A stretch of 64,000 bases of DNA from Patescibacteria group bacterium (lineage in GTDB: Bacteria; Patescibacteriota; Patescibacteriia; Patescibacteriales; UBA12465), in NCBI GenBank assembly GCA_022710685.1, contig JAKLGM010000001.1, forward strand, positions 62,001 through 126,000, in the 5' to 3' direction. Shown in pieces: positions 1 through 64,000 of the stretch. Position numbers and translations under genes: made by a program. Positions within the stretch are counted from its first letter, which is position 1. Each line of letters starts with the position of its first letter. The notes under the pieces were generated by a model. That model was not told where the DNA came from, made no database searches, and saw nothing but the letters and a program-made list of their open reading frames with translations.

Positions 1-57
1 CCACCGAGCTAAAATAATTTGAAAAATCCGTAAAATCATTACTAGACAGAGAATATT

Positions 58-79
58 AAAGCCGGTCTAGGCCGGCTTT
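58..79 (-). terminator. hairpin after tRNA-Ala
   Basis: An 8-bp perfect stem (58-65 with 72-79) with a 6-nt loop lies 5 nt past the 3' end of the leftward tRNA-Ala. The T-run is poor, so it may be a processing or termination hairpin. Bases 1-57 show no gene. Confidence 0.5.
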
Positions 80-84
80 GTTCT

Positions 85-161
85 TGGTGGACCATAAGGG
101 ACTTGAACCCTTGACCTCTTCCATGCCATGGAAGCGCTCTAGCCAACTGAGCTAATGGCCC
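85..161 (-). tRNA. tRNA-Ala (anticodon GGC)
   Basis: The reverse complement folds as a full cloverleaf: acceptor GGGCCAT against ATGGTCC, anticodon stem CTTCC/GGAAG with loop ATGGCAT (anticodon GGC), and a T-arm with GGTTCAAGTC. The CCA tail is encoded; in this window only this tRNA and tRNA-Leu(CAG) have it. Confidence 0.95.
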
Positions 162-213
162 CTACTTATATGATTTGTTATTGTAAACTATTTCAAAATA
201 ATAATCAAGGCAA

Positions 214-248
214 CGCAAAAAAATAATCAAGACCTAGCTTGAATAAAA
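214..248 (-). terminator. terminator after small membrane protein
   Basis: The stem 227-231/238-242 (TCAAG/CTTGA on the minus strand) is followed on the minus strand by a T-rich run. It lies just past the stop of the gene at 255-413. Confidence 0.45.
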
Positions 249-254
249 AAATTT

Positions 255-413
255 TTACATCAAACCATTAACCTGTTTGAACATAGCGACAACGTAGATG
301 ATCGTGTTCCAACAGATAAAGAAAGAAAGCAAGAAACCAAAGACAAAACCAATAAAAATCATCATAAAATTCTTGTCTAAGGCTAACATCACTTTATTTT
401 TATTATTTTCCAT
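255..413 (-). CDS. small membrane protein, unknown
   Basis: A 52-residue product with a charged N-terminus (MENNKNK) and then one long hydrophobic stretch (about residues 17-45), so a single- or double-pass membrane peptide. The frame stays open upstream to 485, but that extension runs into the tRNA-Arg gene, so the ATG at 413 is preferred. A terminator-like hairpin follows. No family is recognised. It sits alone between two leftward tRNAs and may be cotranscribed with tRNA-Arg. Confidence 0.5.
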   Translation of the reverse strand: MENNKNKVMLALDKNFMMIFIGFVFGFLLSFFICWNTIIYVVAMFKQVNGLM

Positions 414-473
414 ATTTGTTTTATAACTACTATTATTATAGAGTAAAAAATAATTTTTGACAAATATTTTTTG

Positions 474-545
474 TGCCCCCACCACGAATCGAACGTGGAT
501 TTAGGACTTAGGAGATCCTCGTTTTATCCATTAAACTACAGGGGC
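474..545 (-). tRNA. tRNA-Arg (anticodon CCT)
   Basis: On the minus strand the acceptor GCCCCTG pairs with TGGGGGC. The anticodon stem AGGAT/GTCCT encloses CTCCTAA, giving anticodon CCT (decodes AGG). The T-arm is CACG-TTCGATT-CGTG. CCA is not encoded, so it must be added by a CCA-adding enzyme. Confidence 0.93.
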
Positions 546-575
546 GTTCTTTCATTATTATACATTTTTTTCCTT

Positions 576-604
576 TTGACAAATCACTCTAAGTAACCTA
601 AAAT
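576..604 (+). promoter_or_regulatory. promoter of bactofilin gene
   Basis: TTGACA at 576-581, a 17-nt spacer, and TAAAAT at 599-604, ending 36 nt before the ATG at 641. This is a near-consensus housekeeping sigma promoter. Confidence 0.75.
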
Positions 605-640
605 TAGAATAGAAAATAAATAAAAATAAAATCTAATTCT

Positions 641-1024
641 ATGTTCAAAAAAGACCTCAAGCCTGAAAGCTTCAAGGACGTCGAAACCATTATCGGCGAG
701 TCTATTAAGGTTAAGGGTAATTTTCAGGGCCAAGGCAACATCGTAGTAGATGGCAGCCTAGAAGGCTCTCTTAAAACCCAAGGAAATGTCTTCATTGGCG
801 CCAAGGCCGAGATTATTGGCAGTGTTGAGGCCCAGGAAGTCATTATTAATGGCTCAATCAACGGCAACCTGTTAGTTAAGGACTATTTAGCCGTGGGTGA
901 AACAGCCAAAATTACCGGCGATATTAACTGTCTACGAATTTCAGTTGATACTGGTGCCATAATAAATGGAAAATGTCAAATGGGAGAAGGGGCCCCTGCT
1001 CCTAGGAATACTGATGAGGAATAA
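641..1024 (+). CDS. bactofilin (polymer-forming cytoskeletal protein)
   Basis: A 127-residue bactofilin. Such proteins self-assemble into non-polar filaments of right-handed beta-helix and scaffold envelope enzymes at defined cell sites. The central ~90 residues are short repeats of the G-x-[IV]-x-G type (GQGNIVVDGSLEGSL, INGSINGNL), flanked by a short N-terminal tail and an acidic disordered C-tail, as is usual for the family. It has its own strong promoter. It heads a rightward row with the lipid-kinase-like and rubrerythrin genes, 31 and 32 nt apart. A second, secreted beta-helix protein of related type lies at 29584. Confidence 0.9.
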   Translation: MFKKDLKPESFKDVETIIGESIKVKGNFQGQGNIVVDGSLEGSLKTQGNVFIGAKAEIIGSVEAQEVIINGSINGNLLVKDYLAVGETAKITGDINCLRISVDTGAIINGKCQMGEGAPAPRNTDEE

Positions 1025-1055
1025 AAAATGCTTTCGCGAATACTAATTTAAGACT

Positions 1056-1793
1056 ATGAATGTCTTTATTTATGATGACTTTCTCAAAAAGCATCAAAAG
1101 GTTGTCAACAATATAGAAATCTCCCTTCATAAGCTCAACCTTAACGGTAAGATTATCTATTTAGAATCCGTCCGAAACCTATTCGATGCTATAAAGGATG
1201 AAATTAACAATGGTGCCAGAACTATTGTGGCTGTTGGCGACGATCGAACCGTTAATAAGGTCTTAAACGCCATGATGAACAATCCTGCTACTAACCCACC
1301 AGCACTAGGAATAATACCAGTTGGAGCTCAGAACTCAATTGCCCAGGCTTGTGGCGTAATTAATGAAAGGGAGGCTGGTCAGATATTATTAGCCAGACGC
1401 ATGGCAGAAATAAATGTCGGAAAAGCTAACAAACAATATTTCTTGGCTCAAGCCAAAATTAAAGCCAAGGGGACCACGATTAAAATAGCCGACTTCTCTA
1501 TCAACCAAACAGAAAACGGCGAAATTAATCTAATAAATTTGCCTACTAAAAATTGTTCTACGAAGAACATTTTGGTTGATCCTAACGACGGCAAAATAAA
1601 CCTATTTATTGAAAACGGTAGAAATAAGTATAGCGCCATGGCGATTACTGAACTAGAGATAGAAAATGGCCAAGAGGAAAAGCTATTGCTAGATAATGTA
1701 TTAGAAATTGAAACTCCGGCTAAGATAAGCCTTTCCGAGCAAAAAATTAACATAATTGTGGGCAAAAATCGAATTTTTAATCTAATAAACTAA
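1056..1793 (+). CDS. diacylglycerol/lipid kinase-like protein with altered active site
   Basis: A 245-residue protein that resembles the DAGK/YegS catalytic fold in its first ~100 residues: VAVGDDRTVN at 58-67 stands where lipid kinases have GGDGT, and LGIIPVGAQNSIA at 84-96 where they have LGIxPxGTGNDFA. The second half is beta-rich and matches the kinase C-terminal sandwich only loosely. The usual GDG becomes GDD and GTGND becomes GAQNS, so ATP binding may be changed or lost. It could be an NAD-kinase/DAGK superfamily paralogue or a pseudo-enzyme. It sits between bactofilin and rubrerythrin. Confidence 0.6.
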   Translation: MNVFIYDDFLKKHQKVVNNIEISLHKLNLNGKIIYLESVRNLFDAIKDEINNGARTIVAVGDDRTVNKVLNAMMNNPATNPPALGIIPVGAQNSIAQACGVINEREAGQILLARRMAEINVGKANKQYFLAQAKIKAKGTTIKIADFSINQTENGEINLINLPTKNCSTKNILVDPNDGKINLFIENGRNKYSAMAITELEIENGQEEKLLLDNVLEIETPAKISLSEQKINIIVGKNRIFNLIN

Positions 1794-1825
1794 AAAATGT
1801 TCTACGCAGAACATTTTATAAATCT

Positions 1826-2389
1826 ATGAAAGAAACACTAACAAACATCACTAAAGCTTATGTGGGCGAATGTCAAGCCAGAAATCGCTACACATTTTAC
1901 GCTAAAATCGCTAAAAATGAAGGCTACGAACAAATATCAGAGATCTTTTTAATAACTGCCGAGCAAGAAAGAGCCCACGCTAAACGTTTATTTGAACAAA
2001 TTCAAATCCTAAAAGAAGGAAATAATGAAGAAATAAAGATAGAGACCAGCGTGCCAACTATTTATGGCACAACTATTGAAAACCTAAAGGCGGCTATTGC
2101 TGGTGAAGCCCACGAAACCGAAGAGATGTATCCGTCTTTTGCCAAAAAGGCTATAGAAGAAGGATATACTGATTTAGGTCGCCGTTTAGCTGCCATTGCT
2201 GTAGCTGAAAAAAACCATAAAGAAAGGTATGAAAAATTATTATCAGATTTAGAGTCTGGCAACACTTTTAAGAAATCAGAAGAAACCTGGTGGGTTTGCC
2301 GTGAGTGCGGCTATATCCACTTTGGCAAAGAAGCCCCGGAAAAATGCCCATCCTGTGATCACCCTCAAGCTTACTACCAAGTAAAATAG
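1826..2389 (+). CDS. rbr: rubrerythrin
   Basis: A 187-residue rubrerythrin, a cytoplasmic peroxide reductase. The ferritin-like four-helix domain (residues 1-~145) carries carboxylate/His diiron motifs (GECQARN near 14-20, AEQERAH near 45-51, GEAHE, AEKNHKERYE). The C-terminal rubredoxin domain has C158/C161 and C174/C177 for one iron. Length and domain order are standard. It protects against peroxide in an anaerobe or microaerophile; electron donors are not visible nearby. A bidirectional terminator follows and separates it from convergent yidC. Confidence 0.95.
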   Translation: MKETLTNITKAYVGECQARNRYTFYAKIAKNEGYEQISEIFLITAEQERAHAKRLFEQIQILKEGNNEEIKIETSVPTIYGTTIENLKAAIAGEAHETEEMYPSFAKKAIEEGYTDLGRRLAAIAVAEKNHKERYEKLLSDLESGNTFKKSEETWWVCRECGYIHFGKEAPEKCPSCDHPQAYYQVK

Positions 2390-2400
2390 AATAAAAACAA

Positions 2401-2430
2401 AAAGAGCGGATATTTATCCGCTCTTTTATT
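2401..2430. terminator. bidirectional terminator rbr / yidC
   Basis: A 12-bp perfect stem (2401-2412 with 2415-2426) with A-run and T-run on either side lies between convergent genes. Confidence 0.9.
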
Positions 2431-2444
2431 ATTCCAATATTATA

Positions 2445-3200
2445 TTATTTAACAATTTCACCTTCAACTACCTTCTTTTCCGCCGGCGCTGGCAAAGAGT
2501 GCTTTTTAAAGACATAAAGCTGTTGGACAGCCGTTAAAAGGGTGACTATAAACCAATACATTGTTAGGCCTCCCGGCAAAGTCCAGCCGATAAAGATTGT
2601 TAAGGCTGGCATAAAATAAAGCATTTGCTTGTTCATAATAGCAGCCATGTCTTCATCTTTAGCTCCTGGAGTCTTAACTGTCGGACGTTTAGACATCATC
2701 ATTTTTGCCTGCCAAAACTGGGCTAAACCAGCCAAAATAGCTAAATATATATTAGGCTTAGACAAATCAAGAAAACCAAAAGCCAAAGTATTGATGGTTT
2801 CCGGTTTATACAAAAAAGGATATACTAGGTCTAATTTATTGCCCAAACCATCTCTAAAGACTTTAAATACAGCAAACAGGAAGGGAAGTTGGACTAACAA
2901 CGGCAGGCAGGAAGAAAAAGGATTAATTTTGTGCTCTTTATATAACTGCATCATCGCTATGCTCTGCTGCTGTTTATCATCTTTATACTTAGTCTGAAGC
3001 TCCTTGATCTTAGGTTGTAAGTCTTGCAAGTACTTTTGCGCCTTAATAGACTTTTGGGACAGAGGCCACAAGATAGCCTTAATAATCAAAGTCAAAAAGA
3101 TAATAGCCAAACCTAAGTCCTGGAAAGAAATAGTGTTATAAAGAAACACCAGAAGGTTAAGGATGGGCTGATAAAAGATAGTTTGAAAAATGTTTGCCAT
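2445..3200 (-). CDS. yidC: membrane protein insertase YidC (short form)
   Basis: A 251-residue YidC/Oxa1/Alb3 insertase that places proteins into the cytoplasmic membrane alone or with SecYEG. It begins directly with a hydrophobic segment and lacks the large periplasmic domain of proteobacterial YidC. About five membrane segments are visible, with the conserved stretch WPLSQKSIKAQKYLQDLQPK and the cytoplasmic hairpin rich in K/Q after it. The C-terminus is short and charged (APAEKKVVEGEIVK). It is the last gene of the leftward rpmH-rnpA-yidD-yidC run, the common bacterial order beside oriC. Confidence 0.95.
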   Translation of the reverse strand: MANIFQTIFYQPILNLLVFLYNTISFQDLGLAIIFLTLIIKAILWPLSQKSIKAQKYLQDLQPKIKELQTKYKDDKQQQSIAMMQLYKEHKINPFSSCLPLLVQLPFLFAVFKVFRDGLGNKLDLVYPFLYKPETINTLAFGFLDLSKPNIYLAILAGLAQFWQAKMMMSKRPTVKTPGAKDEDMAAIMNKQMLYFMPALTIFIGWTLPGGLTMYWFIVTLLTAVQQLYVFKKHSLPAPAEKKVVEGEIVK

Positions 3201-3220
3201 ATAAAAAATTAAATTATAAA

Positions 3221-3487
3221 TTATTTAACAGGATCCGGTCCACCCTTGCTCCAGGGATTGCAACGCAGTATGCGCCACATAGACATAAACCCTCCTTTTA
3301 TAAATCCATATTTTTGGATCGCCTGCAAACCATACTCAGAACAACTTGGGGTAAAGCGACAAAATCCATGAGGGAACATATGCTTCATCGGACCATGGTC
3401 GAAAGAAATAGTTCGCTGATAAAGCTTTATTAGTTTGATCGCTATTGTTTGAGGCAAACGAACCAAAGTCATTACTAATCTAAGCAT
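3221..3487 (-). CDS. yidD: membrane protein insertion efficiency factor YidD
   Basis: An 88-residue YidD (DUF37/Haemolytic family). The signature [10 protein letters not shown] is followed by [12 protein letters not shown] and R-C-N-P-W-S-K-G-G-x-D-P at the C-terminus. It is a membrane-associated helper of YidC-dependent insertion. It starts 4 nt after the rnpA stop and ends 20 nt before yidC, so the three are one transcript. Confidence 0.95.
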
Positions 3488-3491
3488 AATA

Positions 3492-3836
3492 TTAGTCTTG
3501 ATAAAAATGTAATCTCTTAAAACTAAATTCTAAAGCGGCTTTAATTTCCTCGTAATTATTGGCTAATATTAGAGGAAAAATTACCAAAACACAATCATAG
3601 CCCTTCTTTAGGAAGGGCTCTTCAAGTCGAATCGCGGCCCTTAGTTGCCGCTTTATTTTATTGCGAACAGTTGCTTTTTTGCTCACCTTTAGTCCGACTA
3701 AAATTCCAAAACGATTATACTCTAAATTATTCGGTATCAACTTAACGCTCAAACTCTTGTGATAGCTGGAGCGTCCGTTTTGAAATACGTTATCAAAATC
3801 TTTGTTCTTGCTTAAACGATTATTTCTCTTAAGCAT
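3492..3836 (-). CDS. rnpA: ribonuclease P protein component
   Basis: A 114-residue RnpA, the basic protein subunit that helps the RNase P RNA bind and cleave pre-tRNA 5' leaders. The family signature RNKIKRQLR (RNxxKRxxR) is present, with a basic N-terminus ([14 protein letters not shown]). The frame extends two codons further to a TTG at 3842, but the ATG at 3836 gives the usual MLK start. The gene begins 7 nt past the rpmH stop codon. Confidence 0.95.
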
Positions 3837-3843
3837 CCTCAAA

Positions 3844-3984
3844 TTATTTAGACAATGTTTTGCGGCCCTTGTCGCGGCGGCGTTTTAAGACATCACGTCC
3901 ATCCTTAGTGCGCATGCGCTTCAAAAAGCCATGTTTTCTTTTGGCTCTTTTAGCATTAGGTTGGTAGGTTCTTTTGGTTGCCAT
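3844..3984 (-). CDS. rpmH: 50S ribosomal protein L34
   Basis: A 46-residue basic protein beginning [10 protein letters not shown] and containing [12 protein letters not shown] and [14 protein letters not shown], the complete L34 pattern. It is the first gene of the leftward origin-side operon with rnpA, yidD and yidC, and is divergent from dnaA. Confidence 0.98.
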
Positions 3985-4062
3985 ATTATGGTAAACATTA
4001 TATTATTAATCACGATTATTTAATAAGGTATCACGTTTAAAGTTAAAGGTCAATAAAGCCAC

Positions 4063-4124
4063 TTATCCCCATAGCTGTTCATAAAATGTTAATAATTATG
4101 CCTCTCAAGCGCCTTGTGGAAATG
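4063..4124. promoter_or_regulatory. candidate DnaA boxes in rpmH-dnaA gap
   Basis: TTATCCCCA (4063-4071, one mismatch to TTATCCACA), TGTTCATAA (4076-4084, opposite orientation, with mismatch) and TGTGGAAAT (4116-4124, opposite orientation) lie upstream of dnaA. They may serve dnaA autoregulation or be part of a bipartite origin. Confidence 0.4.
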
Positions 4125-4142
4125 GCTCTTTTCTAATATAAT
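4114..4142 (+). promoter_or_regulatory. dnaA promoter
   Basis: TTGTGG (4114-4119), a 17-nt spacer, and a perfect TATAAT (4137-4142). The start of dnaA is 72 nt downstream. The -35 overlaps a DnaA-box-like site, which would allow autorepression. Confidence 0.6.
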
Positions 4143-4214
4143 AGAAACATTGATTTTAACTTCCGGCTCCAAGCGATTATTCTAAAAAATAATTATTGTA
4201 GCCGCCATCTTCTT

Positions 4215-5582
4215 ATGGACAAAGAGCAAATTTGGCAGGCCGTTCTCGGAGAAATAGAAATAGGCTTATCCCGCGTCAATTTTATTACTTGGTTCAAAGA
4301 TACTTTTATCTCTTCTTTTGAAAATAACAAAGTAGTGATTGGCGTTCCGAGCGAGTTTGTCAAAAAATGGCTAGAAAATAAGTTCTATAAGATTATTAAG
4401 GCTTCTTTAGAAAAAATCACTGGAGAAAAAATTAATGAAATTTATTACCAGGTGGAATTCCGCAAGACCGAACCGAACAAAAACATCTCCGCCTCCAAAG
4501 AAATAAAAATTGAGAAGGAAGAAGTTGTCAGGCCAGTCGAAGCTCCAACCATCAACCGTTTTGGCTTAAACGCTAAATATTTATTTGATAATTTTATCGT
4601 GGGCAAAGCTAATGAATTAGCTCACGCCGCTTGCCGCGCAGTTATTAATAACCCCGGCAAAGTATATAACCCGCTCTTTATTTATGGCGGGGTCGGCTTA
4701 GGCAAGACCCACCTCCTCCAAGCCGTTGGCAATGAACTTTCTAGATTCACCAACAAGATTCTTTATACTACTAGCGAAAACTTCACCAATAACTACGTCC
4801 AGGCGGTTAAGACCGGTCAAGGCAAAGACTTTAAAAGCCTTTATCGCAATGTTGATTTGCTCTTAGTTGATGACGTCCAATTCATGGGCGGCAAAGACGG
4901 CACCCAGGAAGAATTTTTTCACACCTTTAATGAGTTGCACCAAGGCAACAAGCAAATAGTCATGACCTCTGATCGGCCGCCAAAATCTATCCCGGCAATT
5001 GAAAATCGCCTAATTTCCCGCTTTGAATCGGGCATGGTGGTTGACGTCGGAAAACCAGATATTGAAACCAAGATGGCTATTTTAGAAAAGAAAGCGGTAG
5101 AACGCGGCTATTTGTTTGATCGAGAAATATTAGTCTATGTCGCCAATAATATCCAAAACAATATTAGAGAACTAGAGGGGGCCCTAAACAAAATTGTGGC
5201 CTACCATGAATTTAATAACGCCGCGCCCTCAGTTAAATCAGTTAAAGAAATCTTAAGCGACCTAACCCTTGAAAGCCGGTCTAAATCCATTTCCCCTAAA
5301 GATATTATTGACATTGTCGCCAAATTTTATAACCTCAGCTCCAAAGAAATTGTTAGCAATAGCCGCAAAAAAGAGTTAGTCACCCCCAGACAAATTGCTA
5401 TCTATCTAATCCGCGAAGAATTAAATACATCCTATCCGACAATCGGCAATGAGTTGGGCGGTCGCGACCACACTACAGCTATGCACGCCTACAACAAGAT
5501 AGCGGAAGAGAAACAAGAGAACGAGAGGTTAAACCAAGAGCTTAATTCTATTAAACAGCTCTTCTATAGTTCAATTTACTAG
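4215..5582 (+). CDS. dnaA: chromosomal replication initiator DnaA
   Basis: A 455-residue DnaA with all four domains: an N-terminal helicase-loading domain (IWQAVLGEIE... near 6-15), a short linker (~90-115), an AAA+ domain with Walker A GGVGLGKTH (158-166) and Walker B LLLVDDVQF, and a C-terminal DnaA-box-binding helix-turn-helix with GGRDHTTAMHAYNKI. It melts the origin and loads the replicative helicase. It is divergent from rpmH and followed by the origin-like gap and dnaN. Confidence 0.98.
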   Translation: MDKEQIWQAVLGEIEIGLSRVNFITWFKDTFISSFENNKVVIGVPSEFVKKWLENKFYKIIKASLEKITGEKINEIYYQVEFRKTEPNKNISASKEIKIEKEEVVRPVEAPTINRFGLNAKYLFDNFIVGKANELAHAACRAVINNPGKVYNPLFIYGGVGLGKTHLLQAVGNELSRFTNKILYTTSENFTNNYVQAVKTGQGKDFKSLYRNVDLLLVDDVQFMGGKDGTQEEFFHTFNELHQGNKQIVMTSDRPPKSIPAIENRLISRFESGMVVDVGKPDIETKMAILEKKAVERGYLFDREILVYVANNIQNNIRELEGALNKIVAYHEFNNAAPSVKSVKEILSDLTLESRSKSISPKDIIDIVAKFYNLSSKEIVSNSRKKELVTPRQIAIYLIREELNTSYPTIGNELGGRDHTTAMHAYNKIAEEKQENERLNQELNSIKQLFYSSIY

Positions 5583-5840
5583 TGTACTACCTGTTGAAAA
5601 ACCGCCCCAAACCTGGGGACGCGTCTGTTGAAAAAAAATAACAAAAAGTGAACAAACCACACCAAACCCGACTTGTTAACAAATCATTAAATTTTATCAC
5701 CAAGCAACAACACCAGTCGTCAACAAGTAAAAAAGAAAAAAAGTCCCGCCGACATTAGAGAAAATTACTTTTCCGCCACTTATCAACCTCCTTATTATTG
5801 TTATTGTTTTATATTATTATATTATAAATAAACTAATACT
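5583..5840. other. putative replication origin (oriC)
   Basis: A 258-nt gap between dnaA and dnaN. It contains two copies of TGTTGAAAA (5592-5600 and 5626-5634; reverse TTTTCAACA, a DnaA-box variant), TTATCACCA (5694-5702), TTATCAACC (5780-5788), and then a strongly AT-rich tract (about 5791-5831) built of TTATT/ATATT units, as expected for an unwinding element. Position and composition support oriC. Box matches are imperfect and GC skew was not computed. Confidence 0.6.
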
Positions 5841-6971
5841 ATGAAATTTATCGGCCTCCAAGAAAACCTCAAGCAAGGTTTGGCTGTAGTCAGCCGAGTG
5901 GTTAGTAAAAACATTAACCTCCCAATCCTAAACAACATCCTTTTTCGGGTAAACAAAAGCAATGTAGAGTTAGTAGCCACTAATCTGGAGGTTGGCATTA
6001 CCCATCAGGTCCGAGGAAAAATAGAAAGCGAGGGGGATTTTACAGTTGACTCTAAAGTTATCACTGACTATATCAATCTCCTGCCCAGCGACAAGATTGA
6101 GGTGACTCAGGATGGATCAGAGATTAGGATTAACTGCCAAAACTATAAAACAAAAATAAACATCCAGGAGGCAACCGATTTTCCTTTAATTCCAAAAGTT
6201 GATAGAAATAATTTCTACTCAGTGGGGGTTGATTCTTTGAGGGATGCTTTGGGTCAAGTAATTTTTGCCGTGGCAAACAACGAAACCAGGTTGGAATTAT
6301 CTGGAGTGTTGTTTTCTTTTACTAAGGACGGCTTGACCATGGTCGGCACTGACAGCTATCGCTTAGCCGAGAAAAAAGTGAAGGTTAAGAGTAATTACGA
6401 GAACCCCGACAACAAGGTGATTATTCCGGCTAGAACTATTCAAGAGCTGCTTCGAGTTCTTTCTGGTTTTAAAGAGGAGGAGCAACTGGAAAATTCCGCT
6501 GAAGTCAAAATTTGTTTATCGGAAAACCAGGTCTTATTTATTTTTGGTTCTACCGAGCTGGTCTCTCGTTTAATCAACGGAAGCTACCCGGATTATCAGC
6601 AGATTATCCCGCTTAATTATAAAACCCAGGTTTTGGTTAACAAGAATGAGTTGATGCGGGCTATTAAAGCCTCAGCTATCTTTTCTAAGGCTGGGGTAAA
6701 TGATGTTTCCCTGGATTTTAAATCAGAGAGCGGAACGATAACTTTATCTTCAGCTTCGAGCCAGGTGGGCGAAAGCTCAATCGAACTTAAGGCTGAAATT
6801 GAGGGGGATAATAATGAAATTATCATTAATTATCGCTACCTTTTGGACGGCCTAAATAATATTGCTTCTGATGTAGTTAGGCTGGACGTGGTTAATGCTA
6901 ACACCCCCTGTGTGTTGCGCGCCGATAAGAATGGAGAATATCTTTATATTGTGATGCCTATTAGACAATAA
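5841..6971 (+). CDS. dnaN: DNA polymerase III beta sliding clamp
   Basis: A 376-residue beta clamp with the three repeated clamp domains. It starts MKFIGLQENLKQGLAVVSRVVSKN (first-domain helix and conserved VSRVVS) and ends LRADKNGEYLYIVMPIRQ, which matches the typical C-terminal YxxMPxR/M ending. It forms a dimeric ring that tethers the polymerase to DNA. It is downstream of oriC, with a strong terminator directly after it. Confidence 0.98.
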   Translation: MKFIGLQENLKQGLAVVSRVVSKNINLPILNNILFRVNKSNVELVATNLEVGITHQVRGKIESEGDFTVDSKVITDYINLLPSDKIEVTQDGSEIRINCQNYKTKINIQEATDFPLIPKVDRNNFYSVGVDSLRDALGQVIFAVANNETRLELSGVLFSFTKDGLTMVGTDSYRLAEKKVKVKSNYENPDNKVIIPARTIQELLRVLSGFKEEEQLENSAEVKICLSENQVLFIFGSTELVSRLINGSYPDYQQIIPLNYKTQVLVNKNELMRAIKASAIFSKAGVNDVSLDFKSESGTITLSSASSQVGESSIELKAEIEGDNNEIIINYRYLLDGLNNIASDVVRLDVVNANTPCVLRADKNGEYLYIVMPIRQ

Positions 6972-6983
6972 TTTACTTTATAA

Positions 6984-7013
6984 AAAAATCACCCGAGAGG
7001 GTGATTTTTGTTT
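6984..7013. terminator. terminator dnaN / PBP
   Basis: An 11-bp stem (6984-6994 with 6999-7009), a GAGA loop and a T-run, between convergent dnaN and the penicillin-binding protein gene. Confidence 0.9.
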
Positions 7014-7017
7014 TGGG

Positions 7018-9882
7018 CTAATTGATGGTAACGGTCGCTTTATTGCTCTTTTTCATGTTGCCGCTCCAGTCGTAGAATTCGGCATAGATTCGGTAGCTGC
7101 CTGAACCTGGAGGGTTGTCCCAATTAGTCTTTATCTCTTTGTCTTTTATATTTTCTAATACCCTGATGGCATGTTTTTGGTCTTGATCATCTAGGTAAAA
7201 AAGTTCTATGCGGGCTAACTTACTGGGGTTGGGTGAGTTAAGTTGAATTGCTATCGGAAAGTCGGTGCTGCTAACGCTGAGACCGCTCGCTGGGGCCACG
7301 AGATTAAGCGAGGGCGGATTTTGGTAGTTGTTGGGCAGGAGCAGATTAAATTCTAGGGACTTTTCTGAACAGTTATAGAAACTATCGCAGACCCTAACCT
7401 TAAGATTGTGGTAGCCGTTGCTTAGAAAATCTAGGGTTTTGTTGAGGGTAAATGGGGCGGAAACGGTTTTATAGAGCAGATTGTTGTTAATAAAATATTC
7501 GACATTGGCATTGTCAGCAATAGAAATTAGGTTGATGCTGGCGCTGAAGTTGGGGTCGGTTATTACCTGTTTGTCCTGGGGGGATGTTATTTCAAAGACT
7601 GGATTGTTTTGAGGGTTCAAGACGTTAGAATCGGCCGGAGAGGCCTCTAGGCCGTTCTTTTTGGCCCACTCTAGGACGCGCGATTCCCAAAGGTTAAATT
7701 GCGGGTCGCTGGCTGGGTTGCTGGGAACCGGACCCAATGGATCTTCTTTATTAACATAATAAAGGATGCAATGCGGTTCGCTAAAAGTTTTTTCTTCGAT
7801 TAATTCTGGCGGTGTGCTGGAGGTGGCTAGGAGCCCGGTTTCTTTATTTACTTTTATCTTACGTCCAATGTTGCTGTCACCATCAATGATCCCTTTGCCG
7901 GTTTTAGTGTCATCCATAGCGTTAAACCCTTCTACTGGGGTGCCGGCTAAAACTCGGTTCATATATTCGTTCCAAATTGGAGCTGCCACGACGCTACCAT
8001 CGGCGCCTTTACTCATTTCTTTGCTGTCGTTATTTCCGACCCAAACTCCGGTTACGAGCGATGGGGTGTATCCAATGGTCCAGGCGTCTTTGTAGTCGTT
8101 GGTGGTACCAGTCTTGGCTGCTACGGGGCGATCAGCCAGGGTGAGGTAGTTCTTGGCCCCAAAAATATAGGAGCGGGCATTATTGTCGGTTAGGATGCTG
8201 TTAATTTCTCGAGCAACCTGTGAAGTCAAAACTGTTTTTTTCTTGTCTTTATATTCTTCTAGTATCTTTCCATCTTTATCTTCAATTTTTAATATAGCTG
8301 AAACTGGTCTGACTTCGCCTTCGCGTGCAAAAGCGCTATAGGCGTTGACGTGTTCTAACATCTTTACCTCTCCGCCGCCCAAAACCAAAGACAATCCATA
8401 GCGATCAGGATCGGTTAGGGTGGTATAGCCCATATCTTGAGCCAAGGCGATAACGTTTTTTATTCCAGCTAGATAAATAGCTTTAACGGCTGGCACGTTT
8501 AATGACCCGGCGAGAGCCTGGCGGATTGAAACCGGGCCATATTCTTTGCCATTATAATTGTGCGGCTCATAAGGCGTGCCGCCATTAGAGAAGTTAGTGA
8601 CAACATCATAAAGGATAGTGTTGGGGGTATAGCCTTTATTGAAGAGGGTGGCATAGACTATCGGTTTCATTGATGACCCGGGCTGACGCAAGCTGGTAGC
8701 AATATTCACCTGTCCATCAATATCGTCGTTAAAATAATCACGGGATCCTACCAGGGCCAGGATTTGGCCGGTCTTCGGGTCGATTGAAACCAGGGCGGCA
8801 TTATTAGCTTTATACTTTTCCGGATAAGATTCGCTTTTAGCTTTAACTACCTCTTCTGCAATTTTTTGTTTATATAAATCTAGGGTGGTATAAATTTTCA
8901 AGCCGTCTTGTTCAATGGTCTTTTCACCATATTTTTCCGCCAAGATTTCTTTGATATACATTATGAAGTGAGGTGCGGTAATATTTGATTCTGGCGTGGC
9001 AAACTGGAGTTCAAAGGCTTTGGCCTCGTCTCTTTCTTGGGCGCTGATGTAGCCCTGTTCTTCCATAATATCTAAAATATATTTTTGGCGCGCTAACAGC
9101 AAATCTTTGTGGGTGCCATAAGGGGAATAGCGGCTGGGTGATTGCGGCAGGGCCGCCAAAATAGCAGCCTCGGCCAAGTTTGTGTCTTTGGCTGACTTAC
9201 CAAAATATTTTCGTGAAGCCGCCTCTACGCCATAGGCGTTAGAGCCATAAGGGATTTCGTTTAAATACATTTGCAGAATTTCATCTTTGCTAAATTTTTT
9301 TTCAATTCTTTGGGCCAGCACTATTTCTTTGACTTTACGCGTGATGGTTTTTTCATTGCTCAGAATGGCATTTTTAACAAATTGTTGAGTTAAGGTTGAG
9401 CCGCCGGCAGAACGGTGATAAAGAACATTAGTGATTAGAGTTCGGACCATAGCCCAGATGCTAATGCCGCCGTGCTTGTAAAAATTTTTATCTTCAATAG
9501 CGATGGTGGCGTTTTTGACATTAGCCGGAATATCATTCAAATTAACCAGGGTTCTTTTTTCATCGCCATGGATTTCATACAGAACGTTCTCGCCGGTGCG
9601 GTCGTAAATTTTGGTGCTTTGAGCGACTTCCCGCTCAATTAGTTGATTTGGATTGGGTAAGCTGCGAGACAAGAAGAAGACCAAGATAGCAAAAGCGACA
9701 AGGCCGATTAAACCCAATAAAATTAAGCCTTTTATTATTTTGTGCTTTTTAAAAAAATTAGCCCAAAACCCCGAGATCTTTTTAGCGCTCGGTTTGCGGT
9801 GATTGATAATAACGCGGCGGCGCACAGTTTGTCCGGACCCGGATGGTCGCCACGAGGAATTTTTTAAATGTTTTATCGGCAT
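7018..9882 (-). CDS. class A penicillin-binding protein (PBP1A-type)
   Basis: A 954-residue bifunctional peptidoglycan synthase: a ~50-residue basic cytoplasmic tail, one membrane anchor (~52-72), a GT51 glycosyltransferase (catalytic E130 in EDKNFYKHGG; GGSTLTQQ near 160) and a transpeptidase with SSMK (S403 nucleophile, K406), SLN and KTGT motifs. About 230 extra residues follow with beta-rich Ig/Big-like repeats (for example DNANVEYFINN, YNCSEKSLEFN), which may bind cell wall or other proteins. It lies downstream of the GalT-like gene, 11 nt apart. It shows that the cell makes cross-linked peptidoglycan. Confidence 0.95.
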   Translation of the reverse strand: MPIKHLKNSSWRPSGSGQTVRRRVIINHRKPSAKKISGFWANFFKKHKIIKGLILLGLIGLVAFAILVFFLSRSLPNPNQLIEREVAQSTKIYDRTGENVLYEIHGDEKRTLVNLNDIPANVKNATIAIEDKNFYKHGGISIWAMVRTLITNVLYHRSAGGSTLTQQFVKNAILSNEKTITRKVKEIVLAQRIEKKFSKDEILQMYLNEIPYGSNAYGVEAASRKYFGKSAKDTNLAEAAILAALPQSPSRYSPYGTHKDLLLARQKYILDIMEEQGYISAQERDEAKAFELQFATPESNITAPHFIMYIKEILAEKYGEKTIEQDGLKIYTTLDLYKQKIAEEVVKAKSESYPEKYKANNAALVSIDPKTGQILALVGSRDYFNDDIDGQVNIATSLRQPGSSMKPIVYATLFNKGYTPNTILYDVVTNFSNGGTPYEPHNYNGKEYGPVSIRQALAGSLNVPAVKAIYLAGIKNVIALAQDMGYTTLTDPDRYGLSLVLGGGEVKMLEHVNAYSAFAREGEVRPVSAILKIEDKDGKILEEYKDKKKTVLTSQVAREINSILTDNNARSYIFGAKNYLTLADRPVAAKTGTTNDYKDAWTIGYTPSLVTGVWVGNNDSKEMSKGADGSVVAAPIWNEYMNRVLAGTPVEGFNAMDDTKTGKGIIDGDSNIGRKIKVNKETGLLATSSTPPELIEEKTFSEPHCILYYVNKEDPLGPVPSNPASDPQFNLWESRVLEWAKKNGLEASPADSNVLNPQNNPVFEITSPQDKQVITDPNFSASINLISIADNANVEYFINNNLLYKTVSAPFTLNKTLDFLSNGYHNLKVRVCDSFYNCSEKSLEFNLLLPNNYQNPPSLNLVAPASGLSVSSTDFPIAIQLNSPNPSKLARIELFYLDDQDQKHAIRVLENIKDKEIKTNWDNPPGSGSYRIYAEFYDWSGNMKKSNKATVTIN

Positions 9883-9893
9883 ATTATTAATTA

Positions 9894-10817
9894 TTATTTT
9901 TGACGGTAATATTTAGCTGCAGCTTCGGGGGGCACTGAATTAATAATCAGTCCTGATCCCAGCTCTACGCCGGCCCAGATACTGTCGCGCGGCTGGAGCT
10001 TGATGTAAAAATGTTGGTGCTTGTCGGAAATAACATTATGGAGAAAGCAGTTAAAAGGCAAGTTAAGAGCCTTTAGTTTTAGTGATAAGTGTTTCATAAT
10101 TTGAGCCAGGGCTTTTATCTCGACGGGTTTTAATTCAGTTATGTTATCAACGTGTCTTTTGGGTAGGACCCAGGCTTCATAATGGAATTGGCTGGCATAT
10201 GGGGCAAAGGCTACGGCGTATTTTTCATTATAGATCTTTCGGCTGGACTTCATCTCCATTTTTATAATATCGCAGTAAGCGCAACGATTATGCTTAACCT
10301 GATGTCTTTGCGCCAAAAGCATTTCTTCCCGCAAGTCTTCGGGTATTATCTCGGTGGCAAAAATCTGAGAATGAGAGTGGGCTAATGAGGCGCCAGCTTG
10401 AGGCCCTTGATTCTTAAAACAAAGGATATAGTCAATTTTTTTATTCTTAGTGATGGCCCTTGTCCTTTGAGCGAACATTTCTAAAATAGCCGTAATATGA
10501 GAAATGGAAAAGTCAGCTAAATTTTTTTGGTGTTCTTGGCTTTCTATCACCACCTCCTGTTCGCCGTAGGCTTTAGGGTTATCAAGCGACACCGCCGGGA
10601 AGATGTTTTTTAGGCAGACTATTTTATCAGATCCGACTCGGCTGCTGGTTATGATATTTTTTTTGATAATATTATGCTGGCAAAAAGGGCAATCTGGGTT
10701 AGCCTGGGTTGTTGAAACAGCCTGAACATCATGCGGTCTTTTTGCCCGCCCTGGAGTAACGATGACGTATTTGTTGAAAATAAAGGATTTGCGGATTTCC
10801 GCCTTTTTTAATGCCAT
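9894..10817 (-). CDS. galactose-1-phosphate uridylyltransferase-like protein (HIT superfamily)
   Basis: A 307-residue GalT-type nucleotidyltransferase. Zinc-site pairs CPFC and CAYC are visible, together with the catalytic HSHSQ (HxHxQ) of the GalT branch and the C-terminal HNVISDKHQHFYIKL with WAGVELGSG. The family moves UMP or AMP between a sugar-1-phosphate and a nucleotide sugar. It could be UDP-sugar or ADP-glucose phosphorylase type; the substrate cannot be told here. The ATG at 10817 is 3 nt past the tRNA-Pro 3' end, so the longer frame that enters the tRNA is rejected. tRNA and gene are probably cotranscribed. Confidence 0.85.
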   Translation of the reverse strand: MALKKAEIRKSFIFNKYVIVTPGRAKRPHDVQAVSTTQANPDCPFCQHNIIKKNIITSSRVGSDKIVCLKNIFPAVSLDNPKAYGEQEVVIESQEHQKNLADFSISHITAILEMFAQRTRAITKNKKIDYILCFKNQGPQAGASLAHSHSQIFATEIIPEDLREEMLLAQRHQVKHNRCAYCDIIKMEMKSSRKIYNEKYAVAFAPYASQFHYEAWVLPKRHVDNITELKPVEIKALAQIMKHLSLKLKALNLPFNCFLHNVISDKHQHFYIKLQPRDSIWAGVELGSGLIINSVPPEAAAKYYRQK

Positions 10818-10820
10818 ATG

Positions 10821-10891
10821 TCGGGCTGCCCGGAATCGAACCGGGGCTACATGCACCCCATGCACGCGTACTACCATTATACTACAGCCCG
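10821..10891 (-). tRNA. tRNA-Pro (anticodon GGG)
   Basis: Acceptor CGGGCTG/CAGCCCG, anticodon stem CGTGC/GCATG, loop ATGGGGT (anticodon GGG), T-arm CCCGG-TTCGATT-CCGGG. CCA is not encoded. The GalT-like start codon follows 3 nt downstream. Confidence 0.94.
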
Positions 10892-10964
10892 TTAATATTG
10901 ATTTGTCTTTTTGCTATAAGTATATTACAATAAAAAGGCAATAAAAACAAATTATTACTCCTCT

Positions 10965-11954
10965 ATGATAAGTCAAAAAACCATCTTTTCTGGTGTCCAA
11001 CCGAGCGGAAATCTCCACATTGGTAACCATATTGGCGCTATTAGTCAATGGATTGGCCTCCAAGCAGACTACCACTGCGTTTTTAGCGTTGTCAATTATC
11101 ACGCTATTACTGTTCCACAAAATCCGAAGGAATTGGCCCAAAAAACGATAGAATTGGCCAAAATCTACCTGGCCAGCGGCATTGACCCCCAAAAGACCAT
11201 TATTTTTAATCAATCTGACGTCAAAGAACATACTGAATTGGCTTGGATTTTAAATTGTACGAGCGCCAGGATTTCCGACTTAAACAAGATGACTCAGTTT
11301 AAGGATAAGGCCAAAAATAAGGAGGAGAATGTTTCGGTTGGTCTTTTTGACTATCCGGTTTTAATGGCGGCAGATATTTTGCTTTATAATACCGACACAG
11401 TCCCGGTGGGCGACGACCAGGTTCAGCACGTAGAATTAGCCCGGACTTTAGCGCGGCGTTTTAATCAAAAATATGGTGAGACGTTTAAGGTTCCGGAAGT
11501 CAAAATTAGAACTGAGGGGGCTAGAATTATGGGCTTGGATGATCCGACCAAGAAGATGAGCAAGAGCTCTTCTTCCCCGGCTAATTATATTGCTTTGACC
11601 GATGGGCCCGATGTCGTTAGAAAAAAAATTATGCGGGCGGTGACTGATTCCGGTAGCGAAATAAAATATGATGCCAACAAAAAGCCAGCCCTAGCCAACC
11701 TGCTTACCATTTATTCTCTCTTGTCTAAATTAACGATTAAGGAGCTGGAGAAAAAATATGCGGGCAAGGGCTATGGTGATTTCAAGAAGGATTTAGCTGA
11801 AGTAGTGGTTGATTTTCTTTATGAATTTCAAGAAAAATACAATAATATCACCGATTCTGAGGTTAAGAAGATTCTGGCTGATGGAGCGAAAAAGGCTAGT
11901 GTTATAGCGGCTGAGACCATGAAGAAGGTTCGGGCCAATTTAGGGATTATATAA
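10965..11954 (+). CDS. trpS: tryptophanyl-tRNA synthetase
   Basis: A 329-residue class Ic synthetase that charges tRNA-Trp. Visible motifs: SGVQPSGNLHIGNHIG (HIGH region, residues ~9-24), the conserved DYPVLMAADILLYN, GDDQVQHVELAR, and KKMSKS near residue 198. Length is normal for bacterial TrpRS. It is divergent from tRNA-Pro and followed by a strong terminator, so it is its own transcription unit. Confidence 0.97.
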   Translation: MISQKTIFSGVQPSGNLHIGNHIGAISQWIGLQADYHCVFSVVNYHAITVPQNPKELAQKTIELAKIYLASGIDPQKTIIFNQSDVKEHTELAWILNCTSARISDLNKMTQFKDKAKNKEENVSVGLFDYPVLMAADILLYNTDTVPVGDDQVQHVELARTLARRFNQKYGETFKVPEVKIRTEGARIMGLDDPTKKMSKSSSSPANYIALTDGPDVVRKKIMRAVTDSGSEIKYDANKKPALANLLTIYSLLSKLTIKELEKKYAGKGYGDFKKDLAEVVVDFLYEFQEKYNNITDSEVKKILADGAKKASVIAAETMKKVRANLGII

Positions 11955-11977
11955 AATTGATAAAATTTTTAGATAAG

Positions 11978-12007
11978 AAAAAAAGGAATCCGTGGATTCC
12001 TTTTTTG
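11978..12007 (+). terminator. trpS terminator
   Basis: A 13-bp stem (AAAAAAAGGAATCC region with GGATTCCTTTTTT), a 2-nt apex and a T-run. It also lies just past the stop of the convergent gene at 12018. Confidence 0.9.
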
Positions 12008-12017
12008 ATTGAAAAAA

Positions 12018-12473
12018 TTATTTTTTGGCAAATTCAGCGCCCTCTCTGCCGGCTACGGGAAATTCATTTTTTTTGCAGGGTTCGCCCGTGCTCCTTTCTA
12101 CTGCCCAGCCATTTTTGCTGGCACGAGGGAAAGTGTAGTATTTAGCTAAAAGCTGGTCGGTCAGAATAAATGTTTCGCCGTCATTCAATACTTTGTAAAA
12201 AATAAAAGTGTTGGGTTTTTTTTCATCATCAATAAACAGAAAGCGGCAGAAGTATCCCGAGATTTTATTTTTGACAGCAAACGGCTGGACATGAGGCACT
12301 AGGCCGCCAAGGGTCTTGGCGCTGTTGGCAAAAAGGACATCAGTTCTAACGCTGTCGCTAGATGGTAGCCAGAAGCTAACCTCAACTGACGATTCGTTAA
12401 TGATGGTAATAGTCTCTTGGGCCCAAAGTGGAACAGAGAGCAGGAGCAGTAGGGAAATACACAGAGTTTTCAT
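12018..12473 (-). CDS. secreted protein, unknown
   Basis: A 151-residue product starting MKTLCISLLLLLSVPLWAQE, a clear Sec signal peptide with a likely cleavage after the AQ at ~20-21. The mature part (ITIINESSVEVSFWLPSSD...) is beta-rich and ends KKNEFPVAGREGAEFAKK. No family is recognised. The frame is open upstream to 12560, but the signal peptide fixes the start at 12473. It is the first of three small orphan genes between trpS and a tRNA methyltransferase. No clear ribosome binding site is seen. Confidence 0.6.
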   Translation of the reverse strand: MKTLCISLLLLLSVPLWAQETITIINESSVEVSFWLPSSDSVRTDVLFANSAKTLGGLVPHVQPFAVKNKISGYFCRFLFIDDEKKPNTFIFYKVLNDGETFILTDQLLAKYYTFPRASKNGWAVERSTGEPCKKNEFPVAGREGAEFAKK

Positions 12474-12558
12474 GAGTAGTTGGGTTTTTGGGTGAAACAA
12501 GATAAATATAACGGAGTAAATATTACAATATTTAGTTTTATTTGTCAATAGTATAAAC

Positions 12559-12588
12559 AAAAAAGCCCCAGTTTAAAGGGCTTTTTTG
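12559..12588 (-). terminator. terminator of the 58-residue gene
   Basis: A 10-bp stem AAAAAAGCCC/GGGCTTTTTT (12559-12568 with 12578-12587), right after the stop at 12597 on the minus strand. Confidence 0.85.
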
Positions 12589-12596
12589 TTGGTATA

Positions 12597-12773
12597 TTAA
12601 TCGTTTTCTCTGTCTTCGGCGATAGCCTTGGTCATTTCTTCTTGGGTGGCATAACGACCAACGGTGCCATCTTTAAACATGTGGGAATAAGGAAACTGGT
12701 TTTCATAGGTGCCTTTTTCTTCTTCTCTAGGGGAAGTAGAGGTTGCGCCTTCAAATTTCTCCGGGTTAGACAT
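12597..12773 (-). CDS. small acidic protein, unknown
   Basis: 58 residues, starting MSNPEKFEGATSTSPREEEK and ending TQEEMTKAIAEDREND. It is acidic and polar, without membrane segment or cysteines, and probably largely disordered. An intrinsic terminator follows the stop, supporting a real gene. It is divergent from the ClpP-like gene, sharing a 150-nt intergenic region. Function not recognised. Confidence 0.55.
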   Translation of the reverse strand: MSNPEKFEGATSTSPREEEKGTYENQFPYSHMFKDGTVGRYATQEEMTKAIAEDREND

Positions 12774-12831
12774 AGTTTTTTGGTAGATTATGCCCTAATT
12801 GTTAATAAATAGGGGCAAAATCGCTTAGTTA

Positions 12832-12860
12832 TTGACAAATTATTTAGATTATATTATTAT
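12832..12860 (+). promoter_or_regulatory. promoter of ClpP-like gene
   Basis: TTGACA (12832-12837), a 17-nt spacer, TATTAT (12855-12860). One of the best promoters in the window, in front of a gene that also has the best Shine-Dalgarno. Confidence 0.8.
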
Positions 12861-12906
12861 AGCAATATTCTTTGAAAAAGTCAATATTATTCACTTATAA
12901 ACCAGA

Positions 12907-12914
12907 AAAGGAGG
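12907..12914 (+). promoter_or_regulatory. Shine-Dalgarno that sets the TTG start at 12924
   Basis: AAAGGAGG lies 9 nt before TTG at 12924 and decides this start. Such a strong SD is rare among genes in this window. Confidence 0.8.
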
Positions 12915-12923
12915 AAACAAACT

Positions 12924-13490
12924 TTGAAACCAACTATTGCCGACTTAACAGAACGGCTACGTGCCGTCAGGCCGGACAGGAGATTGTTTTTGGACGACAA
13001 CATTACTAGCGAGCAAGCGGTGCAGATGATCAGGGCAATAGCGAACATGAATAAGGCTGGCACTGAGGATATCTTGCTGCAAATTAATTCCAATGGCGGA
13101 AACGCAGTCGGGGGACTCCAAGCTTATGATGCTTTGAGATTTTCTCGCGCCCCTATCTTGGGCTTAGTTACTGGCGATTGTCTGTCAACGGCTTTGGTTC
13201 TGCTGCAAGGATGCAGCTTGCGTTTTGCCCTGGAACATTCCCGTTTCTTATTTCATCATGTGGCCAACATGGTTTCGGTAAAGCTGTCGCCTGTCAGCGA
13301 TGTAGAAGCTATTAAAAGAAGCCATGAGCAGGAAATTGCCCAGTTGAAACTGAAGCAGGAGAGCTTTAACAAAATTTTTCTGGAGCGGACTAAAATGAAG
13401 CAAGCTGACTTGGAGTTTTTTCTTCAGACAGAAACTAAGATTTTAGTGCCACAAGCTCTAAGGTATGGTCTGATAGACCATGTTGTTTAA
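12924..13490 (+). CDS. ClpP-like serine protease homologue
   Basis: A 188-residue ClpP/crotonase-fold protein with a TTG start. The ClpP core is readable: INSNGGNAVGGLQAYDAL, then GDCLSTALVLLQGC (S88 aligns with the catalytic Ser) and RFALEHSRFLFHH (H111 aligns with the catalytic His), ending PQALRYGLIDHVV like PEAVEYGLVD. At the position of the ClpP triad Asp I see no clear Asp. The insert after His is long, K/E/Q-rich and probably helical. It could be a divergent protease or an inactive paralogue. No Clp ATPase is adjacent, and it has its own promoter and terminator. Confidence 0.75.
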   Translation: MKPTIADLTERLRAVRPDRRLFLDDNITSEQAVQMIRAIANMNKAGTEDILLQINSNGGNAVGGLQAYDALRFSRAPILGLVTGDCLSTALVLLQGCSLRFALEHSRFLFHHVANMVSVKLSPVSDVEAIKRSHEQEIAQLKLKQESFNKIFLERTKMKQADLEFFLQTETKILVPQALRYGLIDHVV

Positions 13491-13527
13491 AAAAACTAAG
13501 ACAGAGTATTAACCAAAGAAAAAAAGT

Positions 13528-13560
13528 AAGGCGAGTCATTAATGGCTCGCCTTTTATTTT
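13528..13560 (+). terminator. terminator of ClpP-like gene
   Basis: An 8-bp stem AAGGCGAG/CTCGCCTT (13528-13535 with 13546-13553) followed by a T-rich tail. Confidence 0.85.
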
Positions 13561-13589
13561 GAATTTCAAAAAATTTAAGTAAGCTGGAA

Positions 13590-13623
13590 ACAAAAAACAG
13601 TTCCCGAATTAGGAGCTGTTTTT
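13590..13623 (-). terminator. terminator of RNA methyltransferase gene
   Basis: The stem around AACAGTTCC/GGAGCTGTT with one G-U pair overlaps the stop region of the leftward gene and has an A/T-rich flank. Confidence 0.7.
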
Positions 13624-14782
13624 ATTTTAACTGGAGAATAACTATTTCGCGCCAGACTTTCTGTCCTTCCCGGCCATAGAGCCAAGTCTGGCGATTAGTG
13701 TTACCGCTAGAGACAATCTTCCAATCCGGATACAGGGGGTTGAGATAGAAGAATTTACTTTGGCCTCTTTCGCGCCCGATAAAAACCGGCCAAATCATTA
13801 CTAATTTGCCATTTTGTTTGATGATTCGGGCTAAAGCCTTGAGGGACTGAGTGTATAGCTTTTCCAACTCTGAAACGGTTTTGCTTATTTCGTGCTGGCC
13901 ACGTTGCGGGCCTAAGTATGGCTCGGTGACAATGGCGGAAAAAGTTTTTGGCTTGTAGGGTTTATTTATTTCAGTGGCAGAAATTATTTTGGTTTCAGTT
14001 TTAACATTCTTAATGGAAAAGTTTTGTTTTATCCATTCCAAATTTTCCTTAGTATCACTAATGGCTTTAGCCGAGATATCAGTGCCCACTAATTTTTGAT
14101 ATCCCATTAACATCGCTTCGGACAAGATGGTGCCGGAGCCGCAGAAAGGGTCAAGCAGTGGTTCGGTTTTTTCTCCTTGGGCCAAGTTAATCATGATTTG
14201 CGCCAACTTAGGTGGCAGCATGCCGGAGAGATCGTCGCGACCGGGTCGGCCATAGTCGCGGAAAGATAGTTCCTTGAAGGGCTGGACGGCCAAAGTTTGA
14301 GCCAGGAATAGTTTGCCGGGTTCATCGCGCAAAAAAACTATTTCCATCCCTTTGTCCAAGAGATAGTTCTGTTCCACGATAACGCTAGAGAGAATTTTTT
14401 CTTTACCCATTACCCAGCGGCAAGAATAATCTGCGTCGCGCAAAGCAGTCTTGATGGTCATCCCCAGCTTTTTAGTATCGATTGGAGCGTTGGCGTAATT
14501 GGAGAAACCATAATGGAATTTACCGTTGACATTAGGCGCGGCCTCAAGTGCAAAATCTAAACAGGCTTGAGGGATTTCATGGTTTTTCATTGGGGCGATA
14601 ACTTCACCAATTTTGATAGTGCCGCCTAATTGTTTGATCGTCTTTTTGGCGTCAATTTTGCCTTGAACTTCTAACAAAAAAATGCCGTTTTGGCCCGTTT
14701 CCCCTTGACCTTCAGGAAAAACAGCCATAATTTCGGCTTTTGATAGTGACGGATGGTTGCCTAGAGCAAAAAAGTATTTCAT
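13622..14782 (-). CDS. THUMP/Trm11-type RNA N2-guanosine methyltransferase
   Basis: A 386-residue protein in the Trm11/TrmG10 group. The N-terminal ~170 residues fit a THUMP-like RNA-binding region. The C-terminal Rossmann methyltransferase has the SAM site LLDPFCGSGT, the acidic VGTDIS ribose loop and TEPYLGP in the place of the DPPY catalytic motif. The family dimethylates G10 of tRNA in archaea and eukaryotes, and bacterial relatives act on tRNA or 23S rRNA. Target here is inferred as tRNA. It is a single-gene unit, divergent from the rpsF leader. Confidence 0.75.
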   Translation of the reverse strand: MKYFFALGNHPSLSKAEIMAVFPEGQGETGQNGIFLLEVQGKIDAKKTIKQLGGTIKIGEVIAPMKNHEIPQACLDFALEAAPNVNGKFHYGFSNYANAPIDTKKLGMTIKTALRDADYSCRWVMGKEKILSSVIVEQNYLLDKGMEIVFLRDEPGKLFLAQTLAVQPFKELSFRDYGRPGRDDLSGMLPPKLAQIMINLAQGEKTEPLLDPFCGSGTILSEAMLMGYQKLVGTDISAKAISDTKENLEWIKQNFSIKNVKTETKIISATEINKPYKPKTFSAIVTEPYLGPQRGQHEISKTVSELEKLYTQSLKALARIIKQNGKLVMIWPVFIGRERGQSKFFYLNPLYPDWKIVSSGNTNRQTWLYGREGQKVWREIVILQLK

Positions 14783-14848
14783 GCTTCTACTGTATACTTT
14801 TTGGGGATTTTTGGCAAATCATTGACAAAATGCCTATTTTCTTAGGGC

Positions 14849-14877
14849 TTGCTTTTTTTATTTTAGTCTGTTAAATT
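14849..14877 (+). promoter_or_regulatory. candidate promoter of rpsF leader RNA
   Basis: TTGCTT (14849-14854), a 17-nt spacer, TAAATT (14872-14877). Weak but well spaced. It would start RNA near 14884, just before the structured leader. A stronger TTGACA at 14822 has no -10 at a fitting distance. Confidence 0.4.
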
Positions 14878-14880
14878 AGA

Positions 14881-14999
14881 GGGACAATTAAGACCTTTCC
14901 CACACTCCCTGCTTTCAGGGAGTAATCTCGGCCAAAGAGCCGCGATTAAAGGTATTTCTCTTTAGCCTCGCTATTTTGGAATACCGAGGTTTTATTTTT
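14881..14999 (+). ncRNA. riboswitch-like attenuator or small RNA ahead of rpsF
   Basis: P1 pairs 14893-14898 with 14948-14953 (ACCTTT/AAAGGT). Inside are P2 (14904-14911/14916-14923, perfect 8 bp, CTTT loop) and P3 (14924-14932/14939-14947, one mismatch). J1/2 is CCCAC and the other two joints are 0 nt, a tight three-way junction. An intrinsic terminator follows (CCTCG 14966-14970 with CGAGG 14985-14989 plus an inner TATT/AATA helix, then TTTTATTTTT). GGTATTTC (14951-14958) can instead pair with GGAATACC (14978-14985), destroying both P1 and the terminator. It could be the S6:S18 autoregulatory leader, an unknown riboswitch, or a free small RNA. Confidence 0.6.
14966..14999 (+). terminator. 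intrinsic terminator in rpsF leader
   Basis: Stem CCTCG/CGAGG extended by TATT/AATA across a C-C mismatch, TTGG loop, and then a run of ten T's broken by one A. It lies 78 nt before the rpsF start codon. Confidence 0.75.
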
Positions 15000-15063
15000 G
15001 GAAAAAATTATTATTGGGCAAGGAAAATTTTATCGGCGCTTTAAGCTCCCTTGAACTCCAACT

Positions 15064-15072
15064 TGCTATAAT
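15064..15072 (+). promoter_or_regulatory. extended -10 promoter at rpsF start
   Basis: TGC-TATAAT with the -10 at 15067-15072; the ATG is at 15077. Initiation 6-7 nt past the -10 would place the RNA start on the start codon, a leaderless mRNA. It lies downstream of the leader terminator, so rpsF may have both an attenuated and an unattenuated transcript. Confidence 0.5.
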
Positions 15073-15076
15073 CACT

Positions 15077-15583
15077 ATGTCAAAAACCAAACCGTCAGGA
15101 TTAGCCCATTACGAAATCCTGTTCGTCGTGTCTAACCGCTTCACCGAGGATGAAGCTAAAACCTCTATTGCCAAAGTAGAAAAATTAATCACTGAGGGCG
15201 AAGGCAAAATTACCCTTAATGAATATTGGGGCAAGAAACGCTTAGCTTATCCGATTAAGCATGAAGCCTATGGCTACTATCAGCTGTTTGAATTTGATCT
15301 AGAAAGGAAAGACTTGGCTAGATTGGATGAAAAATTGAGATTGGATCATGAAATCTTGCGCTTTATCATCGTTACCAAGAAATTGAAGAGCGATGAACAA
15401 TTAGCCAAGGAACAGAAGATCAAAGAAAAGATCGGCAAAAAACAAGCCGAACAAGAAAAGAAGAGCCAAGAAGAAAAAACCAAGAAAGAAGCTAAGCCGA
15501 AGAAAGACGCCAAACCTAAGGCCGATATCGAAAGCTTAGATGAAAAATTGGAAGGCATCTTGAATGCCGATGATTTGTTATAA
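15077..15583 (+). CDS. rpsF: 30S ribosomal protein S6
   Basis: A 168-residue S6. The first ~100 residues are the S6 ferredoxin-like fold (HYEILFVVS, KITLNEYWGKKRLAYPIKHEAYGYY, LDEKLRLDHEILRFIIV). A ~65-residue tail rich in K/E/Q follows and is longer than in most bacteria. It binds S18 on the 30S platform. The frame is open 21 codons upstream, but the ATG at 15077 gives the normal N-terminus. It is first in the standard rpsF-ssb-rpsR order, followed by efp. Confidence 0.96.
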   Translation: MSKTKPSGLAHYEILFVVSNRFTEDEAKTSIAKVEKLITEGEGKITLNEYWGKKRLAYPIKHEAYGYYQLFEFDLERKDLARLDEKLRLDHEILRFIIVTKKLKSDEQLAKEQKIKEKIGKKQAEQEKKSQEEKTKKEAKPKKDAKPKADIESLDEKLEGILNADDLL

Positions 15584-15618
15584 TTAATTAACAAGAATTT
15601 TTTTTCTTGCCCAAACAT

Positions 15619-16044
15619 ATGAGCTTAAACAAAGTAATGTTGATCGGTAATGTGACCAAGGATCCGGAAATACGCACTACTCCGACTGGTCAGAATGTCG
15701 CTTCCTTCTCAGTCGCTACTAATATGAATTGGACCGACCAGAGCGGTCAGAAGCAGTCTCGCGCCGAATTCCATAATATCGTAGCTTGGCGCAAATTAGC
15801 CGATATTTGCGGGCAGTATTTGCACAAAGGCACCAAGGTTTATTTGGAGGGCCGTTTGCAGACCCGCGATTGGGTGGCTCAAGATGGCACCAAAAAATAT
15901 CGCACCGAAGTTATTGCTGAAACCATGCAAATGTTGAATCGCCCGGGCGAAACTCAGGCCACTCCGTCTCAGCCTGATAGTTTTGAAGACGCTGTCGCGG
16001 CTGAAGGCGAAGAAGAAATAAAAATTGAGAACATTCCTTTTTAG
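15619..16044 (+). CDS. ssb: single-stranded DNA-binding protein
   Basis: 141 residues: an OB-fold of ~105 residues (LNKVMLIGNVTKDPEIRTTPTGQ, FHNIVAWRKLADICGQYLHKGTKVYLEGRL), then a short Q/P/E-rich linker and the acidic tip ending ENIPF. The tip resembles the usual DDIPF that recruits replication and repair partners. The ATG at 15619 is chosen over an upstream TTG. It lies between rpsF and rpsR as in most bacteria. Confidence 0.97.
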   Translation: MSLNKVMLIGNVTKDPEIRTTPTGQNVASFSVATNMNWTDQSGQKQSRAEFHNIVAWRKLADICGQYLHKGTKVYLEGRLQTRDWVAQDGTKKYRTEVIAETMQMLNRPGETQATPSQPDSFEDAVAAEGEEEIKIENIPF

Positions 16045-16075
16045 GAAATAATTTATTTTTCACTTTATCAATTCT

Positions 16076-16309
16076 ATGAACAACCATCACAATAATAATG
16101 TAGTCAAGAAGGCCAAAGAGTGCTACTTCTGCATTAACAACTTAGAGCCGGATTACAAGGACACTAAATCTTTGCGCCGCTTCATTAACTTCTACCAGAA
16201 GATTATCGGCGCTGGCCGCACCGGCACTTGTGTCTGGCACCAGAGAAAATTAACTTTGGCTATTAAGCGTTCCCGCAAAATGGCTTTGTTGGCTTTCACT
16301 CATAAATAA
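16076..16309 (+). CDS. rpsR: 30S ribosomal protein S18
   Basis: A 77-residue S18 with KECYFCINN at the N-side (a Cys pair seen in some S18), then YKDTKSLRRFINFYQKI and the basic HQRKLTLAIKRSRKMALL core. It assembles as the S6:S18 heterodimer on the small subunit. It starts 31 nt after ssb. Confidence 0.97.
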   Translation: MNNHHNNNVVKKAKECYFCINNLEPDYKDTKSLRRFINFYQKIIGAGRTGTCVWHQRKLTLAIKRSRKMALLAFTHK

Positions 16310-16326
16310 TTAATTTTTCTACGTCT

Positions 16327-16884
16327 ATGTTGAGCATGAGCGAAATCAAAATCGGCAAGGTTTTGAATGTTAACAACGAGCCATTCGTTGTGATTAAGAC
16401 GGACCACCACAAAATGGGCCGTGGCGGCGCTGTCTTGAAAGTCAAAATGAGAAATCTGATCAATGCTAATATTTTGGAAAGAACTTTCCAGGGTAGTGAT
16501 AAGGCAGATGAGGCTCAGACCCAAACCAAGAAAGCTAATTTCATGTATAAGGATGCGGCTGTTGCCAACTTCATGGATAATTCCAGCTTTGAGCAATTCA
16601 GTTTACCGATTGAAGAAATCGGCGACAAGGCGCAGTACTTGAAAGAAGGCTTGGATGTTGATGTCTTATACTTTAACGACCAGCCGGTAGCTGTGAGTCT
16701 GCCGATTAAAATGGAATTCAAAGTCGTCTCAGCTCCGCCGGCTATCAAGGGTAACTCTGTTGGCAGTGTCACTAAGGTGGCTGAGCTGGAAACTGGAGCC
16801 AAGATTAATGTCCCAGTTTTCATCGAAGAAGGCGAGACCATTAGGATTAATACCGATACCGGCGAATACGTAGAAAGGGCATAA
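16327..16884 (+). CDS. efp: translation elongation factor P
   Basis: An EF-P of 185 residues (182 if the second ATG at 16336 is used), which relieves ribosome stalling at proline runs. It has the KOW-like domain I, then two OB domains ending ETIRINTDTGEYVERA, the usual C-terminus. The domain I loop reads HHKMGRGGAV, so the tip residue is Arg, where E. coli has a modified Lys in PGKG. Arg-type EF-P is rhamnosylated by EarP in some bacteria; no modifying gene is visible here. It ends the rpsF operon and is followed by a terminator. Confidence 0.95.
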   Translation: MLSMSEIKIGKVLNVNNEPFVVIKTDHHKMGRGGAVLKVKMRNLINANILERTFQGSDKADEAQTQTKKANFMYKDAAVANFMDNSSFEQFSLPIEEIGDKAQYLKEGLDVDVLYFNDQPVAVSLPIKMEFKVVSAPPAIKGNSVGSVTKVAELETGAKINVPVFIEEGETIRINTDTGEYVERA

Positions 16885-16943
16885 AATGGGGATAAAGTGA
16901 GAAGAATCTATCAAAATCAAGCATTTTTAGCAATAAAACTATG

Positions 16944-16970
16944 AAAAGACGGGGATTTCCCCCGTCTTTT
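16944..16970 (+). terminator. efp operon terminator
   Basis: An 11-bp stem AAAAGACGGGG/CCCCGTCTTTT (16944-16954 with 16960-16970). Confidence 0.88.
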
Positions 16971-16976
16971 CGCTTA

Positions 16977-16985
16977 TGATATAAT
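16977..16985 (+). promoter_or_regulatory. extended -10 promoter close to start codon
   Basis: TGA-TATAAT with the -10 at 16980-16985 and the ATG at 16994. Expected RNA start at about 16992, giving a 0-2 nt leader. It overlaps the tail of the efp terminator. Confidence 0.6.
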
Positions 16986-16993
16986 TAGACTAT

Positions 16994-18418
16994 ATGTTTG
17001 AAGCTATCGTCTTTATTTATGCGGTTTTTTATCTCATCCTGACTCGGCTCCGGCCAGATTGGGCGCTCTATATTATTATCTTCGCCCTGCCCTCCTATCT
17101 GATCCGTTTCTCTGTAGCTGGTATCCCCTTCACTATTTTAGAATTAATGATTCTTTTGTCTTTTGCTTCTTGGATCTTTGATATTTTGGCAGCCTATAAA
17201 TTTAACCTGAAACATTATTGGCGTGAGAGGAAAACTAGAGTCCCATACCCTTTCCGATTAGAAATAGCTTTGTGGTTAGTCATCGCCTATCTAGCCGCTT
17301 TCATCGCCGGCTTTGATGCTAGCGCTTTGGGAATATTCAAAGCCTATTTCTTTGAGCCAGTTCTTTTCTTTATATTGGTGATTAATATATTAGGCAAGGA
17401 CAAGAAAGCGATAAAGAAAATAATTTTTTCTTTAGCTACCGCCGCTATCCTAGTTTCTCTTTTGGCGATATACCAGAAAGTTACCGGCAATTTAATCTCT
17501 AACGAATTCTGGGCTGCCGCTGCTACGCGCCGGGCCACTTCATTTTTCGGCTTTCCTAATGCTATTGGATTATATTTAGGACCAATCGTAGTTTTGTTAG
17601 CCAGCTATTTATACAAAGAAATTTTCTATCATGAATACGAGCGGAAACTCCTGGCCGTCGGCTATATTGCTATTTCTCTGGTGCTTTCCATCCTGGCGAT
17701 CTATGCTGCCAAATCCGAAGGCGCTTTAATTGGCATTATTGCCGCCGCTGCAGTGTATGGTTTGTTGGCCGACAGAAAATTACGCCAAGTAACAATCACG
17801 GCTATTGTAATTAGCATTACCATTATTTTTTCCACTCCGACCATCACTAATTATGTCAAAAACAAAATAACCTTAAATGACTTGTCTGGACAAATCAGGC
17901 GCCAGCAATGGATTGAAACTAAGAAGATGATGGTTAATGACAATATCTGGCTTTGGGGCACTGGCCTTTCTGGGTATCAGTCTCATGTCGCGCCCTATCA
18001 TCAAGAAGGAATCTTTGTCAAAAATGATGACCCTAACTGGCTGCAAAATATCAGAAATAGCGCAGAATATCGACAAAAGGTCTGGCAACCGACTGAAATC
18101 TATATGTATCCCCACAATGTCTTTTTGAACTTTTGGACCGAGCTGGGACTATTGGGCCTGCTCCTTTTTGTCTGGATAATTATCAAATACGGGATAAAGG
18201 CGATTGTGGTTTTTCAAAAGGAGAAAAGTAATCACCAGCATGACGCTTATCTGACCTTGGGGCTATTTGCCGCTCTTGTTGCCATTATTGTCCACGGTTT
18301 AGTTGATGTGCCCTATTTCAAAAATGATCTTTCGGTTTTTTTCTTCTTGCTTTTGGCTCTTTTGGGCCTGAGGTTATTACCGGAGAGAAAAGAGGGGGCT
18401 AATAAAATAAAAAAATAA
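16994..18418 (+). CDS. O-antigen ligase / Wzy-type membrane protein
   Basis: A 474-residue polytopic protein with about ten to twelve membrane segments. The long external loop (residues ~285-375) has GTGLSGYQSH and MYPHNVFLNFWTELGLLG; the P-H-N...E-x-G-L-L-G pattern is the hallmark of the Wzy_C/O-antigen ligase family. Members join or polymerise lipid-linked glycans on the outer face of the membrane. With the GT, LCP and glycan genes elsewhere here it suggests a surface polysaccharide or glycosylated proteins. It lies 1 nt before the pseudouridine synthase start, so the two are cotranscribed. Confidence 0.85.
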   Translation: MFEAIVFIYAVFYLILTRLRPDWALYIIIFALPSYLIRFSVAGIPFTILELMILLSFASWIFDILAAYKFNLKHYWRERKTRVPYPFRLEIALWLVIAYLAAFIAGFDASALGIFKAYFFEPVLFFILVINILGKDKKAIKKIIFSLATAAILVSLLAIYQKVTGNLISNEFWAAAATRRATSFFGFPNAIGLYLGPIVVLLASYLYKEIFYHEYERKLLAVGYIAISLVLSILAIYAAKSEGALIGIIAAAAVYGLLADRKLRQVTITAIVISITIIFSTPTITNYVKNKITLNDLSGQIRRQQWIETKKMMVNDNIWLWGTGLSGYQSHVAPYHQEGIFVKNDDPNWLQNIRNSAEYRQKVWQPTEIYMYPHNVFLNFWTELGLLGLLLFVWIIIKYGIKAIVVFQKEKSNHQHDAYLTLGLFAALVAIIVHGLVDVPYFKNDLSVFFFLLLALLGLRLLPERKEGANKIKK

Positions 18419-18419
18419 A

Positions 18420-19160
18420 ATGGAAAGCATTGTTTTACAAAAATATATTGCATCAAGCGGCTATTGTTCCCGTCGCCAAGCTGAAGAACTGATTAGAGAG
18501 AAGCGGGTTTCTGTTAATGGCCGGCCGGCAGAGTTGGGGCAGAGGGTTGTCGCTGGTGATCAAGTGATGGTCGGTCGAGACAAGATTGGGTCTAGCGACA
18601 AAAAAATCTATATTAAATTGAATAAGCCGCGTGATTATGTTTGCACTAGCCGAGAGTTCAAGGACGAGCTGAATATTTTTGATTTACTCCCTAAAACTAT
18701 AAACGCCAGGTTGTTTGTTGTCGGTCGCTTGGACAAAAATAGCCGTGGCCTTTTGATTTTGACTAACGACGGAGATCTGGCCCAAAAAATTTCCCACCCT
18801 AAGTATGAATCAGAAAAAGTCTATAAGGTATTAGTGAAGACCGAGGATCGTAATGATCTGTTGCTGCCCCAAGCTGAGAAAATAATTGATCGCTTCAAGG
18901 GAGGGGTAGATATTGGTGAAGATGATGGCGTGGTTTGGGCCAAGAAAGTCAGCTATCTAGGCTATAATCGTTTTGTCATTACCCTGACCCAGGGCAAGAA
19001 GCGGCAGATTAGAAGGATGTTTGAGGCGGTTGGTCTCAAGGTCTCAGACTTGGTTCGGACTGAAATATCCGGTATATTATTAGGGCAATTAGATGAGGGC
19101 AGGTGGGAATATATGACTGAGGCAGAGATAAAGAGGTTAGAGGGGAAGAAAAATATATAG
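18420..19160 (+). CDS. RluB/RsuA-type 23S/16S rRNA pseudouridine synthase
   Basis: 246 residues: an N-terminal S4 RNA-binding domain (LQKYIASSGYCSRRQAEELI...VSVNG) then the RsuA/RluB/E/F catalytic domain with VGRLDKNSRGLLILTNDG (Asp of GRLD is the catalytic nucleophile), YKVLV and GKKRQIRRMFEAVG. It converts a uridine in rRNA to pseudouridine; the exact site is not deducible. It is translationally linked to the preceding O-antigen-ligase-like gene (ATG 2 nt after its stop), an unrelated function. Confidence 0.92.
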   Translation: MESIVLQKYIASSGYCSRRQAEELIREKRVSVNGRPAELGQRVVAGDQVMVGRDKIGSSDKKIYIKLNKPRDYVCTSREFKDELNIFDLLPKTINARLFVVGRLDKNSRGLLILTNDGDLAQKISHPKYESEKVYKVLVKTEDRNDLLLPQAEKIIDRFKGGVDIGEDDGVVWAKKVSYLGYNRFVITLTQGKKRQIRRMFEAVGLKVSDLVRTEISGILLGQLDEGRWEYMTEAEIKRLEGKKNI

Positions 19161-19209
19161 TTTAGACTTGCCTTTTTTACTTAATTTAGGCAGGATATAA
19201 TCAAATACT

Positions 19210-19296
19210 GGAGAGGTGCGAGAGTGGTTGAATCGGGCGCTCTCGAAAAGCGCTATGCCGGCAACGGTATCGAGGGTTCGAATCCCTCCCTCTCCG
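19210..19296 (+). tRNA. tRNA-Ser (anticodon CGA)
   Basis: Class II tRNA with acceptor GGAGAGG/CCTCTCC, anticodon stem GCGCT/AGCGC, loop CTCGAAA (anticodon CGA), a long variable arm and T-arm GAGGG-TTCGAAT-CCCTC. Discriminator G. CCA not encoded. Confidence 0.95.
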
Positions 19297-19322
19297 CTTG
19301 GTTTAACAAAATATTAATTTTT

Positions 19323-19850
19323 ATGGATACATCTAAATTAATTATAAATACTGAAAGAATTTCTTTGGTACCTATTTCCTTGAAATACGGAGCTGATATT
19401 TGCAAAGAATTTACTAAGGAGATTACGACCCACATGGTTCCGCAACCATCCGGGAAAATAGAAGACGTCATCGCTTTTATCGAGAAGTCGCTTAATAAAA
19501 TGAGGGCGGGAAAAACTATTCAGCAGGCTATTATAAACATTGAATCGGGCGAATTTTTGGGCTGTGTCGGTTTACATGATATTGATATAAAAAATCCAAA
19601 ATTAGGTATTTGGATAAAAGCTAGCGCCCATGGGAATAAGTATGGTAGAGAGGCGGTGCGCGTTTTGAAAGACTGGGCTGACCAAAATTTAGAATACGAA
19701 TATTTAGAATACCCTGTAACAGTTGAAAATATTCCTAGCAGAAAAATTGTGGAATCTCTGGGTGGTAAAATTGAGCGAGAATATATAGATAAAAATCAGA
19801 ACGGAGAGGCTATGAATGAGCTTGAATATAGAATATATAAAAGAATTTAA
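19323..19850 (+). CDS. GNAT-family N-acetyltransferase (RimJ/RimL-like)
   Basis: A 175-residue acetyltransferase. It opens TERISLVPISLKYG and holds FLGCVGLHDID...LGIWIKASAHGNKYGREAV, where the Q/R-x-x-G-x-G/A acetyl-CoA loop reads HGNKYGREA, then VENIPSRKIVESLGGK, typical of the RimJ/RimL/Acetyltransf_3 group. The frame extends upstream into tRNA-Ser, so the ATG at 19323 is used. Substrate unknown. It is followed by an EgtD-like methyltransferase 53 nt away; the two may be a small acquired pair. Confidence 0.8.
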   Translation: MDTSKLIINTERISLVPISLKYGADICKEFTKEITTHMVPQPSGKIEDVIAFIEKSLNKMRAGKTIQQAIINIESGEFLGCVGLHDIDIKNPKLGIWIKASAHGNKYGREAVRVLKDWADQNLEYEYLEYPVTVENIPSRKIVESLGGKIEREYIDKNQNGEAMNELEYRIYKRI

Positions 19851-19902
19851 AACATTAAAATTATCAAATTTCAACACATAGTTTTTATTGATATTTTTGA
19901 AT

Positions 19903-20871
19903 ATGAGCAACAGCAAAAACCTTAGTAAAACTCAAGAATTAGAATTGCTTTCTTCGCTTGAATCAAGGGCCGAATCTCCTTTGAAGTTTGCTTATACTGG
20001 AGATGGGTATGAAAAATGGATGAAAATAGCGCAGAAGAGCCGTGATAGCCGCGACCTGGAGTTTGAGGAAGATTTGCTCAAAAAAGATTCTTTGCCTTTT
20101 ATCTTTAGGGAAATAAGCGCCGAAACCAACACCGTGAATATTATTGATTTTGGTTGCGGCGATGGCGTCCCGGTTCTGCCAATTTTTGAATACCTGAATA
20201 ACCTCTCAATCCCTAACATCAACTACATCCCAGTTGATATTAGCGAGACCATGATCAATGAGGCGACTAAGACGGTTAGGGAAAAATATAAAATGATTGC
20301 TATCAGCCCAGTTCTTTTTGATTTTGAGAAGGGCGAAATAATTGAAAAGATATTGCAGTTTTCCCGAGACAAAAATACCCTTAATTATTTTTTCTTACTA
20401 GGCAACACCATCGGTAATTTTGATAACACGGAAAAAGTTTTATCAAACCTAAAGATGTCCATGTTCTCTGATGATCACTTGATTATCGGTAATCAGATAT
20501 CTAATCTATTGAATGTGCCTAAGATGACAGAATATTATAAGACGGAGGAGGTTTTTAATTTTGTTACTTCAACCTTGGATAGCTATGATATGAAGTGCGA
20601 CTCAAAAGAGTTTGCAATCAGGTGGAACAATGACAAAAAACAGATAGAAGGCTTATTGATAATTGGGGAAGATAAAAATATCAACATCGCCGGGAGATTT
20701 TTGCCTTTTGAGAAAAATGAAGAGATTCTTTTGTTTATCAGTAAAAAATATGTGGAAGAAAGCATTGTGGAGATGTTGAATCGGGCCGGATTCCGTATTG
20801 ATTTGTTCACTACTAACAAGAAAAAAGATAATTGCTTAATTTCCGTTTCTCCAAGCCGCTATAAATCGTGA
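19903..20871 (+). CDS. EgtD-like SAM-dependent methyltransferase
   Basis: A 322-residue protein. The SAM-binding motif IIDFGCGDGVPVLP comes near residue 75, the acidic loop YIPVDISETM follows, and FLLGNTIGNFDNTEKVL matches the conserved GSTIGNF signature of the EgtD/DUF2260 histidine-methyltransferase family. EgtD itself trimethylates histidine in ergothioneine synthesis, but the N-terminal substrate region is divergent and no EgtB is nearby, so the substrate is unknown. The ATG at 19903 is chosen over one 5 codons upstream. Confidence 0.65.
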   Translation: MSNSKNLSKTQELELLSSLESRAESPLKFAYTGDGYEKWMKIAQKSRDSRDLEFEEDLLKKDSLPFIFREISAETNTVNIIDFGCGDGVPVLPIFEYLNNLSIPNINYIPVDISETMINEATKTVREKYKMIAISPVLFDFEKGEIIEKILQFSRDKNTLNYFFLLGNTIGNFDNTEKVLSNLKMSMFSDDHLIIGNQISNLLNVPKMTEYYKTEEVFNFVTSTLDSYDMKCDSKEFAIRWNNDKKQIEGLLIIGEDKNINIAGRFLPFEKNEEILLFISKKYVEESIVEMLNRAGFRIDLFTTNKKKDNCLISVSPSRYKS

Positions 20872-21013
20872 TCAAATATTTTTATATATAAATATAGTGA
20901 ATTATTCTCATAATTGAACGCCGCCAGGAGACAAACCATCCCAGCCTTCAGGGAGAAGGGCGCAGGGAAGATAGGGAATAATTTTAACTTAAAAGATAAA
21001 TAATGTTAACTAT
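20872..21013. other. 142-nt gap with GC-rich, possibly structured segment
   Basis: No gene is seen. AT-rich flanks surround a GC-rich core (about 20916-20977) with the hairpin CCTTC/GAAGG (20945-20949 with 20955-20959). The segment TCCCAGCCTTCAGGGAG resembles the P2 hairpin of the rpsF leader at 15 of 17 bases. It could be a 5' leader element of the gene at 21014. Confidence 0.3.
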
Positions 21014-21652
21014 ATGAAAAAACAGAATAAATTAGTAGTTTTCGCTCTGCTTTTAGGAATCGGTCTTTTTATGCTCCTCCACATCTATTATCTTGGCCCG
21101 ATATTAAAGAAGAGAGCCGAGGCAGTGCGAGAATCTTTTTCTCAGCCAATCACGCCGATAGCCGGCCCTTTTGAAGACGCGACTTCGTTTTTAACAGCCC
21201 TGGCTAATGTTGATATTATTGTTCCGGGGGCGGCTTCTGCTGATGACCCAGAAGGCGCTATTAGGGTAAAATTAGAGAATAGCCGAGCGCAATTCAAGGC
21301 CAATGATAAGACGGGAACGGTTCGTCTGGCTAAAGTCTTAGGGACTAAATCGTTTGATAATTATTATGATATTTTCTGCGAATTAGTAGTTGATTATGGC
21401 GATGGCCAAGAAGTTAATTTCGTTTCGGTTTTTGCCCTCGATGCCTATAACATTACTCAGACATCGTCGGTTTCTATCGGCAATAGTGTTGAGATTGATT
21501 CAGTCGTTCCTCAGGTTAAGGGTCGAGTTAGCCCTTATGATGTTGAAGTAATATATTTTGACCGCGCCCCTGGAGAACCCTTGGCGAGTGCGCCGACATT
21601 AAAACATGAATTGACTTTCACCGTCAGAAGTCATAAGATTATTGAACCATAG
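21014..21652 (+). CDS. membrane-anchored extracellular protein, unknown
   Basis: A 212-residue protein with one N-terminal membrane anchor (about residues 7-28, LVVFALLLGIGLFMLLHIYYL) and an outside domain of ~180 residues rich in beta-strands (IFCELVVDYGDGQEVNFVSVF). No catalytic motif is seen and no family recognised. A GC-rich possibly structured leader lies upstream, and tRNA-Arg starts 5 nt after the stop codon. Confidence 0.65.
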   Translation: MKKQNKLVVFALLLGIGLFMLLHIYYLGPILKKRAEAVRESFSQPITPIAGPFEDATSFLTALANVDIIVPGAASADDPEGAIRVKLENSRAQFKANDKTGTVRLAKVLGTKSFDNYYDIFCELVVDYGDGQEVNFVSVFALDAYNITQTSSVSIGNSVEIDSVVPQVKGRVSPYDVEVIYFDRAPGEPLASAPTLKHELTFTVRSHKIIEP

Positions 21653-21657
21653 TTTTT

Positions 21658-21729
21658 GCCTCCATAGCTCAATGGATAGAGCGCAGGTTTCCGGAACCTG
21701 AAATGTAGGTTCGATCCCTACTGGGGGTA
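21658..21729 (+). tRNA. tRNA-Arg (anticodon CCG)
   Basis: Acceptor GCCTCCA/TGGGGGT, anticodon stem CAGGT/ACCTG, loop TTCCGGA (anticodon CCG), T-arm GTAGG-TTCGATC-CCTAC. CCA not encoded. It is probably cotranscribed with the preceding gene. Confidence 0.93.
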
Positions 21730-21744
21730 CATTAATAGTAAAAT

Positions 21745-21975
21745 ATGGCCCGACAGCATTTCAAAAAAATTGGTTGCTTTCATCGACCCATAACTTGGGC
21801 CGGATATTTTGCTCTCCTGTTTTTTCTTTTCTTTTGCGTCTATATCGTGGTTATCTTTGGCAGTCGGTCCAGTTCTCAAAAAGATGCTTTCCTTAGCATT
21901 CTTCTTTATTTGTTGCCGGCCTTTCTGCTCTATGAGTGGTTCGCTTGGCAAAACAGCATAAAGTCAAAAAAATAA
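21745..21975 (+). CDS. small two-pass membrane protein, unknown
   Basis: 76 residues with a basic N-terminus (MARQHFKK), two hydrophobic segments (~18-40 and ~48-66) and a KSKK end. It starts 16 nt past tRNA-Arg and is followed by a strong terminator, which supports a real gene. Function not recognised. Confidence 0.55.
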   Translation: MARQHFKKIGCFHRPITWAGYFALLFFLFFCVYIVVIFGSRSSSQKDAFLSILLYLLPAFLLYEWFAWQNSIKSKK

Positions 21976-21987
21976 TAATTGGAAATA

Positions 21988-22017
21988 AAAACACCCCGCT
22001 TCAAGCGGGGTGTTTTG
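21988..22017. terminator. bidirectional terminator
   Basis: A 13-bp stem AAAACACCCCGCT/AGCGGGGTGTTTT (21988-22000 with 22004-22016), between convergent genes. Confidence 0.92.
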
Positions 22018-22026
22018 CTAGTATAG

Positions 22027-23214
22027 TTATTTAGTGTCTTTCATCGTCCAGAGAAAATAGAAGCTAGAGAACATTAGCACGGCTAAAATCACGAAAACAT
22101 ATTGGACCGGATAGAAGACTAATATTAGCGTGCCGAGACCGGTTCCCAAAAGATACCCGAGAGGCTGGGCTGTCCGAAAAAAATTAATTAACCCAACGTT
22201 CTTGACGCTGACGATTTTGAAAAAATAAGATTCTCTCATCGCTTCTACCAAGGCGGCGCCGGTGCGGCTGAAGAATAATATCAAGCCCCAGATAAAGATG
22301 TTGGTGGAGCGGACGGAGAAGAATAGAATCAAGGAGATTATTAGGATGACAAATCCGGTGGTCATGATTTCTTTCTCGCCCCAATATTTGTCGGCTAAGG
22401 TGCCGGCCGGAATCTCAAATATAATGAAAGGCAGCAGCATAAAAGAAAAGGCGACGCCGAGCTGGGCCCATGATAGGCCCAAGCTTTCATGCAGATAAAG
22501 CGGCATATAAACGACGGCTAAGCTGTAGAAAAGGTGTAACAGGATAGCTAATGAGAAGATGCTGCGGATGTTTCTGGTCTGAAATGTTTTTTTAATCGTG
22601 GCCCAAATATGATTTTCTTCATAGTCCACGTGATCCTTGAGGCCGCGTCCCTTCTCTATGAATATTATATAGAAAGGGATAAGCAGGGCGGCGGCGATCA
22701 AGTAGACTGGGCGGTAATTTGATCCATTGATAAAATAACTGGTTATAGTCGGAGCCAGCACCCAGCCTAAGTTCATAAAAGTGAAATAAATTGCTCGCGT
22801 TCGGCCGGTAGCATTATTGGCGGTAAAGATGTCAACGAATATATCCATATTAATCCAAATAAGGGTAAAACTCGACATCAAGAAGATAAAAGCGACGAAT
22901 AAGGTCCAGGGGGAGTTGGCGAAGAACATAAAGAGCAGGGCAAGAAAGTTAATTGCCAGGACTACCTGGGAAACGCGATAGTTTTTGTAGCGCTTGATCA
23001 GCCGCGGATATAGTAGAATCAGGATAAAAGTAACGATATTGGAGGCCATAAAAAAGAAACCGACAAGTTCAGCGTTAACAAATTGTTTGATATAGTTTGA
23101 CTCGATGTAGGTTGGGATGGCAGTTGAAATTGCCAGCAGGAATCCTAAAAAATACAAGATACGCAGGCTTCTCTTGTTAAGCAAGTTTTTTCTGATTTGG
23201 GCGAGTTTGGACAT
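22027..23214 (-). CDS. major facilitator superfamily transporter
   Basis: 395 residues with twelve predicted membrane helices in two halves and a central cytoplasmic loop (FIEKGRGLKDHVDYEE). MFS-like motifs GRTRAIYFTFMNLGW (after TM4) and EIPAGTLADKYWGEKE (between TM8 and TM9, motif A-like D-x-x-G/W) are visible. It moves a small solute or lipid using an ion gradient; substrate unknown. Its start overlaps the end of lgt by 38 nt, so translation may be coupled to lipoprotein modification. Confidence 0.88.
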   Translation of the reverse strand: MSKLAQIRKNLLNKRSLRILYFLGFLLAISTAIPTYIESNYIKQFVNAELVGFFFMASNIVTFILILLYPRLIKRYKNYRVSQVVLAINFLALLFMFFANSPWTLFVAFIFLMSSFTLIWINMDIFVDIFTANNATGRTRAIYFTFMNLGWVLAPTITSYFINGSNYRPVYLIAAALLIPFYIIFIEKGRGLKDHVDYEENHIWATIKKTFQTRNIRSIFSLAILLHLFYSLAVVYMPLYLHESLGLSWAQLGVAFSFMLLPFIIFEIPAGTLADKYWGEKEIMTTGFVILIISLILFFSVRSTNIFIWGLILFFSRTGAALVEAMRESYFFKIVSVKNVGLINFFRTAQPLGYLLGTGLGTLILVFYPVQYVFVILAVLMFSSFYFLWTMKDTK

Positions 23215-24013
23215 ATGGTCGAATTAAAATAATTAGCGCGATTAAGATGAAAAATAGGCTGATAATTTGGGGCCAACGTACTGCCCCCCACATCGCAGTC
23301 TCATCAATGCGGATATATTCTAGAAGGAATCTTAAAGCCGAATAAAGGAGGACATAGACCATGACTGTCGAGCGGAAATAATTGATCTTCATCTCCGGCC
23401 TTTTCGTGATTAGATAGTGACAATAGATTAGCAGGCCGAAAATTAATAAGCTGCCGATTGATTCGTATAAAAATGTAGGATGGAAATATTCGGCAGATAT
23501 AAATTCGTTGGGTCGATTAATGATGTTGATCGGTATGCCCCAGGGTAGTGCCGTTGGAAGTCCAAACAACTCTTGATTAAAATAATTACCCCAACGTCCT
23601 AGCGCTTGGCCCAAGGCTAGGGCCGGAACGGCGATAGCGCCAAGCTTCCAAAAGTTTATCGTTCGATTTTTTTTCCAAAATAACCAGAGTGCGATTAGGC
23701 CACCCAAGATAGCGCCATGGATAGCTAACCCCCCACGCCATATTTTTAGCATTTCCAGCGGTGCTGTCAGGTAATATGGCAGGTTAAGGAATATCTCATA
23801 GATTCGGGCACCAAGCAGTCCGCCTAGTATCAAATAGAATGACAGATCAATTATTTTCTCTTGTGAAATGCCATATCTTTTCCCCAGCATTATCGCCACC
23901 AAAAGTCCTAAAATCATGGCTAAAACCATAAAAAGGCCATACCAGTAGATAGTTATGGACCCTAAGGTCAAGAGTTCGCTTTGGGGTAAAAAGCTGTGCA
24001 AAAAGTTAATCAT
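23177..24013 (-). CDS. lgt: prolipoprotein diacylglyceryl transferase
   Basis: A 278-residue Lgt, the membrane enzyme that moves diacylglycerol from phosphatidylglycerol to the lipobox Cys of prolipoproteins. Signature residues: WRGGLAIHGAILGG, the Lgt signature GRWGNYFNQELFG and HPTFLYES. Seven membrane segments. It implies true lipoproteins in this cell. It is first of a two-gene unit with the MFS gene. Confidence 0.96.
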   Translation of the reverse strand: MINFLHSFLPQSELLTLGSITIYWYGLFMVLAMILGLLVAIMLGKRYGISQEKIIDLSFYLILGGLLGARIYEIFLNLPYYLTAPLEMLKIWRGGLAIHGAILGGLIALWLFWKKNRTINFWKLGAIAVPALALGQALGRWGNYFNQELFGLPTALPWGIPINIINRPNEFISAEYFHPTFLYESIGSLLIFGLLIYCHYLITKRPEMKINYFRSTVMVYVLLYSALRFLLEYIRIDETAMWGAVRWPQIISLFFILIALIILIRPYVQTRPNQKKLA

Positions 24014-24049
24014 ATATCAATAATACCAGATTATTGGGGAAAATAAAAA

Positions 24050-24078
24050 TGCCCGTTCTTTTTTTGAACGGGCAAAAA
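24050..24078 (-). terminator. purM terminator
   Basis: A 9-bp stem TGCCCGTTC/GAACGGGCA (24050-24058 with 24066-24074), T-rich on the minus side. Confidence 0.85.
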
Positions 24079-24095
24079 TAATCGTTGAATTTAGG

Positions 24096-25202
24096 CTAAC
24101 GGATGTCCATAGATTCAGCTTCAAAGGTTATATTCTTTGGTTGAATTACCACCTTTTTGGTAGGGCTGGCTTCAATGTGTCCAGCCACCAGAGCATCCAT
24201 CCCTTGCTGGCGGGCGATCTTGAAAACTTTTGGGGCATCTTCCGGCCGGACATAGAGAGCAAAGCCGGCGCCCATGTTGAGGTTGCCGTAAGCTTCCTGG
24301 TCATCAACTGGTCCATTCTTCTGGATAAAATCAAATATGGGACCAGGGATAGGGATATCCTCTATTATATAAGAGAAGTTCCCGCTGTGGCGCATTAATT
24401 TTCTCCAGCCATGACCGGTGACATTGACTGCATATTTTATCTTTATCTTTTCCCTTTGGCACTCGGCCACAATAGGGACATAAATATGCGTTGGGTCCAG
24501 TAAGGTGGCGCCATAAGTGCGGCCATTAGGGAGCTTAGTCAGATAGCCGTCAGCTAAATTACCGGCGATTTTGCGGCAGAGAGTCAGTCCATTAGCGTGG
24601 ACGCCATTACTGTAGATGATAACAATAAGATCCCCTGGTTCAATATCTCCTTTGATTAGGTTGGCTTTGTTGCCGATAACCCCGACAGCTGATCCTCCAA
24701 GCATCGCTGCTCCTGGGAGAATAACATCTTTTAGCATCGGCGTTTCACCGCCGCTCCAAGTACAGCGCGCTAAGCGGCAAGCGTTGACCCAGCCTTTGAT
24801 TAAATCATCAACTCTTTTTTGGCATTCAAACCATTGGGAATCGGCAACCGCTAGATGCATAGCCACAGAAAATGGCAAAGCGCCAACGGTAATTAGGTCG
24901 TTAACAATCATTGCCACGGTATCTTGAGCAATGTTATCATAGTAGGTCTTGTCCACATTGGCGAACATGGCGTCGGCTATCAGGTTTTTTGTACCCAAGC
25001 CTTCTTCGACGTGGCCCAGAAAAAAATCCGGAGCCTCCATCAGGTAGCAGCTTTCACCGCGGCTGGCCGGCACTTCTACCAGGCCATAGCGTTTCAGGTT
25101 AGGGGCAGTGGTGATAGCCGCTTTTTGGCATAATTTCTTAAAGGGATCCATAGCGTCATAATTGACACCGCTCCCGGCGTAGGTTAACTTTTTTTCACTC
25201 AT
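24096..25202 (-). CDS. purM: phosphoribosylformylglycinamidine cyclo-ligase (AIR synthetase)-like
   Basis: A 368-residue PurM-family ATP-dependent enzyme: YAGSGVNYDAMD near the N-terminus, GTKNLIADA, DTVAMIVNDLITVGALP, GGETPML and SNGVHANGLTL, all PurM landmarks; the Gly-rich SGVD/SGVN start binds ATP. It makes aminoimidazole ribotide in purine synthesis. No other pur gene is near, so it may belong to a scattered pathway or serve a side role. The ATG at 25202 (MSEKKLTYAG) is preferred over one 11 codons upstream. Confidence 0.85.
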   Translation of the reverse strand: MSEKKLTYAGSGVNYDAMDPFKKLCQKAAITTAPNLKRYGLVEVPASRGESCYLMEAPDFFLGHVEEGLGTKNLIADAMFANVDKTYYDNIAQDTVAMIVNDLITVGALPFSVAMHLAVADSQWFECQKRVDDLIKGWVNACRLARCTWSGGETPMLKDVILPGAAMLGGSAVGVIGNKANLIKGDIEPGDLIVIIYSNGVHANGLTLCRKIAGNLADGYLTKLPNGRTYGATLLDPTHIYVPIVAECQREKIKIKYAVNVTGHGWRKLMRHSGNFSYIIEDIPIPGPIFDFIQKNGPVDDQEAYGNLNMGAGFALYVRPEDAPKVFKIARQQGMDALVAGHIEASPTKKVVIQPKNITFEAESMDIR

Positions 25203-25278
25203 TTTTATGATTTTTAGGTACGACATTAGTTTCAAACGCTAATACTTTAAGGGAAAACAGGCAAAAAGGCAAGGGGAA

Positions 25279-25309
25279 CAAAAAAGCGGAAACTAGGGTG
25301 TTTCCGCTT
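25279..25309 (-). terminator. tRNA-Leu terminator
   Basis: A 10-bp stem AAGCGGAAAC/GTTTCCGCTT (25284-25293 with 25300-25309), A-run on the plus side, hence T-run for the leftward RNA. Confidence 0.85.
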
Positions 25310-25313
25310 GCTG

Positions 25314-25394
25314 TGCGGGCGGAGAGACTCGAACTCTCACGCCAGGGGCACATGCTCCTAAGGCATGCGTGTCTACCAGTTCCACCACGCCCGC
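25314..25394 (-). tRNA. tRNA-Leu (anticodon TAG)
   Basis: Class II tRNA: acceptor GCGGGCG/CGCCCGC, anticodon stem CATGC/GCATG, loop CTTAGGA (anticodon TAG), variable arm TGCCCCTGGCGT, T-arm GAGAG-TTCGAGT-CTCTC. CCA not encoded. Divergent from ppsA. Confidence 0.95.
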
Positions 25395-25400
25395 ATTGTA

Positions 25401-25409
25401 TGATATAAT
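25401..25409 (+). promoter_or_regulatory. extended -10 of ppsA
   Basis: TGA-TATAAT with the -10 at 25404-25409, 41 nt before the ppsA ATG. The matching -35 is weak. Confidence 0.5.
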
Positions 25410-25450
25410 ATAACATAGAAGAAATAAAAAAGTAAACTCATTAAACTCAT

Positions 25451-27829
25451 ATGGCTAAAACCAAATTTGTCCGGTTTTTTGATGAATTGGGCATTAAAGA
25501 TGTTCCTAGCGTCGGCGGCAAGAATGCTTCCCTGGGGGAAATGTATCGCACTTTATCTAAATCCGGGGTCAGGGTCCCTAATGGCTTTGCCACTACGGCC
25601 GAAGCTTACCACAATTTCCTTAAAGACAGCGGCTTGAAAAAACAGATCAAAGAAATCTTGTCTGATTTAAACACTAAGAATGTCAAAAGATTGACTGACA
25701 AGGCCAAGGCAGTGCGCGATTTGATTGTGGCTACTCCTTTGCCTCAGGCTTTAGAAAAAGATGTTTTAGCTAGTTACAAAAAATTATGCGCCTCGTATAA
25801 GACCAAAGATTTACCAGTAGCTGTCCGTTCTAGCGCTACGGCTGAAGATTTGCCCGATGCTTCTTTTGCTGGACAGCAAGACACTTATTTGAACATCAGA
25901 GGTGAGAAAGAATTATTGTTGGCCGTTCGTCGCTGTATAGCTTCTCTTTTTACTGCTCGCGCCATTTCTTATCGCGTGGACAAAGGCTTTGATCATTTCG
26001 CTATTGCCCTCTCGGTCGGCGTTCAAAAGATGATCCATTCTCAGGCTTCAGGCGTGATGTTTAGTATTGATACCGAATCTGGTTTTAAAGATGTTGTTTT
26101 GATCAACTCTATTTATGGCTTAGGTGAAAATATCGTCCAAGGGAAAGTTAATCCGGATGAATTCTATTTTTTCAAACCGACTGGCACCATTATTTCTCGT
26201 AGCCTGGGCAATAAGCAGATTCGAATGATCTATAATCGTGATCCGAAGAACCCGGTCAAAGATGTCAAAGTGTCTCCGGCCGATCAGGTAAAATATTCTA
26301 TCACCGATGCCCAAGTTACCCAATTAGCTAAATGGGCGATGGCCATTGAAAAACACTACAAGAAAGCTATGGATATGGAATGGGCTTTAGATGAGAAGGA
26401 TCACAAGCTTTATATTATCCAAGCTCGGCCAGAAACCGTCCAGAGCCAGAAGGATGTCAGTGTCTTGGAGCAGTATAAGTTGGGCAAGAAGGGTAATTTG
26501 ATCCTGACCGGTCAGAGTGTCGGTAACAAAATTGGCGCCGGTGTGGCTCACAAGATTATTGATGTCAAAGAAATTACTCGCTTCAAGCCGGGCCAAGTTT
26601 TGGTTACTGACATGACCGACCCAGATTGGGAGCCAATCATGAAAATCGCTTCCGCTATCGTTACCGACAAAGGTGGCCGGACTTGCCACGCCGCTATCGT
26701 TTCACGTGAATTAGGCATTCCTTGTATTGTCGGCAGCAATAATGCTACCAGCAAGATAAAACCGGGTCAGAAAGTAACCGTGTCTTGCGCCGAGGGCGAC
26801 CAAGGTTATGTTTATGACGGAATTTTGCCTTTTAAGGTAGAAAAGACTAACATCAAAAATCTGAAGAAGCCGAAAACTAAGATTATGATGAATGTGGCCG
26901 AACCGGAGTTAGCTTTTGCCACTTCATTTATCCCTAACGATGGCGTTGGTTTGGCCCGCCTGGAATTTATTATCAATAATTCCATTAAAGCTCATCCTCT
27001 AGCCTTGCTTGGTTTTAATGCTTTGAAAGATGCTAAAGCTAAAAAACAAATTGAAGAATTGACCAAGGGTTATAAGAATAAGAGCCAGTTCTTCGTGGAT
27101 AAGTTGGCTGAGGGCGTGGCCATGATTGCCGCCGCTTTCTATCCTAAGGATGTTATTGTCCGCTTGTCTGACTTCAAATCCAATGAGTATGCTAACTTGA
27201 TTGGTGGTCAAGCTTTTGAACCGGTTGAATCTAACCCGATGATTGGCTATCGTGGCGCTAATCGTTATTATAGTGACAAGTTTTTGCCGGCCTTCAAGTT
27301 GGAGTGCCAAGCTTTGAAACGGGTCAGGGATGAGTTCGGATTGAAGAATGTTAAAATAATGGTTCCGTTCTGCCGCACGGTTGATGAAGGCAAGAGAGTC
27401 TTGGATATTATGGCTCAAAACGGACTGAAGCGCGGCGTCAACGGACTCCAGGTTTATGTTATGGCTGAAATTCCGAGTAATATTATTTTGGCAGAAGATT
27501 TTGCTCAAATCTTTGACGGCTTCTCCATCGGCTCTAACGACTTAACCCAATTGACTTTAGGCATTGATCGCGATTCGGGCGATAATTTGAAGGTGGCCGG
27601 AATCTCTAACGAAAAGAATTTAGCTGTCAAAACATTAATCCACTATTTAATCACCGTGGCTAAGCGGACTGGCCGTAAGGTCGGCATCTGTGGTCAAGCG
27701 CCGAGTGATTTTCCTGATTTTGCCGAGTTGTTGGTAGAGTGGGGGATTGATAGTATTTCTTTGATTCCGGATACGGTAGTCAAGACTACTATGGCTGTTT
27801 TAGCTAAAGAGAAAAAAATGAGAAGATAG
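25451..27829 (+). CDS. ppsA: phosphoenolpyruvate synthase
   Basis: A 792-residue PpsA in the PEP-utilising family. The N-terminal ATP-grasp-like domain (VGGKNASLGEMYRTL, VRSSATAEDLPDASFAGQQ) is followed by the swivelling phosphohistidine domain with GGRTCHAAIVSRELG (H413 phosphorylated) and a C-terminal PEP/pyruvate TIM barrel (GSNDLTQLTLGIDRDSG, Cys in GICGQ). It turns pyruvate + ATP into PEP + AMP + Pi, linking lower glycolysis to gluconeogenesis or running in reverse to yield ATP. Own promoter and terminator. Confidence 0.97.
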   Translation: MAKTKFVRFFDELGIKDVPSVGGKNASLGEMYRTLSKSGVRVPNGFATTAEAYHNFLKDSGLKKQIKEILSDLNTKNVKRLTDKAKAVRDLIVATPLPQALEKDVLASYKKLCASYKTKDLPVAVRSSATAEDLPDASFAGQQDTYLNIRGEKELLLAVRRCIASLFTARAISYRVDKGFDHFAIALSVGVQKMIHSQASGVMFSIDTESGFKDVVLINSIYGLGENIVQGKVNPDEFYFFKPTGTIISRSLGNKQIRMIYNRDPKNPVKDVKVSPADQVKYSITDAQVTQLAKWAMAIEKHYKKAMDMEWALDEKDHKLYIIQARPETVQSQKDVSVLEQYKLGKKGNLILTGQSVGNKIGAGVAHKIIDVKEITRFKPGQVLVTDMTDPDWEPIMKIASAIVTDKGGRTCHAAIVSRELGIPCIVGSNNATSKIKPGQKVTVSCAEGDQGYVYDGILPFKVEKTNIKNLKKPKTKIMMNVAEPELAFATSFIPNDGVGLARLEFIINNSIKAHPLALLGFNALKDAKAKKQIEELTKGYKNKSQFFVDKLAEGVAMIAAAFYPKDVIVRLSDFKSNEYANLIGGQAFEPVESNPMIGYRGANRYYSDKFLPAFKLECQALKRVRDEFGLKNVKIMVPFCRTVDEGKRVLDIMAQNGLKRGVNGLQVYVMAEIPSNIILAEDFAQIFDGFSIGSNDLTQLTLGIDRDSGDNLKVAGISNEKNLAVKTLIHYLITVAKRTGRKVGICGQAPSDFPDFAELLVEWGIDSISLIPDTVVKTTMAVLAKEKKMRR

Positions 27830-27838
27830 TTTTTATAT

Positions 27839-27868
27839 AAAAAAGAGGCCCGATCGGGCCTCTTTTTT
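27839..27868. terminator. bidirectional terminator ppsA / elp3
   Basis: A palindromic stem AAAAGAGGCCC/GGGCCTCTTTT (27841-27866) between convergent genes. Confidence 0.9.
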
Positions 27869-27879
27869 ATTGGAAGGGA

Positions 27880-29532
27880 TTAGAGATTTTTTGTCATATA
27901 TGTATTTTTCAGTTTATACCCCAGCTTCTGATAATACCCTCTGACACCGATGCCGGAGATGACTGCTATCTGCTTGGCTTTATTTTTCTTGGCCATCTTT
28001 TCTGCTGCTTGCATCAGCTTCTTTCCTAAGCCACTATGCTGGACTTTCTTATCTCCGCCCACCGGGACTAATTGGCCATAGACGTGAAGCTCTCTTATGA
28101 GCGCCGGGGCAATCGGACTATTATTGGAGAGTCTGAGGCGGCAGAAGCCATAGAGACTCTTATTGTCCGGGCTATTATAACTTAAGAAATATTCTTGGCC
28201 GCCGCTCGCCGGATATTCTTGGATTGTGAGTTTAGCCCGCTTAATATCCATCGGCTTGTCTTTGATTTCGCGGCATCTGATGCAGTTGCATTTTATCCCT
28301 TTCTGCTGCATTACTTGGCGCAGATTGGTGACTAGATTGCCGGCAATAATAGATTCGCCCGGGATATCTCTAATGAGACGGATAATTCTGACATAAGGCG
28401 GAACAATCGCTTTGCATTGAGCAATTAATTCTTCCAGTTCTTGATCGGTATATGGCTTATATTTCCCTTGTTTGTACCAGCGATAGAGCAGGCTGCCCTT
28501 GGTGACAACGGTGGGGTAGAATTTTATCTGGTCCGGCTGATAATTAGGGTTGGAAAAAAGCTCTTGGAACATTTCATAGTCTTTTTTGGGATTAGATCCA
28601 GGAAGGGCTGGCATGAAGTGATAGGTGACTTTGAAGCCGTAGTCTTTCAATAACTTTGTCGCCTGGGCAATAGCCAGGGTGCCATGGCCACGATGATTTA
28701 TTTTTAGTATTTCATCATCAATTGCTTGGACTCCAATTTCAACGCGCGTAGCTCCCAATCGGCGCATCTCTAGCAATTCTTCTTGATTGATATAGTCTGG
28801 CCTGGTTTCAAGCGTCAAGCCAATGATGCGATGGGTTGCTTTAGTGTTTTTCTTTTGGGCTTGGGCCAATAATCTTTTTAGTTCGTCTATTTTCAGGTTG
28901 GGAGAATAGGGTGCTTTCAGGCTGCGGACTAATTTCGGGCTTAGTTTCAAGCGGGATTCTTCAGCTTGATTTTCAGGTAGTAATAGTTTGGCGTAGTTGT
29001 TGGCTGCAGCAAAACAATTCAAGATATACCAATATTTATATTTAGTTGGTAGGTAGCTCCAGGTGCCGCCGATAACGATGATCTCAATTTTATTCGGTTC
29101 ATGGCCGTTGTTTTCTAGGGCCTTCAAGCGCAATACTACTTGCCGGTAGGGGTCATATTGGCAGCGAATGGCCCGCATTACCGCCGGTTCATTAGCTAGA
29201 TAACTAGTGGGGACGTCTTTTTCATTGGGGCAATAGGCGCAGGAACCAGGGCAAGGGTATGGTTTTGTCAAAACCGCCACTGGCGCAATACCGGAGAGAG
29301 TTCTGATGGCTCTTTTTTTGAGCAGCTGGGTCGCTCGGAGCAAATTGTCTCTTTCTGATGGTAGAATATTTTTTTGCTGCAATCTTTTTTTTATTTCGGG
29401 TAATAAGTCGGAGTGCAACAAAATATTAGCGCCATATTTCTTGGCCAGGCGCCGTTTTAGCTCAGACATTTGGTCGGAGTTTTTTATATTTTGGAAGTCA
29501 GTCGCCAAAAAATCTTGTATTGCTTGCTCCAT
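27880..29532 (-). CDS. Elp3-type radical SAM/GNAT tRNA-modifying enzyme
   Basis: A 550-residue Elp3 homologue, the catalytic subunit for cm5U-type modification of wobble uridine 34. A CX3CX2C cluster (C94, C98, C101 in PCPGSCAYCPNE) binds the radical-SAM 4Fe-4S centre; ETRPDYI, VEIGVQAIDDEIL and YHFMPALPGSNP are conserved Elp3 stretches; a zinc-like CNCIRCREI follows; the last ~110 residues form the GNAT domain (GLGKKLMQAAEKMAKK). Elp3 is common in archaea, eukaryotes and a few bacteria including CPR; most bacteria use MnmE/MnmG. Single gene, convergent with ppsA. Confidence 0.93.
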   Translation of the reverse strand: MEQAIQDFLATDFQNIKNSDQMSELKRRLAKKYGANILLHSDLLPEIKKRLQQKNILPSERDNLLRATQLLKKRAIRTLSGIAPVAVLTKPYPCPGSCAYCPNEKDVPTSYLANEPAVMRAIRCQYDPYRQVVLRLKALENNGHEPNKIEIIVIGGTWSYLPTKYKYWYILNCFAAANNYAKLLLPENQAEESRLKLSPKLVRSLKAPYSPNLKIDELKRLLAQAQKKNTKATHRIIGLTLETRPDYINQEELLEMRRLGATRVEIGVQAIDDEILKINHRGHGTLAIAQATKLLKDYGFKVTYHFMPALPGSNPKKDYEMFQELFSNPNYQPDQIKFYPTVVTKGSLLYRWYKQGKYKPYTDQELEELIAQCKAIVPPYVRIIRLIRDIPGESIIAGNLVTNLRQVMQQKGIKCNCIRCREIKDKPMDIKRAKLTIQEYPASGGQEYFLSYNSPDNKSLYGFCRLRLSNNSPIAPALIRELHVYGQLVPVGGDKKVQHSGLGKKLMQAAEKMAKKNKAKQIAVISGIGVRGYYQKLGYKLKNTYMTKNL

Positions 29533-29548
29533 AGTTTTTCAGTATAAT
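29520..29548 (+). promoter_or_regulatory. promoter of secreted bactofilin-like gene
   Basis: TTGCTT (29520-29525), a 17-nt spacer, perfect TATAAT (29543-29548). A second TATAAT is at 29554-29559. The -35 overlaps the 5' end of elp3. Confidence 0.6.
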
Positions 29549-29583
29549 GTAAGTATAATTAACAATATAATAATTACAACAAT

Positions 29584-30726
29584 ATGTCAAAAAACAAGCT
29601 GTTTTCCTGGTTATTGGCCCTCCTGTTCTGTGTCTCTTTGCCTTTTGCGGCTCAGGCTTTCTCGGTTAAGAGCGGTGAGTCTGTTATCGCTCCTAAAGAT
29701 CAAATTGTAGACGGGAACCTCTATGCGGCCGCTTCTACCATTAGTATTGATGGCCAGGTTATGGGTGATGTAATTTGCGCCGGCCAGACGGTTAATATTA
29801 GCGCGAAGGTTGATGGTGATGTCATTTGCGCCGCTCAGACTATCAATATTTCTGGTGAAGTAAAGGGTAATGTCCGGGTAGCCGCCAGTTCGGTTAATAT
29901 TAGTGGTACAGTTGGCCGGAATCTAAATGCTTTCGCTGCGACTGTAGTTATCTCTGAGCCGACTAAAATCGGTTGGGATGCCTTAGTGGCTGCCGCTAAC
30001 GTTGAAATGCGGGGGCAGGTCGGTGGTAGTTTACATGGGTCAATGAAGACCTTGGTGGTTTCGGGTCAGGTTGGGAAAAATGTTGATGTCAACATTGATC
30101 AAAGCCTGAACGATGACGCTCGCGGGAAATTGGAAATCACAGAAATGGCCAAAGTTGAAGGTGATGTCATTTATTCCGGAGTAGATGAGGCTAATATAAT
30201 TAAAGATAATGTTAATGGCCAGATAGTCCATAATTTACCGCCCAATATTCAAAATAAGATGATTATGGCTAAGATTTGGGGACGAATCTATGCTATCTTT
30301 GCCGCCTTGGTGGTTGGTTTAGTGCTCTTATCTTTGTGGCGTAAACAGATTATAGAAATCACTTCCAAAATGATGGAGCACAAGATTGGGGAGACTATCG
30401 GCTGGGGCGCTATTGTTATGTTCTTGCCACCAATAGCCGCTGTTATATTATTATTTACAGTTATTGGTATTCCCTTGGCTTTGATTGTTGGCTCTCTCTG
30501 GGCTCTGGCTCTCTTTGTTGCTCGCATCATATTTGCTGTTATGGTCGGTCGTTTCTTAATGCAAAAAGCCATTAAGAAGCAGACTGAGAAGCTATTTTTA
30601 GAAATGACAGTGGGCGTGGCTATCTGCTGGATAGTTTTTGCCCTGCCTCTCATCGGCTGGTTGGGATTATTGGTGGCAATATGGTGGGCCTTGGGAGCGA
30701 TGTGGAATTTTTGCCGCAAAAAATAA
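29584..30726 (+). CDS. secreted bactofilin-like beta-helix protein with C-terminal membrane domain
   Basis: 380 residues: a signal peptide (MSKNKLFSWLLALLFCVSLPFAAQA), then about 160 residues of bactofilin/polymer-forming repeats of the type VDGDVICAAQTINISGEVKGNV, a short linker, and four membrane segments (~235-375). So the beta-helix stays outside while the C-terminus is in the membrane, the opposite of a cytoplasmic bactofilin. It may build an outer scaffold. It has its own promoter, and a hairpin separates it from the phosphomannomutase. Confidence 0.8.
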   Translation: MSKNKLFSWLLALLFCVSLPFAAQAFSVKSGESVIAPKDQIVDGNLYAAASTISIDGQVMGDVICAGQTVNISAKVDGDVICAAQTINISGEVKGNVRVAASSVNISGTVGRNLNAFAATVVISEPTKIGWDALVAAANVEMRGQVGGSLHGSMKTLVVSGQVGKNVDVNIDQSLNDDARGKLEITEMAKVEGDVIYSGVDEANIIKDNVNGQIVHNLPPNIQNKMIMAKIWGRIYAIFAALVVGLVLLSLWRKQIIEITSKMMEHKIGETIGWGAIVMFLPPIAAVILLFTVIGIPLALIVGSLWALALFVARIIFAVMVGRFLMQKAIKKQTEKLFLEMTVGVAICWIVFALPLIGWLGLLVAIWWALGAMWNFCRKK

Positions 30727-30733
30727 TTAATTT

Positions 30734-30762
30734 ATTGCCCGGTATTCTTGCCGGGCAATTTT
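30734..30762 (+). terminator. hairpin between beta-helix gene and phosphomannomutase
   Basis: A 9-bp stem ATTGCCCGG/CCGGGCAAT (30734-30742 with 30751-30759) with a short T-run, ending 8 nt before the next ATG. Confidence 0.7.
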
Positions 30763-30769
30763 GAAACCT

Positions 30770-32140
30770 ATGAATATCAATCCTAACATTTTTAAAGCTT
30801 ATGATATTAGAGGCATCTACCAAAAAGATTTTGATGATGATTTTGCTTTTAGTTTAGGCCTGGCCTATGTTGCTTTACGTCAGAGTGATTCCGATGTGAG
30901 AGAAAAAAAGATGACTATTGTAGTCGGAGCTGATATGCGCCTATCGTCTCCGAGTCTGAAAAAATCTTTGATTTCAGGTCTGACGGCTGCCGGAGCTAAT
31001 GTCGTTGACATCGGAATTTGTTCTACTCCGACTTTCTATTTTGCGGTGGCTAATTTCGGTTACGACGGTGGAATTATGATATCGGCTTCTCATAATCCGG
31101 CTGAGTGGAACGGCTTTAAGATGGTTCGGGCTAAGGCCGTTCCGATTAGCGGTGATACTGGTATGGATTTTTTGAAAACCAAGGTATTAGAAAATGACTT
31201 GCGTTCTGTCAGTAACGAGGGCTCTGTTATTGAGCGCTATAATGTCCTGGCCGAGCAAGTCAAACATGATTTAGGCTTTATTAACTTAGAAAAAATTAAA
31301 CCACTAAAGATAGTAGCTGATACCGCTAATGGCATGGGTGGCCAATACTTAGAAGCCTTGTTTAATTATCTGCCCTGCGAACTGGTGAAGATGAATTTTG
31401 CCTTGGATGGTTCTTTCCCGGCGCACGAAGCTGACCCGATTAAGGCGGAAAATGTGGCTGACTTGGAAAGAATGGTTTTGGCGGAGCAAGCCGATTTGGG
31501 CTTAGCGGTCGATGGCGATGGCGACCGGGTTTTCTTTGTGGATAACTTGGGGAGAGTGGTTGACCAGGCGATTATTAGGGGAATTTTGGCTAAAATATTC
31601 TTAGCTGACAAGCCAGGAGCCAAGATTGGCTATGATGTTAGGCCCGGAAAGATAACCCCTGATTTGATTGTAAAATACGGGGGACAACCCATGGTTACGA
31701 GAGTCGGCCATTCTTTAATCAAGGAGCAGATGTTGAAAGAAGGTGTTTATTTTGCTGGAGAATCATCCGGACACTTTTTCTTGAATATGGAGATGGGCTG
31801 CTTTGAAGTCCCAATGATTGTTATCCTAAAATTGTTGGAAGAATTTTCTTTAAGCGGTCAGAGCGTTTCAGCCTATATTAAGCCGCACCAAAAGTATTTC
31901 GCTTCAGGTGAAATCAACAGCGATGTCAAAGACAAGGATCGGATTTTCAAATTGTTGGAGGAGAAGTATAACGATGGGAATATTAACAAGCTGGATGGCA
32001 TCACCGTGACTTATATTGATTGGTGGTTTAACGTTCGGGCTTCTAACACTGAGAATAAGATGAGATTAAACTTAGAGGCGATAACGCCGGAGATTATGGC
32101 CGCAAAGAGAGACGAGGTGCTGGCGATTATTAAAAGTTAA
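30770..32140 (+). CDS. phosphomannomutase/phosphoglucomutase
   Basis: A 456-residue alpha-D-phosphohexomutase that interconverts hexose 1- and 6-phosphates for nucleotide-sugar synthesis. FKAYDIRGIY opens the protein; MISASHNPAEWNG holds the phosphoserine (S107); DGDGDR binds Mg; GESSGHFF is the sugar-binding loop; the C-terminal phosphate-binding RASNTE is present. The ATG at 30770 is chosen, with a TTG 3 codons upstream. It feeds the glycan genes found elsewhere in the window. Confidence 0.93.
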   Translation: MNINPNIFKAYDIRGIYQKDFDDDFAFSLGLAYVALRQSDSDVREKKMTIVVGADMRLSSPSLKKSLISGLTAAGANVVDIGICSTPTFYFAVANFGYDGGIMISASHNPAEWNGFKMVRAKAVPISGDTGMDFLKTKVLENDLRSVSNEGSVIERYNVLAEQVKHDLGFINLEKIKPLKIVADTANGMGGQYLEALFNYLPCELVKMNFALDGSFPAHEADPIKAENVADLERMVLAEQADLGLAVDGDGDRVFFVDNLGRVVDQAIIRGILAKIFLADKPGAKIGYDVRPGKITPDLIVKYGGQPMVTRVGHSLIKEQMLKEGVYFAGESSGHFFLNMEMGCFEVPMIVILKLLEEFSLSGQSVSAYIKPHQKYFASGEINSDVKDKDRIFKLLEEKYNDGNINKLDGITVTYIDWWFNVRASNTENKMRLNLEAITPEIMAAKRDEVLAIIKS

Positions 32141-32150
32141 ATTTTTGTAA

Positions 32151-32187
32151 ATAAAAAAGAACCCTATTTATTAGGGTTCTTTTTTAT
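32151..32187 (+). terminator. phosphomannomutase terminator
   Basis: Stem AAGAACCCTA/TAGGGTTCTT with a TTTAT-type loop, A-run before and T-run after. Confidence 0.88.
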
Positions 32188-32247
32188 ATTTTGCTGTTTA
32201 AAATTTTTTAGGTAGCGATAATGCAACTATATTTTTAGAAACATGAC

Positions 32248-33396
32248 TTAATCTTTGACACAGCGGATTGAGTAAGCATTAAAACGTCCTGGTCCAGAAT
32301 TGTAGGCGCCGTCATCGGCAGAATTTAAATTCATAGCTTCGGCCGTGAGGCGACTGACAGTAGGCGTGGCTGACCAAAGATTGAAAGATCCATCTAAAGA
32401 ATTAAAGTTTGACATATAGCCAGCGCCAGCTGGTAAAGCGCTGAAGCCATAATCATCGGTCCCGTCCCAGCTAATTGATTTTAGTTTTCCGCCGGCCGTA
32501 TAGCAAGTGCCGAAAGTGCATCCAGGGTCATCGTCAGCTGTTTGTGCCAACATTTCCTGTTCTCCCGCTGTAGGAATGTGCCAGCCATCAGGACAAATAC
32601 CTTGATGTGGAGTATTGATAGTGCAAGCGCCGGCTATATCAGCATTGTTGCAAGCATAGGGCAAGTCTAAAGCCTCGGCCCATTCATATAAGCCACCATA
32701 GTTATCACAATTGCCCGAGTCGTTGTCATAGCAGTATTTTTCTAAGGCCGAATCATTAGTTTGGCAGGACCAAAGATCATGAGAGGGGTCAATTTGAACG
32801 CAATACGCTCCGCTATTGTCTATGCGGTCGCCAATGTTTAGGTTTTCTTTGAACCAGCATTGGGCTCCAATCTGCACCGTATTGTAATTTTGACCGCCGT
32901 AATCGCAGCTGCTGCCGCAGACAGTAGCTGCTGAGCATAGTTCCGGCGCTGAACAATCAAAATCAATTATCCCGCTTGGAGTCAAACATTTTGGGCCAGC
33001 GCTAAAATTGCCGGTAGCTTTGCCTAGACAAAAAGAGACGGTATAAGATTCTCCGTTTTCGGTTTGAGTGTAGATAAAATTATTTTGAACATCAGTACAG
33101 GCGCCATCATTAGGTGTTTGGGTTTGGGGCAAAAGTTCCATATAAGTACTAGACGAAGTTGGCCCGATTAAGTTTTGGCCAAAGTTTAGGCTCGCCGGAT
33201 ATTGGTGTTCGTTGTAGGCGTACAACTTTAGAGCTGTTTCAATTTGAGATATATCTTTTAATCTTCTGACATCTCGGCCCTTACTTCTGATATTGCTATA
33301 TGACAGGGTGGCGAAAGCCATTATTAATCCGATTACAGCCAGGACTATGATAATCTCTATTAGAGTAAAAGCTCTGGTGGTTTTTTTAGAAGCCAT
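32248..33396 (-). CDS. type IV pilin-like protein with FISUMP domain
   Basis: 382 residues. The prepilin N-terminus reads TRAFTLIEIIIVLAVIGLIMAFA (cleavage before F, Glu5 present). A pilin module of ~150 residues is followed by a Cys-rich domain with DYGGQNYNTVQIGAQCWFKE, the FISUMP (Fibrobacter succinogenes major paralogous) pattern, and ICPDGWHIPT...EM. Twelve or more cysteines suggest disulphides outside the cell. Residues 45-150 align with the upstream pilin (QYPASLNFGQ vs RYPDSLTFGQ), so they are paralogues with different ends. Genes overlap by 11 nt. Confidence 0.88.
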   Translation of the reverse strand: MASKKTTRAFTLIEIIIVLAVIGLIMAFATLSYSNIRSKGRDVRRLKDISQIETALKLYAYNEHQYPASLNFGQNLIGPTSSSTYMELLPQTQTPNDGACTDVQNNFIYTQTENGESYTVSFCLGKATGNFSAGPKCLTPSGIIDFDCSAPELCSAATVCGSSCDYGGQNYNTVQIGAQCWFKENLNIGDRIDNSGAYCVQIDPSHDLWSCQTNDSALEKYCYDNDSGNCDNYGGLYEWAEALDLPYACNNADIAGACTINTPHQGICPDGWHIPTAGEQEMLAQTADDDPGCTFGTCYTAGGKLKSISWDGTDDYGFSALPAGAGYMSNFNSLDGSFNLWSATPTVSRLTAEAMNLNSADDGAYNSGPGRFNAYSIRCVKD

Positions 33397-34558
33397 ATTT
33401 TTCTTCTAGATAATTTTGGACAAGAGTTTTTTCCGTATCGGTTAGAATGCGATCATAGATTAGAATTTCAGCAATGGCACCGTTGAGAAACAGTGTTTCA
33501 CTGGTGTCCGGATTATTGTTATAGGCCCCGACTAAGAAGCGGCTAGAATTATCCATATCGTCAACCGTGGAGAAAGGAGTCGTGCCTAGGAGTGAGAAGT
33601 TGGCATAGAGCCGATTTTCCTTAGCCGTGGTATCTCTTTCGGTAGTGGTTATTTCCCATGATCCAACCGCCCTATTAACAGCGACGTTATAAAGGTCGGT
33701 ATTATCTTGATAGAGATAAAGCAGTTGGCCGCCATAATAAAGGGTTGACCAGCGCCCAGCCAAGGAGCCATAAAGCGATTTGGCCAGATAAGTGCCATTG
33801 TCGCTGTAGGCTTGGCCGACAACATAAACAGTCCAGGATTTTTCATGGATATCTAATATGTCGCCGCCGCTTAAAAAGCTAGTACTGCCGTTAAATATGG
33901 CTACTGTTTGTCCGTTGATTTCCGAGTCTACCCGAACCGGTCTTTTGTTGGCGACACTTTGTGTTAGCACGTAGCCGTTGTCGCTGTCATCATACCAGCT
34001 ATTAATATAATTATCGCCAGTTCCTGCGTCAAAAGAGGTGTCCATTCTTCCGTCAGCTTTTAACCAAAGCTGTAGGCCTCTTTTTAGGTTGGATTCACTG
34101 CAAGCGCCTGGGATAATTCCGTTTTCAGTAGCGCAGTTATAGCCGGCTGCAATTTGATCGCTATTATCACCTAGACAGAATTCCAGGGTGAAGCCATCGT
34201 TGCCATAAAAATCAGTGGTAGTGCTATAGGAATATTCTTGGTTTGGACAATCGCCGTCACTTCGTGGGGCAGGATTTTCCGGAACGACCACCATATAGGT
34301 CAACGGGGATGAGGTATTGCTCCGTATTAGACTTTGGCCAAAAGTTAAGCTGTCGGGATAGCGGCCTTCTTGCCGGTGATAAGTTTCTAAAGCGTTTTGG
34401 ATTCTAATAATATCGCTGACTCTTTTGGAATCGCGTGATCGCGCCCAAGAAACGTCGTAAACGATTACAGCCAAAGAAGTGATGACAGCAATAATTACTA
34501 CCACTACTAATAATTCTATTAGAGAAAAAGCTTTCCTTTTGTTTTTTGAGATATTCAT
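33386..34558 (-). CDS. type IV pilin-like protein with LamG-like C-terminal domain
   Basis: 390 residues. The prepilin signal KRKAFSLIELLVVVVIIAVITSLA (Glu5 present) precedes a pilin module (EGRYPDSLTFGQSL, FTLEFCLG) and a concanavalin/LamG-like beta-sandwich (~155-390; GLQLWLKADGRMDT, WTVYVVGQ, FLNGAIAEILIYDRILTDTE). The last stretch is typical of LamG domains that bind glycans or proteins. It is first of the pilin pair; both probably sit at a pilus tip or pseudopilus. Pilus machinery (pilB, pilC, pilD) is not in the window. Confidence 0.88.
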   Translation of the reverse strand: MNISKNKRKAFSLIELLVVVVIIAVITSLAVIVYDVSWARSRDSKRVSDIIRIQNALETYHRQEGRYPDSLTFGQSLIRSNTSSPLTYMVVVPENPAPRSDGDCPNQEYSYSTTTDFYGNDGFTLEFCLGDNSDQIAAGYNCATENGIIPGACSESNLKRGLQLWLKADGRMDTSFDAGTGDNYINSWYDDSDNGYVLTQSVANKRPVRVDSEINGQTVAIFNGSTSFLSGGDILDIHEKSWTVYVVGQAYSDNGTYLAKSLYGSLAGRWSTLYYGGQLLYLYQDNTDLYNVAVNRAVGSWEITTTERDTTAKENRLYANFSLLGTTPFSTVDDMDNSSRFLVGAYNNNPDTSETLFLNGAIAEILIYDRILTDTEKTLVQNYLEEKYGF

Positions 34559-34583
34559 ACAAGCTTATTTTATCATAATTAAC

Positions 34584-34616
34584 AAAAAAATCGTAGTGTG
34601 AACTACGATTTTTTAT
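34584..34616. terminator. terminator between 34628 gene and pilins
   Basis: Stem AATCGTAGT/ACTACGATT (34589-34597 with 34602-34610) with A- and T-runs. Confidence 0.85.
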
Positions 34617-34627
34617 AGTTTTTCTTT

Positions 34628-35053
34628 TTATTTAGTGCAATCAGCAATCATTTCTAGCGGAAATTGGTGTTTTTCTACGTCAGAGCAGAGGTAATTACCC
34701 GTTAGAACATCCCAATAAGCGGCGATTTCCCAAGTATTTTGATTTTTAACGGCAAGAAACAGGCGGTCGCCCTCCCCCTTTACCGTTAATATGCCTTGGA
34801 TGTGGGTTAGACTGTCGTCTTCGCGGGAGATTGAAATACTAATATCAGCCAAAGTTTTCCCCAGTTTCTGAGAAAACAAGTTTCTGAGCAGTTCGGTTCT
34901 GTCCTTGAAGGTTGGCTGAGTGGCAGTACTGTTTGTTTGATTTTGATTATTAGCGGAATCATTTTTCCGGTTTAATAATTTTACTCCCAACCAAACAGCG
35001 GCGATGATGACAACAGCGATAATAGCGATGATGATGTATTGACGTTTATTCAT
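34628..35053 (-). CDS. membrane-anchored protein, unknown
   Basis: 141 residues: an N-terminal anchor (residues ~6-27, YIIIAIIAVVIIAAVWLGV), a low-complexity N/Q/T linker (DSANNQNQTNSTATQ) and a ~90-residue outside domain with two cysteines near the end (YLCSD...MIADC). Family not recognised. A TATAAT on the minus strand (35057-35062) lies 3 nt before the ATG, too close for a usual leader, so transcription may start at or within the ATG or upstream. Confidence 0.6.
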   Translation of the reverse strand: MNKRQYIIIAIIAVVIIAAVWLGVKLLNRKNDSANNQNQTNSTATQPTFKDRTELLRNLFSQKLGKTLADISISISREDDSLTHIQGILTVKGEGDRLFLAVKNQNTWEIAAYWDVLTGNYLCSDVEKHQFPLEMIADCTK

Positions 35054-35067
35054 ATGATTATATGAAT

Positions 35068-35095
35068 TAAGCTCGATAAAATCTGGGGAGGAATC
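35068..35095. repeat. 28-bp inverted repeat, left arm
   Basis: It matches the reverse complement of 35355-35382 at 25 of 28 bases, with a perfect 13-bp core CTGGGGAGGAATC at 35083-35095. It sits just past the stop codon of the histone-like ORF. Confidence 0.85.
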
Positions 35096-35103
35096 GAAGA
35101 CGA

Positions 35104-35226
35104 CTATTTCTTCTTTTTTGCCACTTTTTTGGCCTTTTTCACCGGTTTTTTTGCAACTTTCTTTGCAACTTTCTTTGCCGGTTTCTTAGCCACTTTTTTC
35201 TTGGCAACTTTTTTCTTAGCAGGCAT
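35104..35226 (-). CDS. histone H1-like lysine/alanine-rich peptide
   Basis: A 40-residue peptide made almost only of A, K, V and P in KKxAKK steps (starts MPAKKKVAKK, ends KKVAKKKK), like the C-terminal tail of histone H1 and bacterial Hc1/AlgP-type proteins. It very likely binds DNA or RNA by charge. The 168-nt leader has a good promoter and strong secondary structure, and the ORF is enclosed by a 28-bp inverted repeat. The basic AKK tail of the SdpI-like protein at 38574 is similar in style. Low complexity makes homology claims weak. Confidence 0.65.
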   Translation of the reverse strand: MPAKKKVAKKKVAKKPAKKVAKKVAKKPVKKAKKVAKKKK

Positions 35227-35394
35227 AGTTTTAGATTAAATTTGTTTTTAATGTCAGGGAAACCGACCTTATTTCCCCGTATTAATATACTAATAAAATA
35301 TTAGTAGCTAATGCAGAAAAATAAAATTGTCGGTGCCAGCTAATAAAGAAAGAAGATTCCTCCCCAGGTTTTAAAGAGCTTAGAAAAATATCTT
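35227..35394 (-). promoter_or_regulatory. structured 5' leader of histone-like gene
   Basis: In the leftward RNA: one arm of the 28-bp inverted repeat near the 5' end; a perfect 8-bp AT hairpin (35288-35295 with 35299-35306); a 6-bp GGGAAA/TTTCCC hairpin (35257-35262 with 35272-35277) whose loop can pair as ACCGAC (35262-35267) with GTCGGT (35329-35334), a possible pseudoknot. No ORF is seen in it. Confidence 0.5.
35355..35382. repeat. 28-bp inverted repeat, right arm
   Basis: Partner of 35068-35095. In the leftward mRNA this arm lies about 12 nt from the predicted 5' end and carries GGGGAGGA; the other arm carries CCTCCCC. Confidence 0.85.
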
Positions 35395-35400
35395 ACTTAT

Positions 35401-35429
35401 ATTTTAGCAAATTTTTAAAAACAATACAA
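35401..35429 (-). promoter_or_regulatory. promoter of histone-like gene
   Basis: On the minus strand TTGTAT (35429-35424), a 17-nt spacer, TAAAAT (35406-35401). Predicted start near 35394. Confidence 0.55.
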
Positions 35430-35449
35430 GGAATTTTAGCAAATTTTTA
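35401..35449. repeat. 17-bp direct repeat, 32-nt period
   Basis: ATTTTAGCAAATTTTTA occurs at 35401-35417 and 35433-35449. The first copy holds the -10 of the histone-like gene; the second overlaps the last codon and stop of the DUF192 gene. Confidence 0.8.
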
Positions 35450-35926
35450 TTTTTCAGTGATGCTAATAAAAGCTTCATCGCCCACTTCTATACCATAGAG
35501 GTCTGTTAGACCGCCATTGATTTCTAAAACATAGTTGACTGGCACTAAAGATTCGTAGGTTTCCTTGGGATTTGGGCCTTCCGGTGTTAAATTAGAGTCA
35601 ATTTTGACTATTCTATCATCGGCGATGAAAATAATGTCTAAAGGAAAGCGCATATTGCGCATGACAAAAGTCCGAGTTGCTTTATCTGGCCAAACAAACA
35701 ACAGGCCGCAGTTTTTACAAAGCGAAGCTCGATCGGATAACCCGCGATATCGTTCTGAGTCGGTGGTCGCGGCTTCCACTTTTATCCTAATATTGCGGTC
35801 CAGGGCTACGTAATTGTTCCGGACCTTAAGCTGTTGGTTCATAAACAAGAAAAGAGCCACTATCGTTCCACCTAGAATCAGTCCGATGAGTAAATTTTTA
35901 GCATTGCTTTTATTGTTGTCTCCCAT
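35447..35926 (-). CDS. DUF192 family protein, membrane-anchored
   Basis: 159 residues. An N-terminal anchor (~10-30) is followed by a DUF192 domain: RYRGLSDRASLCKNCGLLFVWP, FVMRNMRFPLDIIFIADDRIVKI, then PVNYVLEINGGL. DUF192 proteins are extracytoplasmic small beta-barrels of unknown role, widespread in bacteria and archaea. The extra Cys pair in SLCKNCG is not universal. The ATG at 35926 lies 1 nt after the P-type ATPase stop codon, so the two are translated from one mRNA. Confidence 0.88.
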   Translation of the reverse strand: MGDNNKSNAKNLLIGLILGGTIVALFLFMNQQLKVRNNYVALDRNIRIKVEAATTDSERYRGLSDRASLCKNCGLLFVWPDKATRTFVMRNMRFPLDIIFIADDRIVKIDSNLTPEGPNPKETYESLVPVNYVLEINGGLTDLYGIEVGDEAFISITEK

Positions 35927-35927
35927 A

Positions 35928-38453
35928 TTATTCGGTTTGATATATTTTTTTGAAAAATAATTGTTTGACTCCTTCAACTGTGAAGAGATAGACGGTCACG
36001 ACTCCGAAGATGGTTAAAAATATTGGTATAGACAGAGGGCTAAAGCCGAAGAAGTGGCCGATAAAAGGCAGGGTCAATATTACGCCTAGCAACACAATTC
36101 CCAGGGTGCTAAAGAGGAGGTAGCGGCTAGGGCGAGATTGGATAAAAGGAATTTGGCGGGTGCGGATGATATAGATTACAAAAATTTGGGTGGCCAAAGA
36201 TTCGACAAACCAACCAGCCTGGAAAGTCGCCTCGTTGGTTTTAAAGACAAAGTAAAGCAAAACGAATGTCAGAATATCAAAGATAGAGCTGATCGGGCCG
36301 AAGACAAACATGAAGCGGCGGATCATTTTTATATCCCAGTGTTTGGGTTTGCGCAAATATTCTTCATCCACATTGTCGGAAGGAATTGATAGTTGCGAAG
36401 TGTCGTAGAGAAAGTTGTTCAATAAGATTTGTCCGGGCAACATTGGGAAGAAAGGTAAGAAGAGGGAAGCCCCGATCAATGAAAACATATTGCCGAAGTT
36501 AGAGCTAAGACCCATCATAATATATTTCATGGTATTGCCGAAAGTTTTTCGGCCTTCCAATACTCCTTCCATTAATTCTTGCAAGCCTTTTTTCATTAAG
36601 ATGATATCGGCTGTTTCTTTAGCAACATCAACAGCATTATCAACGGAGATGCCGACATCAGCCATCTTCAACGATGGCGCATCGTTAACGCCGTCGCCTA
36701 AGTAGCCGACGACCGATCCGCCTTGGCGTAACACTTCTATTACTTTTTCTTTTTGCATGGGCGAGAAACGGGCGAAGATATTATTTTCTCTTGCCTTGAG
36801 CAACATTTCTTCATGGCTCATGCTGTTAGTATCAAAATCTTCGCCGGTGATAATGCCCTTGACCGCAATCTTCAGGTCGTCACAAACTTTTTTAGCCACT
36901 AGCGGACTATCGCCGGTGATAATCTTGATTTCAACGCCATGGCTAGCCATGAAGGCGACGGTAGTCTTGGCGCTGGTTTTGGGCGGATCATAGAAAGCGA
37001 TGAAGCCGGTTAAGGTCATTTGGCTTTCATCCTGGCAGTTATATTTTTGTTGTTCTACGGCCAGGGCTTTTTCGGCGATAGCTAAGACGCGGAAGCCATC
37101 ACGGCTTAGATTGTCATATAATTCTTTGGCTTTTTTTAGCCCCTCGTCTTTAAATGGTATTTTTTGGGAGTCGGATTTTAATTCAGAACAGATTTTGAAA
37201 ATCTCTTCTGGCGCGCCTTTTGTCACCATATTTAAGCTTTCTTTACTTCGGTAAACGATAGATGAGCGGCGGCGCATAAAATCATAGGGGATTTCATCAA
37301 TTTTCTGGCAGCCGTCAATTTTCAGAGTTTTGAAGTCCAGAATAGCTTTGTCTAACAAGCTTTTAATGCCGGTTTCAAAGAAACCGTTAATATAGGCTGA
37401 GCGTAAGACGGCGTCATCACTTCCTCCGGTAATATTCACATATTTAACTACTGTAATTTTGTCTTGAGTTAGGGTTCCGGTTTTATCAGTGCAAAGAATA
37501 TCCATGCTGCCGAAATCTGGGATGGCGTTTAATCTTTTGACTATAACGCCTTTTTTTGACATCTTGATTGACCCCCGGGACATATTGACGCTCATAATCA
37601 TCGGTAAAAGTTCGGGGGTGACGCCGACAGCGACGGCGATAGAAAAAATGACTGATTCAATTATGTCTTTGTGCTGTAGCGCGTTTATCAAGAAAATAAC
37701 CAGCACGATAAATATGATAACTTTGATTATCAGATAGCCAAAATTTTTAATACCTAATTCAAAAGCGTTAGTTTCGTGTCGGCTATTCAGTTTTTCTGCA
37801 ATTTTTCCATATTCAGTGTGAACTCCGGTTTTGACTGTTAGATAGCGGGCAAAGCCAGAAATAACGTTAGTGCCGGAAAAAAGATAATCGGATTTTGGAT
37901 TAGTCGGTGATTTTTCTACCGGGAAGCTTTCGCCGGTCAACACCGACTCATTGACGAAAAAGTCATCAGCTTCCAACAGGCAACCGTCGGTTGGTACAAC
38001 ATCGCCGGCCGAAAGGAGAACGATGTCGCCTGGGACTATCTGCTTACTATCAATTTCAATTTCCTTGCCTTGGCTTAAAATCAGGCTCTTGAGGGCTAAT
38101 TTTTTCGCAATTTTTTCCGCTGCCTTAGAGGATTTGTGCTCCTGGTAGAAATTAAGGATGACGCTTAAAAAAACCATCATAAAAATAATGATGGCGCTAC
38201 GGTAAGAGCCGGTAGCTCCGGAAAAGATCGCAGCAATGATCAGGATTAGTATCAGCGGGTTTTTGAAATAAGAGAGAAAGCGCAACAGCCAAGAGATATC
38301 TTTTTTGTGAGAGATATCATTTGCCCCCAATTCTATTAAGCGCTTTTTACGTTCGATTTCGCTTAGCCCAGCTGGGCCGGATTCTAATATTGAAAAAAGC
38401 TGTTTTGGCTCAAGTTCGCGATAGTCAGTCGCGGCATTATATTTTTCTAACAT
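35928..38453 (-). CDS. mgtA: magnesium-translocating P-type ATPase (MgtA/MgtB type)
   Basis: An 841-residue P3B-type ATPase. The actuator loop TDGCLL...ESVLTGES, phosphorylation site CTDKTGTLTQD, nucleotide-binding KGAPEEI and hinge GYLGDGVNDAPSLKMADVG are all present; about ten membrane segments. MgtA signatures include the C-terminal half GQILLNNFLYDTSQLSIPSDNVD, found in Mgt pumps. It brings Mg2+ into the cell. An extended -10 (TGC-TATAAT, 38487-38479) precedes it. No long Mg-sensing leader is seen. Confidence 0.92.
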   Translation of the reverse strand: MLEKYNAATDYRELEPKQLFSILESGPAGLSEIERKKRLIELGANDISHKKDISWLLRFLSYFKNPLILILIIAAIFSGATGSYRSAIIIFMMVFLSVILNFYQEHKSSKAAEKIAKKLALKSLILSQGKEIEIDSKQIVPGDIVLLSAGDVVPTDGCLLEADDFFVNESVLTGESFPVEKSPTNPKSDYLFSGTNVISGFARYLTVKTGVHTEYGKIAEKLNSRHETNAFELGIKNFGYLIIKVIIFIVLVIFLINALQHKDIIESVIFSIAVAVGVTPELLPMIMSVNMSRGSIKMSKKGVIVKRLNAIPDFGSMDILCTDKTGTLTQDKITVVKYVNITGGSDDAVLRSAYINGFFETGIKSLLDKAILDFKTLKIDGCQKIDEIPYDFMRRRSSIVYRSKESLNMVTKGAPEEIFKICSELKSDSQKIPFKDEGLKKAKELYDNLSRDGFRVLAIAEKALAVEQQKYNCQDESQMTLTGFIAFYDPPKTSAKTTVAFMASHGVEIKIITGDSPLVAKKVCDDLKIAVKGIITGEDFDTNSMSHEEMLLKARENNIFARFSPMQKEKVIEVLRQGGSVVGYLGDGVNDAPSLKMADVGISVDNAVDVAKETADIILMKKGLQELMEGVLEGRKTFGNTMKYIMMGLSSNFGNMFSLIGASLFLPFFPMLPGQILLNNFLYDTSQLSIPSDNVDEEYLRKPKHWDIKMIRRFMFVFGPISSIFDILTFVLLYFVFKTNEATFQAGWFVESLATQIFVIYIIRTRQIPFIQSRPSRYLLFSTLGIVLLGVILTLPFIGHFFGFSPLSIPIFLTIFGVVTVYLFTVEGVKQLFFKKIYQTE

Positions 38454-38478
38454 ATAATATTAGTGGGTTATACCTAAT

Positions 38479-38487
38479 ATTATAGCA
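38479..38487 (-). promoter_or_regulatory. extended -10 promoter of mgtA
   Basis: TGC-TATAAT on the minus strand with the -10 at 38484-38479, about 25 nt before the ATG at 38453. Confidence 0.55.
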
Positions 38488-38540
38488 TATAATAGGATAA
38501 AATTAGAGCTATTTTAATTTTTTTGAAAACTGGCAGAAAA

Positions 38541-38572
38541 TTAAAAATCCCGCTTGGTAGCGGGATTTTTAA
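38541..38572 (-). terminator. terminator of SdpI-like gene
   Basis: A 12-bp stem AAAAATCCCGCT/AGCGGGATTTTT (38543-38554 with 38559-38570). Confidence 0.9.
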
Positions 38573-38573
38573 T

Positions 38574-39308
38574 TTATTTAGATTTTTTGATTTTTTTGGG
38601 GAGGGCTTTGGTGGCTACTTTTTTGGCGGGAGTTTTAGGGGTAGCCGCCGCGGCACATTGGCGGCTATATAAGAGGTAGGAATAAATGAATGTCCCCAGG
38701 ATTAATGCGACAGCTCCGGCCATAAACAGGCCAGCGCCTAGTATTGGATTGAGATAAGGGGTGATGATAATTATAACGCCGAAGGTTATCATTGACCAGG
38801 AGCCGAAGATTTGGGTTTTTTCCCAAACATAAGGGGAGGACAGTGCCCAGGGGGTACGGACGCCGACAAACCAGTTTTGTTTTATCTTTCTCATGTAAAA
38901 CCCGATAATCATAAGCAAGACTCCAATAATAGTTGCTACGGCCATCCCAACATTGATGGCAAATCCCAGATTATAGGCGGTTGTGATTAAAAATATTAGC
39001 GATAAAGCAGCCACAAAGAGTCCCTTGAAGATGTGATAGGCGGAGGCAAATTTTTCATAATTTTCTTTCCTTGGATCCATGATTGGCATTACTAGCATTA
39101 AGGCATAGATGAGAATTATCAGCAAAGGGAAGAAAATGCCCTGGAAAGTTCGGGACGTCCAGCCATCGGCCTGGCCGGAAAAGTTCCAGTGGCTGACAAT
39201 TGTATCCGGCAGGTAATTATAGAAACACAGGACGGTAGCGACTGTGATGGTGATAAACAACAGCGGGATGATTTCAGTCTGCAGAGTTAGCTTGAGAGGC
39301 ATTTTCAT
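38574..39308 (-). CDS. SdpI/DUF1648-family membrane protein
   Basis: 244 residues with six or seven membrane segments. The first loop has LPDTIVSHWNFSGQADGW (DUF1648 signature), and the middle has NWFVGVRTPWALSSPYVWEKT, the SdpI hallmark. SdpI gives immunity to the SdpC toxin in Bacillus, but most relatives have unknown roles and no toxin gene is nearby. The C-terminus is a ~25-residue basic tail (TPAKKVATKALPKKIKKSK), unusual for the family, possibly binding nucleic acid or lipid. An extended -10 (TGC-TATAAT) is at 39351-39343. Confidence 0.85.
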   Translation of the reverse strand: MKMPLKLTLQTEIIPLLFITITVATVLCFYNYLPDTIVSHWNFSGQADGWTSRTFQGIFFPLLIILIYALMLVMPIMDPRKENYEKFASAYHIFKGLFVAALSLIFLITTAYNLGFAINVGMAVATIIGVLLMIIGFYMRKIKQNWFVGVRTPWALSSPYVWEKTQIFGSWSMITFGVIIIITPYLNPILGAGLFMAGAVALILGTFIYSYLLYSRQCAAAATPKTPAKKVATKALPKKIKKSK

Positions 39309-39342
39309 AGTAAAGTTTAGATTTATTTATTATTATTTTGAT

Positions 39343-39351
39343 ATTATAGCA
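39343..39351 (-). promoter_or_regulatory. extended -10 promoter of SdpI-like gene
   Basis: TGC-TATAAT on the minus strand with the -10 at 39348-39343, 34 nt before the ATG. Confidence 0.55.
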
Positions 39352-39378
39352 TAAAATTTTCCGCTTCAAAAGCTGGCT

Positions 39379-40557
39379 TTAGGAAACGCGCAAAAACAAG
39401 CATTTTAAATACTCGCTCTCTTGAAAGGCAATTAATTCCAAATGATCTAAGCCGTGAGTGTGGGTTTCTAAAATTTGTAGATTGCGCTGGGCGCGATTAC
39501 CGGCTTCGGTGATCACATAGCGGAATTCGTTTAACGTTAAATGGGCCGAGCAAGAACAGCTAACTAAAATTCCATCTTCTTTGGTAGCGCGCAGCCCCAT
39601 TTCATTGATAGAGCGATAGCCGCTGATGCCTTCTTTTTTCTTGTGGCGATTTTTAATGAAGGCTGGGGGATCAAGCACGACGACATCGTACTCCCAGGGC
39701 AGGACTTCGCGCAGATATTGTTTGACGTCGGCCACCACGAATTTGTGCTTGCTCGGGTTTATCCCGTTTAGCTTAAAATTCGCCTTAGCTAATTCAATAG
39801 CGCTGGCGGAAATATCCACGCTAGTTACTTCTTTGGCTCCGGCCAGAGCCGCATAAACTGAGAAACCACCAGAATAGGAAAAGCAGTTCAAAACTTTTTT
39901 GCCGGCGCAGTATTTAGCCAGGGCTTGGCGCTTGTCTCTTTGGTCTAAAAAGAACCCGGTTTTTTGGCCGCCCTTGATATCTACCAAAAATTTGTGGCCG
40001 TTCTCTTTTATCTCTACCGTATCCGGGATTATGCCGTCAATCGGGCCGACTTGAGGTTCGGCTCCTTCGGTTTTGCGATAAAGGGCATCAGAGCGTTCAT
40101 AGATGCCTTTAGGTTTCATTATTTTTATTAGGGCCGAGATAATATCGGGTTTATATTTTTCTATGCCCTTGGTATGGAATTGGACGCAAAGATAGTTGGC
40201 ATATTTGTCTACGATTAGTCCAGGTAACCAGTCATTCTCGCTGTTTATCAAGCGATAGGAGTCAGTCTTGCTTGGTGTCAGATATTCTTGGCGTAGCTTG
40301 TAGGCCTTCTCTACGCGGCGCAAGAAAAAATCTTCGTCAATTATTTCTTCCGGGTCGTAGCTCCAGATCCGGACGGCAATCTGGGAGTAGGAGTTGAAGT
40401 AGCCTTGGGCTAGGAATTGTTTGGCTTCATCGATTAGTTTTACCGGAGTACCATTTTCTATTTTGTCCGGGATTTGCTTTAGGCCGCCGGAAAATACCCA
40501 GGGATGCCGTCCCAGGATTGGGCCCCGGCGATTATTTTTGACAGTTAAGGTTAGCAT
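39379..40557 (-). CDS. RlmI-like 23S rRNA cytosine-C5 methyltransferase
   Basis: A 392-residue class I rRNA (cytosine-C5) methyltransferase: an N-terminal PUA domain (RRGPILGRHPWVFSGGL), a linker domain, then a SAM domain with VLNCFSYSGGFSVYAAL, VTSVDIS, VVLDPPAFIKNR and a catalytic-type SCSCSAHL. The RlmI family methylates C1962 of 23S rRNA in E. coli. Divergent from truB, sharing a short promoter region. Confidence 0.9.
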   Translation of the reverse strand: MLTLTVKNNRRGPILGRHPWVFSGGLKQIPDKIENGTPVKLIDEAKQFLAQGYFNSYSQIAVRIWSYDPEEIIDEDFFLRRVEKAYKLRQEYLTPSKTDSYRLINSENDWLPGLIVDKYANYLCVQFHTKGIEKYKPDIISALIKIMKPKGIYERSDALYRKTEGAEPQVGPIDGIIPDTVEIKENGHKFLVDIKGGQKTGFFLDQRDKRQALAKYCAGKKVLNCFSYSGGFSVYAALAGAKEVTSVDISASAIELAKANFKLNGINPSKHKFVVADVKQYLREVLPWEYDVVVLDPPAFIKNRHKKKEGISGYRSINEMGLRATKEDGILVSCSCSAHLTLNEFRYVITEAGNRAQRNLQILETHTHGLDHLELIAFQESEYLKCLFLRVS

Positions 40558-40584
40558 AGGGGTTATCTTCTAATTATGATATGA

Positions 40585-40593
40585 TGGTATTAT
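40585..40593 (+). promoter_or_regulatory. extended -10 promoter of truB
   Basis: TGG-TATTAT, 16 nt before the truB ATG at 40610. Confidence 0.45.
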
Positions 40594-40609
40594 AACACAT
40601 CACTAGACT

Positions 40610-41278
40610 ATGGCTAGCGGCTACATATTGATAGACAAACCGATAAAAATGAGTTCGCATGGGGTGGTTAATCGCCTGCGTCAATTGACTCATATTAAAA
40701 AAATTGGCCACGCCGGGACCTTGGATCCTTTGGCTACCGGCTTGATGCTTTTAGCTGTGGGACGAGAAGCAACAAAAAAGATAATTCAGTTTAGCCAGAT
40801 GGACAAAGAGTATCTGGCCGATATCCAGTTAGGAGAAGAGACCGACACCTATGATCGCGAGGGCCGGGTCATTTCTAGCTATCAAGGAGAAAAGATAAAG
40901 AAAGGTGAGTTAGTTAAGGCTCTAGAAAATTTCTTAGGACCGCAGGAACAGCTCCCGCCAATGTATAGTGCCAAGAAGGTTGCCGGCCAGAAATTATATC
41001 ACCTGGCGCGTCGGGGTAAAGACATTGAGCGCCCCAAACAGCAGGTGGTTATTTCTAATTTAGAGCTTTTGAGTTATAAATGGCCTCTGATAAAACTAAG
41101 AGTTAGTTGCTCTACGGGAACCTATATTCGGACATTAGCCTATGATTTAGGCCGTTTTTTGGGGACAGGAGCCTATTTAGCCGGTTTGCGCCGGACCAAA
41201 ATCGGCCCCTTTGCTATTGACCAAGCTGTAGAATTAGATAAAATAGGGGAGAGTGATTGGGAGAAACGTTTGTTTTGA
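40610..41278 (+). CDS. truB: tRNA pseudouridine-55 synthase
   Basis: 222 residues. MASGYILIDKPIKMSSHGVV, GHAGTLDPLATGLMLLAVG (catalytic Asp in TLDP), YLADIQLGEETDTYD, PPMYSAKKVAGQKLYHLAR and CSTGTYIRTLAYDLG are all classical TruB motifs. It makes the universal T-loop pseudouridine. The short C-terminus lacks the PUA domain of longer TruBs. The tRNA-Leu(CAG) starts on the base right after the TGA stop, so enzyme and substrate share a transcript. Confidence 0.96.
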   Translation: MASGYILIDKPIKMSSHGVVNRLRQLTHIKKIGHAGTLDPLATGLMLLAVGREATKKIIQFSQMDKEYLADIQLGEETDTYDREGRVISSYQGEKIKKGELVKALENFLGPQEQLPPMYSAKKVAGQKLYHLARRGKDIERPKQQVVISNLELLSYKWPLIKLRVSCSTGTYIRTLAYDLGRFLGTGAYLAGLRRTKIGPFAIDQAVELDKIGESDWEKRLF

Positions 41279-41365
41279 GCCGAAGTGGCGAAACTGGTAG
41301 ACGCGCTAGCTTCAGGAGCTAGTCCTCGCAAGGGGGTGAGGGTTCGAGTCCCTCTTTCGGCACCA
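41279..41365 (+). tRNA. tRNA-Leu (anticodon CAG)
   Basis: Class II tRNA: acceptor GCCGAAG/CTTTCGGC, anticodon stem CTAGC/GCTAG, loop TTCAGGA (anticodon CAG), variable arm TCCTCGCAAGGGGGT, T-arm GAGGG-TTCGAGT-CCCTC, CCA encoded. Confidence 0.96.
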
Positions 41366-41367
41366 AT

Positions 41368-41400
41368 AAAAAAGACGCTGTTTAGCGTCTTTTATTTTTT
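41368..41400 (+). terminator. truB / tRNA-Leu terminator
   Basis: A 10-bp stem AAAAGACGCT/AGCGTCTTTT (41370-41379 with 41384-41393), then a T-rich tail. Confidence 0.9.
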
Positions 41401-41690
41401 TATTGGAATAATGAATTGAGAGCCAGCATTCCGTTATGGAGGTTGGCTAAGCGCTCAACGTATTCTTTGCTTTTGGAATTTCCCGGGCAAGCCTTGAGGT
41501 CCAAAAACAAGCCATGCATTTTTTCCAGTCCGATAGTCAGGTTCGGGATATTCATTTCCCGCCCTAATTTTTCTATCTCCTGGAAAGATCTTTCCGCTTG
41601 GTTCAGGTCTTTCGGTTGGCGGCATTCGCAGAGGAAGGTCAGAATCTTTTCCAATAAATCAAATCCGAGTTCGTCTTTATCCTTTTCCAT
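41400..41690 (-). CDS. small helical protein, unknown
   Basis: A 96-residue soluble protein, starting MEKDKDELGFDLLEKILTF. It is predicted all-helical with heptad-like leucines (LNQAERSFQEIEKLGREM) and two or three cysteines. No family is recognised. The ATG at 41690 is chosen over an upstream frame extension. It ends against the convergent truB/tRNA-Leu terminator. Confidence 0.5.
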   Translation of the reverse strand: MEKDKDELGFDLLEKILTFLCECRQPKDLNQAERSFQEIEKLGREMNIPNLTIGLEKMHGLFLDLKACPGNSKSKEYVERLANLHNGMLALNSLFQ

Positions 41691-41754
41691 GGTATATATT
41701 TTTTTTAAGAACAGACTGAGATTAGCAAAGCTAGTGGCGGTTGTCAAATTAATA

Positions 41755-41793
41755 AAAATAAAAAGCCCCGTAACTTCTGGTGAAATTACGGGG
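41755..41793 (-). terminator. terminator of 84-residue membrane gene
   Basis: An 8-bp stem CCCCGTAA/TTACGGGG (41766-41773 with 41786-41793), T-rich on the minus side. Confidence 0.8.
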
Positions 41794-41811
41794 GGATCTA
41801 TTAAAATAGAA

Positions 41812-42066
41812 TTAGCTATTTCTTTTTTCTAACTTTAGTATAGCTAAGTGTATTAACCTTGCCGGCAGCATCATAATTACGCCGCAGCCGAGCATTACTC
41901 CAATTTGCTCTGAGTCTTTGACGTCAAAGCCGTAGACATTGAAATTCTCCTGATCAATCATTACAAAAGGAACATCAATTCCTAGGTAGAGCTCAATCGG
42001 GGGCAGAAGACAGGCGATTAATAAAATAACTGAGAAAATTAAAGCGACAATCCAAAAAGCTTTCAT
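41812..42066 (-). CDS. small two-pass membrane protein, unknown
   Basis: 84 residues starting MKAFWIVALIFSVILLIACLL (first membrane segment), an outside loop (IELYLGIDVPFVMIDQENFNVYGF), and a second segment (IGVMLGCGVIMMLPARLIHLAIL). A TTG two codons upstream is the other possible start. A terminator after the stop supports a real gene. Function not recognised. Confidence 0.55.
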   Translation of the reverse strand: MKAFWIVALIFSVILLIACLLPPIELYLGIDVPFVMIDQENFNVYGFDVKDSEQIGVMLGCGVIMMLPARLIHLAILKLEKRNS

Positions 42067-42174
42067 AGCCAATCGTGTTTGAGGGTTAATAATTATTAAG
42101 GTTCAGTGAAAAAATGCTAGCATATAAATATAAATGTGTCAATAGGTTATATTGTCTAAACTCAATTTATCTAA

Positions 42175-42206
42175 GAAAAAACAAGCTTTTTGAGCTCGTT
42201 TTTTCT
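42175..42206 (-). terminator. tRNA-His terminator
   Basis: Stem AACAAGCT/AGCTCGTT with one mismatch, A- and T-runs at both sides. Confidence 0.65.
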
Positions 42207-42214
42207 TTCCAGTG

Positions 42215-42286
42215 GGTGCCTACTGGGAGTTGAACCCAGACTAACGGGACCACAACCCGTCGTTCTACCGCTAAACCATAGGCACC
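42215..42286 (-). tRNA. tRNA-His (anticodon GTG)
   Basis: Acceptor GTGCCTA/TAGGCAC with encoded G-1 opposite C73, the histidine identity element. Anticodon stem ACGGG/CCCGT, loop TTGTGGT (anticodon GTG), T-arm CTGGG-TTCAACT-CCCAG. A full CCA is not encoded. Confidence 0.95.
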
Positions 42287-42300
42287 ATACTATATAAATT

Positions 42301-42828
42301 CTATAACTGATAAAAATAAATTTTGTTACCGCCTACTTCCAGTGTTTTATGCCAGGGCAGATTGGGGATGGAAAATAGATAGCTGACAACAATAGTTCCG
42401 GGCCGGCATTCTTTTTGGATTTTTTCTGATAATCTAACCATCATGTCCGGTGCTAAGTAGCAGTAAATTAGGGCGGCGCGACTGAGATTGGTTTTGAATA
42501 AATCTTCCCGGCGCAAGTCAATCTTACTCTTGGCTTTGGTTAGGCGGATTTTTGTTAGAAGGTAAGGAAACCAGGAATATTCAACGCCGATCAATTTGGC
42601 TTGGGGGTATTTGGCTTCCAGTCCGCGCAAGAATTTAGCTGTACCCGCCCCCAACTCATAGACCTCTTGGTCTTTAGTTAATTTGATGTCATTGATTATC
42701 GTGGCGATGACTTCAGGCTTAGCGCTGAAGAATGGGGCGAAACCACGGAAGACAATATTGAAAAAATTAATGGCAGCTAAAACCACAATTACCAAGAGAA
42801 CTAACTCTAGGATCATTAAAAATATCAT
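42301..42828 (-). CDS. membrane-anchored class I methyltransferase-like protein
   Basis: 175 residues: one N-terminal membrane segment (~5-28), then a Rossmann-like domain with VYELGAGTAKFLRGL (SAM glycine loop), LIGVEYSWFPY (acidic loop, E rather than D) and AALIYCYLAPDMM in the catalytic-strand position. It is smaller than most methyltransferases and ends right after strand 7. Substrate unknown; membrane anchoring suggests a lipid or quinone, or a membrane protein. Confidence 0.7.
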   Translation of the reverse strand: MIFLMILELVLLVIVVLAAINFFNIVFRGFAPFFSAKPEVIATIINDIKLTKDQEVYELGAGTAKFLRGLEAKYPQAKLIGVEYSWFPYLLTKIRLTKAKSKIDLRREDLFKTNLSRAALIYCYLAPDMMVRLSEKIQKECRPGTIVVSYLFSIPNLPWHKTLEVGGNKIYFYQL

Positions 42829-42845
42829 ATTTTTGTTATCCGCTC

Positions 42846-42935
42846 CTAGCGCTTCTTAGAGCAGCAAGCGCAACAGCTGGATTTTTTAGCCGCCGGTTTT
42901 TTGGCGGTCTTTTTTGGACTAGTTTTCTTGAACAT
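42846..42935 (-). CDS. tiny lysine-rich peptide with CCACC cluster
   Basis: A 29-residue ORF: the N-terminal part is histone-tail-like (MFKKTSPKKTAKKPAAKK), then SSCCACCSKKR. Four cysteines in five residues could bind Zn, Cu or Fe-S. It lies between a methyltransferase-like gene and tRNA-Arg, both leftward. No strong ribosome binding site. Its compositional match to the AKK peptide at 35104 argues that it is real, but size leaves doubt. Confidence 0.45.
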   Translation of the reverse strand: MFKKTSPKKTAKKPAAKKSSCCACCSKKR

Positions 42936-42959
42936 ATTTTTACATTATTGAAATCCTTG

Positions 42960-43031
42960 TACGCCCGGTAGGAATCGAACCTACGTAACCAGCTTAGAAG
43001 GCTGGTGTTCTATCCATTGAACTACGGGCGC
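42960..43031 (-). tRNA. tRNA-Arg (anticodon TCT)
   Basis: Acceptor GCGCCCG/CGGGCGT, anticodon stem CCAGC/GCTGG, loop CTTCTAA (anticodon TCT), T-arm GTAGG-TTCGATT-CCTAC. CCA not encoded. It is the third Arg isoacceptor in the window (with CCT and CCG). Confidence 0.94.
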
Positions 43032-43059
43032 ATGCTTGACTAATTTATCAGAAACGCCC

Positions 43060-43839
43060 CTAGAAGTCAATAAAATCGCGCTGGCGTTGGGTTTCGTAAG
43101 CGATAATAGCGGTAGAAACCGAAACATTAAGGGAGTCTATCTTGGCTTGCATCGGGATTTTAAGCTCTTCATTCAGAGCTTTGAGCCATTTAGGGCTTAG
43201 CCCGGTAGCTTCAGTCCCCATTACTATGGCACAGGCTTTTTTCAGATTGGTCTGGTGATAATATTTTTTAGCTTTAGTGGTAGCGCCGTAGCTTTTAATT
43301 TTGTTCTTTTTCAGCCAGGCGACAATCTCCGGGGTATCGGCAGCTGCTACTTGGTTGGTAAAGACGCGGCCCATGCTGGCTCTTACGACATTAGGGTTAT
43401 AGATATCAGTTTGCGGGTCGGCAATTATCACGGCGTCAACTTTAGCGGCATAGGCGGTGCGGAGAATAGCGCCTAAATTCCCTGGTTTTTCTACTGTTTC
43501 TAAAATTATTATCAGAGGGTTAGCGCTGAGCTTTATATCTTTAAGCTCCAAGTATTTTGGCTTAGCCAAGGCTAGGTAGCCGTCTGGTTTTTCTTTGTAG
43601 GCAATTTTATGAAATATCGCTTCGTTGACCTCAACGGTTTCCAGGCCAGCTTTTTCAAATTTGTTTTTGGGGGTTATTTCGGGGCAGAAGAAAAGTTCTG
43701 AAATTGCGTACTTAGCTTGGAGGGCTAATTCAATTTCCCGTTCGCCTTCAATGATAATTAGGCCCTGTTTCTGTCGTTCGCGGGGCTTGTTTAGCTTGAC
43801 AATGTTTTGGATTCTGTCATTATGGGCACTGATAATCAT
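43060..43839 (-). CDS. SpoU/TrmH-family RNA 2'-O-methyltransferase
   Basis: A 259-residue SPOUT methyltransferase. The N-terminal L30e-like substrate domain (QGLIIIEGEREIELAL) is followed by the knot domain with LETVEKPGNLGAILRTAYA, NPNVVRASMGRVF, CAIVMGTEATGLS and IPMQAKIDSLNVSVSTAI, the three SpoU motifs. It 2'-O-methylates a ribose in tRNA or 23S rRNA (RlmB/TsnR/TrmH-like; target not fixed). The ATG at 43839 is chosen over a 22-codon upstream extension. Confidence 0.92.
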   Translation of the reverse strand: MIISAHNDRIQNIVKLNKPRERQKQGLIIIEGEREIELALQAKYAISELFFCPEITPKNKFEKAGLETVEVNEAIFHKIAYKEKPDGYLALAKPKYLELKDIKLSANPLIIILETVEKPGNLGAILRTAYAAKVDAVIIADPQTDIYNPNVVRASMGRVFTNQVAAADTPEIVAWLKKNKIKSYGATTKAKKYYHQTNLKKACAIVMGTEATGLSPKWLKALNEELKIPMQAKIDSLNVSVSTAIIAYETQRQRDFIDF

Positions 43840-43888
43840 ATTTTTGTTTTTAGTTGGATAACTCCATTTTACACTAGGTTTTTCATTA

Positions 43889-43917
43889 TTGTCAAAAGAC
43901 CTCATTATGGTTATAAT
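43889..43917 (+). promoter_or_regulatory. promoter of LCP gene
   Basis: TTGTCA (43889-43894), a 17-nt spacer, perfect TATAAT (43912-43917). Predicted start near 43924. Confidence 0.7.
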
Positions 43918-43961
43918 AAGAGGGAGATGACTATTCTCTACCTAAATTTGTAATTTTTGAT

Positions 43962-43990
43962 CATAGCCTCGAGGGCTATGGCTTTTTATT
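43962..43990 (+). terminator. terminator-like hairpin in LCP leader
   Basis: A 7-bp perfect stem CATAGCC/GGCTATG (43962-43968 with 43974-43980), then GCTTTTTATT, ending only 4 nt before the ATG at 43994. No upstream rightward gene needs it, so it is probably an attenuator or a translation-control hairpin. Confidence 0.6.
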
Positions 43991-43993
43991 CCT

Positions 43994-45466
43994 ATGGACG
44001 TTGATTTCAAAGAAAAAATTTCTGGCGACCCGGAGTTTTCCCAGCACCAATCGCCTCATTATAATAATACTAGTCCAGAGCCGAGGAAGCCACGCCGGTT
44101 CTTTTATGTTATCGGTTTCGTCGTCGTGGCCGTCATCCTTTTTTCCACGACCATGATGATGAGCGGCGATAGTCGCCAATCTTGGCTCAGTCATATCCCT
44201 TTGATCGGGAAATTACTGACAGCCACGGTTGACCAGTTGGCCGGAGAAGAGGACGATCGGATAAATATTTTGCTCTTGGGCGTGGGCGGCGATAATCATG
44301 AGGGTGGGACCTTGGCCGATACTATCATATTAGCCAGTCTCCAGCCTTCAACTAAGAAGGTGGCTCTGATTTCTATCCCGCGCGATCTTTCTATTCCGAA
44401 TCGCAATGGTGTCTGGCAGAAGGTCAATAGCATCAATGCTTACGCCGAGAAGAATAAAGAAGACGGCGCTTTGGTCACGGCTCAGACTTTGTCGGAGTTG
44501 CTAGACCTACCAATCCAATATTATATCAGGGTTGATTTCGATGGCTTCATCAATATTATTGATGAGATGGATGGCATCACCGTTGATGTGGAAAATGTTT
44601 TGGATGATTATCAATATCCTATTAGAGGACAGGAAGATAATCCGGATTATTATGCCCGTTACCAGCACTTACATTTTGACAAGGGCCTCCAAGAAATGGA
44701 TGGCGCTCTGGCTTTGAAATATGCCCGCAGCCGTCATGCTTTGGGAGTGGAAGGATCGGATTTTGCCCGGAGCAGAAGACAGCAGAAGATTATTACAGCC
44801 GTCAAAGACAAATTGTTACAGGAAGAAAATTTATTGAAGCCGGCCATGTTAGCCCGGATTGCCGGACAATTGAGCGACCATGTTTCCACTAACATTAAAG
44901 TCTGGGAGGGCCTGCGCTTGTGGGATTTGTTTAAAGATGTTAATAAGGAGCAGATTAGTTCCAGAGGATTTGACGATGGCCCTAATGGCCTTCTAGTCGC
45001 TTCCCGCGGCGTAGACGGTGCTTATCTCTTAATCCCTAAAACCGGCAATTTTGGTGAAATTAAGACGGTAATCAAGGATATTTTCGGAACTATTACCGAT
45101 GGCAGTGGTGTCCCCAAGGAGCTGGAAGTTTCCAAAGAGCCAGCCAAGATTGAAATTAGAAACGGAACTAATATTGATGGCCTGGCCGCTGAGGTTTCTA
45201 GTCGTCTGGAGGGCACGAACATTACCGTTATCAGGACTGCCAATGCCGCCAAGCGCGACCTAACCGATGCCGTTATCTATGACCTGACTTATGGTGAAAA
45301 ATCGGAAGCCTTAGAAACTTTGCAGAATAATACCAATGCTGTCATCGGTTTAGAGATTCCAGAATGGTTAGTCAATGACATCAAAGCCTCCCTGGCTAAA
45401 AATCCAAAACAAGAACGGCCTGATTTTATCTTAATCGTCGGCACTAACAACCATCAAGCGCAATAA
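43994..45466 (+). CDS. LytR-CpsA-Psr (LCP) family protein
   Basis: 490 residues: a cytoplasmic tail (~35), one membrane anchor (~37-57), the LCP domain (ILLLGVGGDNHEGGTLADTIILASL, SIPRDLSIP, the DFDGFINIID-type helix, ALKYARSRHALGVEGSDFARSRRQQKII) and a C-terminal LytR_C domain (IEIRNGTNIDGLAAEVSSRL). LCP enzymes transfer lipid-linked glycan polymers to peptidoglycan or proteins. The conserved D and R residues of the phosphate site are present. Strong promoter with a hairpin leader. The der start is 6 nt downstream. Confidence 0.94.
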   Translation: MDVDFKEKISGDPEFSQHQSPHYNNTSPEPRKPRRFFYVIGFVVVAVILFSTTMMMSGDSRQSWLSHIPLIGKLLTATVDQLAGEEDDRINILLLGVGGDNHEGGTLADTIILASLQPSTKKVALISIPRDLSIPNRNGVWQKVNSINAYAEKNKEDGALVTAQTLSELLDLPIQYYIRVDFDGFINIIDEMDGITVDVENVLDDYQYPIRGQEDNPDYYARYQHLHFDKGLQEMDGALALKYARSRHALGVEGSDFARSRRQQKIITAVKDKLLQEENLLKPAMLARIAGQLSDHVSTNIKVWEGLRLWDLFKDVNKEQISSRGFDDGPNGLLVASRGVDGAYLLIPKTGNFGEIKTVIKDIFGTITDGSGVPKELEVSKEPAKIEIRNGTNIDGLAAEVSSRLEGTNITVIRTANAAKRDLTDAVIYDLTYGEKSEALETLQNNTNAVIGLEIPEWLVNDIKASLAKNPKQERPDFILIVGTNNHQAQ

Positions 45467-45472
45467 TTATAT

Positions 45473-46939
45473 ATGCAAATAAATACGCCACACCCCTTGG
45501 TCGCCATCGTCGGCCGTACTAATGTGGGAAAATCAACTCTCTTCAATCGTCTGACCGAAAGGAACCAGGCGCTAGTTTCAGATATTGAGAATACTACGCG
45601 CGACAGCAATGTGGCCGATACCTCTTGGCGCGGTAAAGATTTTACTGTCGTTGACACCGCCGGGATTATCGATGTCAAATATTTAGCTGACAAAAAACTA
45701 TTATCTAATCCGTTGAGCAATATTGATATCAAAACCCAGAAGCAGGTGGTGGCTTTTTTCAAACAAGCGACTTTGATTATCTTTATGTTGGATAATAAGA
45801 CAGGCTTATTGCCGGCTGACAGGGAGATGGCTAAGTTTTTTCAGAAGCGCAAAGAGTTGAAAGAAAAATTATTATTAGTGGTCAACAAGGTTGATAGTTA
45901 CAAGCAGAAAAACGAGGCCGCTCAGTTTCATAAGTTAGGGCTGGGAGAGCCGGAATTAATTTCTGCGGCTTCAGGCGCTGGCACTGGTGATTTGCTGGAC
46001 AAGATTTTTGAGATTTTGCCGGGAGAAAAAAGCGATACTCCTAAGAAAAAATGGAAGGGGTACAAAGATGAAGAGGAAGAAAACGACGAAGCTAATTTAG
46101 ACCCGAATCGTCCGATTAACGTTTGCCTTATTGGCAAGCCTAATGTGGGCAAATCATCCCTTTTAAACTCTATTTTAGGCTATGAAAGGGTTATTGTGAG
46201 CGATATCCCTCATACAACGCGCGAACCGCAGAAGACCGAGATTATCTACAAAGACCAGGTCATCAACCTGATTGATACGGCCGGTATTTCTAAGCATGGG
46301 CACAAGGCTGAGAGATTAGAAAAATATGGCATCATGAAATCACTGTCTACTTTGAAGCGTTCTGATGTTGCCCTTTTAATGCTAGACATCAGTCAAGAAA
46401 TTACCCATCAGGATGCCAAGATCATTGAAGAGATCATGGATTTTCATAAGAGCTTTATCATCCTGGCGAATAAATGGGATCTGGTGAAGAATCGTGATGT
46501 CAAAAAATGGACGGCTGACATTTATCGTCGTTTGCCTTTCGTGGCTTGGGCGCCGCTCCAATTCATTTCCGCTAAGACCGGGGCCAAGGTCAATAAGATT
46601 TTTGATTTGGTTTTAGAGATTGCTCAGGCGCGCAAAGTGCAATTGAGCGATTCTCAGTTAGAAAAATTCTTGAAGCGCATCGTCAAGATCCACAAGCCGG
46701 CCAAAGGCAAGGGTATGGGTCATCCGCGTATTTATCATATTCGCCAAGTGGGAGTGAACCCGCCGCGCTTTGAAGTCCGAATTGGCTCCCAGGATGACTT
46801 GCATTTCTCCTATGCTCGCTTCATTGAAAATCAATTACGCACTCAGTTCAAGATAGTCGGCACCCCGGTTTCAGTCTCTATCGTCAAGAATCGCAAGCTC
46901 CATGGAACTTCTGAGGCCAAGGCAGCCGCGCAGCAATAA
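45473..46939 (+). CDS. der: ribosome biogenesis GTPase Der (EngA)
   Basis: 488 residues with the double GTPase layout unique to Der: G1 GRTNVGKST (residues ~14-22) and G1' GKPNVGKSS (~221-229), both followed by DTAG and NKxD motifs (VNKVD, NKWD), and a C-terminal KH-like domain (VGVNPPRFEVRI). It acts in 50S assembly. The linker between G domains is long and acidic (DEEEENDEANLD). Cotranscribed with the LCP gene. Confidence 0.97.
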   Translation: MQINTPHPLVAIVGRTNVGKSTLFNRLTERNQALVSDIENTTRDSNVADTSWRGKDFTVVDTAGIIDVKYLADKKLLSNPLSNIDIKTQKQVVAFFKQATLIIFMLDNKTGLLPADREMAKFFQKRKELKEKLLLVVNKVDSYKQKNEAAQFHKLGLGEPELISAASGAGTGDLLDKIFEILPGEKSDTPKKKWKGYKDEEEENDEANLDPNRPINVCLIGKPNVGKSSLLNSILGYERVIVSDIPHTTREPQKTEIIYKDQVINLIDTAGISKHGHKAERLEKYGIMKSLSTLKRSDVALLMLDISQEITHQDAKIIEEIMDFHKSFIILANKWDLVKNRDVKKWTADIYRRLPFVAWAPLQFISAKTGAKVNKIFDLVLEIAQARKVQLSDSQLEKFLKRIVKIHKPAKGKGMGHPRIYHIRQVGVNPPRFEVRIGSQDDLHFSYARFIENQLRTQFKIVGTPVSVSIVKNRKLHGTSEAKAAAQQ

Positions 46940-46959
46940 TTATCTTATTTCAAACATAT

Positions 46960-46988
46960 AAAAATAGACCAGATGAGGTCTATTTTTG
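46960..46988 (+). terminator. der terminator
   Basis: An 11-bp stem AAAAATAGACC/GGTCTATTTTT (46960-46970 with 46977-46987). Confidence 0.9.
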
Positions 46989-47031
46989 TTTATTAGCCAA
47001 ATTTTGATTATCTGCTATACTATTATTATAT

Positions 47032-47571
47032 ATGAGAATAATAGTCGGCCTGGGTAATCCGGGCGAACAATATGCTAAGACGCGACACAATATCGGCTGG
47101 ATAATGCTAGATGAGATTTTGGGCGAGGTGAAGTGGTCGCTTAATAAAAAGTGGAACGCCTTGGTTTATGAACAAGGCGGCGATATTTATCTCAAACCCC
47201 AGACTTTTATGAATAACTCCGGCCAAGCAGTTCGGGCGGTTCTGGATTACTACCATTTATTGCCTAAAAAGATGGGCTTATTCCGCTCTAAAGATGCTGA
47301 TTTATCCGATACTTTGATTGTCATCCACGATGATTTGGATATCGATCTGGGCAAGATAAAGGTAGCAGTTGGTTCTCGTAGCGCCGGCCACAATGGAGTC
47401 CAATCTATCATCAACCACACCAAGACTTTGACTTTTAAGCGTTTGCGTCTAGGGGTCCGGACAGCGGAGAGAGAAAAGATACCGGCTGATAAGTTTGTCT
47501 TGCAGAAATTCAAATCCGAGGAGTTAGCAGCAATTAGGGGTTTGTTGCCTGACATCAAAAAAGAATTATAG
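47032..47571 (+). CDS. pth: peptidyl-tRNA hydrolase
   Basis: A 179-residue Pth: GLGNPGEQYAKTRHNIGW (catalytic His in TRHN), YLKPQTFMNNSGQAV, VIHDDLDIDLGKIK and SAGHNGVQSI. It rescues tRNAs from drop-off peptidyl-tRNA. The family is very uniform. A TGC-TATACT extended -10 (47013-47021) lies 10 nt before the ATG, giving a leader of only a few bases. Confidence 0.97.
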   Translation: MRIIVGLGNPGEQYAKTRHNIGWIMLDEILGEVKWSLNKKWNALVYEQGGDIYLKPQTFMNNSGQAVRAVLDYYHLLPKKMGLFRSKDADLSDTLIVIHDDLDIDLGKIKVAVGSRSAGHNGVQSIINHTKTLTFKRLRLGVRTAEREKIPADKFVLQKFKSEELAAIRGLLPDIKKEL

Positions 47572-47576
47572 AAAGA

Positions 47577-47606
47577 AAAAAGAGCTTTTGCCAAAAAGCT
47601 CTTTTC
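47577..47606. terminator. bidirectional terminator pth / small membrane gene
   Basis: A 12-bp stem around AAAAGAGCTTTT/AAAAGCTCTTTT between convergent genes. Confidence 0.88.
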
Positions 47607-47608
47607 GT

Positions 47609-47788
47609 TTAGTTTTGTTCCTTTTTTTCTTTTCCCCACTGTTGCATGGGAATGAACAGGAGAGAAGCTATGTAAACTATTATCCCTATGATTCCGATAA
47701 TCAAGAACACCAAGCTAGTGATAAAGGGGCAGCGGATTCTTTCGCTGCGGCAGTCGTTTTCGGCTGTTTCCAATAATGAGTTTTCCAT
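47609..47788 (-). CDS. small membrane protein, unknown
   Basis: 59 residues starting MENSLLETAENDCRSERIRCPF, then one long hydrophobic helix (ITSLVFLIIGIIGIIVYIASLLFI) and a basic QQWGKEKKEQN end. The ATG at 47788 is chosen because a good promoter ends 28 nt upstream of it. Two cysteines precede the membrane segment. Not recognised. Confidence 0.6.
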   Translation of the reverse strand: MENSLLETAENDCRSERIRCPFITSLVFLIIGIIGIIVYIASLLFIPMQQWGKEKKEQN

Positions 47789-47816
47789 GATAGAAGGTGC
47801 AGTTTTGCTTGGGTTT

Positions 47817-47845
47817 AATTTAGCAATTCCTTCCGGTCTTGTCAA
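47817..47845 (-). promoter_or_regulatory. promoter of 59-residue membrane gene
   Basis: On the minus strand TTGACA (47845-47840), a 17-nt spacer, TAAATT (47822-47817). Divergent from the topA promoter. Confidence 0.65.
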
Positions 47846-47863
47846 TACTTTTCATGCACTGGT

Positions 47864-47891
47864 TTGACAGTTGGAGGAGAATTAGTATAAT
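47864..47891 (+). promoter_or_regulatory. topA promoter
   Basis: TTGACA (47864-47869), a 16-nt spacer, TATAAT (47886-47891): full consensus at both elements. Confidence 0.8.
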
Positions 47892-47926
47892 ACATATATT
47901 ATCTATCAAATAATTTTTGGCTTCTT

Positions 47927-50152
47927 ATGAATTTGATCATCGTCGAGTCGCCGACCAAGGCAAAGACTATTAGCAAATTTTTAGGGACCGGCTTCAAAGT
48001 CGAGTCTTCTTTCGGCCATGTCCGTGACTTGCCGGTGAGCAAGATGGGGGTTGATATCGAACATGATTTTCACCCGGAATATATTATTCCTCTCAAGGCC
48101 AAGAAGAATTTAACTAACCTGAAAAAACTGGCTGAGAAAGCGGCTGAGGTTATTCTGGCTTCGGATGAAGACCGCGAAGGAGAAGCTATTGCCTGGCACT
48201 TGAGCGAAGCTTTGAAATTGGATGCTAAGAAGGCCAAGAGAATCGTCTTCCATGAAATTACCAAATCCGCCATCAATGAGGCCATGGCTCATCCCCGAAT
48301 CATTGACCAGAAGCTAGTTGACGCGCAACAGGCTCGCCGTATCTTGGACCGTTTGGTCGGTTATGAGCTTTCGCCTTTCCTTTGGAAGAAGGTGGCGCGC
48401 GGTTTGTCAGCTGGCCGGGTCCAGAGCGTAGCCGTCCGGTTAATAGTGGAAAGAGAACGGGAGATCCAAGCCTTCAAAAGCGAGGAGTATTGGAGTATTA
48501 TTGGTGATTTCTCTAAAATCAAAGACAAAACTATCAAGTTTAGCGCTGAATTGAATAAGATTGACGGCAAGACTATGGGCAAGATGTTTATCAAGGATCA
48601 GGCCCAGGCCGATGGCATTATTGCGGAGTTAAAAGGCGCTGATTACCAGGTGTCTAAAGTGGAGCACAAGGAGACCAAGAAGAATCCGCCTAATCCTTTT
48701 ACCACTTCTACTTTGCAGCAGACTGCTAATCGTTTTTTGGGTTATAGTGCTAAGCAGACCATGATGGTGGCGCAGAAGTTATATGAACAAGGCTATATCA
48801 CTTACATGCGTACCGATTCCTTGAATCTTTCCACTAAATTTATCGGCGAAGCTAATGATTATTTGGCTAAAGAGCTGGGCAAGGAATATGCCATCGCTGG
48901 CGGCCGGGTTTTTAAGACTAAAAGCAAGAACGCGCAAGAAGCTCACGAAGCTATCCGTCCCACCGAAGTCTCTAACCATCCTGACAGTTTGCAAGCGAAG
49001 TTAGAGCCAAATCAATATAAATTATATCGTCTCATCTGGCAGCGTTCCTTGGCAACCCAAATGCCGCCGGCCTTATTCGCGGTTTCTACCGTTGATATTA
49101 CGGCTTTGAATACGCCCTATGCCTTCCGCGCTTCAGGACAAGTATTGCGCTTTGATGGTTATCTCAAAATATATCCGGAATCAGCTAAAGACCAGGACTT
49201 GCCCAGCCTAGAGAAGGATGAGAAATTAAAATTAGAAAAGCTAGCCGGTGACCAGCATTTTACCGCTCCGCCAGCCCGCTATTCCGATGCCGGTTTAGTC
49301 AAAGAGTTGGAAAAATATGGCATTGGCCGTCCTTCCACCTATGCCCCGACTATTTCTACTATCATTGAGCGAAACTACGTTTATCGCGATGACAAGAAGC
49401 GCCTTGGCCCGACTGATATTGCCTTCGTGGTGATTGACCTTCTGGTCAAACATTTCCCGCACATCGTAGATTTCAAGTTCACTGCTGAGATGGAGAATAA
49501 TTTAGATGAGGTGGCTGTCGGCCAGAAAGAGTGGGTCCCAGTTATTAGGGATTTTTACGTCCCTTTTCATGAAAATTTAGAAATAAAATACGAAGAAGTC
49601 AGTAAAGATAATATTATGCCTGAAGAAAAATCATCCGAGGTGTGCGACAAGTGCGGTTCGCCTATGATCATCAAGACTGGCCGCTATGGCAAGTTCTTGG
49701 CTTGCAGCAACTATCCGACCTGCAAGAATATCAAGTCCACCGGCGCTCCGCGCCCAGGCTTCCAGACTTCGCCTGAAGCCGAGGCTGAGATGAAAGAGCT
49801 CCAGGAAAAGCATAAGGGGCAAGTGTGCGACAAGTGCGGTTCGCCTATGGCAGTCAAGACCGGAAAATTTGGACCTTTTCTAGCTTGTACCGGCTATCCA
49901 AAATGTAAGAATATCAAGAATATCAGCGATGGTGATTTGCCTAAGATAGTTTGTCCGCTTTGCGGCAAGGGTGAGATAGTGAAAAAGTTTAGCCGCCGTG
50001 GCGTTTTCTATGCTTGCTCTGCTTATCCGGATTGTAAAAATGCTTACTGGGACAAACCGACCGGAGAGAAATGTCCGGATTGCGGGGCCCTCATGATTGA
50101 AGGTAAAAAAGGAGTGAAGTGCAGCAACAAGGAGTGTGGTTTTGAAGCTTAG
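47927..50152 (+). CDS. topA: DNA topoisomerase I
   Basis: A 741-residue type IA topoisomerase that relaxes negative supercoils. Toprim domain (IVESPTKAKTISKFL, ASDEDREGEAIAWHL), core with YITYMRTDSLNLS (catalytic Tyr in TYMRTDS) and HEAIRPT, then four C-terminal zinc ribbons (CDKCGSPMIIKTGRYG, CDKCGSPMAVKTGKFG, CPLCGKGEIVKK, CPDCGALMIEG), each Cys4. The first two ribbons share a 27-nt identical stretch at DNA level. Own consensus promoter and terminator. Confidence 0.97.
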   Translation: MNLIIVESPTKAKTISKFLGTGFKVESSFGHVRDLPVSKMGVDIEHDFHPEYIIPLKAKKNLTNLKKLAEKAAEVILASDEDREGEAIAWHLSEALKLDAKKAKRIVFHEITKSAINEAMAHPRIIDQKLVDAQQARRILDRLVGYELSPFLWKKVARGLSAGRVQSVAVRLIVEREREIQAFKSEEYWSIIGDFSKIKDKTIKFSAELNKIDGKTMGKMFIKDQAQADGIIAELKGADYQVSKVEHKETKKNPPNPFTTSTLQQTANRFLGYSAKQTMMVAQKLYEQGYITYMRTDSLNLSTKFIGEANDYLAKELGKEYAIAGGRVFKTKSKNAQEAHEAIRPTEVSNHPDSLQAKLEPNQYKLYRLIWQRSLATQMPPALFAVSTVDITALNTPYAFRASGQVLRFDGYLKIYPESAKDQDLPSLEKDEKLKLEKLAGDQHFTAPPARYSDAGLVKELEKYGIGRPSTYAPTISTIIERNYVYRDDKKRLGPTDIAFVVIDLLVKHFPHIVDFKFTAEMENNLDEVAVGQKEWVPVIRDFYVPFHENLEIKYEEVSKDNIMPEEKSSEVCDKCGSPMIIKTGRYGKFLACSNYPTCKNIKSTGAPRPGFQTSPEAEAEMKELQEKHKGQVCDKCGSPMAVKTGKFGPFLACTGYPKCKNIKNISDGDLPKIVCPLCGKGEIVKKFSRRGVFYACSAYPDCKNAYWDKPTGEKCPDCGALMIEGKKGVKCSNKECGFEA

Positions 50153-50163
50153 TTAGAAGATAC

Positions 50164-50196
50164 AAAAAAGACGCTTGTTCGCAAGCGTCTTTTTAT
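50164..50196 (+). terminator. topA terminator
   Basis: Stem AAAAAAGACGCTTG/CAAGCGTCTTTTT with a GTTC-type loop. It also lies next to the stop of the convergent gene at 50206. Confidence 0.9.
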
Positions 50197-50205
50197 TTAT
50201 GAATT

Positions 50206-50580
50206 TTATTTCTTGCTGCTTTTCCTGGTAGCCTTGATTTCGTTGCGGTCTTGCATAAAGTCAAAGATTCTTTTCAACACTTCACCGATAATCATCAGGT
50301 AGGAGCCAGTGTTATTTAACTTGTCTTTAATGGTTTTAAAGAGGTCATTAGCCTTGTCGCCTAAGTCGCCGACGAAGCGGGAGGTGTTTTCAATCTTGTC
50401 GCGGATGTAGCGGGTGAGGTCGCCGATTTTTTCTACCGTGGTCTCAATTTCTTTCATGACGCGGAAGATGCTTCTCAAGCTGGCGATGAGATAATAGAGA
50501 GACCAGCAGATGAAAACAGTAAAACCGGCGATAGAAAGGGCGAGGACTAAGTTAAGGATGTCGCGGCTAGTATTGAACAT
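50206..50580 (-). CDS. single-pass membrane coiled-coil protein, unknown
   Basis: 124 residues: one N-terminal membrane segment (~10-32), then a long amphipathic helix with heptads (FRVMKEIETTVEKIGDLTRYIRDKIENTS), resembling DUF948/YtxH-like stress proteins in shape only. C-terminus basic (ATRKSSKK). It is the last gene of the leftward valS-pheS-pheT run, 21 nt after pheT. Confidence 0.6.
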   Translation of the reverse strand: MFNTSRDILNLVLALSIAGFTVFICWSLYYLIASLRSIFRVMKEIETTVEKIGDLTRYIRDKIENTSRFVGDLGDKANDLFKTIKDKLNNTGSYLMIIGEVLKRIFDFMQDRNEIKATRKSSKK

Positions 50581-50601
50581 ATGTTTTTTTGTTGGGGCTA
50601 G

Positions 50602-53067
50602 TTAGAAGTTTCTAATCTGAGCCTCAAATTTAGCTTCTAAATTTTTGATCAAATCTTTTTGAATAGCGTCAATCTCTTCCGTCGTCAAAGTTTTTTCTTC
50701 TGATTGGTAGACAACGTGAAAGGCCAGATTCTTCTTGCCGGCGCCTAGTTTGTCACCGCTATAGACATCGAATAATTCTACGCTGGCAATCAATTGGTGG
50801 AAGCCTTTAATGGCGTCCTTAATATCATTATACAATATTTTTTCATCAACGACAAAGGCTAGGTCGCGGACGATGGGCGGATATTTCGGCACCGGCTGAT
50901 AGGTTTTGTAGCCATAGTTAAGGGAAAGATTCAATAATTCTTTGAAGCTTAATTCAGCCAGCACGACATTCTTTTTCAGGCTGTTGTTTTTTTTACCCTC
51001 TTCGCTTAATTGGGAAATAGTGCCGATGTTTTTCCCTAGGACGCTGATAGTTGCTTTCAAATTTTTGTCAGCATAGCCGACAATGGTATCGGTCGGGGCG
51101 AAGACAGTCTCGGTCTGCGGGCTGATTAAGCCGTGGACTAAGCTTTGGATGATAGATTTAGCCTGAGTAAATATTTCTTTGTCGTCGCTGGCCAGTACTA
51201 TTCCTAGTTGTTTTTCTTGGTAGGGCAGCCTTTCGTCGTTGCCTGAGTTATCTTTTTTAATATTGCCAAAAACATTAAAGAAGACGCCGCCGATTTCAAA
51301 TAATCCGATAGTATCATACTTATGTTGGTTGGTCTTGACGTTGTTGATTAAGCCTAAGACCAGGTTTTGCCGCAGCAAGGTATGCTGTTTGGAAATCGGG
51401 TTAACTAACTTTATGTAATTGGTAAAGTCCAAGTTAAGCTTCTTTAATTCTTCCTCATTAGTAAAGGAATAGTTATAGGTTTCGCTTAAATGATTCTCTT
51501 TGGCTAAAATTGTTTGGATTTTGTGCTCTAAGATCCGGTCTTCGTTGGTCTCGGGTGCTTCCATGGCGACTTGGGGCAATTGTGCCGGTAAATTGTTATA
51601 GCCGTAGAGGCGCAACACTTCTTCCACCAAGTCTTCTTTGATAGCGATATCTTTGGTGGCGCGCCAGCTTGGCACTTTGACTAAGAGAATTTCCCCGCCA
51701 TCATGGTTTTTACCTTTAACGGTCAGGCCGAAGCCTAGGCTAGAAAGGATTTTTTTGGCTTGGTCGGCGGCGATTTCAGCCCCGGCTATCTTGTTTAACC
51801 AACTTAAATCCAGCTCAATTTCTGGAGCTTGGGGCGGAGTCGGGAAGATGTCGGTTAATTGGCTGGCAATTACTATCTTTTTGTTGTCTTTTTGGATGAG
51901 TTTGACGGCTAGCTTCAGAGCTGATTCGGTTAGATAGGGATCTAGGGCTTTTTCAAAGCGCATCGAGGCGTCAGTGCGGAGGTTTAATTTGGTTGAGCCT
52001 TTTCTGATAGTAGCGGCGTCAAAGTTGGCGGATTCGATGATGATGCTTTTGGTTTCGTTAGAAATGGCGGAATTATTACCGCCCATAATGCCGGCGATAG
52101 CGATCGGTTGGTTGCCGTCGGTTATTAGCAGCTGGCCATCCTCCAATTTACGTTCCTTCTCATCTAGGGTCGTGATGCCTTCGTTTTTCTTGGCGCTTCT
52201 AACTACAATTTTCTCAACCTTGGCGGCGTCAAAAGCATGAAGCGGCTGGCCCAACTCCAGCATGACGTAGTTGGTAATATCAACGATGTTGTTGATTGGC
52301 TTTAAGCCGACAGCCACCAATCTTTCTTGCAGCCATTCGGGTGATTCCTTGACTTGGATATTATCAATTCGGATTGCAGTATAGCGCGGGCAGAGCTTGC
52401 TGTCCTCTATCTTTATGTCTAATGGCTGTAACTCATTTTTGTCTTTGCTTTTTTTCTTACCGCCGCTTTCCAGTTTTACGTCTTGCAAATCAATTTCTTT
52501 TACCTTAGCTTCAAAGATTGCTCCTATTTCTCGAGCAATGCCATAATGGCCCCAGAGATCAGGCCGGTTTGACAATGACTTGTTGTCAACTTCAATAATG
52601 ATATCATTTAGCTTCAAATAGGAGGCGAAGCTTTGGCCGACTTTGGCTTTTTCTAAAATCATAATGCCGGAATGGTCATGGCCCAAACCTAACTCGTCTT
52701 CAGCGCAGAGCATGCCCTGGGATTTTTCTCCTCTAACTTCAGCTTCTTTGATTTCTAGGCCGTTAGGGAGGATGGCTCCAATTTGAGCTAATGGCACTAA
52801 TTGATCCGGAGCAATATTGGGAGCGCCGCAAACTATAGTCAACTCATCTTTTCCGGTAGTAACTTGGGCGATTTGCAAGCGGTCAGCGTTAGGATGCTTT
52901 TTAATAGATAGTATTTTGGCAACGATAACTTTGTCGAAGCGTTCAGCTTGGTTTTCAGTCTTCTCTACTTCAACGGTGTGGAGGGTCAGCCGCTTGGCTA
53001 GTTCCGCCGGAGTGGCGCTTTTGGGGAGAGACACATGGTCTTTTAACCAATTAAGTGATAATAGCAT
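50602..53067 (-). CDS. pheT: phenylalanyl-tRNA synthetase beta chain
   Basis: An 821-residue PheT: MLLSLNWLKDHVSL opening, tRNA-binding OB fold (ILSIKKHPNADRLQIAQV, GAPNIAPDQLVPLA), B3/B4 editing domain (ITNYVMLELGQPLHAFDAAKV), B5 helix-turn-helix, catalytic-like fold (YNYSFTNEEELKKLNL) and C-terminal ferredoxin-like anticodon domain (PVPKYPPIVRDLAFVVDE). The frame continues 25 codons upstream, but the ATG at 53067 gives the normal N-terminus, 19 nt after pheS. Confidence 0.97.
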   Translation of the reverse strand: MLLSLNWLKDHVSLPKSATPAELAKRLTLHTVEVEKTENQAERFDKVIVAKILSIKKHPNADRLQIAQVTTGKDELTIVCGAPNIAPDQLVPLAQIGAILPNGLEIKEAEVRGEKSQGMLCAEDELGLGHDHSGIMILEKAKVGQSFASYLKLNDIIIEVDNKSLSNRPDLWGHYGIAREIGAIFEAKVKEIDLQDVKLESGGKKKSKDKNELQPLDIKIEDSKLCPRYTAIRIDNIQVKESPEWLQERLVAVGLKPINNIVDITNYVMLELGQPLHAFDAAKVEKIVVRSAKKNEGITTLDEKERKLEDGQLLITDGNQPIAIAGIMGGNNSAISNETKSIIIESANFDAATIRKGSTKLNLRTDASMRFEKALDPYLTESALKLAVKLIQKDNKKIVIASQLTDIFPTPPQAPEIELDLSWLNKIAGAEIAADQAKKILSSLGFGLTVKGKNHDGGEILLVKVPSWRATKDIAIKEDLVEEVLRLYGYNNLPAQLPQVAMEAPETNEDRILEHKIQTILAKENHLSETYNYSFTNEEELKKLNLDFTNYIKLVNPISKQHTLLRQNLVLGLINNVKTNQHKYDTIGLFEIGGVFFNVFGNIKKDNSGNDERLPYQEKQLGIVLASDDKEIFTQAKSIIQSLVHGLISPQTETVFAPTDTIVGYADKNLKATISVLGKNIGTISQLSEEGKKNNSLKKNVVLAELSFKELLNLSLNYGYKTYQPVPKYPPIVRDLAFVVDEKILYNDIKDAIKGFHQLIASVELFDVYSGDKLGAGKKNLAFHVVYQSEEKTLTTEEIDAIQKDLIKNLEAKFEAQIRNF

Positions 53068-53086
53068 ATGTGATTTATTTATTATT

Positions 53087-54115
53087 TTAGAATTGTTCCA
53101 GAAAACGCAGATCGCCGCCATTGAATAAGCGGATGTCGTCAATGCCGTATTTTAACATCACTAAACGGTTCAAGCCGAAACCAAAAGCAAAGCCGGTATA
53201 TTTTTTCGGATCGACGCCGCCAGCGCGCAAGACGTCAGGGTGGATCAAGCCGCAGCCCACTATTTCTAGCCAGCCGCTATGTTTACAGACGCGGCAGCCT
53301 TTACCGTGGCAGAGAAAGCAGGTATATTCGCCGTTAGATCCGGGTTCAACGAAAGGATAGAATTTGGGGCGCATTCGGAGTTCGGTTTTCGGTCCGTAGA
53401 GCTTTTTGCCTACTAACTCTAAAACTCCTTTCATGTCAGCGAAAGTGATATTTTCTCCAACCATCAAGCCCTCCATTTGGTAGAAGGTGTGTTCGTGGCG
53501 AACATCAGTCGCTTCGCTGCGGAAGACGCGACCGACCGATATTCCTCTCAGCGGCGCGCCGTATTTTTCCAAGGCGCGGACTTGGACCGGGGAGGTTTGG
53601 GTACGCATCACTAAGTCATATTCTCCGGCCGGGTTTTTCTTGTCGACATAAAAGGTATCTTGCATGTCTCGAGCCGGGTGATTTTTGGAAACGTTTAAGG
53701 CCTCAAAATTATAGTAATCGCTTTCCAGTTCCGGGCCATCGAGCAGGATAAAGCCGAGGGAGGTGAAGAGGTCTTCTAGCTCTTTTTGAATCAGGGTGAT
53801 GGGGTGGATGTGGCCGGCTGCTAGATTTTTCCCCGGCAGGGTGACGTCGGTAAAGGCGTTTTTGTTCCGTCCCATTTCAAATTTTTGTTTGACTTCTTCA
53901 TAGCGCTTCATTATTTCATTCTTGGTTTCGTTGGCTATCTGGCCGACCTCTTTCTTGGCGTCAGCGCTCAAGTCTTTGATTTCTTTCATTAACTCACCCA
54001 AGCGTCCCTTGCGGCTCAGATACTGGTTTTCTATCTCTAGGAGCAGTTCGCTGCTCTTAACTTGGTTGAGCTGTTCTAAGATTTCATCTTTTAGTTTTTG
54101 CAGTTTATTTTTCAT
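53087..54115 (-). CDS. pheS: phenylalanyl-tRNA synthetase alpha chain
   Basis: A 342-residue class II synthetase chain: N-terminal coiled coil, HPITLIQKELEDLFTSLGF, motif 2 GRVFRSEATDVRHEHTFYQMEG, motif 3 GFAFGFGLNRLVMLKYGIDDIR. A zinc-ribbon-like insert CFLCHGKGCRVC precedes the last part, seen in several bacterial PheS. It forms the (alpha-beta)2 enzyme with PheT. Next to a small membrane protein gene upstream. Confidence 0.97.
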   Translation of the reverse strand: MKNKLQKLKDEILEQLNQVKSSELLLEIENQYLSRKGRLGELMKEIKDLSADAKKEVGQIANETKNEIMKRYEEVKQKFEMGRNKNAFTDVTLPGKNLAAGHIHPITLIQKELEDLFTSLGFILLDGPELESDYYNFEALNVSKNHPARDMQDTFYVDKKNPAGEYDLVMRTQTSPVQVRALEKYGAPLRGISVGRVFRSEATDVRHEHTFYQMEGLMVGENITFADMKGVLELVGKKLYGPKTELRMRPKFYPFVEPGSNGEYTCFLCHGKGCRVCKHSGWLEIVGCGLIHPDVLRAGGVDPKKYTGFAFGFGLNRLVMLKYGIDDIRLFNGGDLRFLEQF

Positions 54116-54126
54116 AAATATGTTTG

Positions 54127-54504
54127 TTATTTTTGTTTGGAGCTGATGAGAAGGAATTCCAGGACGGAGAGGATCAGAATTAGGAGGATCAGGTTAAACC
54201 AGGAGAAAAGTTTTTGGGAAAGGAGGAAAAGGATGGCTACCAGCAGGAAGGAGAATAAGAATGATTGGCGGAAAGCAGTCTTGACGGCTCGGACGGCTAG
54301 CTCTTTTTTCATCAGCTTAAAACGGACGAAGAAGCCACCGATAGCCGTTGTGCCGGCTAAAGCTAGAAAGAGGGAAACATAAAAAATAGTAAAGCCCAAA
54401 GTGTTGGTGTTTTCTGGGTTGATAAGGTTGATAATGAAGACAAATAGTCCCCAAAGGAAGGCGGTAGTCGCCACCATGAAGACCAGATAATTCTTGAGGG
54501 TCAT
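54127..54504 (-). CDS. small polytopic membrane protein, unknown
   Basis: 125 residues with four hydrophobic segments (~5-27, ~38-60, ~82-98, ~101-118) and a basic loop (RFKLMKKELAVRAVKTAFRQ). Not recognised. It lies between valS (30 nt upstream) and pheS (11 nt downstream), so it is cotranscribed with two synthetases. Confidence 0.65.
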   Translation of the reverse strand: MTLKNYLVFMVATTAFLWGLFVFIINLINPENTNTLGFTIFYVSLFLALAGTTAIGGFFVRFKLMKKELAVRAVKTAFRQSFLFSFLLVAILFLLSQKLFSWFNLILLILILSVLEFLLISSKQK

Positions 54505-54534
54505 AGGCTTATATTATAGCTTTTTTAACAGGAA

Positions 54535-57159
54535 TTATAAACCGGCTAATTTATCCAATTCTAGGCGGTAATTAGCTAGTTTTTGTTGTTCTTGAGCGAC
54601 AATGGTTGCTGGAGCTTTGGCGACGAATTCTTGGTTGCTGAGCTTTCCTTCTAAGGCAGCGATGACTTTTTTGAGATTGGCAATCTCTTTGGCAATGCGT
54701 TCTTTTTCTTTTTCCTCGTCTTTAGCTCCCAGTAGATAGATCTCATTTTCATTTAAGGGGATGAAAATAGCTTCAGCTATCTTTTCGCCTTGAGCGCTGA
54801 TGGTTATTTCACCTATTCCGGTTTTCAGGCCGGCGATTAAAGCTTGATGATCTTGGAGAAATTTTTCTTGTTGCGGGGCATAGATTATCGCTTGGATTTT
54901 TTGGGCCGGTTCTACTTTGTTTTCAGCCCGAGCGTTTCTGATGGCGCTGACTACTTCTTGGATGAGGGTCAGATCAGCTTGCGGGAAGCGTGATTGATAG
55001 GGGGAGAGATAGATTGTCGGCCAGGTTTCCACTAAGAGCAGCTTGCCGGTGTTTAAACTCTGCCAGATAACTTCAGTTACGAAAGGAATAAAGGGGTGCC
55101 AGAGTTTTAATATTGTTTTTAATACGAAAGCTAAAATCTCTTCTTTGTTCTTTTCGATTTTGGCAATTTCTAGATACCAATCAGCCAGTTGGTTCCAGGT
55201 AAAGTCATTGAGAGCTTCAACTGCGGCGGAGAATTCATAATTAGCCAAGCTAACGTCAACTTGTTTGATGGTTTCATCTAATTTTTTCAAGATCCAATCA
55301 TCGGCGACAGTCTTAGCTTCCGGCCAAGACAATGTTGGGACGGTGAAATACTTTTCTTCGCTGGTAGTGATGATGTAGCGGGAAATATTCCAGAGTTTGT
55401 TGATGAAGTTACGGTTGCTTTCAATTTTGTCTTCACTCAGGCGCAGGTCATTGCCCGGAGTGGTGCCGTAGAGCAGGCTCAGGCGGACAGCGTCAGTGCC
55501 GAATTGTGGGATAACATCAAGCGGATCAATGCCATTGCCTTTAGATTTAGACATCTTTTTGCCGTTTTTATCCAGCACCATGCCGTGCAGATAGACATCG
55601 AAAAAAGGGATTTCGTCTAAAGCAAAAAGCGACATCATGATCATGCGGGAAACCCAGAGCGTCAGAATTTCATAACCGGTTTCTAACACTTGGGTTGGGT
55701 GGTATTTGGCTAAATCATTGATTTTTTGGCCATTTACAAAATTTTCCGGCCAGCCCAGAGTGGAAAAAGTCCACATGGCAGAAGAGAACCAGGTGTCTAA
55801 AGTGTCTGGGTCTTGAGTCCAGCCAGCTTCAGTTGGGGCGGTTTCGCCCACATAAATTTCTTTGTCTTTGTACCAGACCGGAATGCGATGGCCGAACCAG
55901 ATTTGGCGGGAGATGCACCAGTCGTGCAAGTTTTCCATCCAGTCCAAATATTTTTTGGTAAAGCGTTGGGGATAGAATTTAATATTATTTTTTTCCGCTT
56001 GTTCCATGGCGGCCGCTTTCAAAGACTTGTTGCCCAAGCGTTCTAATGGCTTGTCAACTGCCACGAACCATTGCTTAGAGGGCAGCGGTTCAATCGCGGT
56101 GTTGCAGCGGTAGCAAACTGAAAGGTTGTTTTGGATTTCTTCTTCTTTTTCTAAGAGACCGGCGGCTTCAAGTTCGGCGACGATTTGGGCACGCGCTTCC
56201 AGAACCGGCAGGCCGTCAAACTTAGTACCGGTATTGTAGATCAAACCGTCTTCGTTGATTATTTTTTTGATGGCTAATTGATTTTTTTCGGCCATTTGCC
56301 AATCAACCATGGAGTGAGCCGGGGTAACGCCGAGAGCGCCAGTGCCAAATTCCATTTCAACATTATGATCGGCAATTATCTTTATTTTCAATTCAGCGCC
56401 ACAAAAATTAGCGGAAAATTCTTGGCCGATATATTGCTTATATCTTTCATCTTTGGGATTAACAGCCACAGCTGTATCGCCCAGCTTGGTTTCAGGCCGG
56501 GTGGTAGCGATAGTCAAAGGGAAATTTTTGTCGTATTTAAAAGTGTAGACCTTGGCGGCTTGTTCTTTGTAATCAACTTCGTCGTCGGCTAAAGTTGTCT
56601 TGCAGCGCGGGCACCAGTTGACGATTCTCTCTCCTTGATAGATGGCCCCGGCCTGGTGCATGTCGACAAACATTTTAGCCACAGCTTTCTGGCGAGTTTC
56701 GTCTAAGGTAAAGGCAGTGCGAGACCAATCTAAAGATGACCCCAGCTTGCGGACTTGGTGTAAGATGGTGGCCTGGGTGGTTTTTAGAAACTCCCAGACT
56801 TTTTCTAAGAATTTCTCCCGGCCTAAATCATGCCGGCTCTTCTTTTCTTCCTGCCAGAGCTTCTTTTCCACTACGTTCTGAGTGGCAATGGCGGCGTGGT
56901 CAGTGCCCGGAACCCAGAGAGTCCGATATTGCTTGAGGCGATGGTAGCGGACAAGGGCGTCTTCAAGGGCGATGGTAGAAGCATGGCCCAAATGCAATTT
57001 GTCAGTGATATTGGGTGGGGGCAGGACGATAGTATAGCTCTTGGCATCAGCCGGCAGCTCTAAATTATCCGGGTTAAAGTAGCCGGACTTATCCCAAAGC
57101 TCATAAATGGCGTCTTCGTGGTCGCTGGGAGAATAGGTTTTTTCAAGCTCTTTTATCAT
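54535..57159 (-). CDS. valS: valyl-tRNA synthetase
   Basis: An 874-residue class Ia synthetase: PPPNITDKLHLGHAST (HIGH), editing domain with ATTRPETKLGDTAVAV, zinc-like NWCPRCKTTLADDEV, KKMSKSKGNGIDP (KMSKS), anticodon helices, and a C-terminal coiled-coil arm (EEKEKERIAKEIANLKKVIAALEGKL). A TTGACG-N17-TAGGAT promoter and an AAGGA ribosome site precede it. It heads the leftward run with pheS-pheT. Confidence 0.97.
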   Translation of the reverse strand: MIKELEKTYSPSDHEDAIYELWDKSGYFNPDNLELPADAKSYTIVLPPPNITDKLHLGHASTIALEDALVRYHRLKQYRTLWVPGTDHAAIATQNVVEKKLWQEEKKSRHDLGREKFLEKVWEFLKTTQATILHQVRKLGSSLDWSRTAFTLDETRQKAVAKMFVDMHQAGAIYQGERIVNWCPRCKTTLADDEVDYKEQAAKVYTFKYDKNFPLTIATTRPETKLGDTAVAVNPKDERYKQYIGQEFSANFCGAELKIKIIADHNVEMEFGTGALGVTPAHSMVDWQMAEKNQLAIKKIINEDGLIYNTGTKFDGLPVLEARAQIVAELEAAGLLEKEEEIQNNLSVCYRCNTAIEPLPSKQWFVAVDKPLERLGNKSLKAAAMEQAEKNNIKFYPQRFTKKYLDWMENLHDWCISRQIWFGHRIPVWYKDKEIYVGETAPTEAGWTQDPDTLDTWFSSAMWTFSTLGWPENFVNGQKINDLAKYHPTQVLETGYEILTLWVSRMIMMSLFALDEIPFFDVYLHGMVLDKNGKKMSKSKGNGIDPLDVIPQFGTDAVRLSLLYGTTPGNDLRLSEDKIESNRNFINKLWNISRYIITTSEEKYFTVPTLSWPEAKTVADDWILKKLDETIKQVDVSLANYEFSAAVEALNDFTWNQLADWYLEIAKIEKNKEEILAFVLKTILKLWHPFIPFVTEVIWQSLNTGKLLLVETWPTIYLSPYQSRFPQADLTLIQEVVSAIRNARAENKVEPAQKIQAIIYAPQQEKFLQDHQALIAGLKTGIGEITISAQGEKIAEAIFIPLNENEIYLLGAKDEEKEKERIAKEIANLKKVIAALEGKLSNQEFVAKAPATIVAQEQQKLANYRLELDKLAGL

Positions 57160-57273
57160 ATTTTCCTTAGGTTTTTAGTGATTATTTACTTATTTATCCT
57201 ATCAGAAACAAACCTTGACGTCAACCGAAAATCACGATATATTAAATAGTTATTCTAATAAAAATAAAGGAAA

Positions 57274-64000: not shown

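Follow-up and report, generated by a model that had tools for sequence, protein, structure and literature searches.

A conserved leader RNA before the rpsF-ssb-rpsR operon of Falkowbacteria and related Patescibacteria, predicted to act by attenuation and probably autoregulatory

The window analysed here, a stretch of 64,000 nucleotides from a 0.89-Mb genome whose family has close records named Candidatus Falkowbacteria (Patescibacteria group), raises the question of what kind of RNA is encoded at 14881-14999, ahead of the ribosomal protein gene rpsF, and to what it might respond. A sequence-only reading had proposed a riboswitch-like attenuator with mutually exclusive helices and had offered three identities for it: the S6:S18 leader in a CPR version, a ligand-binding RNA of a new kind, or a small RNA with its end at 14999. 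All coordinates below are those of the window, and the promoter, the leader parts, rpsF, ssb, and rpsR lie on the + strand.

Fold and conservation of the leader

The leader strand folds at -42.4 kcal/mol, compared with -25.1 ± 3.3 kcal/mol for dinucleotide shuffles (z = -5.3; 0 of 200 shuffles). P1 joins ACCUUU (14893-14898) to AAAGGU (14948-14953) in six pairs in the window, as a base-by-base check confirmed. Its 5′ strand is followed by the joining strand J1/2 (CCCAC, 14899-14903), with the conserved core Y-C-C-R at 14899-14902, by the P2 hairpin (14904-14923; arms 14904-14911/14916-14923, eight pairs in the window), and by the P3 hairpin (14924-14947; arms 14924-14932/14939-14947), in which four pairs stand on either side of a single U-C mismatch. 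J2/3 and J3/1 are zero nucleotides long in the window leader, bearing out the proposed three-way junction with two zero-length joints. The antiterminator 5′ strand GGUAUUUC (14951-14958) overlaps the P1 3′ strand and is conserved as GGUAUUCUC with compensated variants. Its 3′ strand GGAAUACC (14978-14985) lies inside the intrinsic terminator hairpin CCUCGCUAUU-UUGG-AAUACCGAGG (14966-14989; five and four pairs flanking a single C-C mismatch), in nearly all homologues immediately 5′ of the terminator's G-rich end, and the hairpin is followed by the U-run TTTTATTTTT (14990-14999), a feature present in homologues too. The antiterminator has eight pairs in the window, one of them G-U. Because positions 14951-14953 are common to the antiterminator and P1, and the antiterminator 3′ strand is common to the terminator, the antiterminator state and the P1/terminator state are mutually exclusive. 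The sequence-only reading had claimed as much, and every arm that it had placed in P1, P2, P3, the terminator, and the antiterminator was recovered base by base.

Conservation was measured on alignment A4, in which 89 order-wide sequences were fitted to the model structure, so that it leans towards that structure. In A4, 88.2% of the P1-P2-P3-terminator cells are standard pairs and 622 cells show two-sided changes, which occur in 27 of 29 pairs; the covariation score is 0.596, against 0.199 for shuffled columns and at most 0.149 for slid structures. A MAFFT alignment that was not structure-fitted (A1) shows the same helices. P1 cells are 90% paired, with two-sided changes in 6 of 8 pairs, and covariation supports its 3′ strand; such changes are found in 9 of 9 pairs of helix 2 (P2), the loop of which is unconserved, in 7 of 7 pairs of helix 3 (P3), and in 5 of 5 pairs of helix 4 (the terminator), which is 92% paired. 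The antiterminator, absent from every model and scored separately, is conserved as GGUAUUC.../...GAAUAYC with compensatory changes, abuts the terminator 3′ arm, and scores at least 7 in 76% of the sequences as opposed to 6.4% of shuffled tails. Its compensated variants include GGUAUUACA/UGUAAUACU, GGUAUUGCA/UGUAAUACU, and GGCAUUCUC/GAGAAUGCU, as well as GGUAUGCUC/GAGUAUAUC and GGUGUUUC/GGGACGCC. The covariation in P1-P3 and the antiterminator that had been set beforehand as support for the fold was thus found. Conserved unpaired positions are few (about four), and the loops are free in length and sequence. In the J1/2 core YCCR, the CC is present in 89 of 89 sequences, Y is C in 60 and U in 29, and R holds in 88 of 89, giving the triplets CCA (80), CCG (8), and CCU (1). 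On this comparative evidence, a chance origin of the leader fold is out of the question.

Operon setting and distribution

A sigma-70 type promoter is predicted at 14849-14877, with a -35 box TTGCTT (14849-14854), a 17-nt spacer, an extended -10 TG, and a -10 box TAAATT (14872-14877), which would place the transcription start at about 14884, shortly 5′ of P1. Promoter-like matches, mostly TTGCAA/TTGCTT with TAAAGT/TAAATT, were found in 83 of 89 homologues, with a spacing of 17 in 76, and end approximately 11-24 nt 5′ of the aligned leader. Upstream of the leader lies a divergent methyltransferase-like gene. Downstream are rpsF, for ribosomal protein S6 (15077-15583, ATG at 15077; Pfam PF01250, 1.2e-24), ssb (15619-16044; PF00436), rpsR, for ribosomal protein S18 (16076-16309; PF01084), in which an AIKR.R segment is kept, and then efp. 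The gene order S6-SSB-S18 holds in all 69 family loci, comprising 30 genome loci and 39 named records, two sets that overlap. Separately, S6 of the Falkowbacteria group carries a long charged C-terminal tail beyond its 90-residue domain (window 15374-15583; family loci L293-L331) that closes with a short, almost invariant motif (LKDLDEKLEGILNAKDLI as consensus, SLDEKLEGILNADDLL in the window). The tail has the look of a conserved docking or regulatory element.

The covariance search of CPR genomes upstream of rpsF, proposed as the check on the fold, was passed. In the GTDB family, whose records are named Candidatus Falkowbacteria, rpsF was found in 39 of 39 genomes with the element upstream in each, and a direct search of the order's complete rpsF upstream regions found the element in 102 of 106 (E below 0.05). 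A 103rd region (L151) scores weakly and has a visible compensated P1 (ACUUUU/AAAAGU), and the element was not found before rpsF in the remaining three (L123, L154, L160), whose upstream regions appear unlike the rest by eye. When covariance model R1 was searched across whole genomes of the order, blind to gene position, the element was found in 89 of 111 genomes, almost always as a single copy. Of the 51 whole-genome matches examined, 49 share the strand of S6 and sit 39-174 nt 5′ of its domain. Another is cut off at a contig end, and the last, the second match in genome G004, falls within coding sequence, in an open-reading frame resembling an RseP-type site-2 protease, and was rejected as a false positive. 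Of 85 rpsF upstream regions from other orders of the same class, three (L212, L213, L216) have matches at E below 0.05, and L239 has one at E 0.058. A phylum-wide search of 381 genomes, in which few candidates were scored per genome, gave no further credible match; the only phylum-level match outside the order, in G705, was a false positive inside an open-reading frame resembling an MreB/ParM-type ATPase, this name and the RseP-type one being readings of the translations without a family search. Because so few candidates are scored per genome, absence of the element outside the class is only likely. With blastn, the leader gave convincing matches only in two genomes of the same genus. Sequence comparison establishes the helices, the mutual exclusion of antiterminator and terminator, and the exclusive association with rpsF.

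Departures from the common pattern were also seen. In L141 and L145, which belong to one family, P1-P2-P3 and UCCA are kept and the platform differs, with terminator ends reading CAAGAGAUUUUUUU and no clear GGUAUUC antiterminator, which suggests that the expression platform was replaced. In L209 and L231, from another family in another order of the class, a different conserved leader lies about 20-90 nt before rpsF, with the pattern GUUCAAUCCC..CUUGAA..GACCACUUCAAG..GGCAGAC..GGUC; it may be a further r-leader, one that works at the start codon.

Switching and the candidate ligand

With its conserved U-run terminator and mutually exclusive, covarying antiterminator, the element is, on comparative grounds, a transcription attenuator. 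When the window transcript was folded as it grows, P1 had formed by 14954 and was displaced by the antiterminator by 14986, before completion of the terminator at 14989. The ON fold of the window is predicted at -42.2 kcal/mol and the OFF fold at -35.5 kcal/mol, and ON is lower in energy than OFF in 62 of 78 homologues, with a mean difference of -2.0; in the OFF fold, a helix adjoins the U-run in 77 of 78. As the ON state is the lower in energy, the default would be read-through, and anything that holds P1 would cause termination, which in this modelling is the logic of an autorepressed ribosomal protein operon. In the predicted ON fold, the 5′ end of the leader (14889-14897) also pairs with the terminator 3′ arm (14986-14994), a weak signal found in 68 of 78 homologues (87%) compared with 68% for shuffled 5′ ends. 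Counting against the favoured reading, when the junction is folded alone, most of P1 is missing from the minimum-energy structure of 22 of 78 homologues. Leader-peptide attenuation was rejected, since there is no ATG within 14881-14999.

We favour, at a probability of roughly three in four, a cis-acting, transcription-attenuating autoregulatory leader whose junction is bound by S6:S18, with stabilisation of P1 and termination as the outcome. RNA polymerase would start just 5′ of P1, making the 5′ leader of the rpsF-ssb-rpsR operon, and the nascent RNA would first form the three-way junction, in which YCCR is the only strand joining P1, P2, and P3. Unless P1 is held, GGUAUUC would quit P1 and pair with GAAUACC before the terminator is complete, giving read-through into rpsF. 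With more S6:S18 heterodimer than 16S rRNA present, the heterodimer would bind the junction and lock P1, the terminator would form, and the operon would be turned off. The ligand in this scheme would be S6:S18, its binding favouring P1 and thus acting as an OFF switch. As is found for autoregulatory ribosomal protein leaders, a conserved structured RNA here lies 5′ of the operon that encodes its presumed ligand. Alignment with solved S18 chains indicates that Falkowbacteria S18 keeps the AIKRxR segment, for which we assume the E. coli numbering and whose E. coli residues touch C719/C720 (PMC4647458). In E. coli, S6:S18 represses rpsF, the interface of S18 with the RNA includes residues K60, R61, and R63, regulation is lost in mutants of K60 and of R63, and the leader CC facing S18 stands for C719-C720 of 16S rRNA (PMC4647458; PMC10931766).

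The invariant CC(A/G) strand of the present leader plausibly copies this S18-contacted C719-C720 strand, and the matching of P1, P2, and P3 to h23, h23a, and h22 in circularly permuted order is suggestive. At the S18-contacted site, 15 of the 18 genomes of the order that were read have ACACCA-AA(U/A)GCGAAGGC in their 16S rRNA (GAACACCAAAUGCGAAGGC or closely similar). Mimicry is disfavoured by the window's own genus, which has CUA in 16S and yet keeps CCA in the leader. The S18-contacted CC of h23/h23a was seen as CU in three family genomes, G000 (L171, L176), G009, and G016 (L179, L183). Conservation of the CC could owe something to ON-state pairing with the G-run of the terminator; as the whole cause, this pairing was rejected, being weakly above shuffles and leaving the A/G unexplained. 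Mimicry of 16S by the antiterminator 3′ strand was also considered. The window has GGAAUACCG there, which we take to equal the E. coli 16S sequence, but most of the family has GAAUACUUGGG; because of this difference, and because the strand is fixed by pairing, such mimicry was rejected as general.

Other ligands were weighed against the same evidence. A metabolite- or ion-sensing riboswitch would tune S6/S18 (or SSB) synthesis through a small molecule that stabilises the junction, and so P1, and might represent a riboswitch class peculiar to reduced-genome CPR bacteria, a new small-molecule aptamer tying ribosomal protein synthesis to a metabolite. The three-way junction, whose joining strand is invariant, and the textbook expression platform would suit it, but the roughly four conserved unpaired positions and variable loops offer little for a small-molecule pocket, and even at E 10 there is no match to any riboswitch covariance model of Rfam 15. 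As a rule, metabolite riboswitches control several genes, whereas rpsF is the sole gene behind this element in every genome. Both forms of this explanation are unlikely. We regard as quite unlikely a ribosomal protein leader with a ligand other than the heterodimer, such as S6 or S18 alone, S15, or another factor: the operon does encode both S6 and S18, and such leaders often have a product of their own operon as ligand, but S15 lies outside the operon seen here, and in known cases the acting form is the S6:S18 heterodimer (PMC4647458).

A constitutive leader whose terminated product of about 115 nt acts in trans as a small RNA is very improbable. It would account for the strong terminator after a stable fold, but a plain small RNA would not need an antiterminator conserved with compensatory changes, the element is never seen away from rpsF, and YCCR aside, there is no conserved unpaired stretch for target binding. 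What survives of the small RNA suggested to end at 14999 is a short terminated RNA expected as a by-product, not a separate gene. Among the identities first offered, the CPR S6:S18 leader is by far the best supported, because no gene but rpsF was ever found behind the element and the operon order is rpsF-ssb-rpsR; this holds for function and not for homology to RF02893, which gave no match.

Relation to known leaders

Most likely, the leader is a known kind of regulator, a ribosomal protein autoregulatory leader, in a new shape missing from public RNA catalogues. A scan of the window leader gave no Rfam family at gathering scores, and at E 10 over 14780-15120 nothing credible was found, the four weak matches being far below cut-offs. 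RF02893 (RpsF_leader) is reportedly the S6:S18 leader of E. coli and relatives, said to go back to Matelska 2013, Fu 2014, and Babina 2015. At its gathering cut-off of 37 bits, it was found in 0 of 109 order genomes, it did not match 14780-15120 even at E 10, and the E. coli leader, as positive control, scored 110 bits. These scans ruled out membership of a known Rfam family; the RF02893 model is narrow, matching 1 of 14 control genomes (E. coli), and excludes membership of RF02893, not of the wider S6:S18 class. A literature search on regulatory RNAs of CPR/Patescibacteria and on rpsF leaders found no report of such an RNA among the papers listed.

The element is an order-wide, nearly universal leader on an essential operon. 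If S6:S18 binds it, it would be at least the third distinct S6:S18 leader, after the classic and Chlorobi ones, and control would act at transcription rather than translation, perhaps by copying the 16S junction in circularly permuted form. If true, this would represent convergent evolution of ribosomal protein autoregulation and rRNA mimicry by topology, and minimal-genome CPR bacteria would retain fine control over ribosome assembly.

The comparison with the Rfam S6:S18 leader model that had been called for showed a different fold for the E. coli rpsF leader. Like RF02893, the present leader stands directly before rpsF in an operon with rpsR, has S6:S18 as its proposed ligand, and has a conserved unpaired CC beside a helix and a hairpin. 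The E. coli leader, however, represses translation and consists of a single long, imperfect hairpin whose CCG sits in a 3′ internal loop (PMC4647458), whereas the window leader is a three-way junction that carries its CC in the joining strand on the 5′ side and has an antiterminator/terminator. YCCR does separate stem P1 from hairpin P2, though it does so on the 5′ side of the junction, and absence of the classic CCG-in-3′-bulge arrangement counts against the favoured reading. Eckert et al. (2020, PMC7247131) proposed a second S6:S18 leader, unrelated to the classic one, in Chlorobi. Compared by description and Rfam scan, that r-leader is likewise lineage-restricted, placed before rpsF-ssb-rpsR, and distinct from the widespread S6:S18 motif, but it belongs to another lineage and is stated not to resemble rRNA (PMC7247131). 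The h22/h23/h23a junction of 16S rRNA, the S6:S18 site, is likewise built of three helices, with a CC(A/G) strand linking h23 to h23a and essentially no other linker; the strand order would be circularly permuted between the two, and the 16S junction differs in its helix sequences and in the CU of the window genus. The L10(L12)4 leader of B. subtilis offers a parallel for ribosomal protein autoregulation by transcription attenuation, with another protein and another RNA (PMC4538822).
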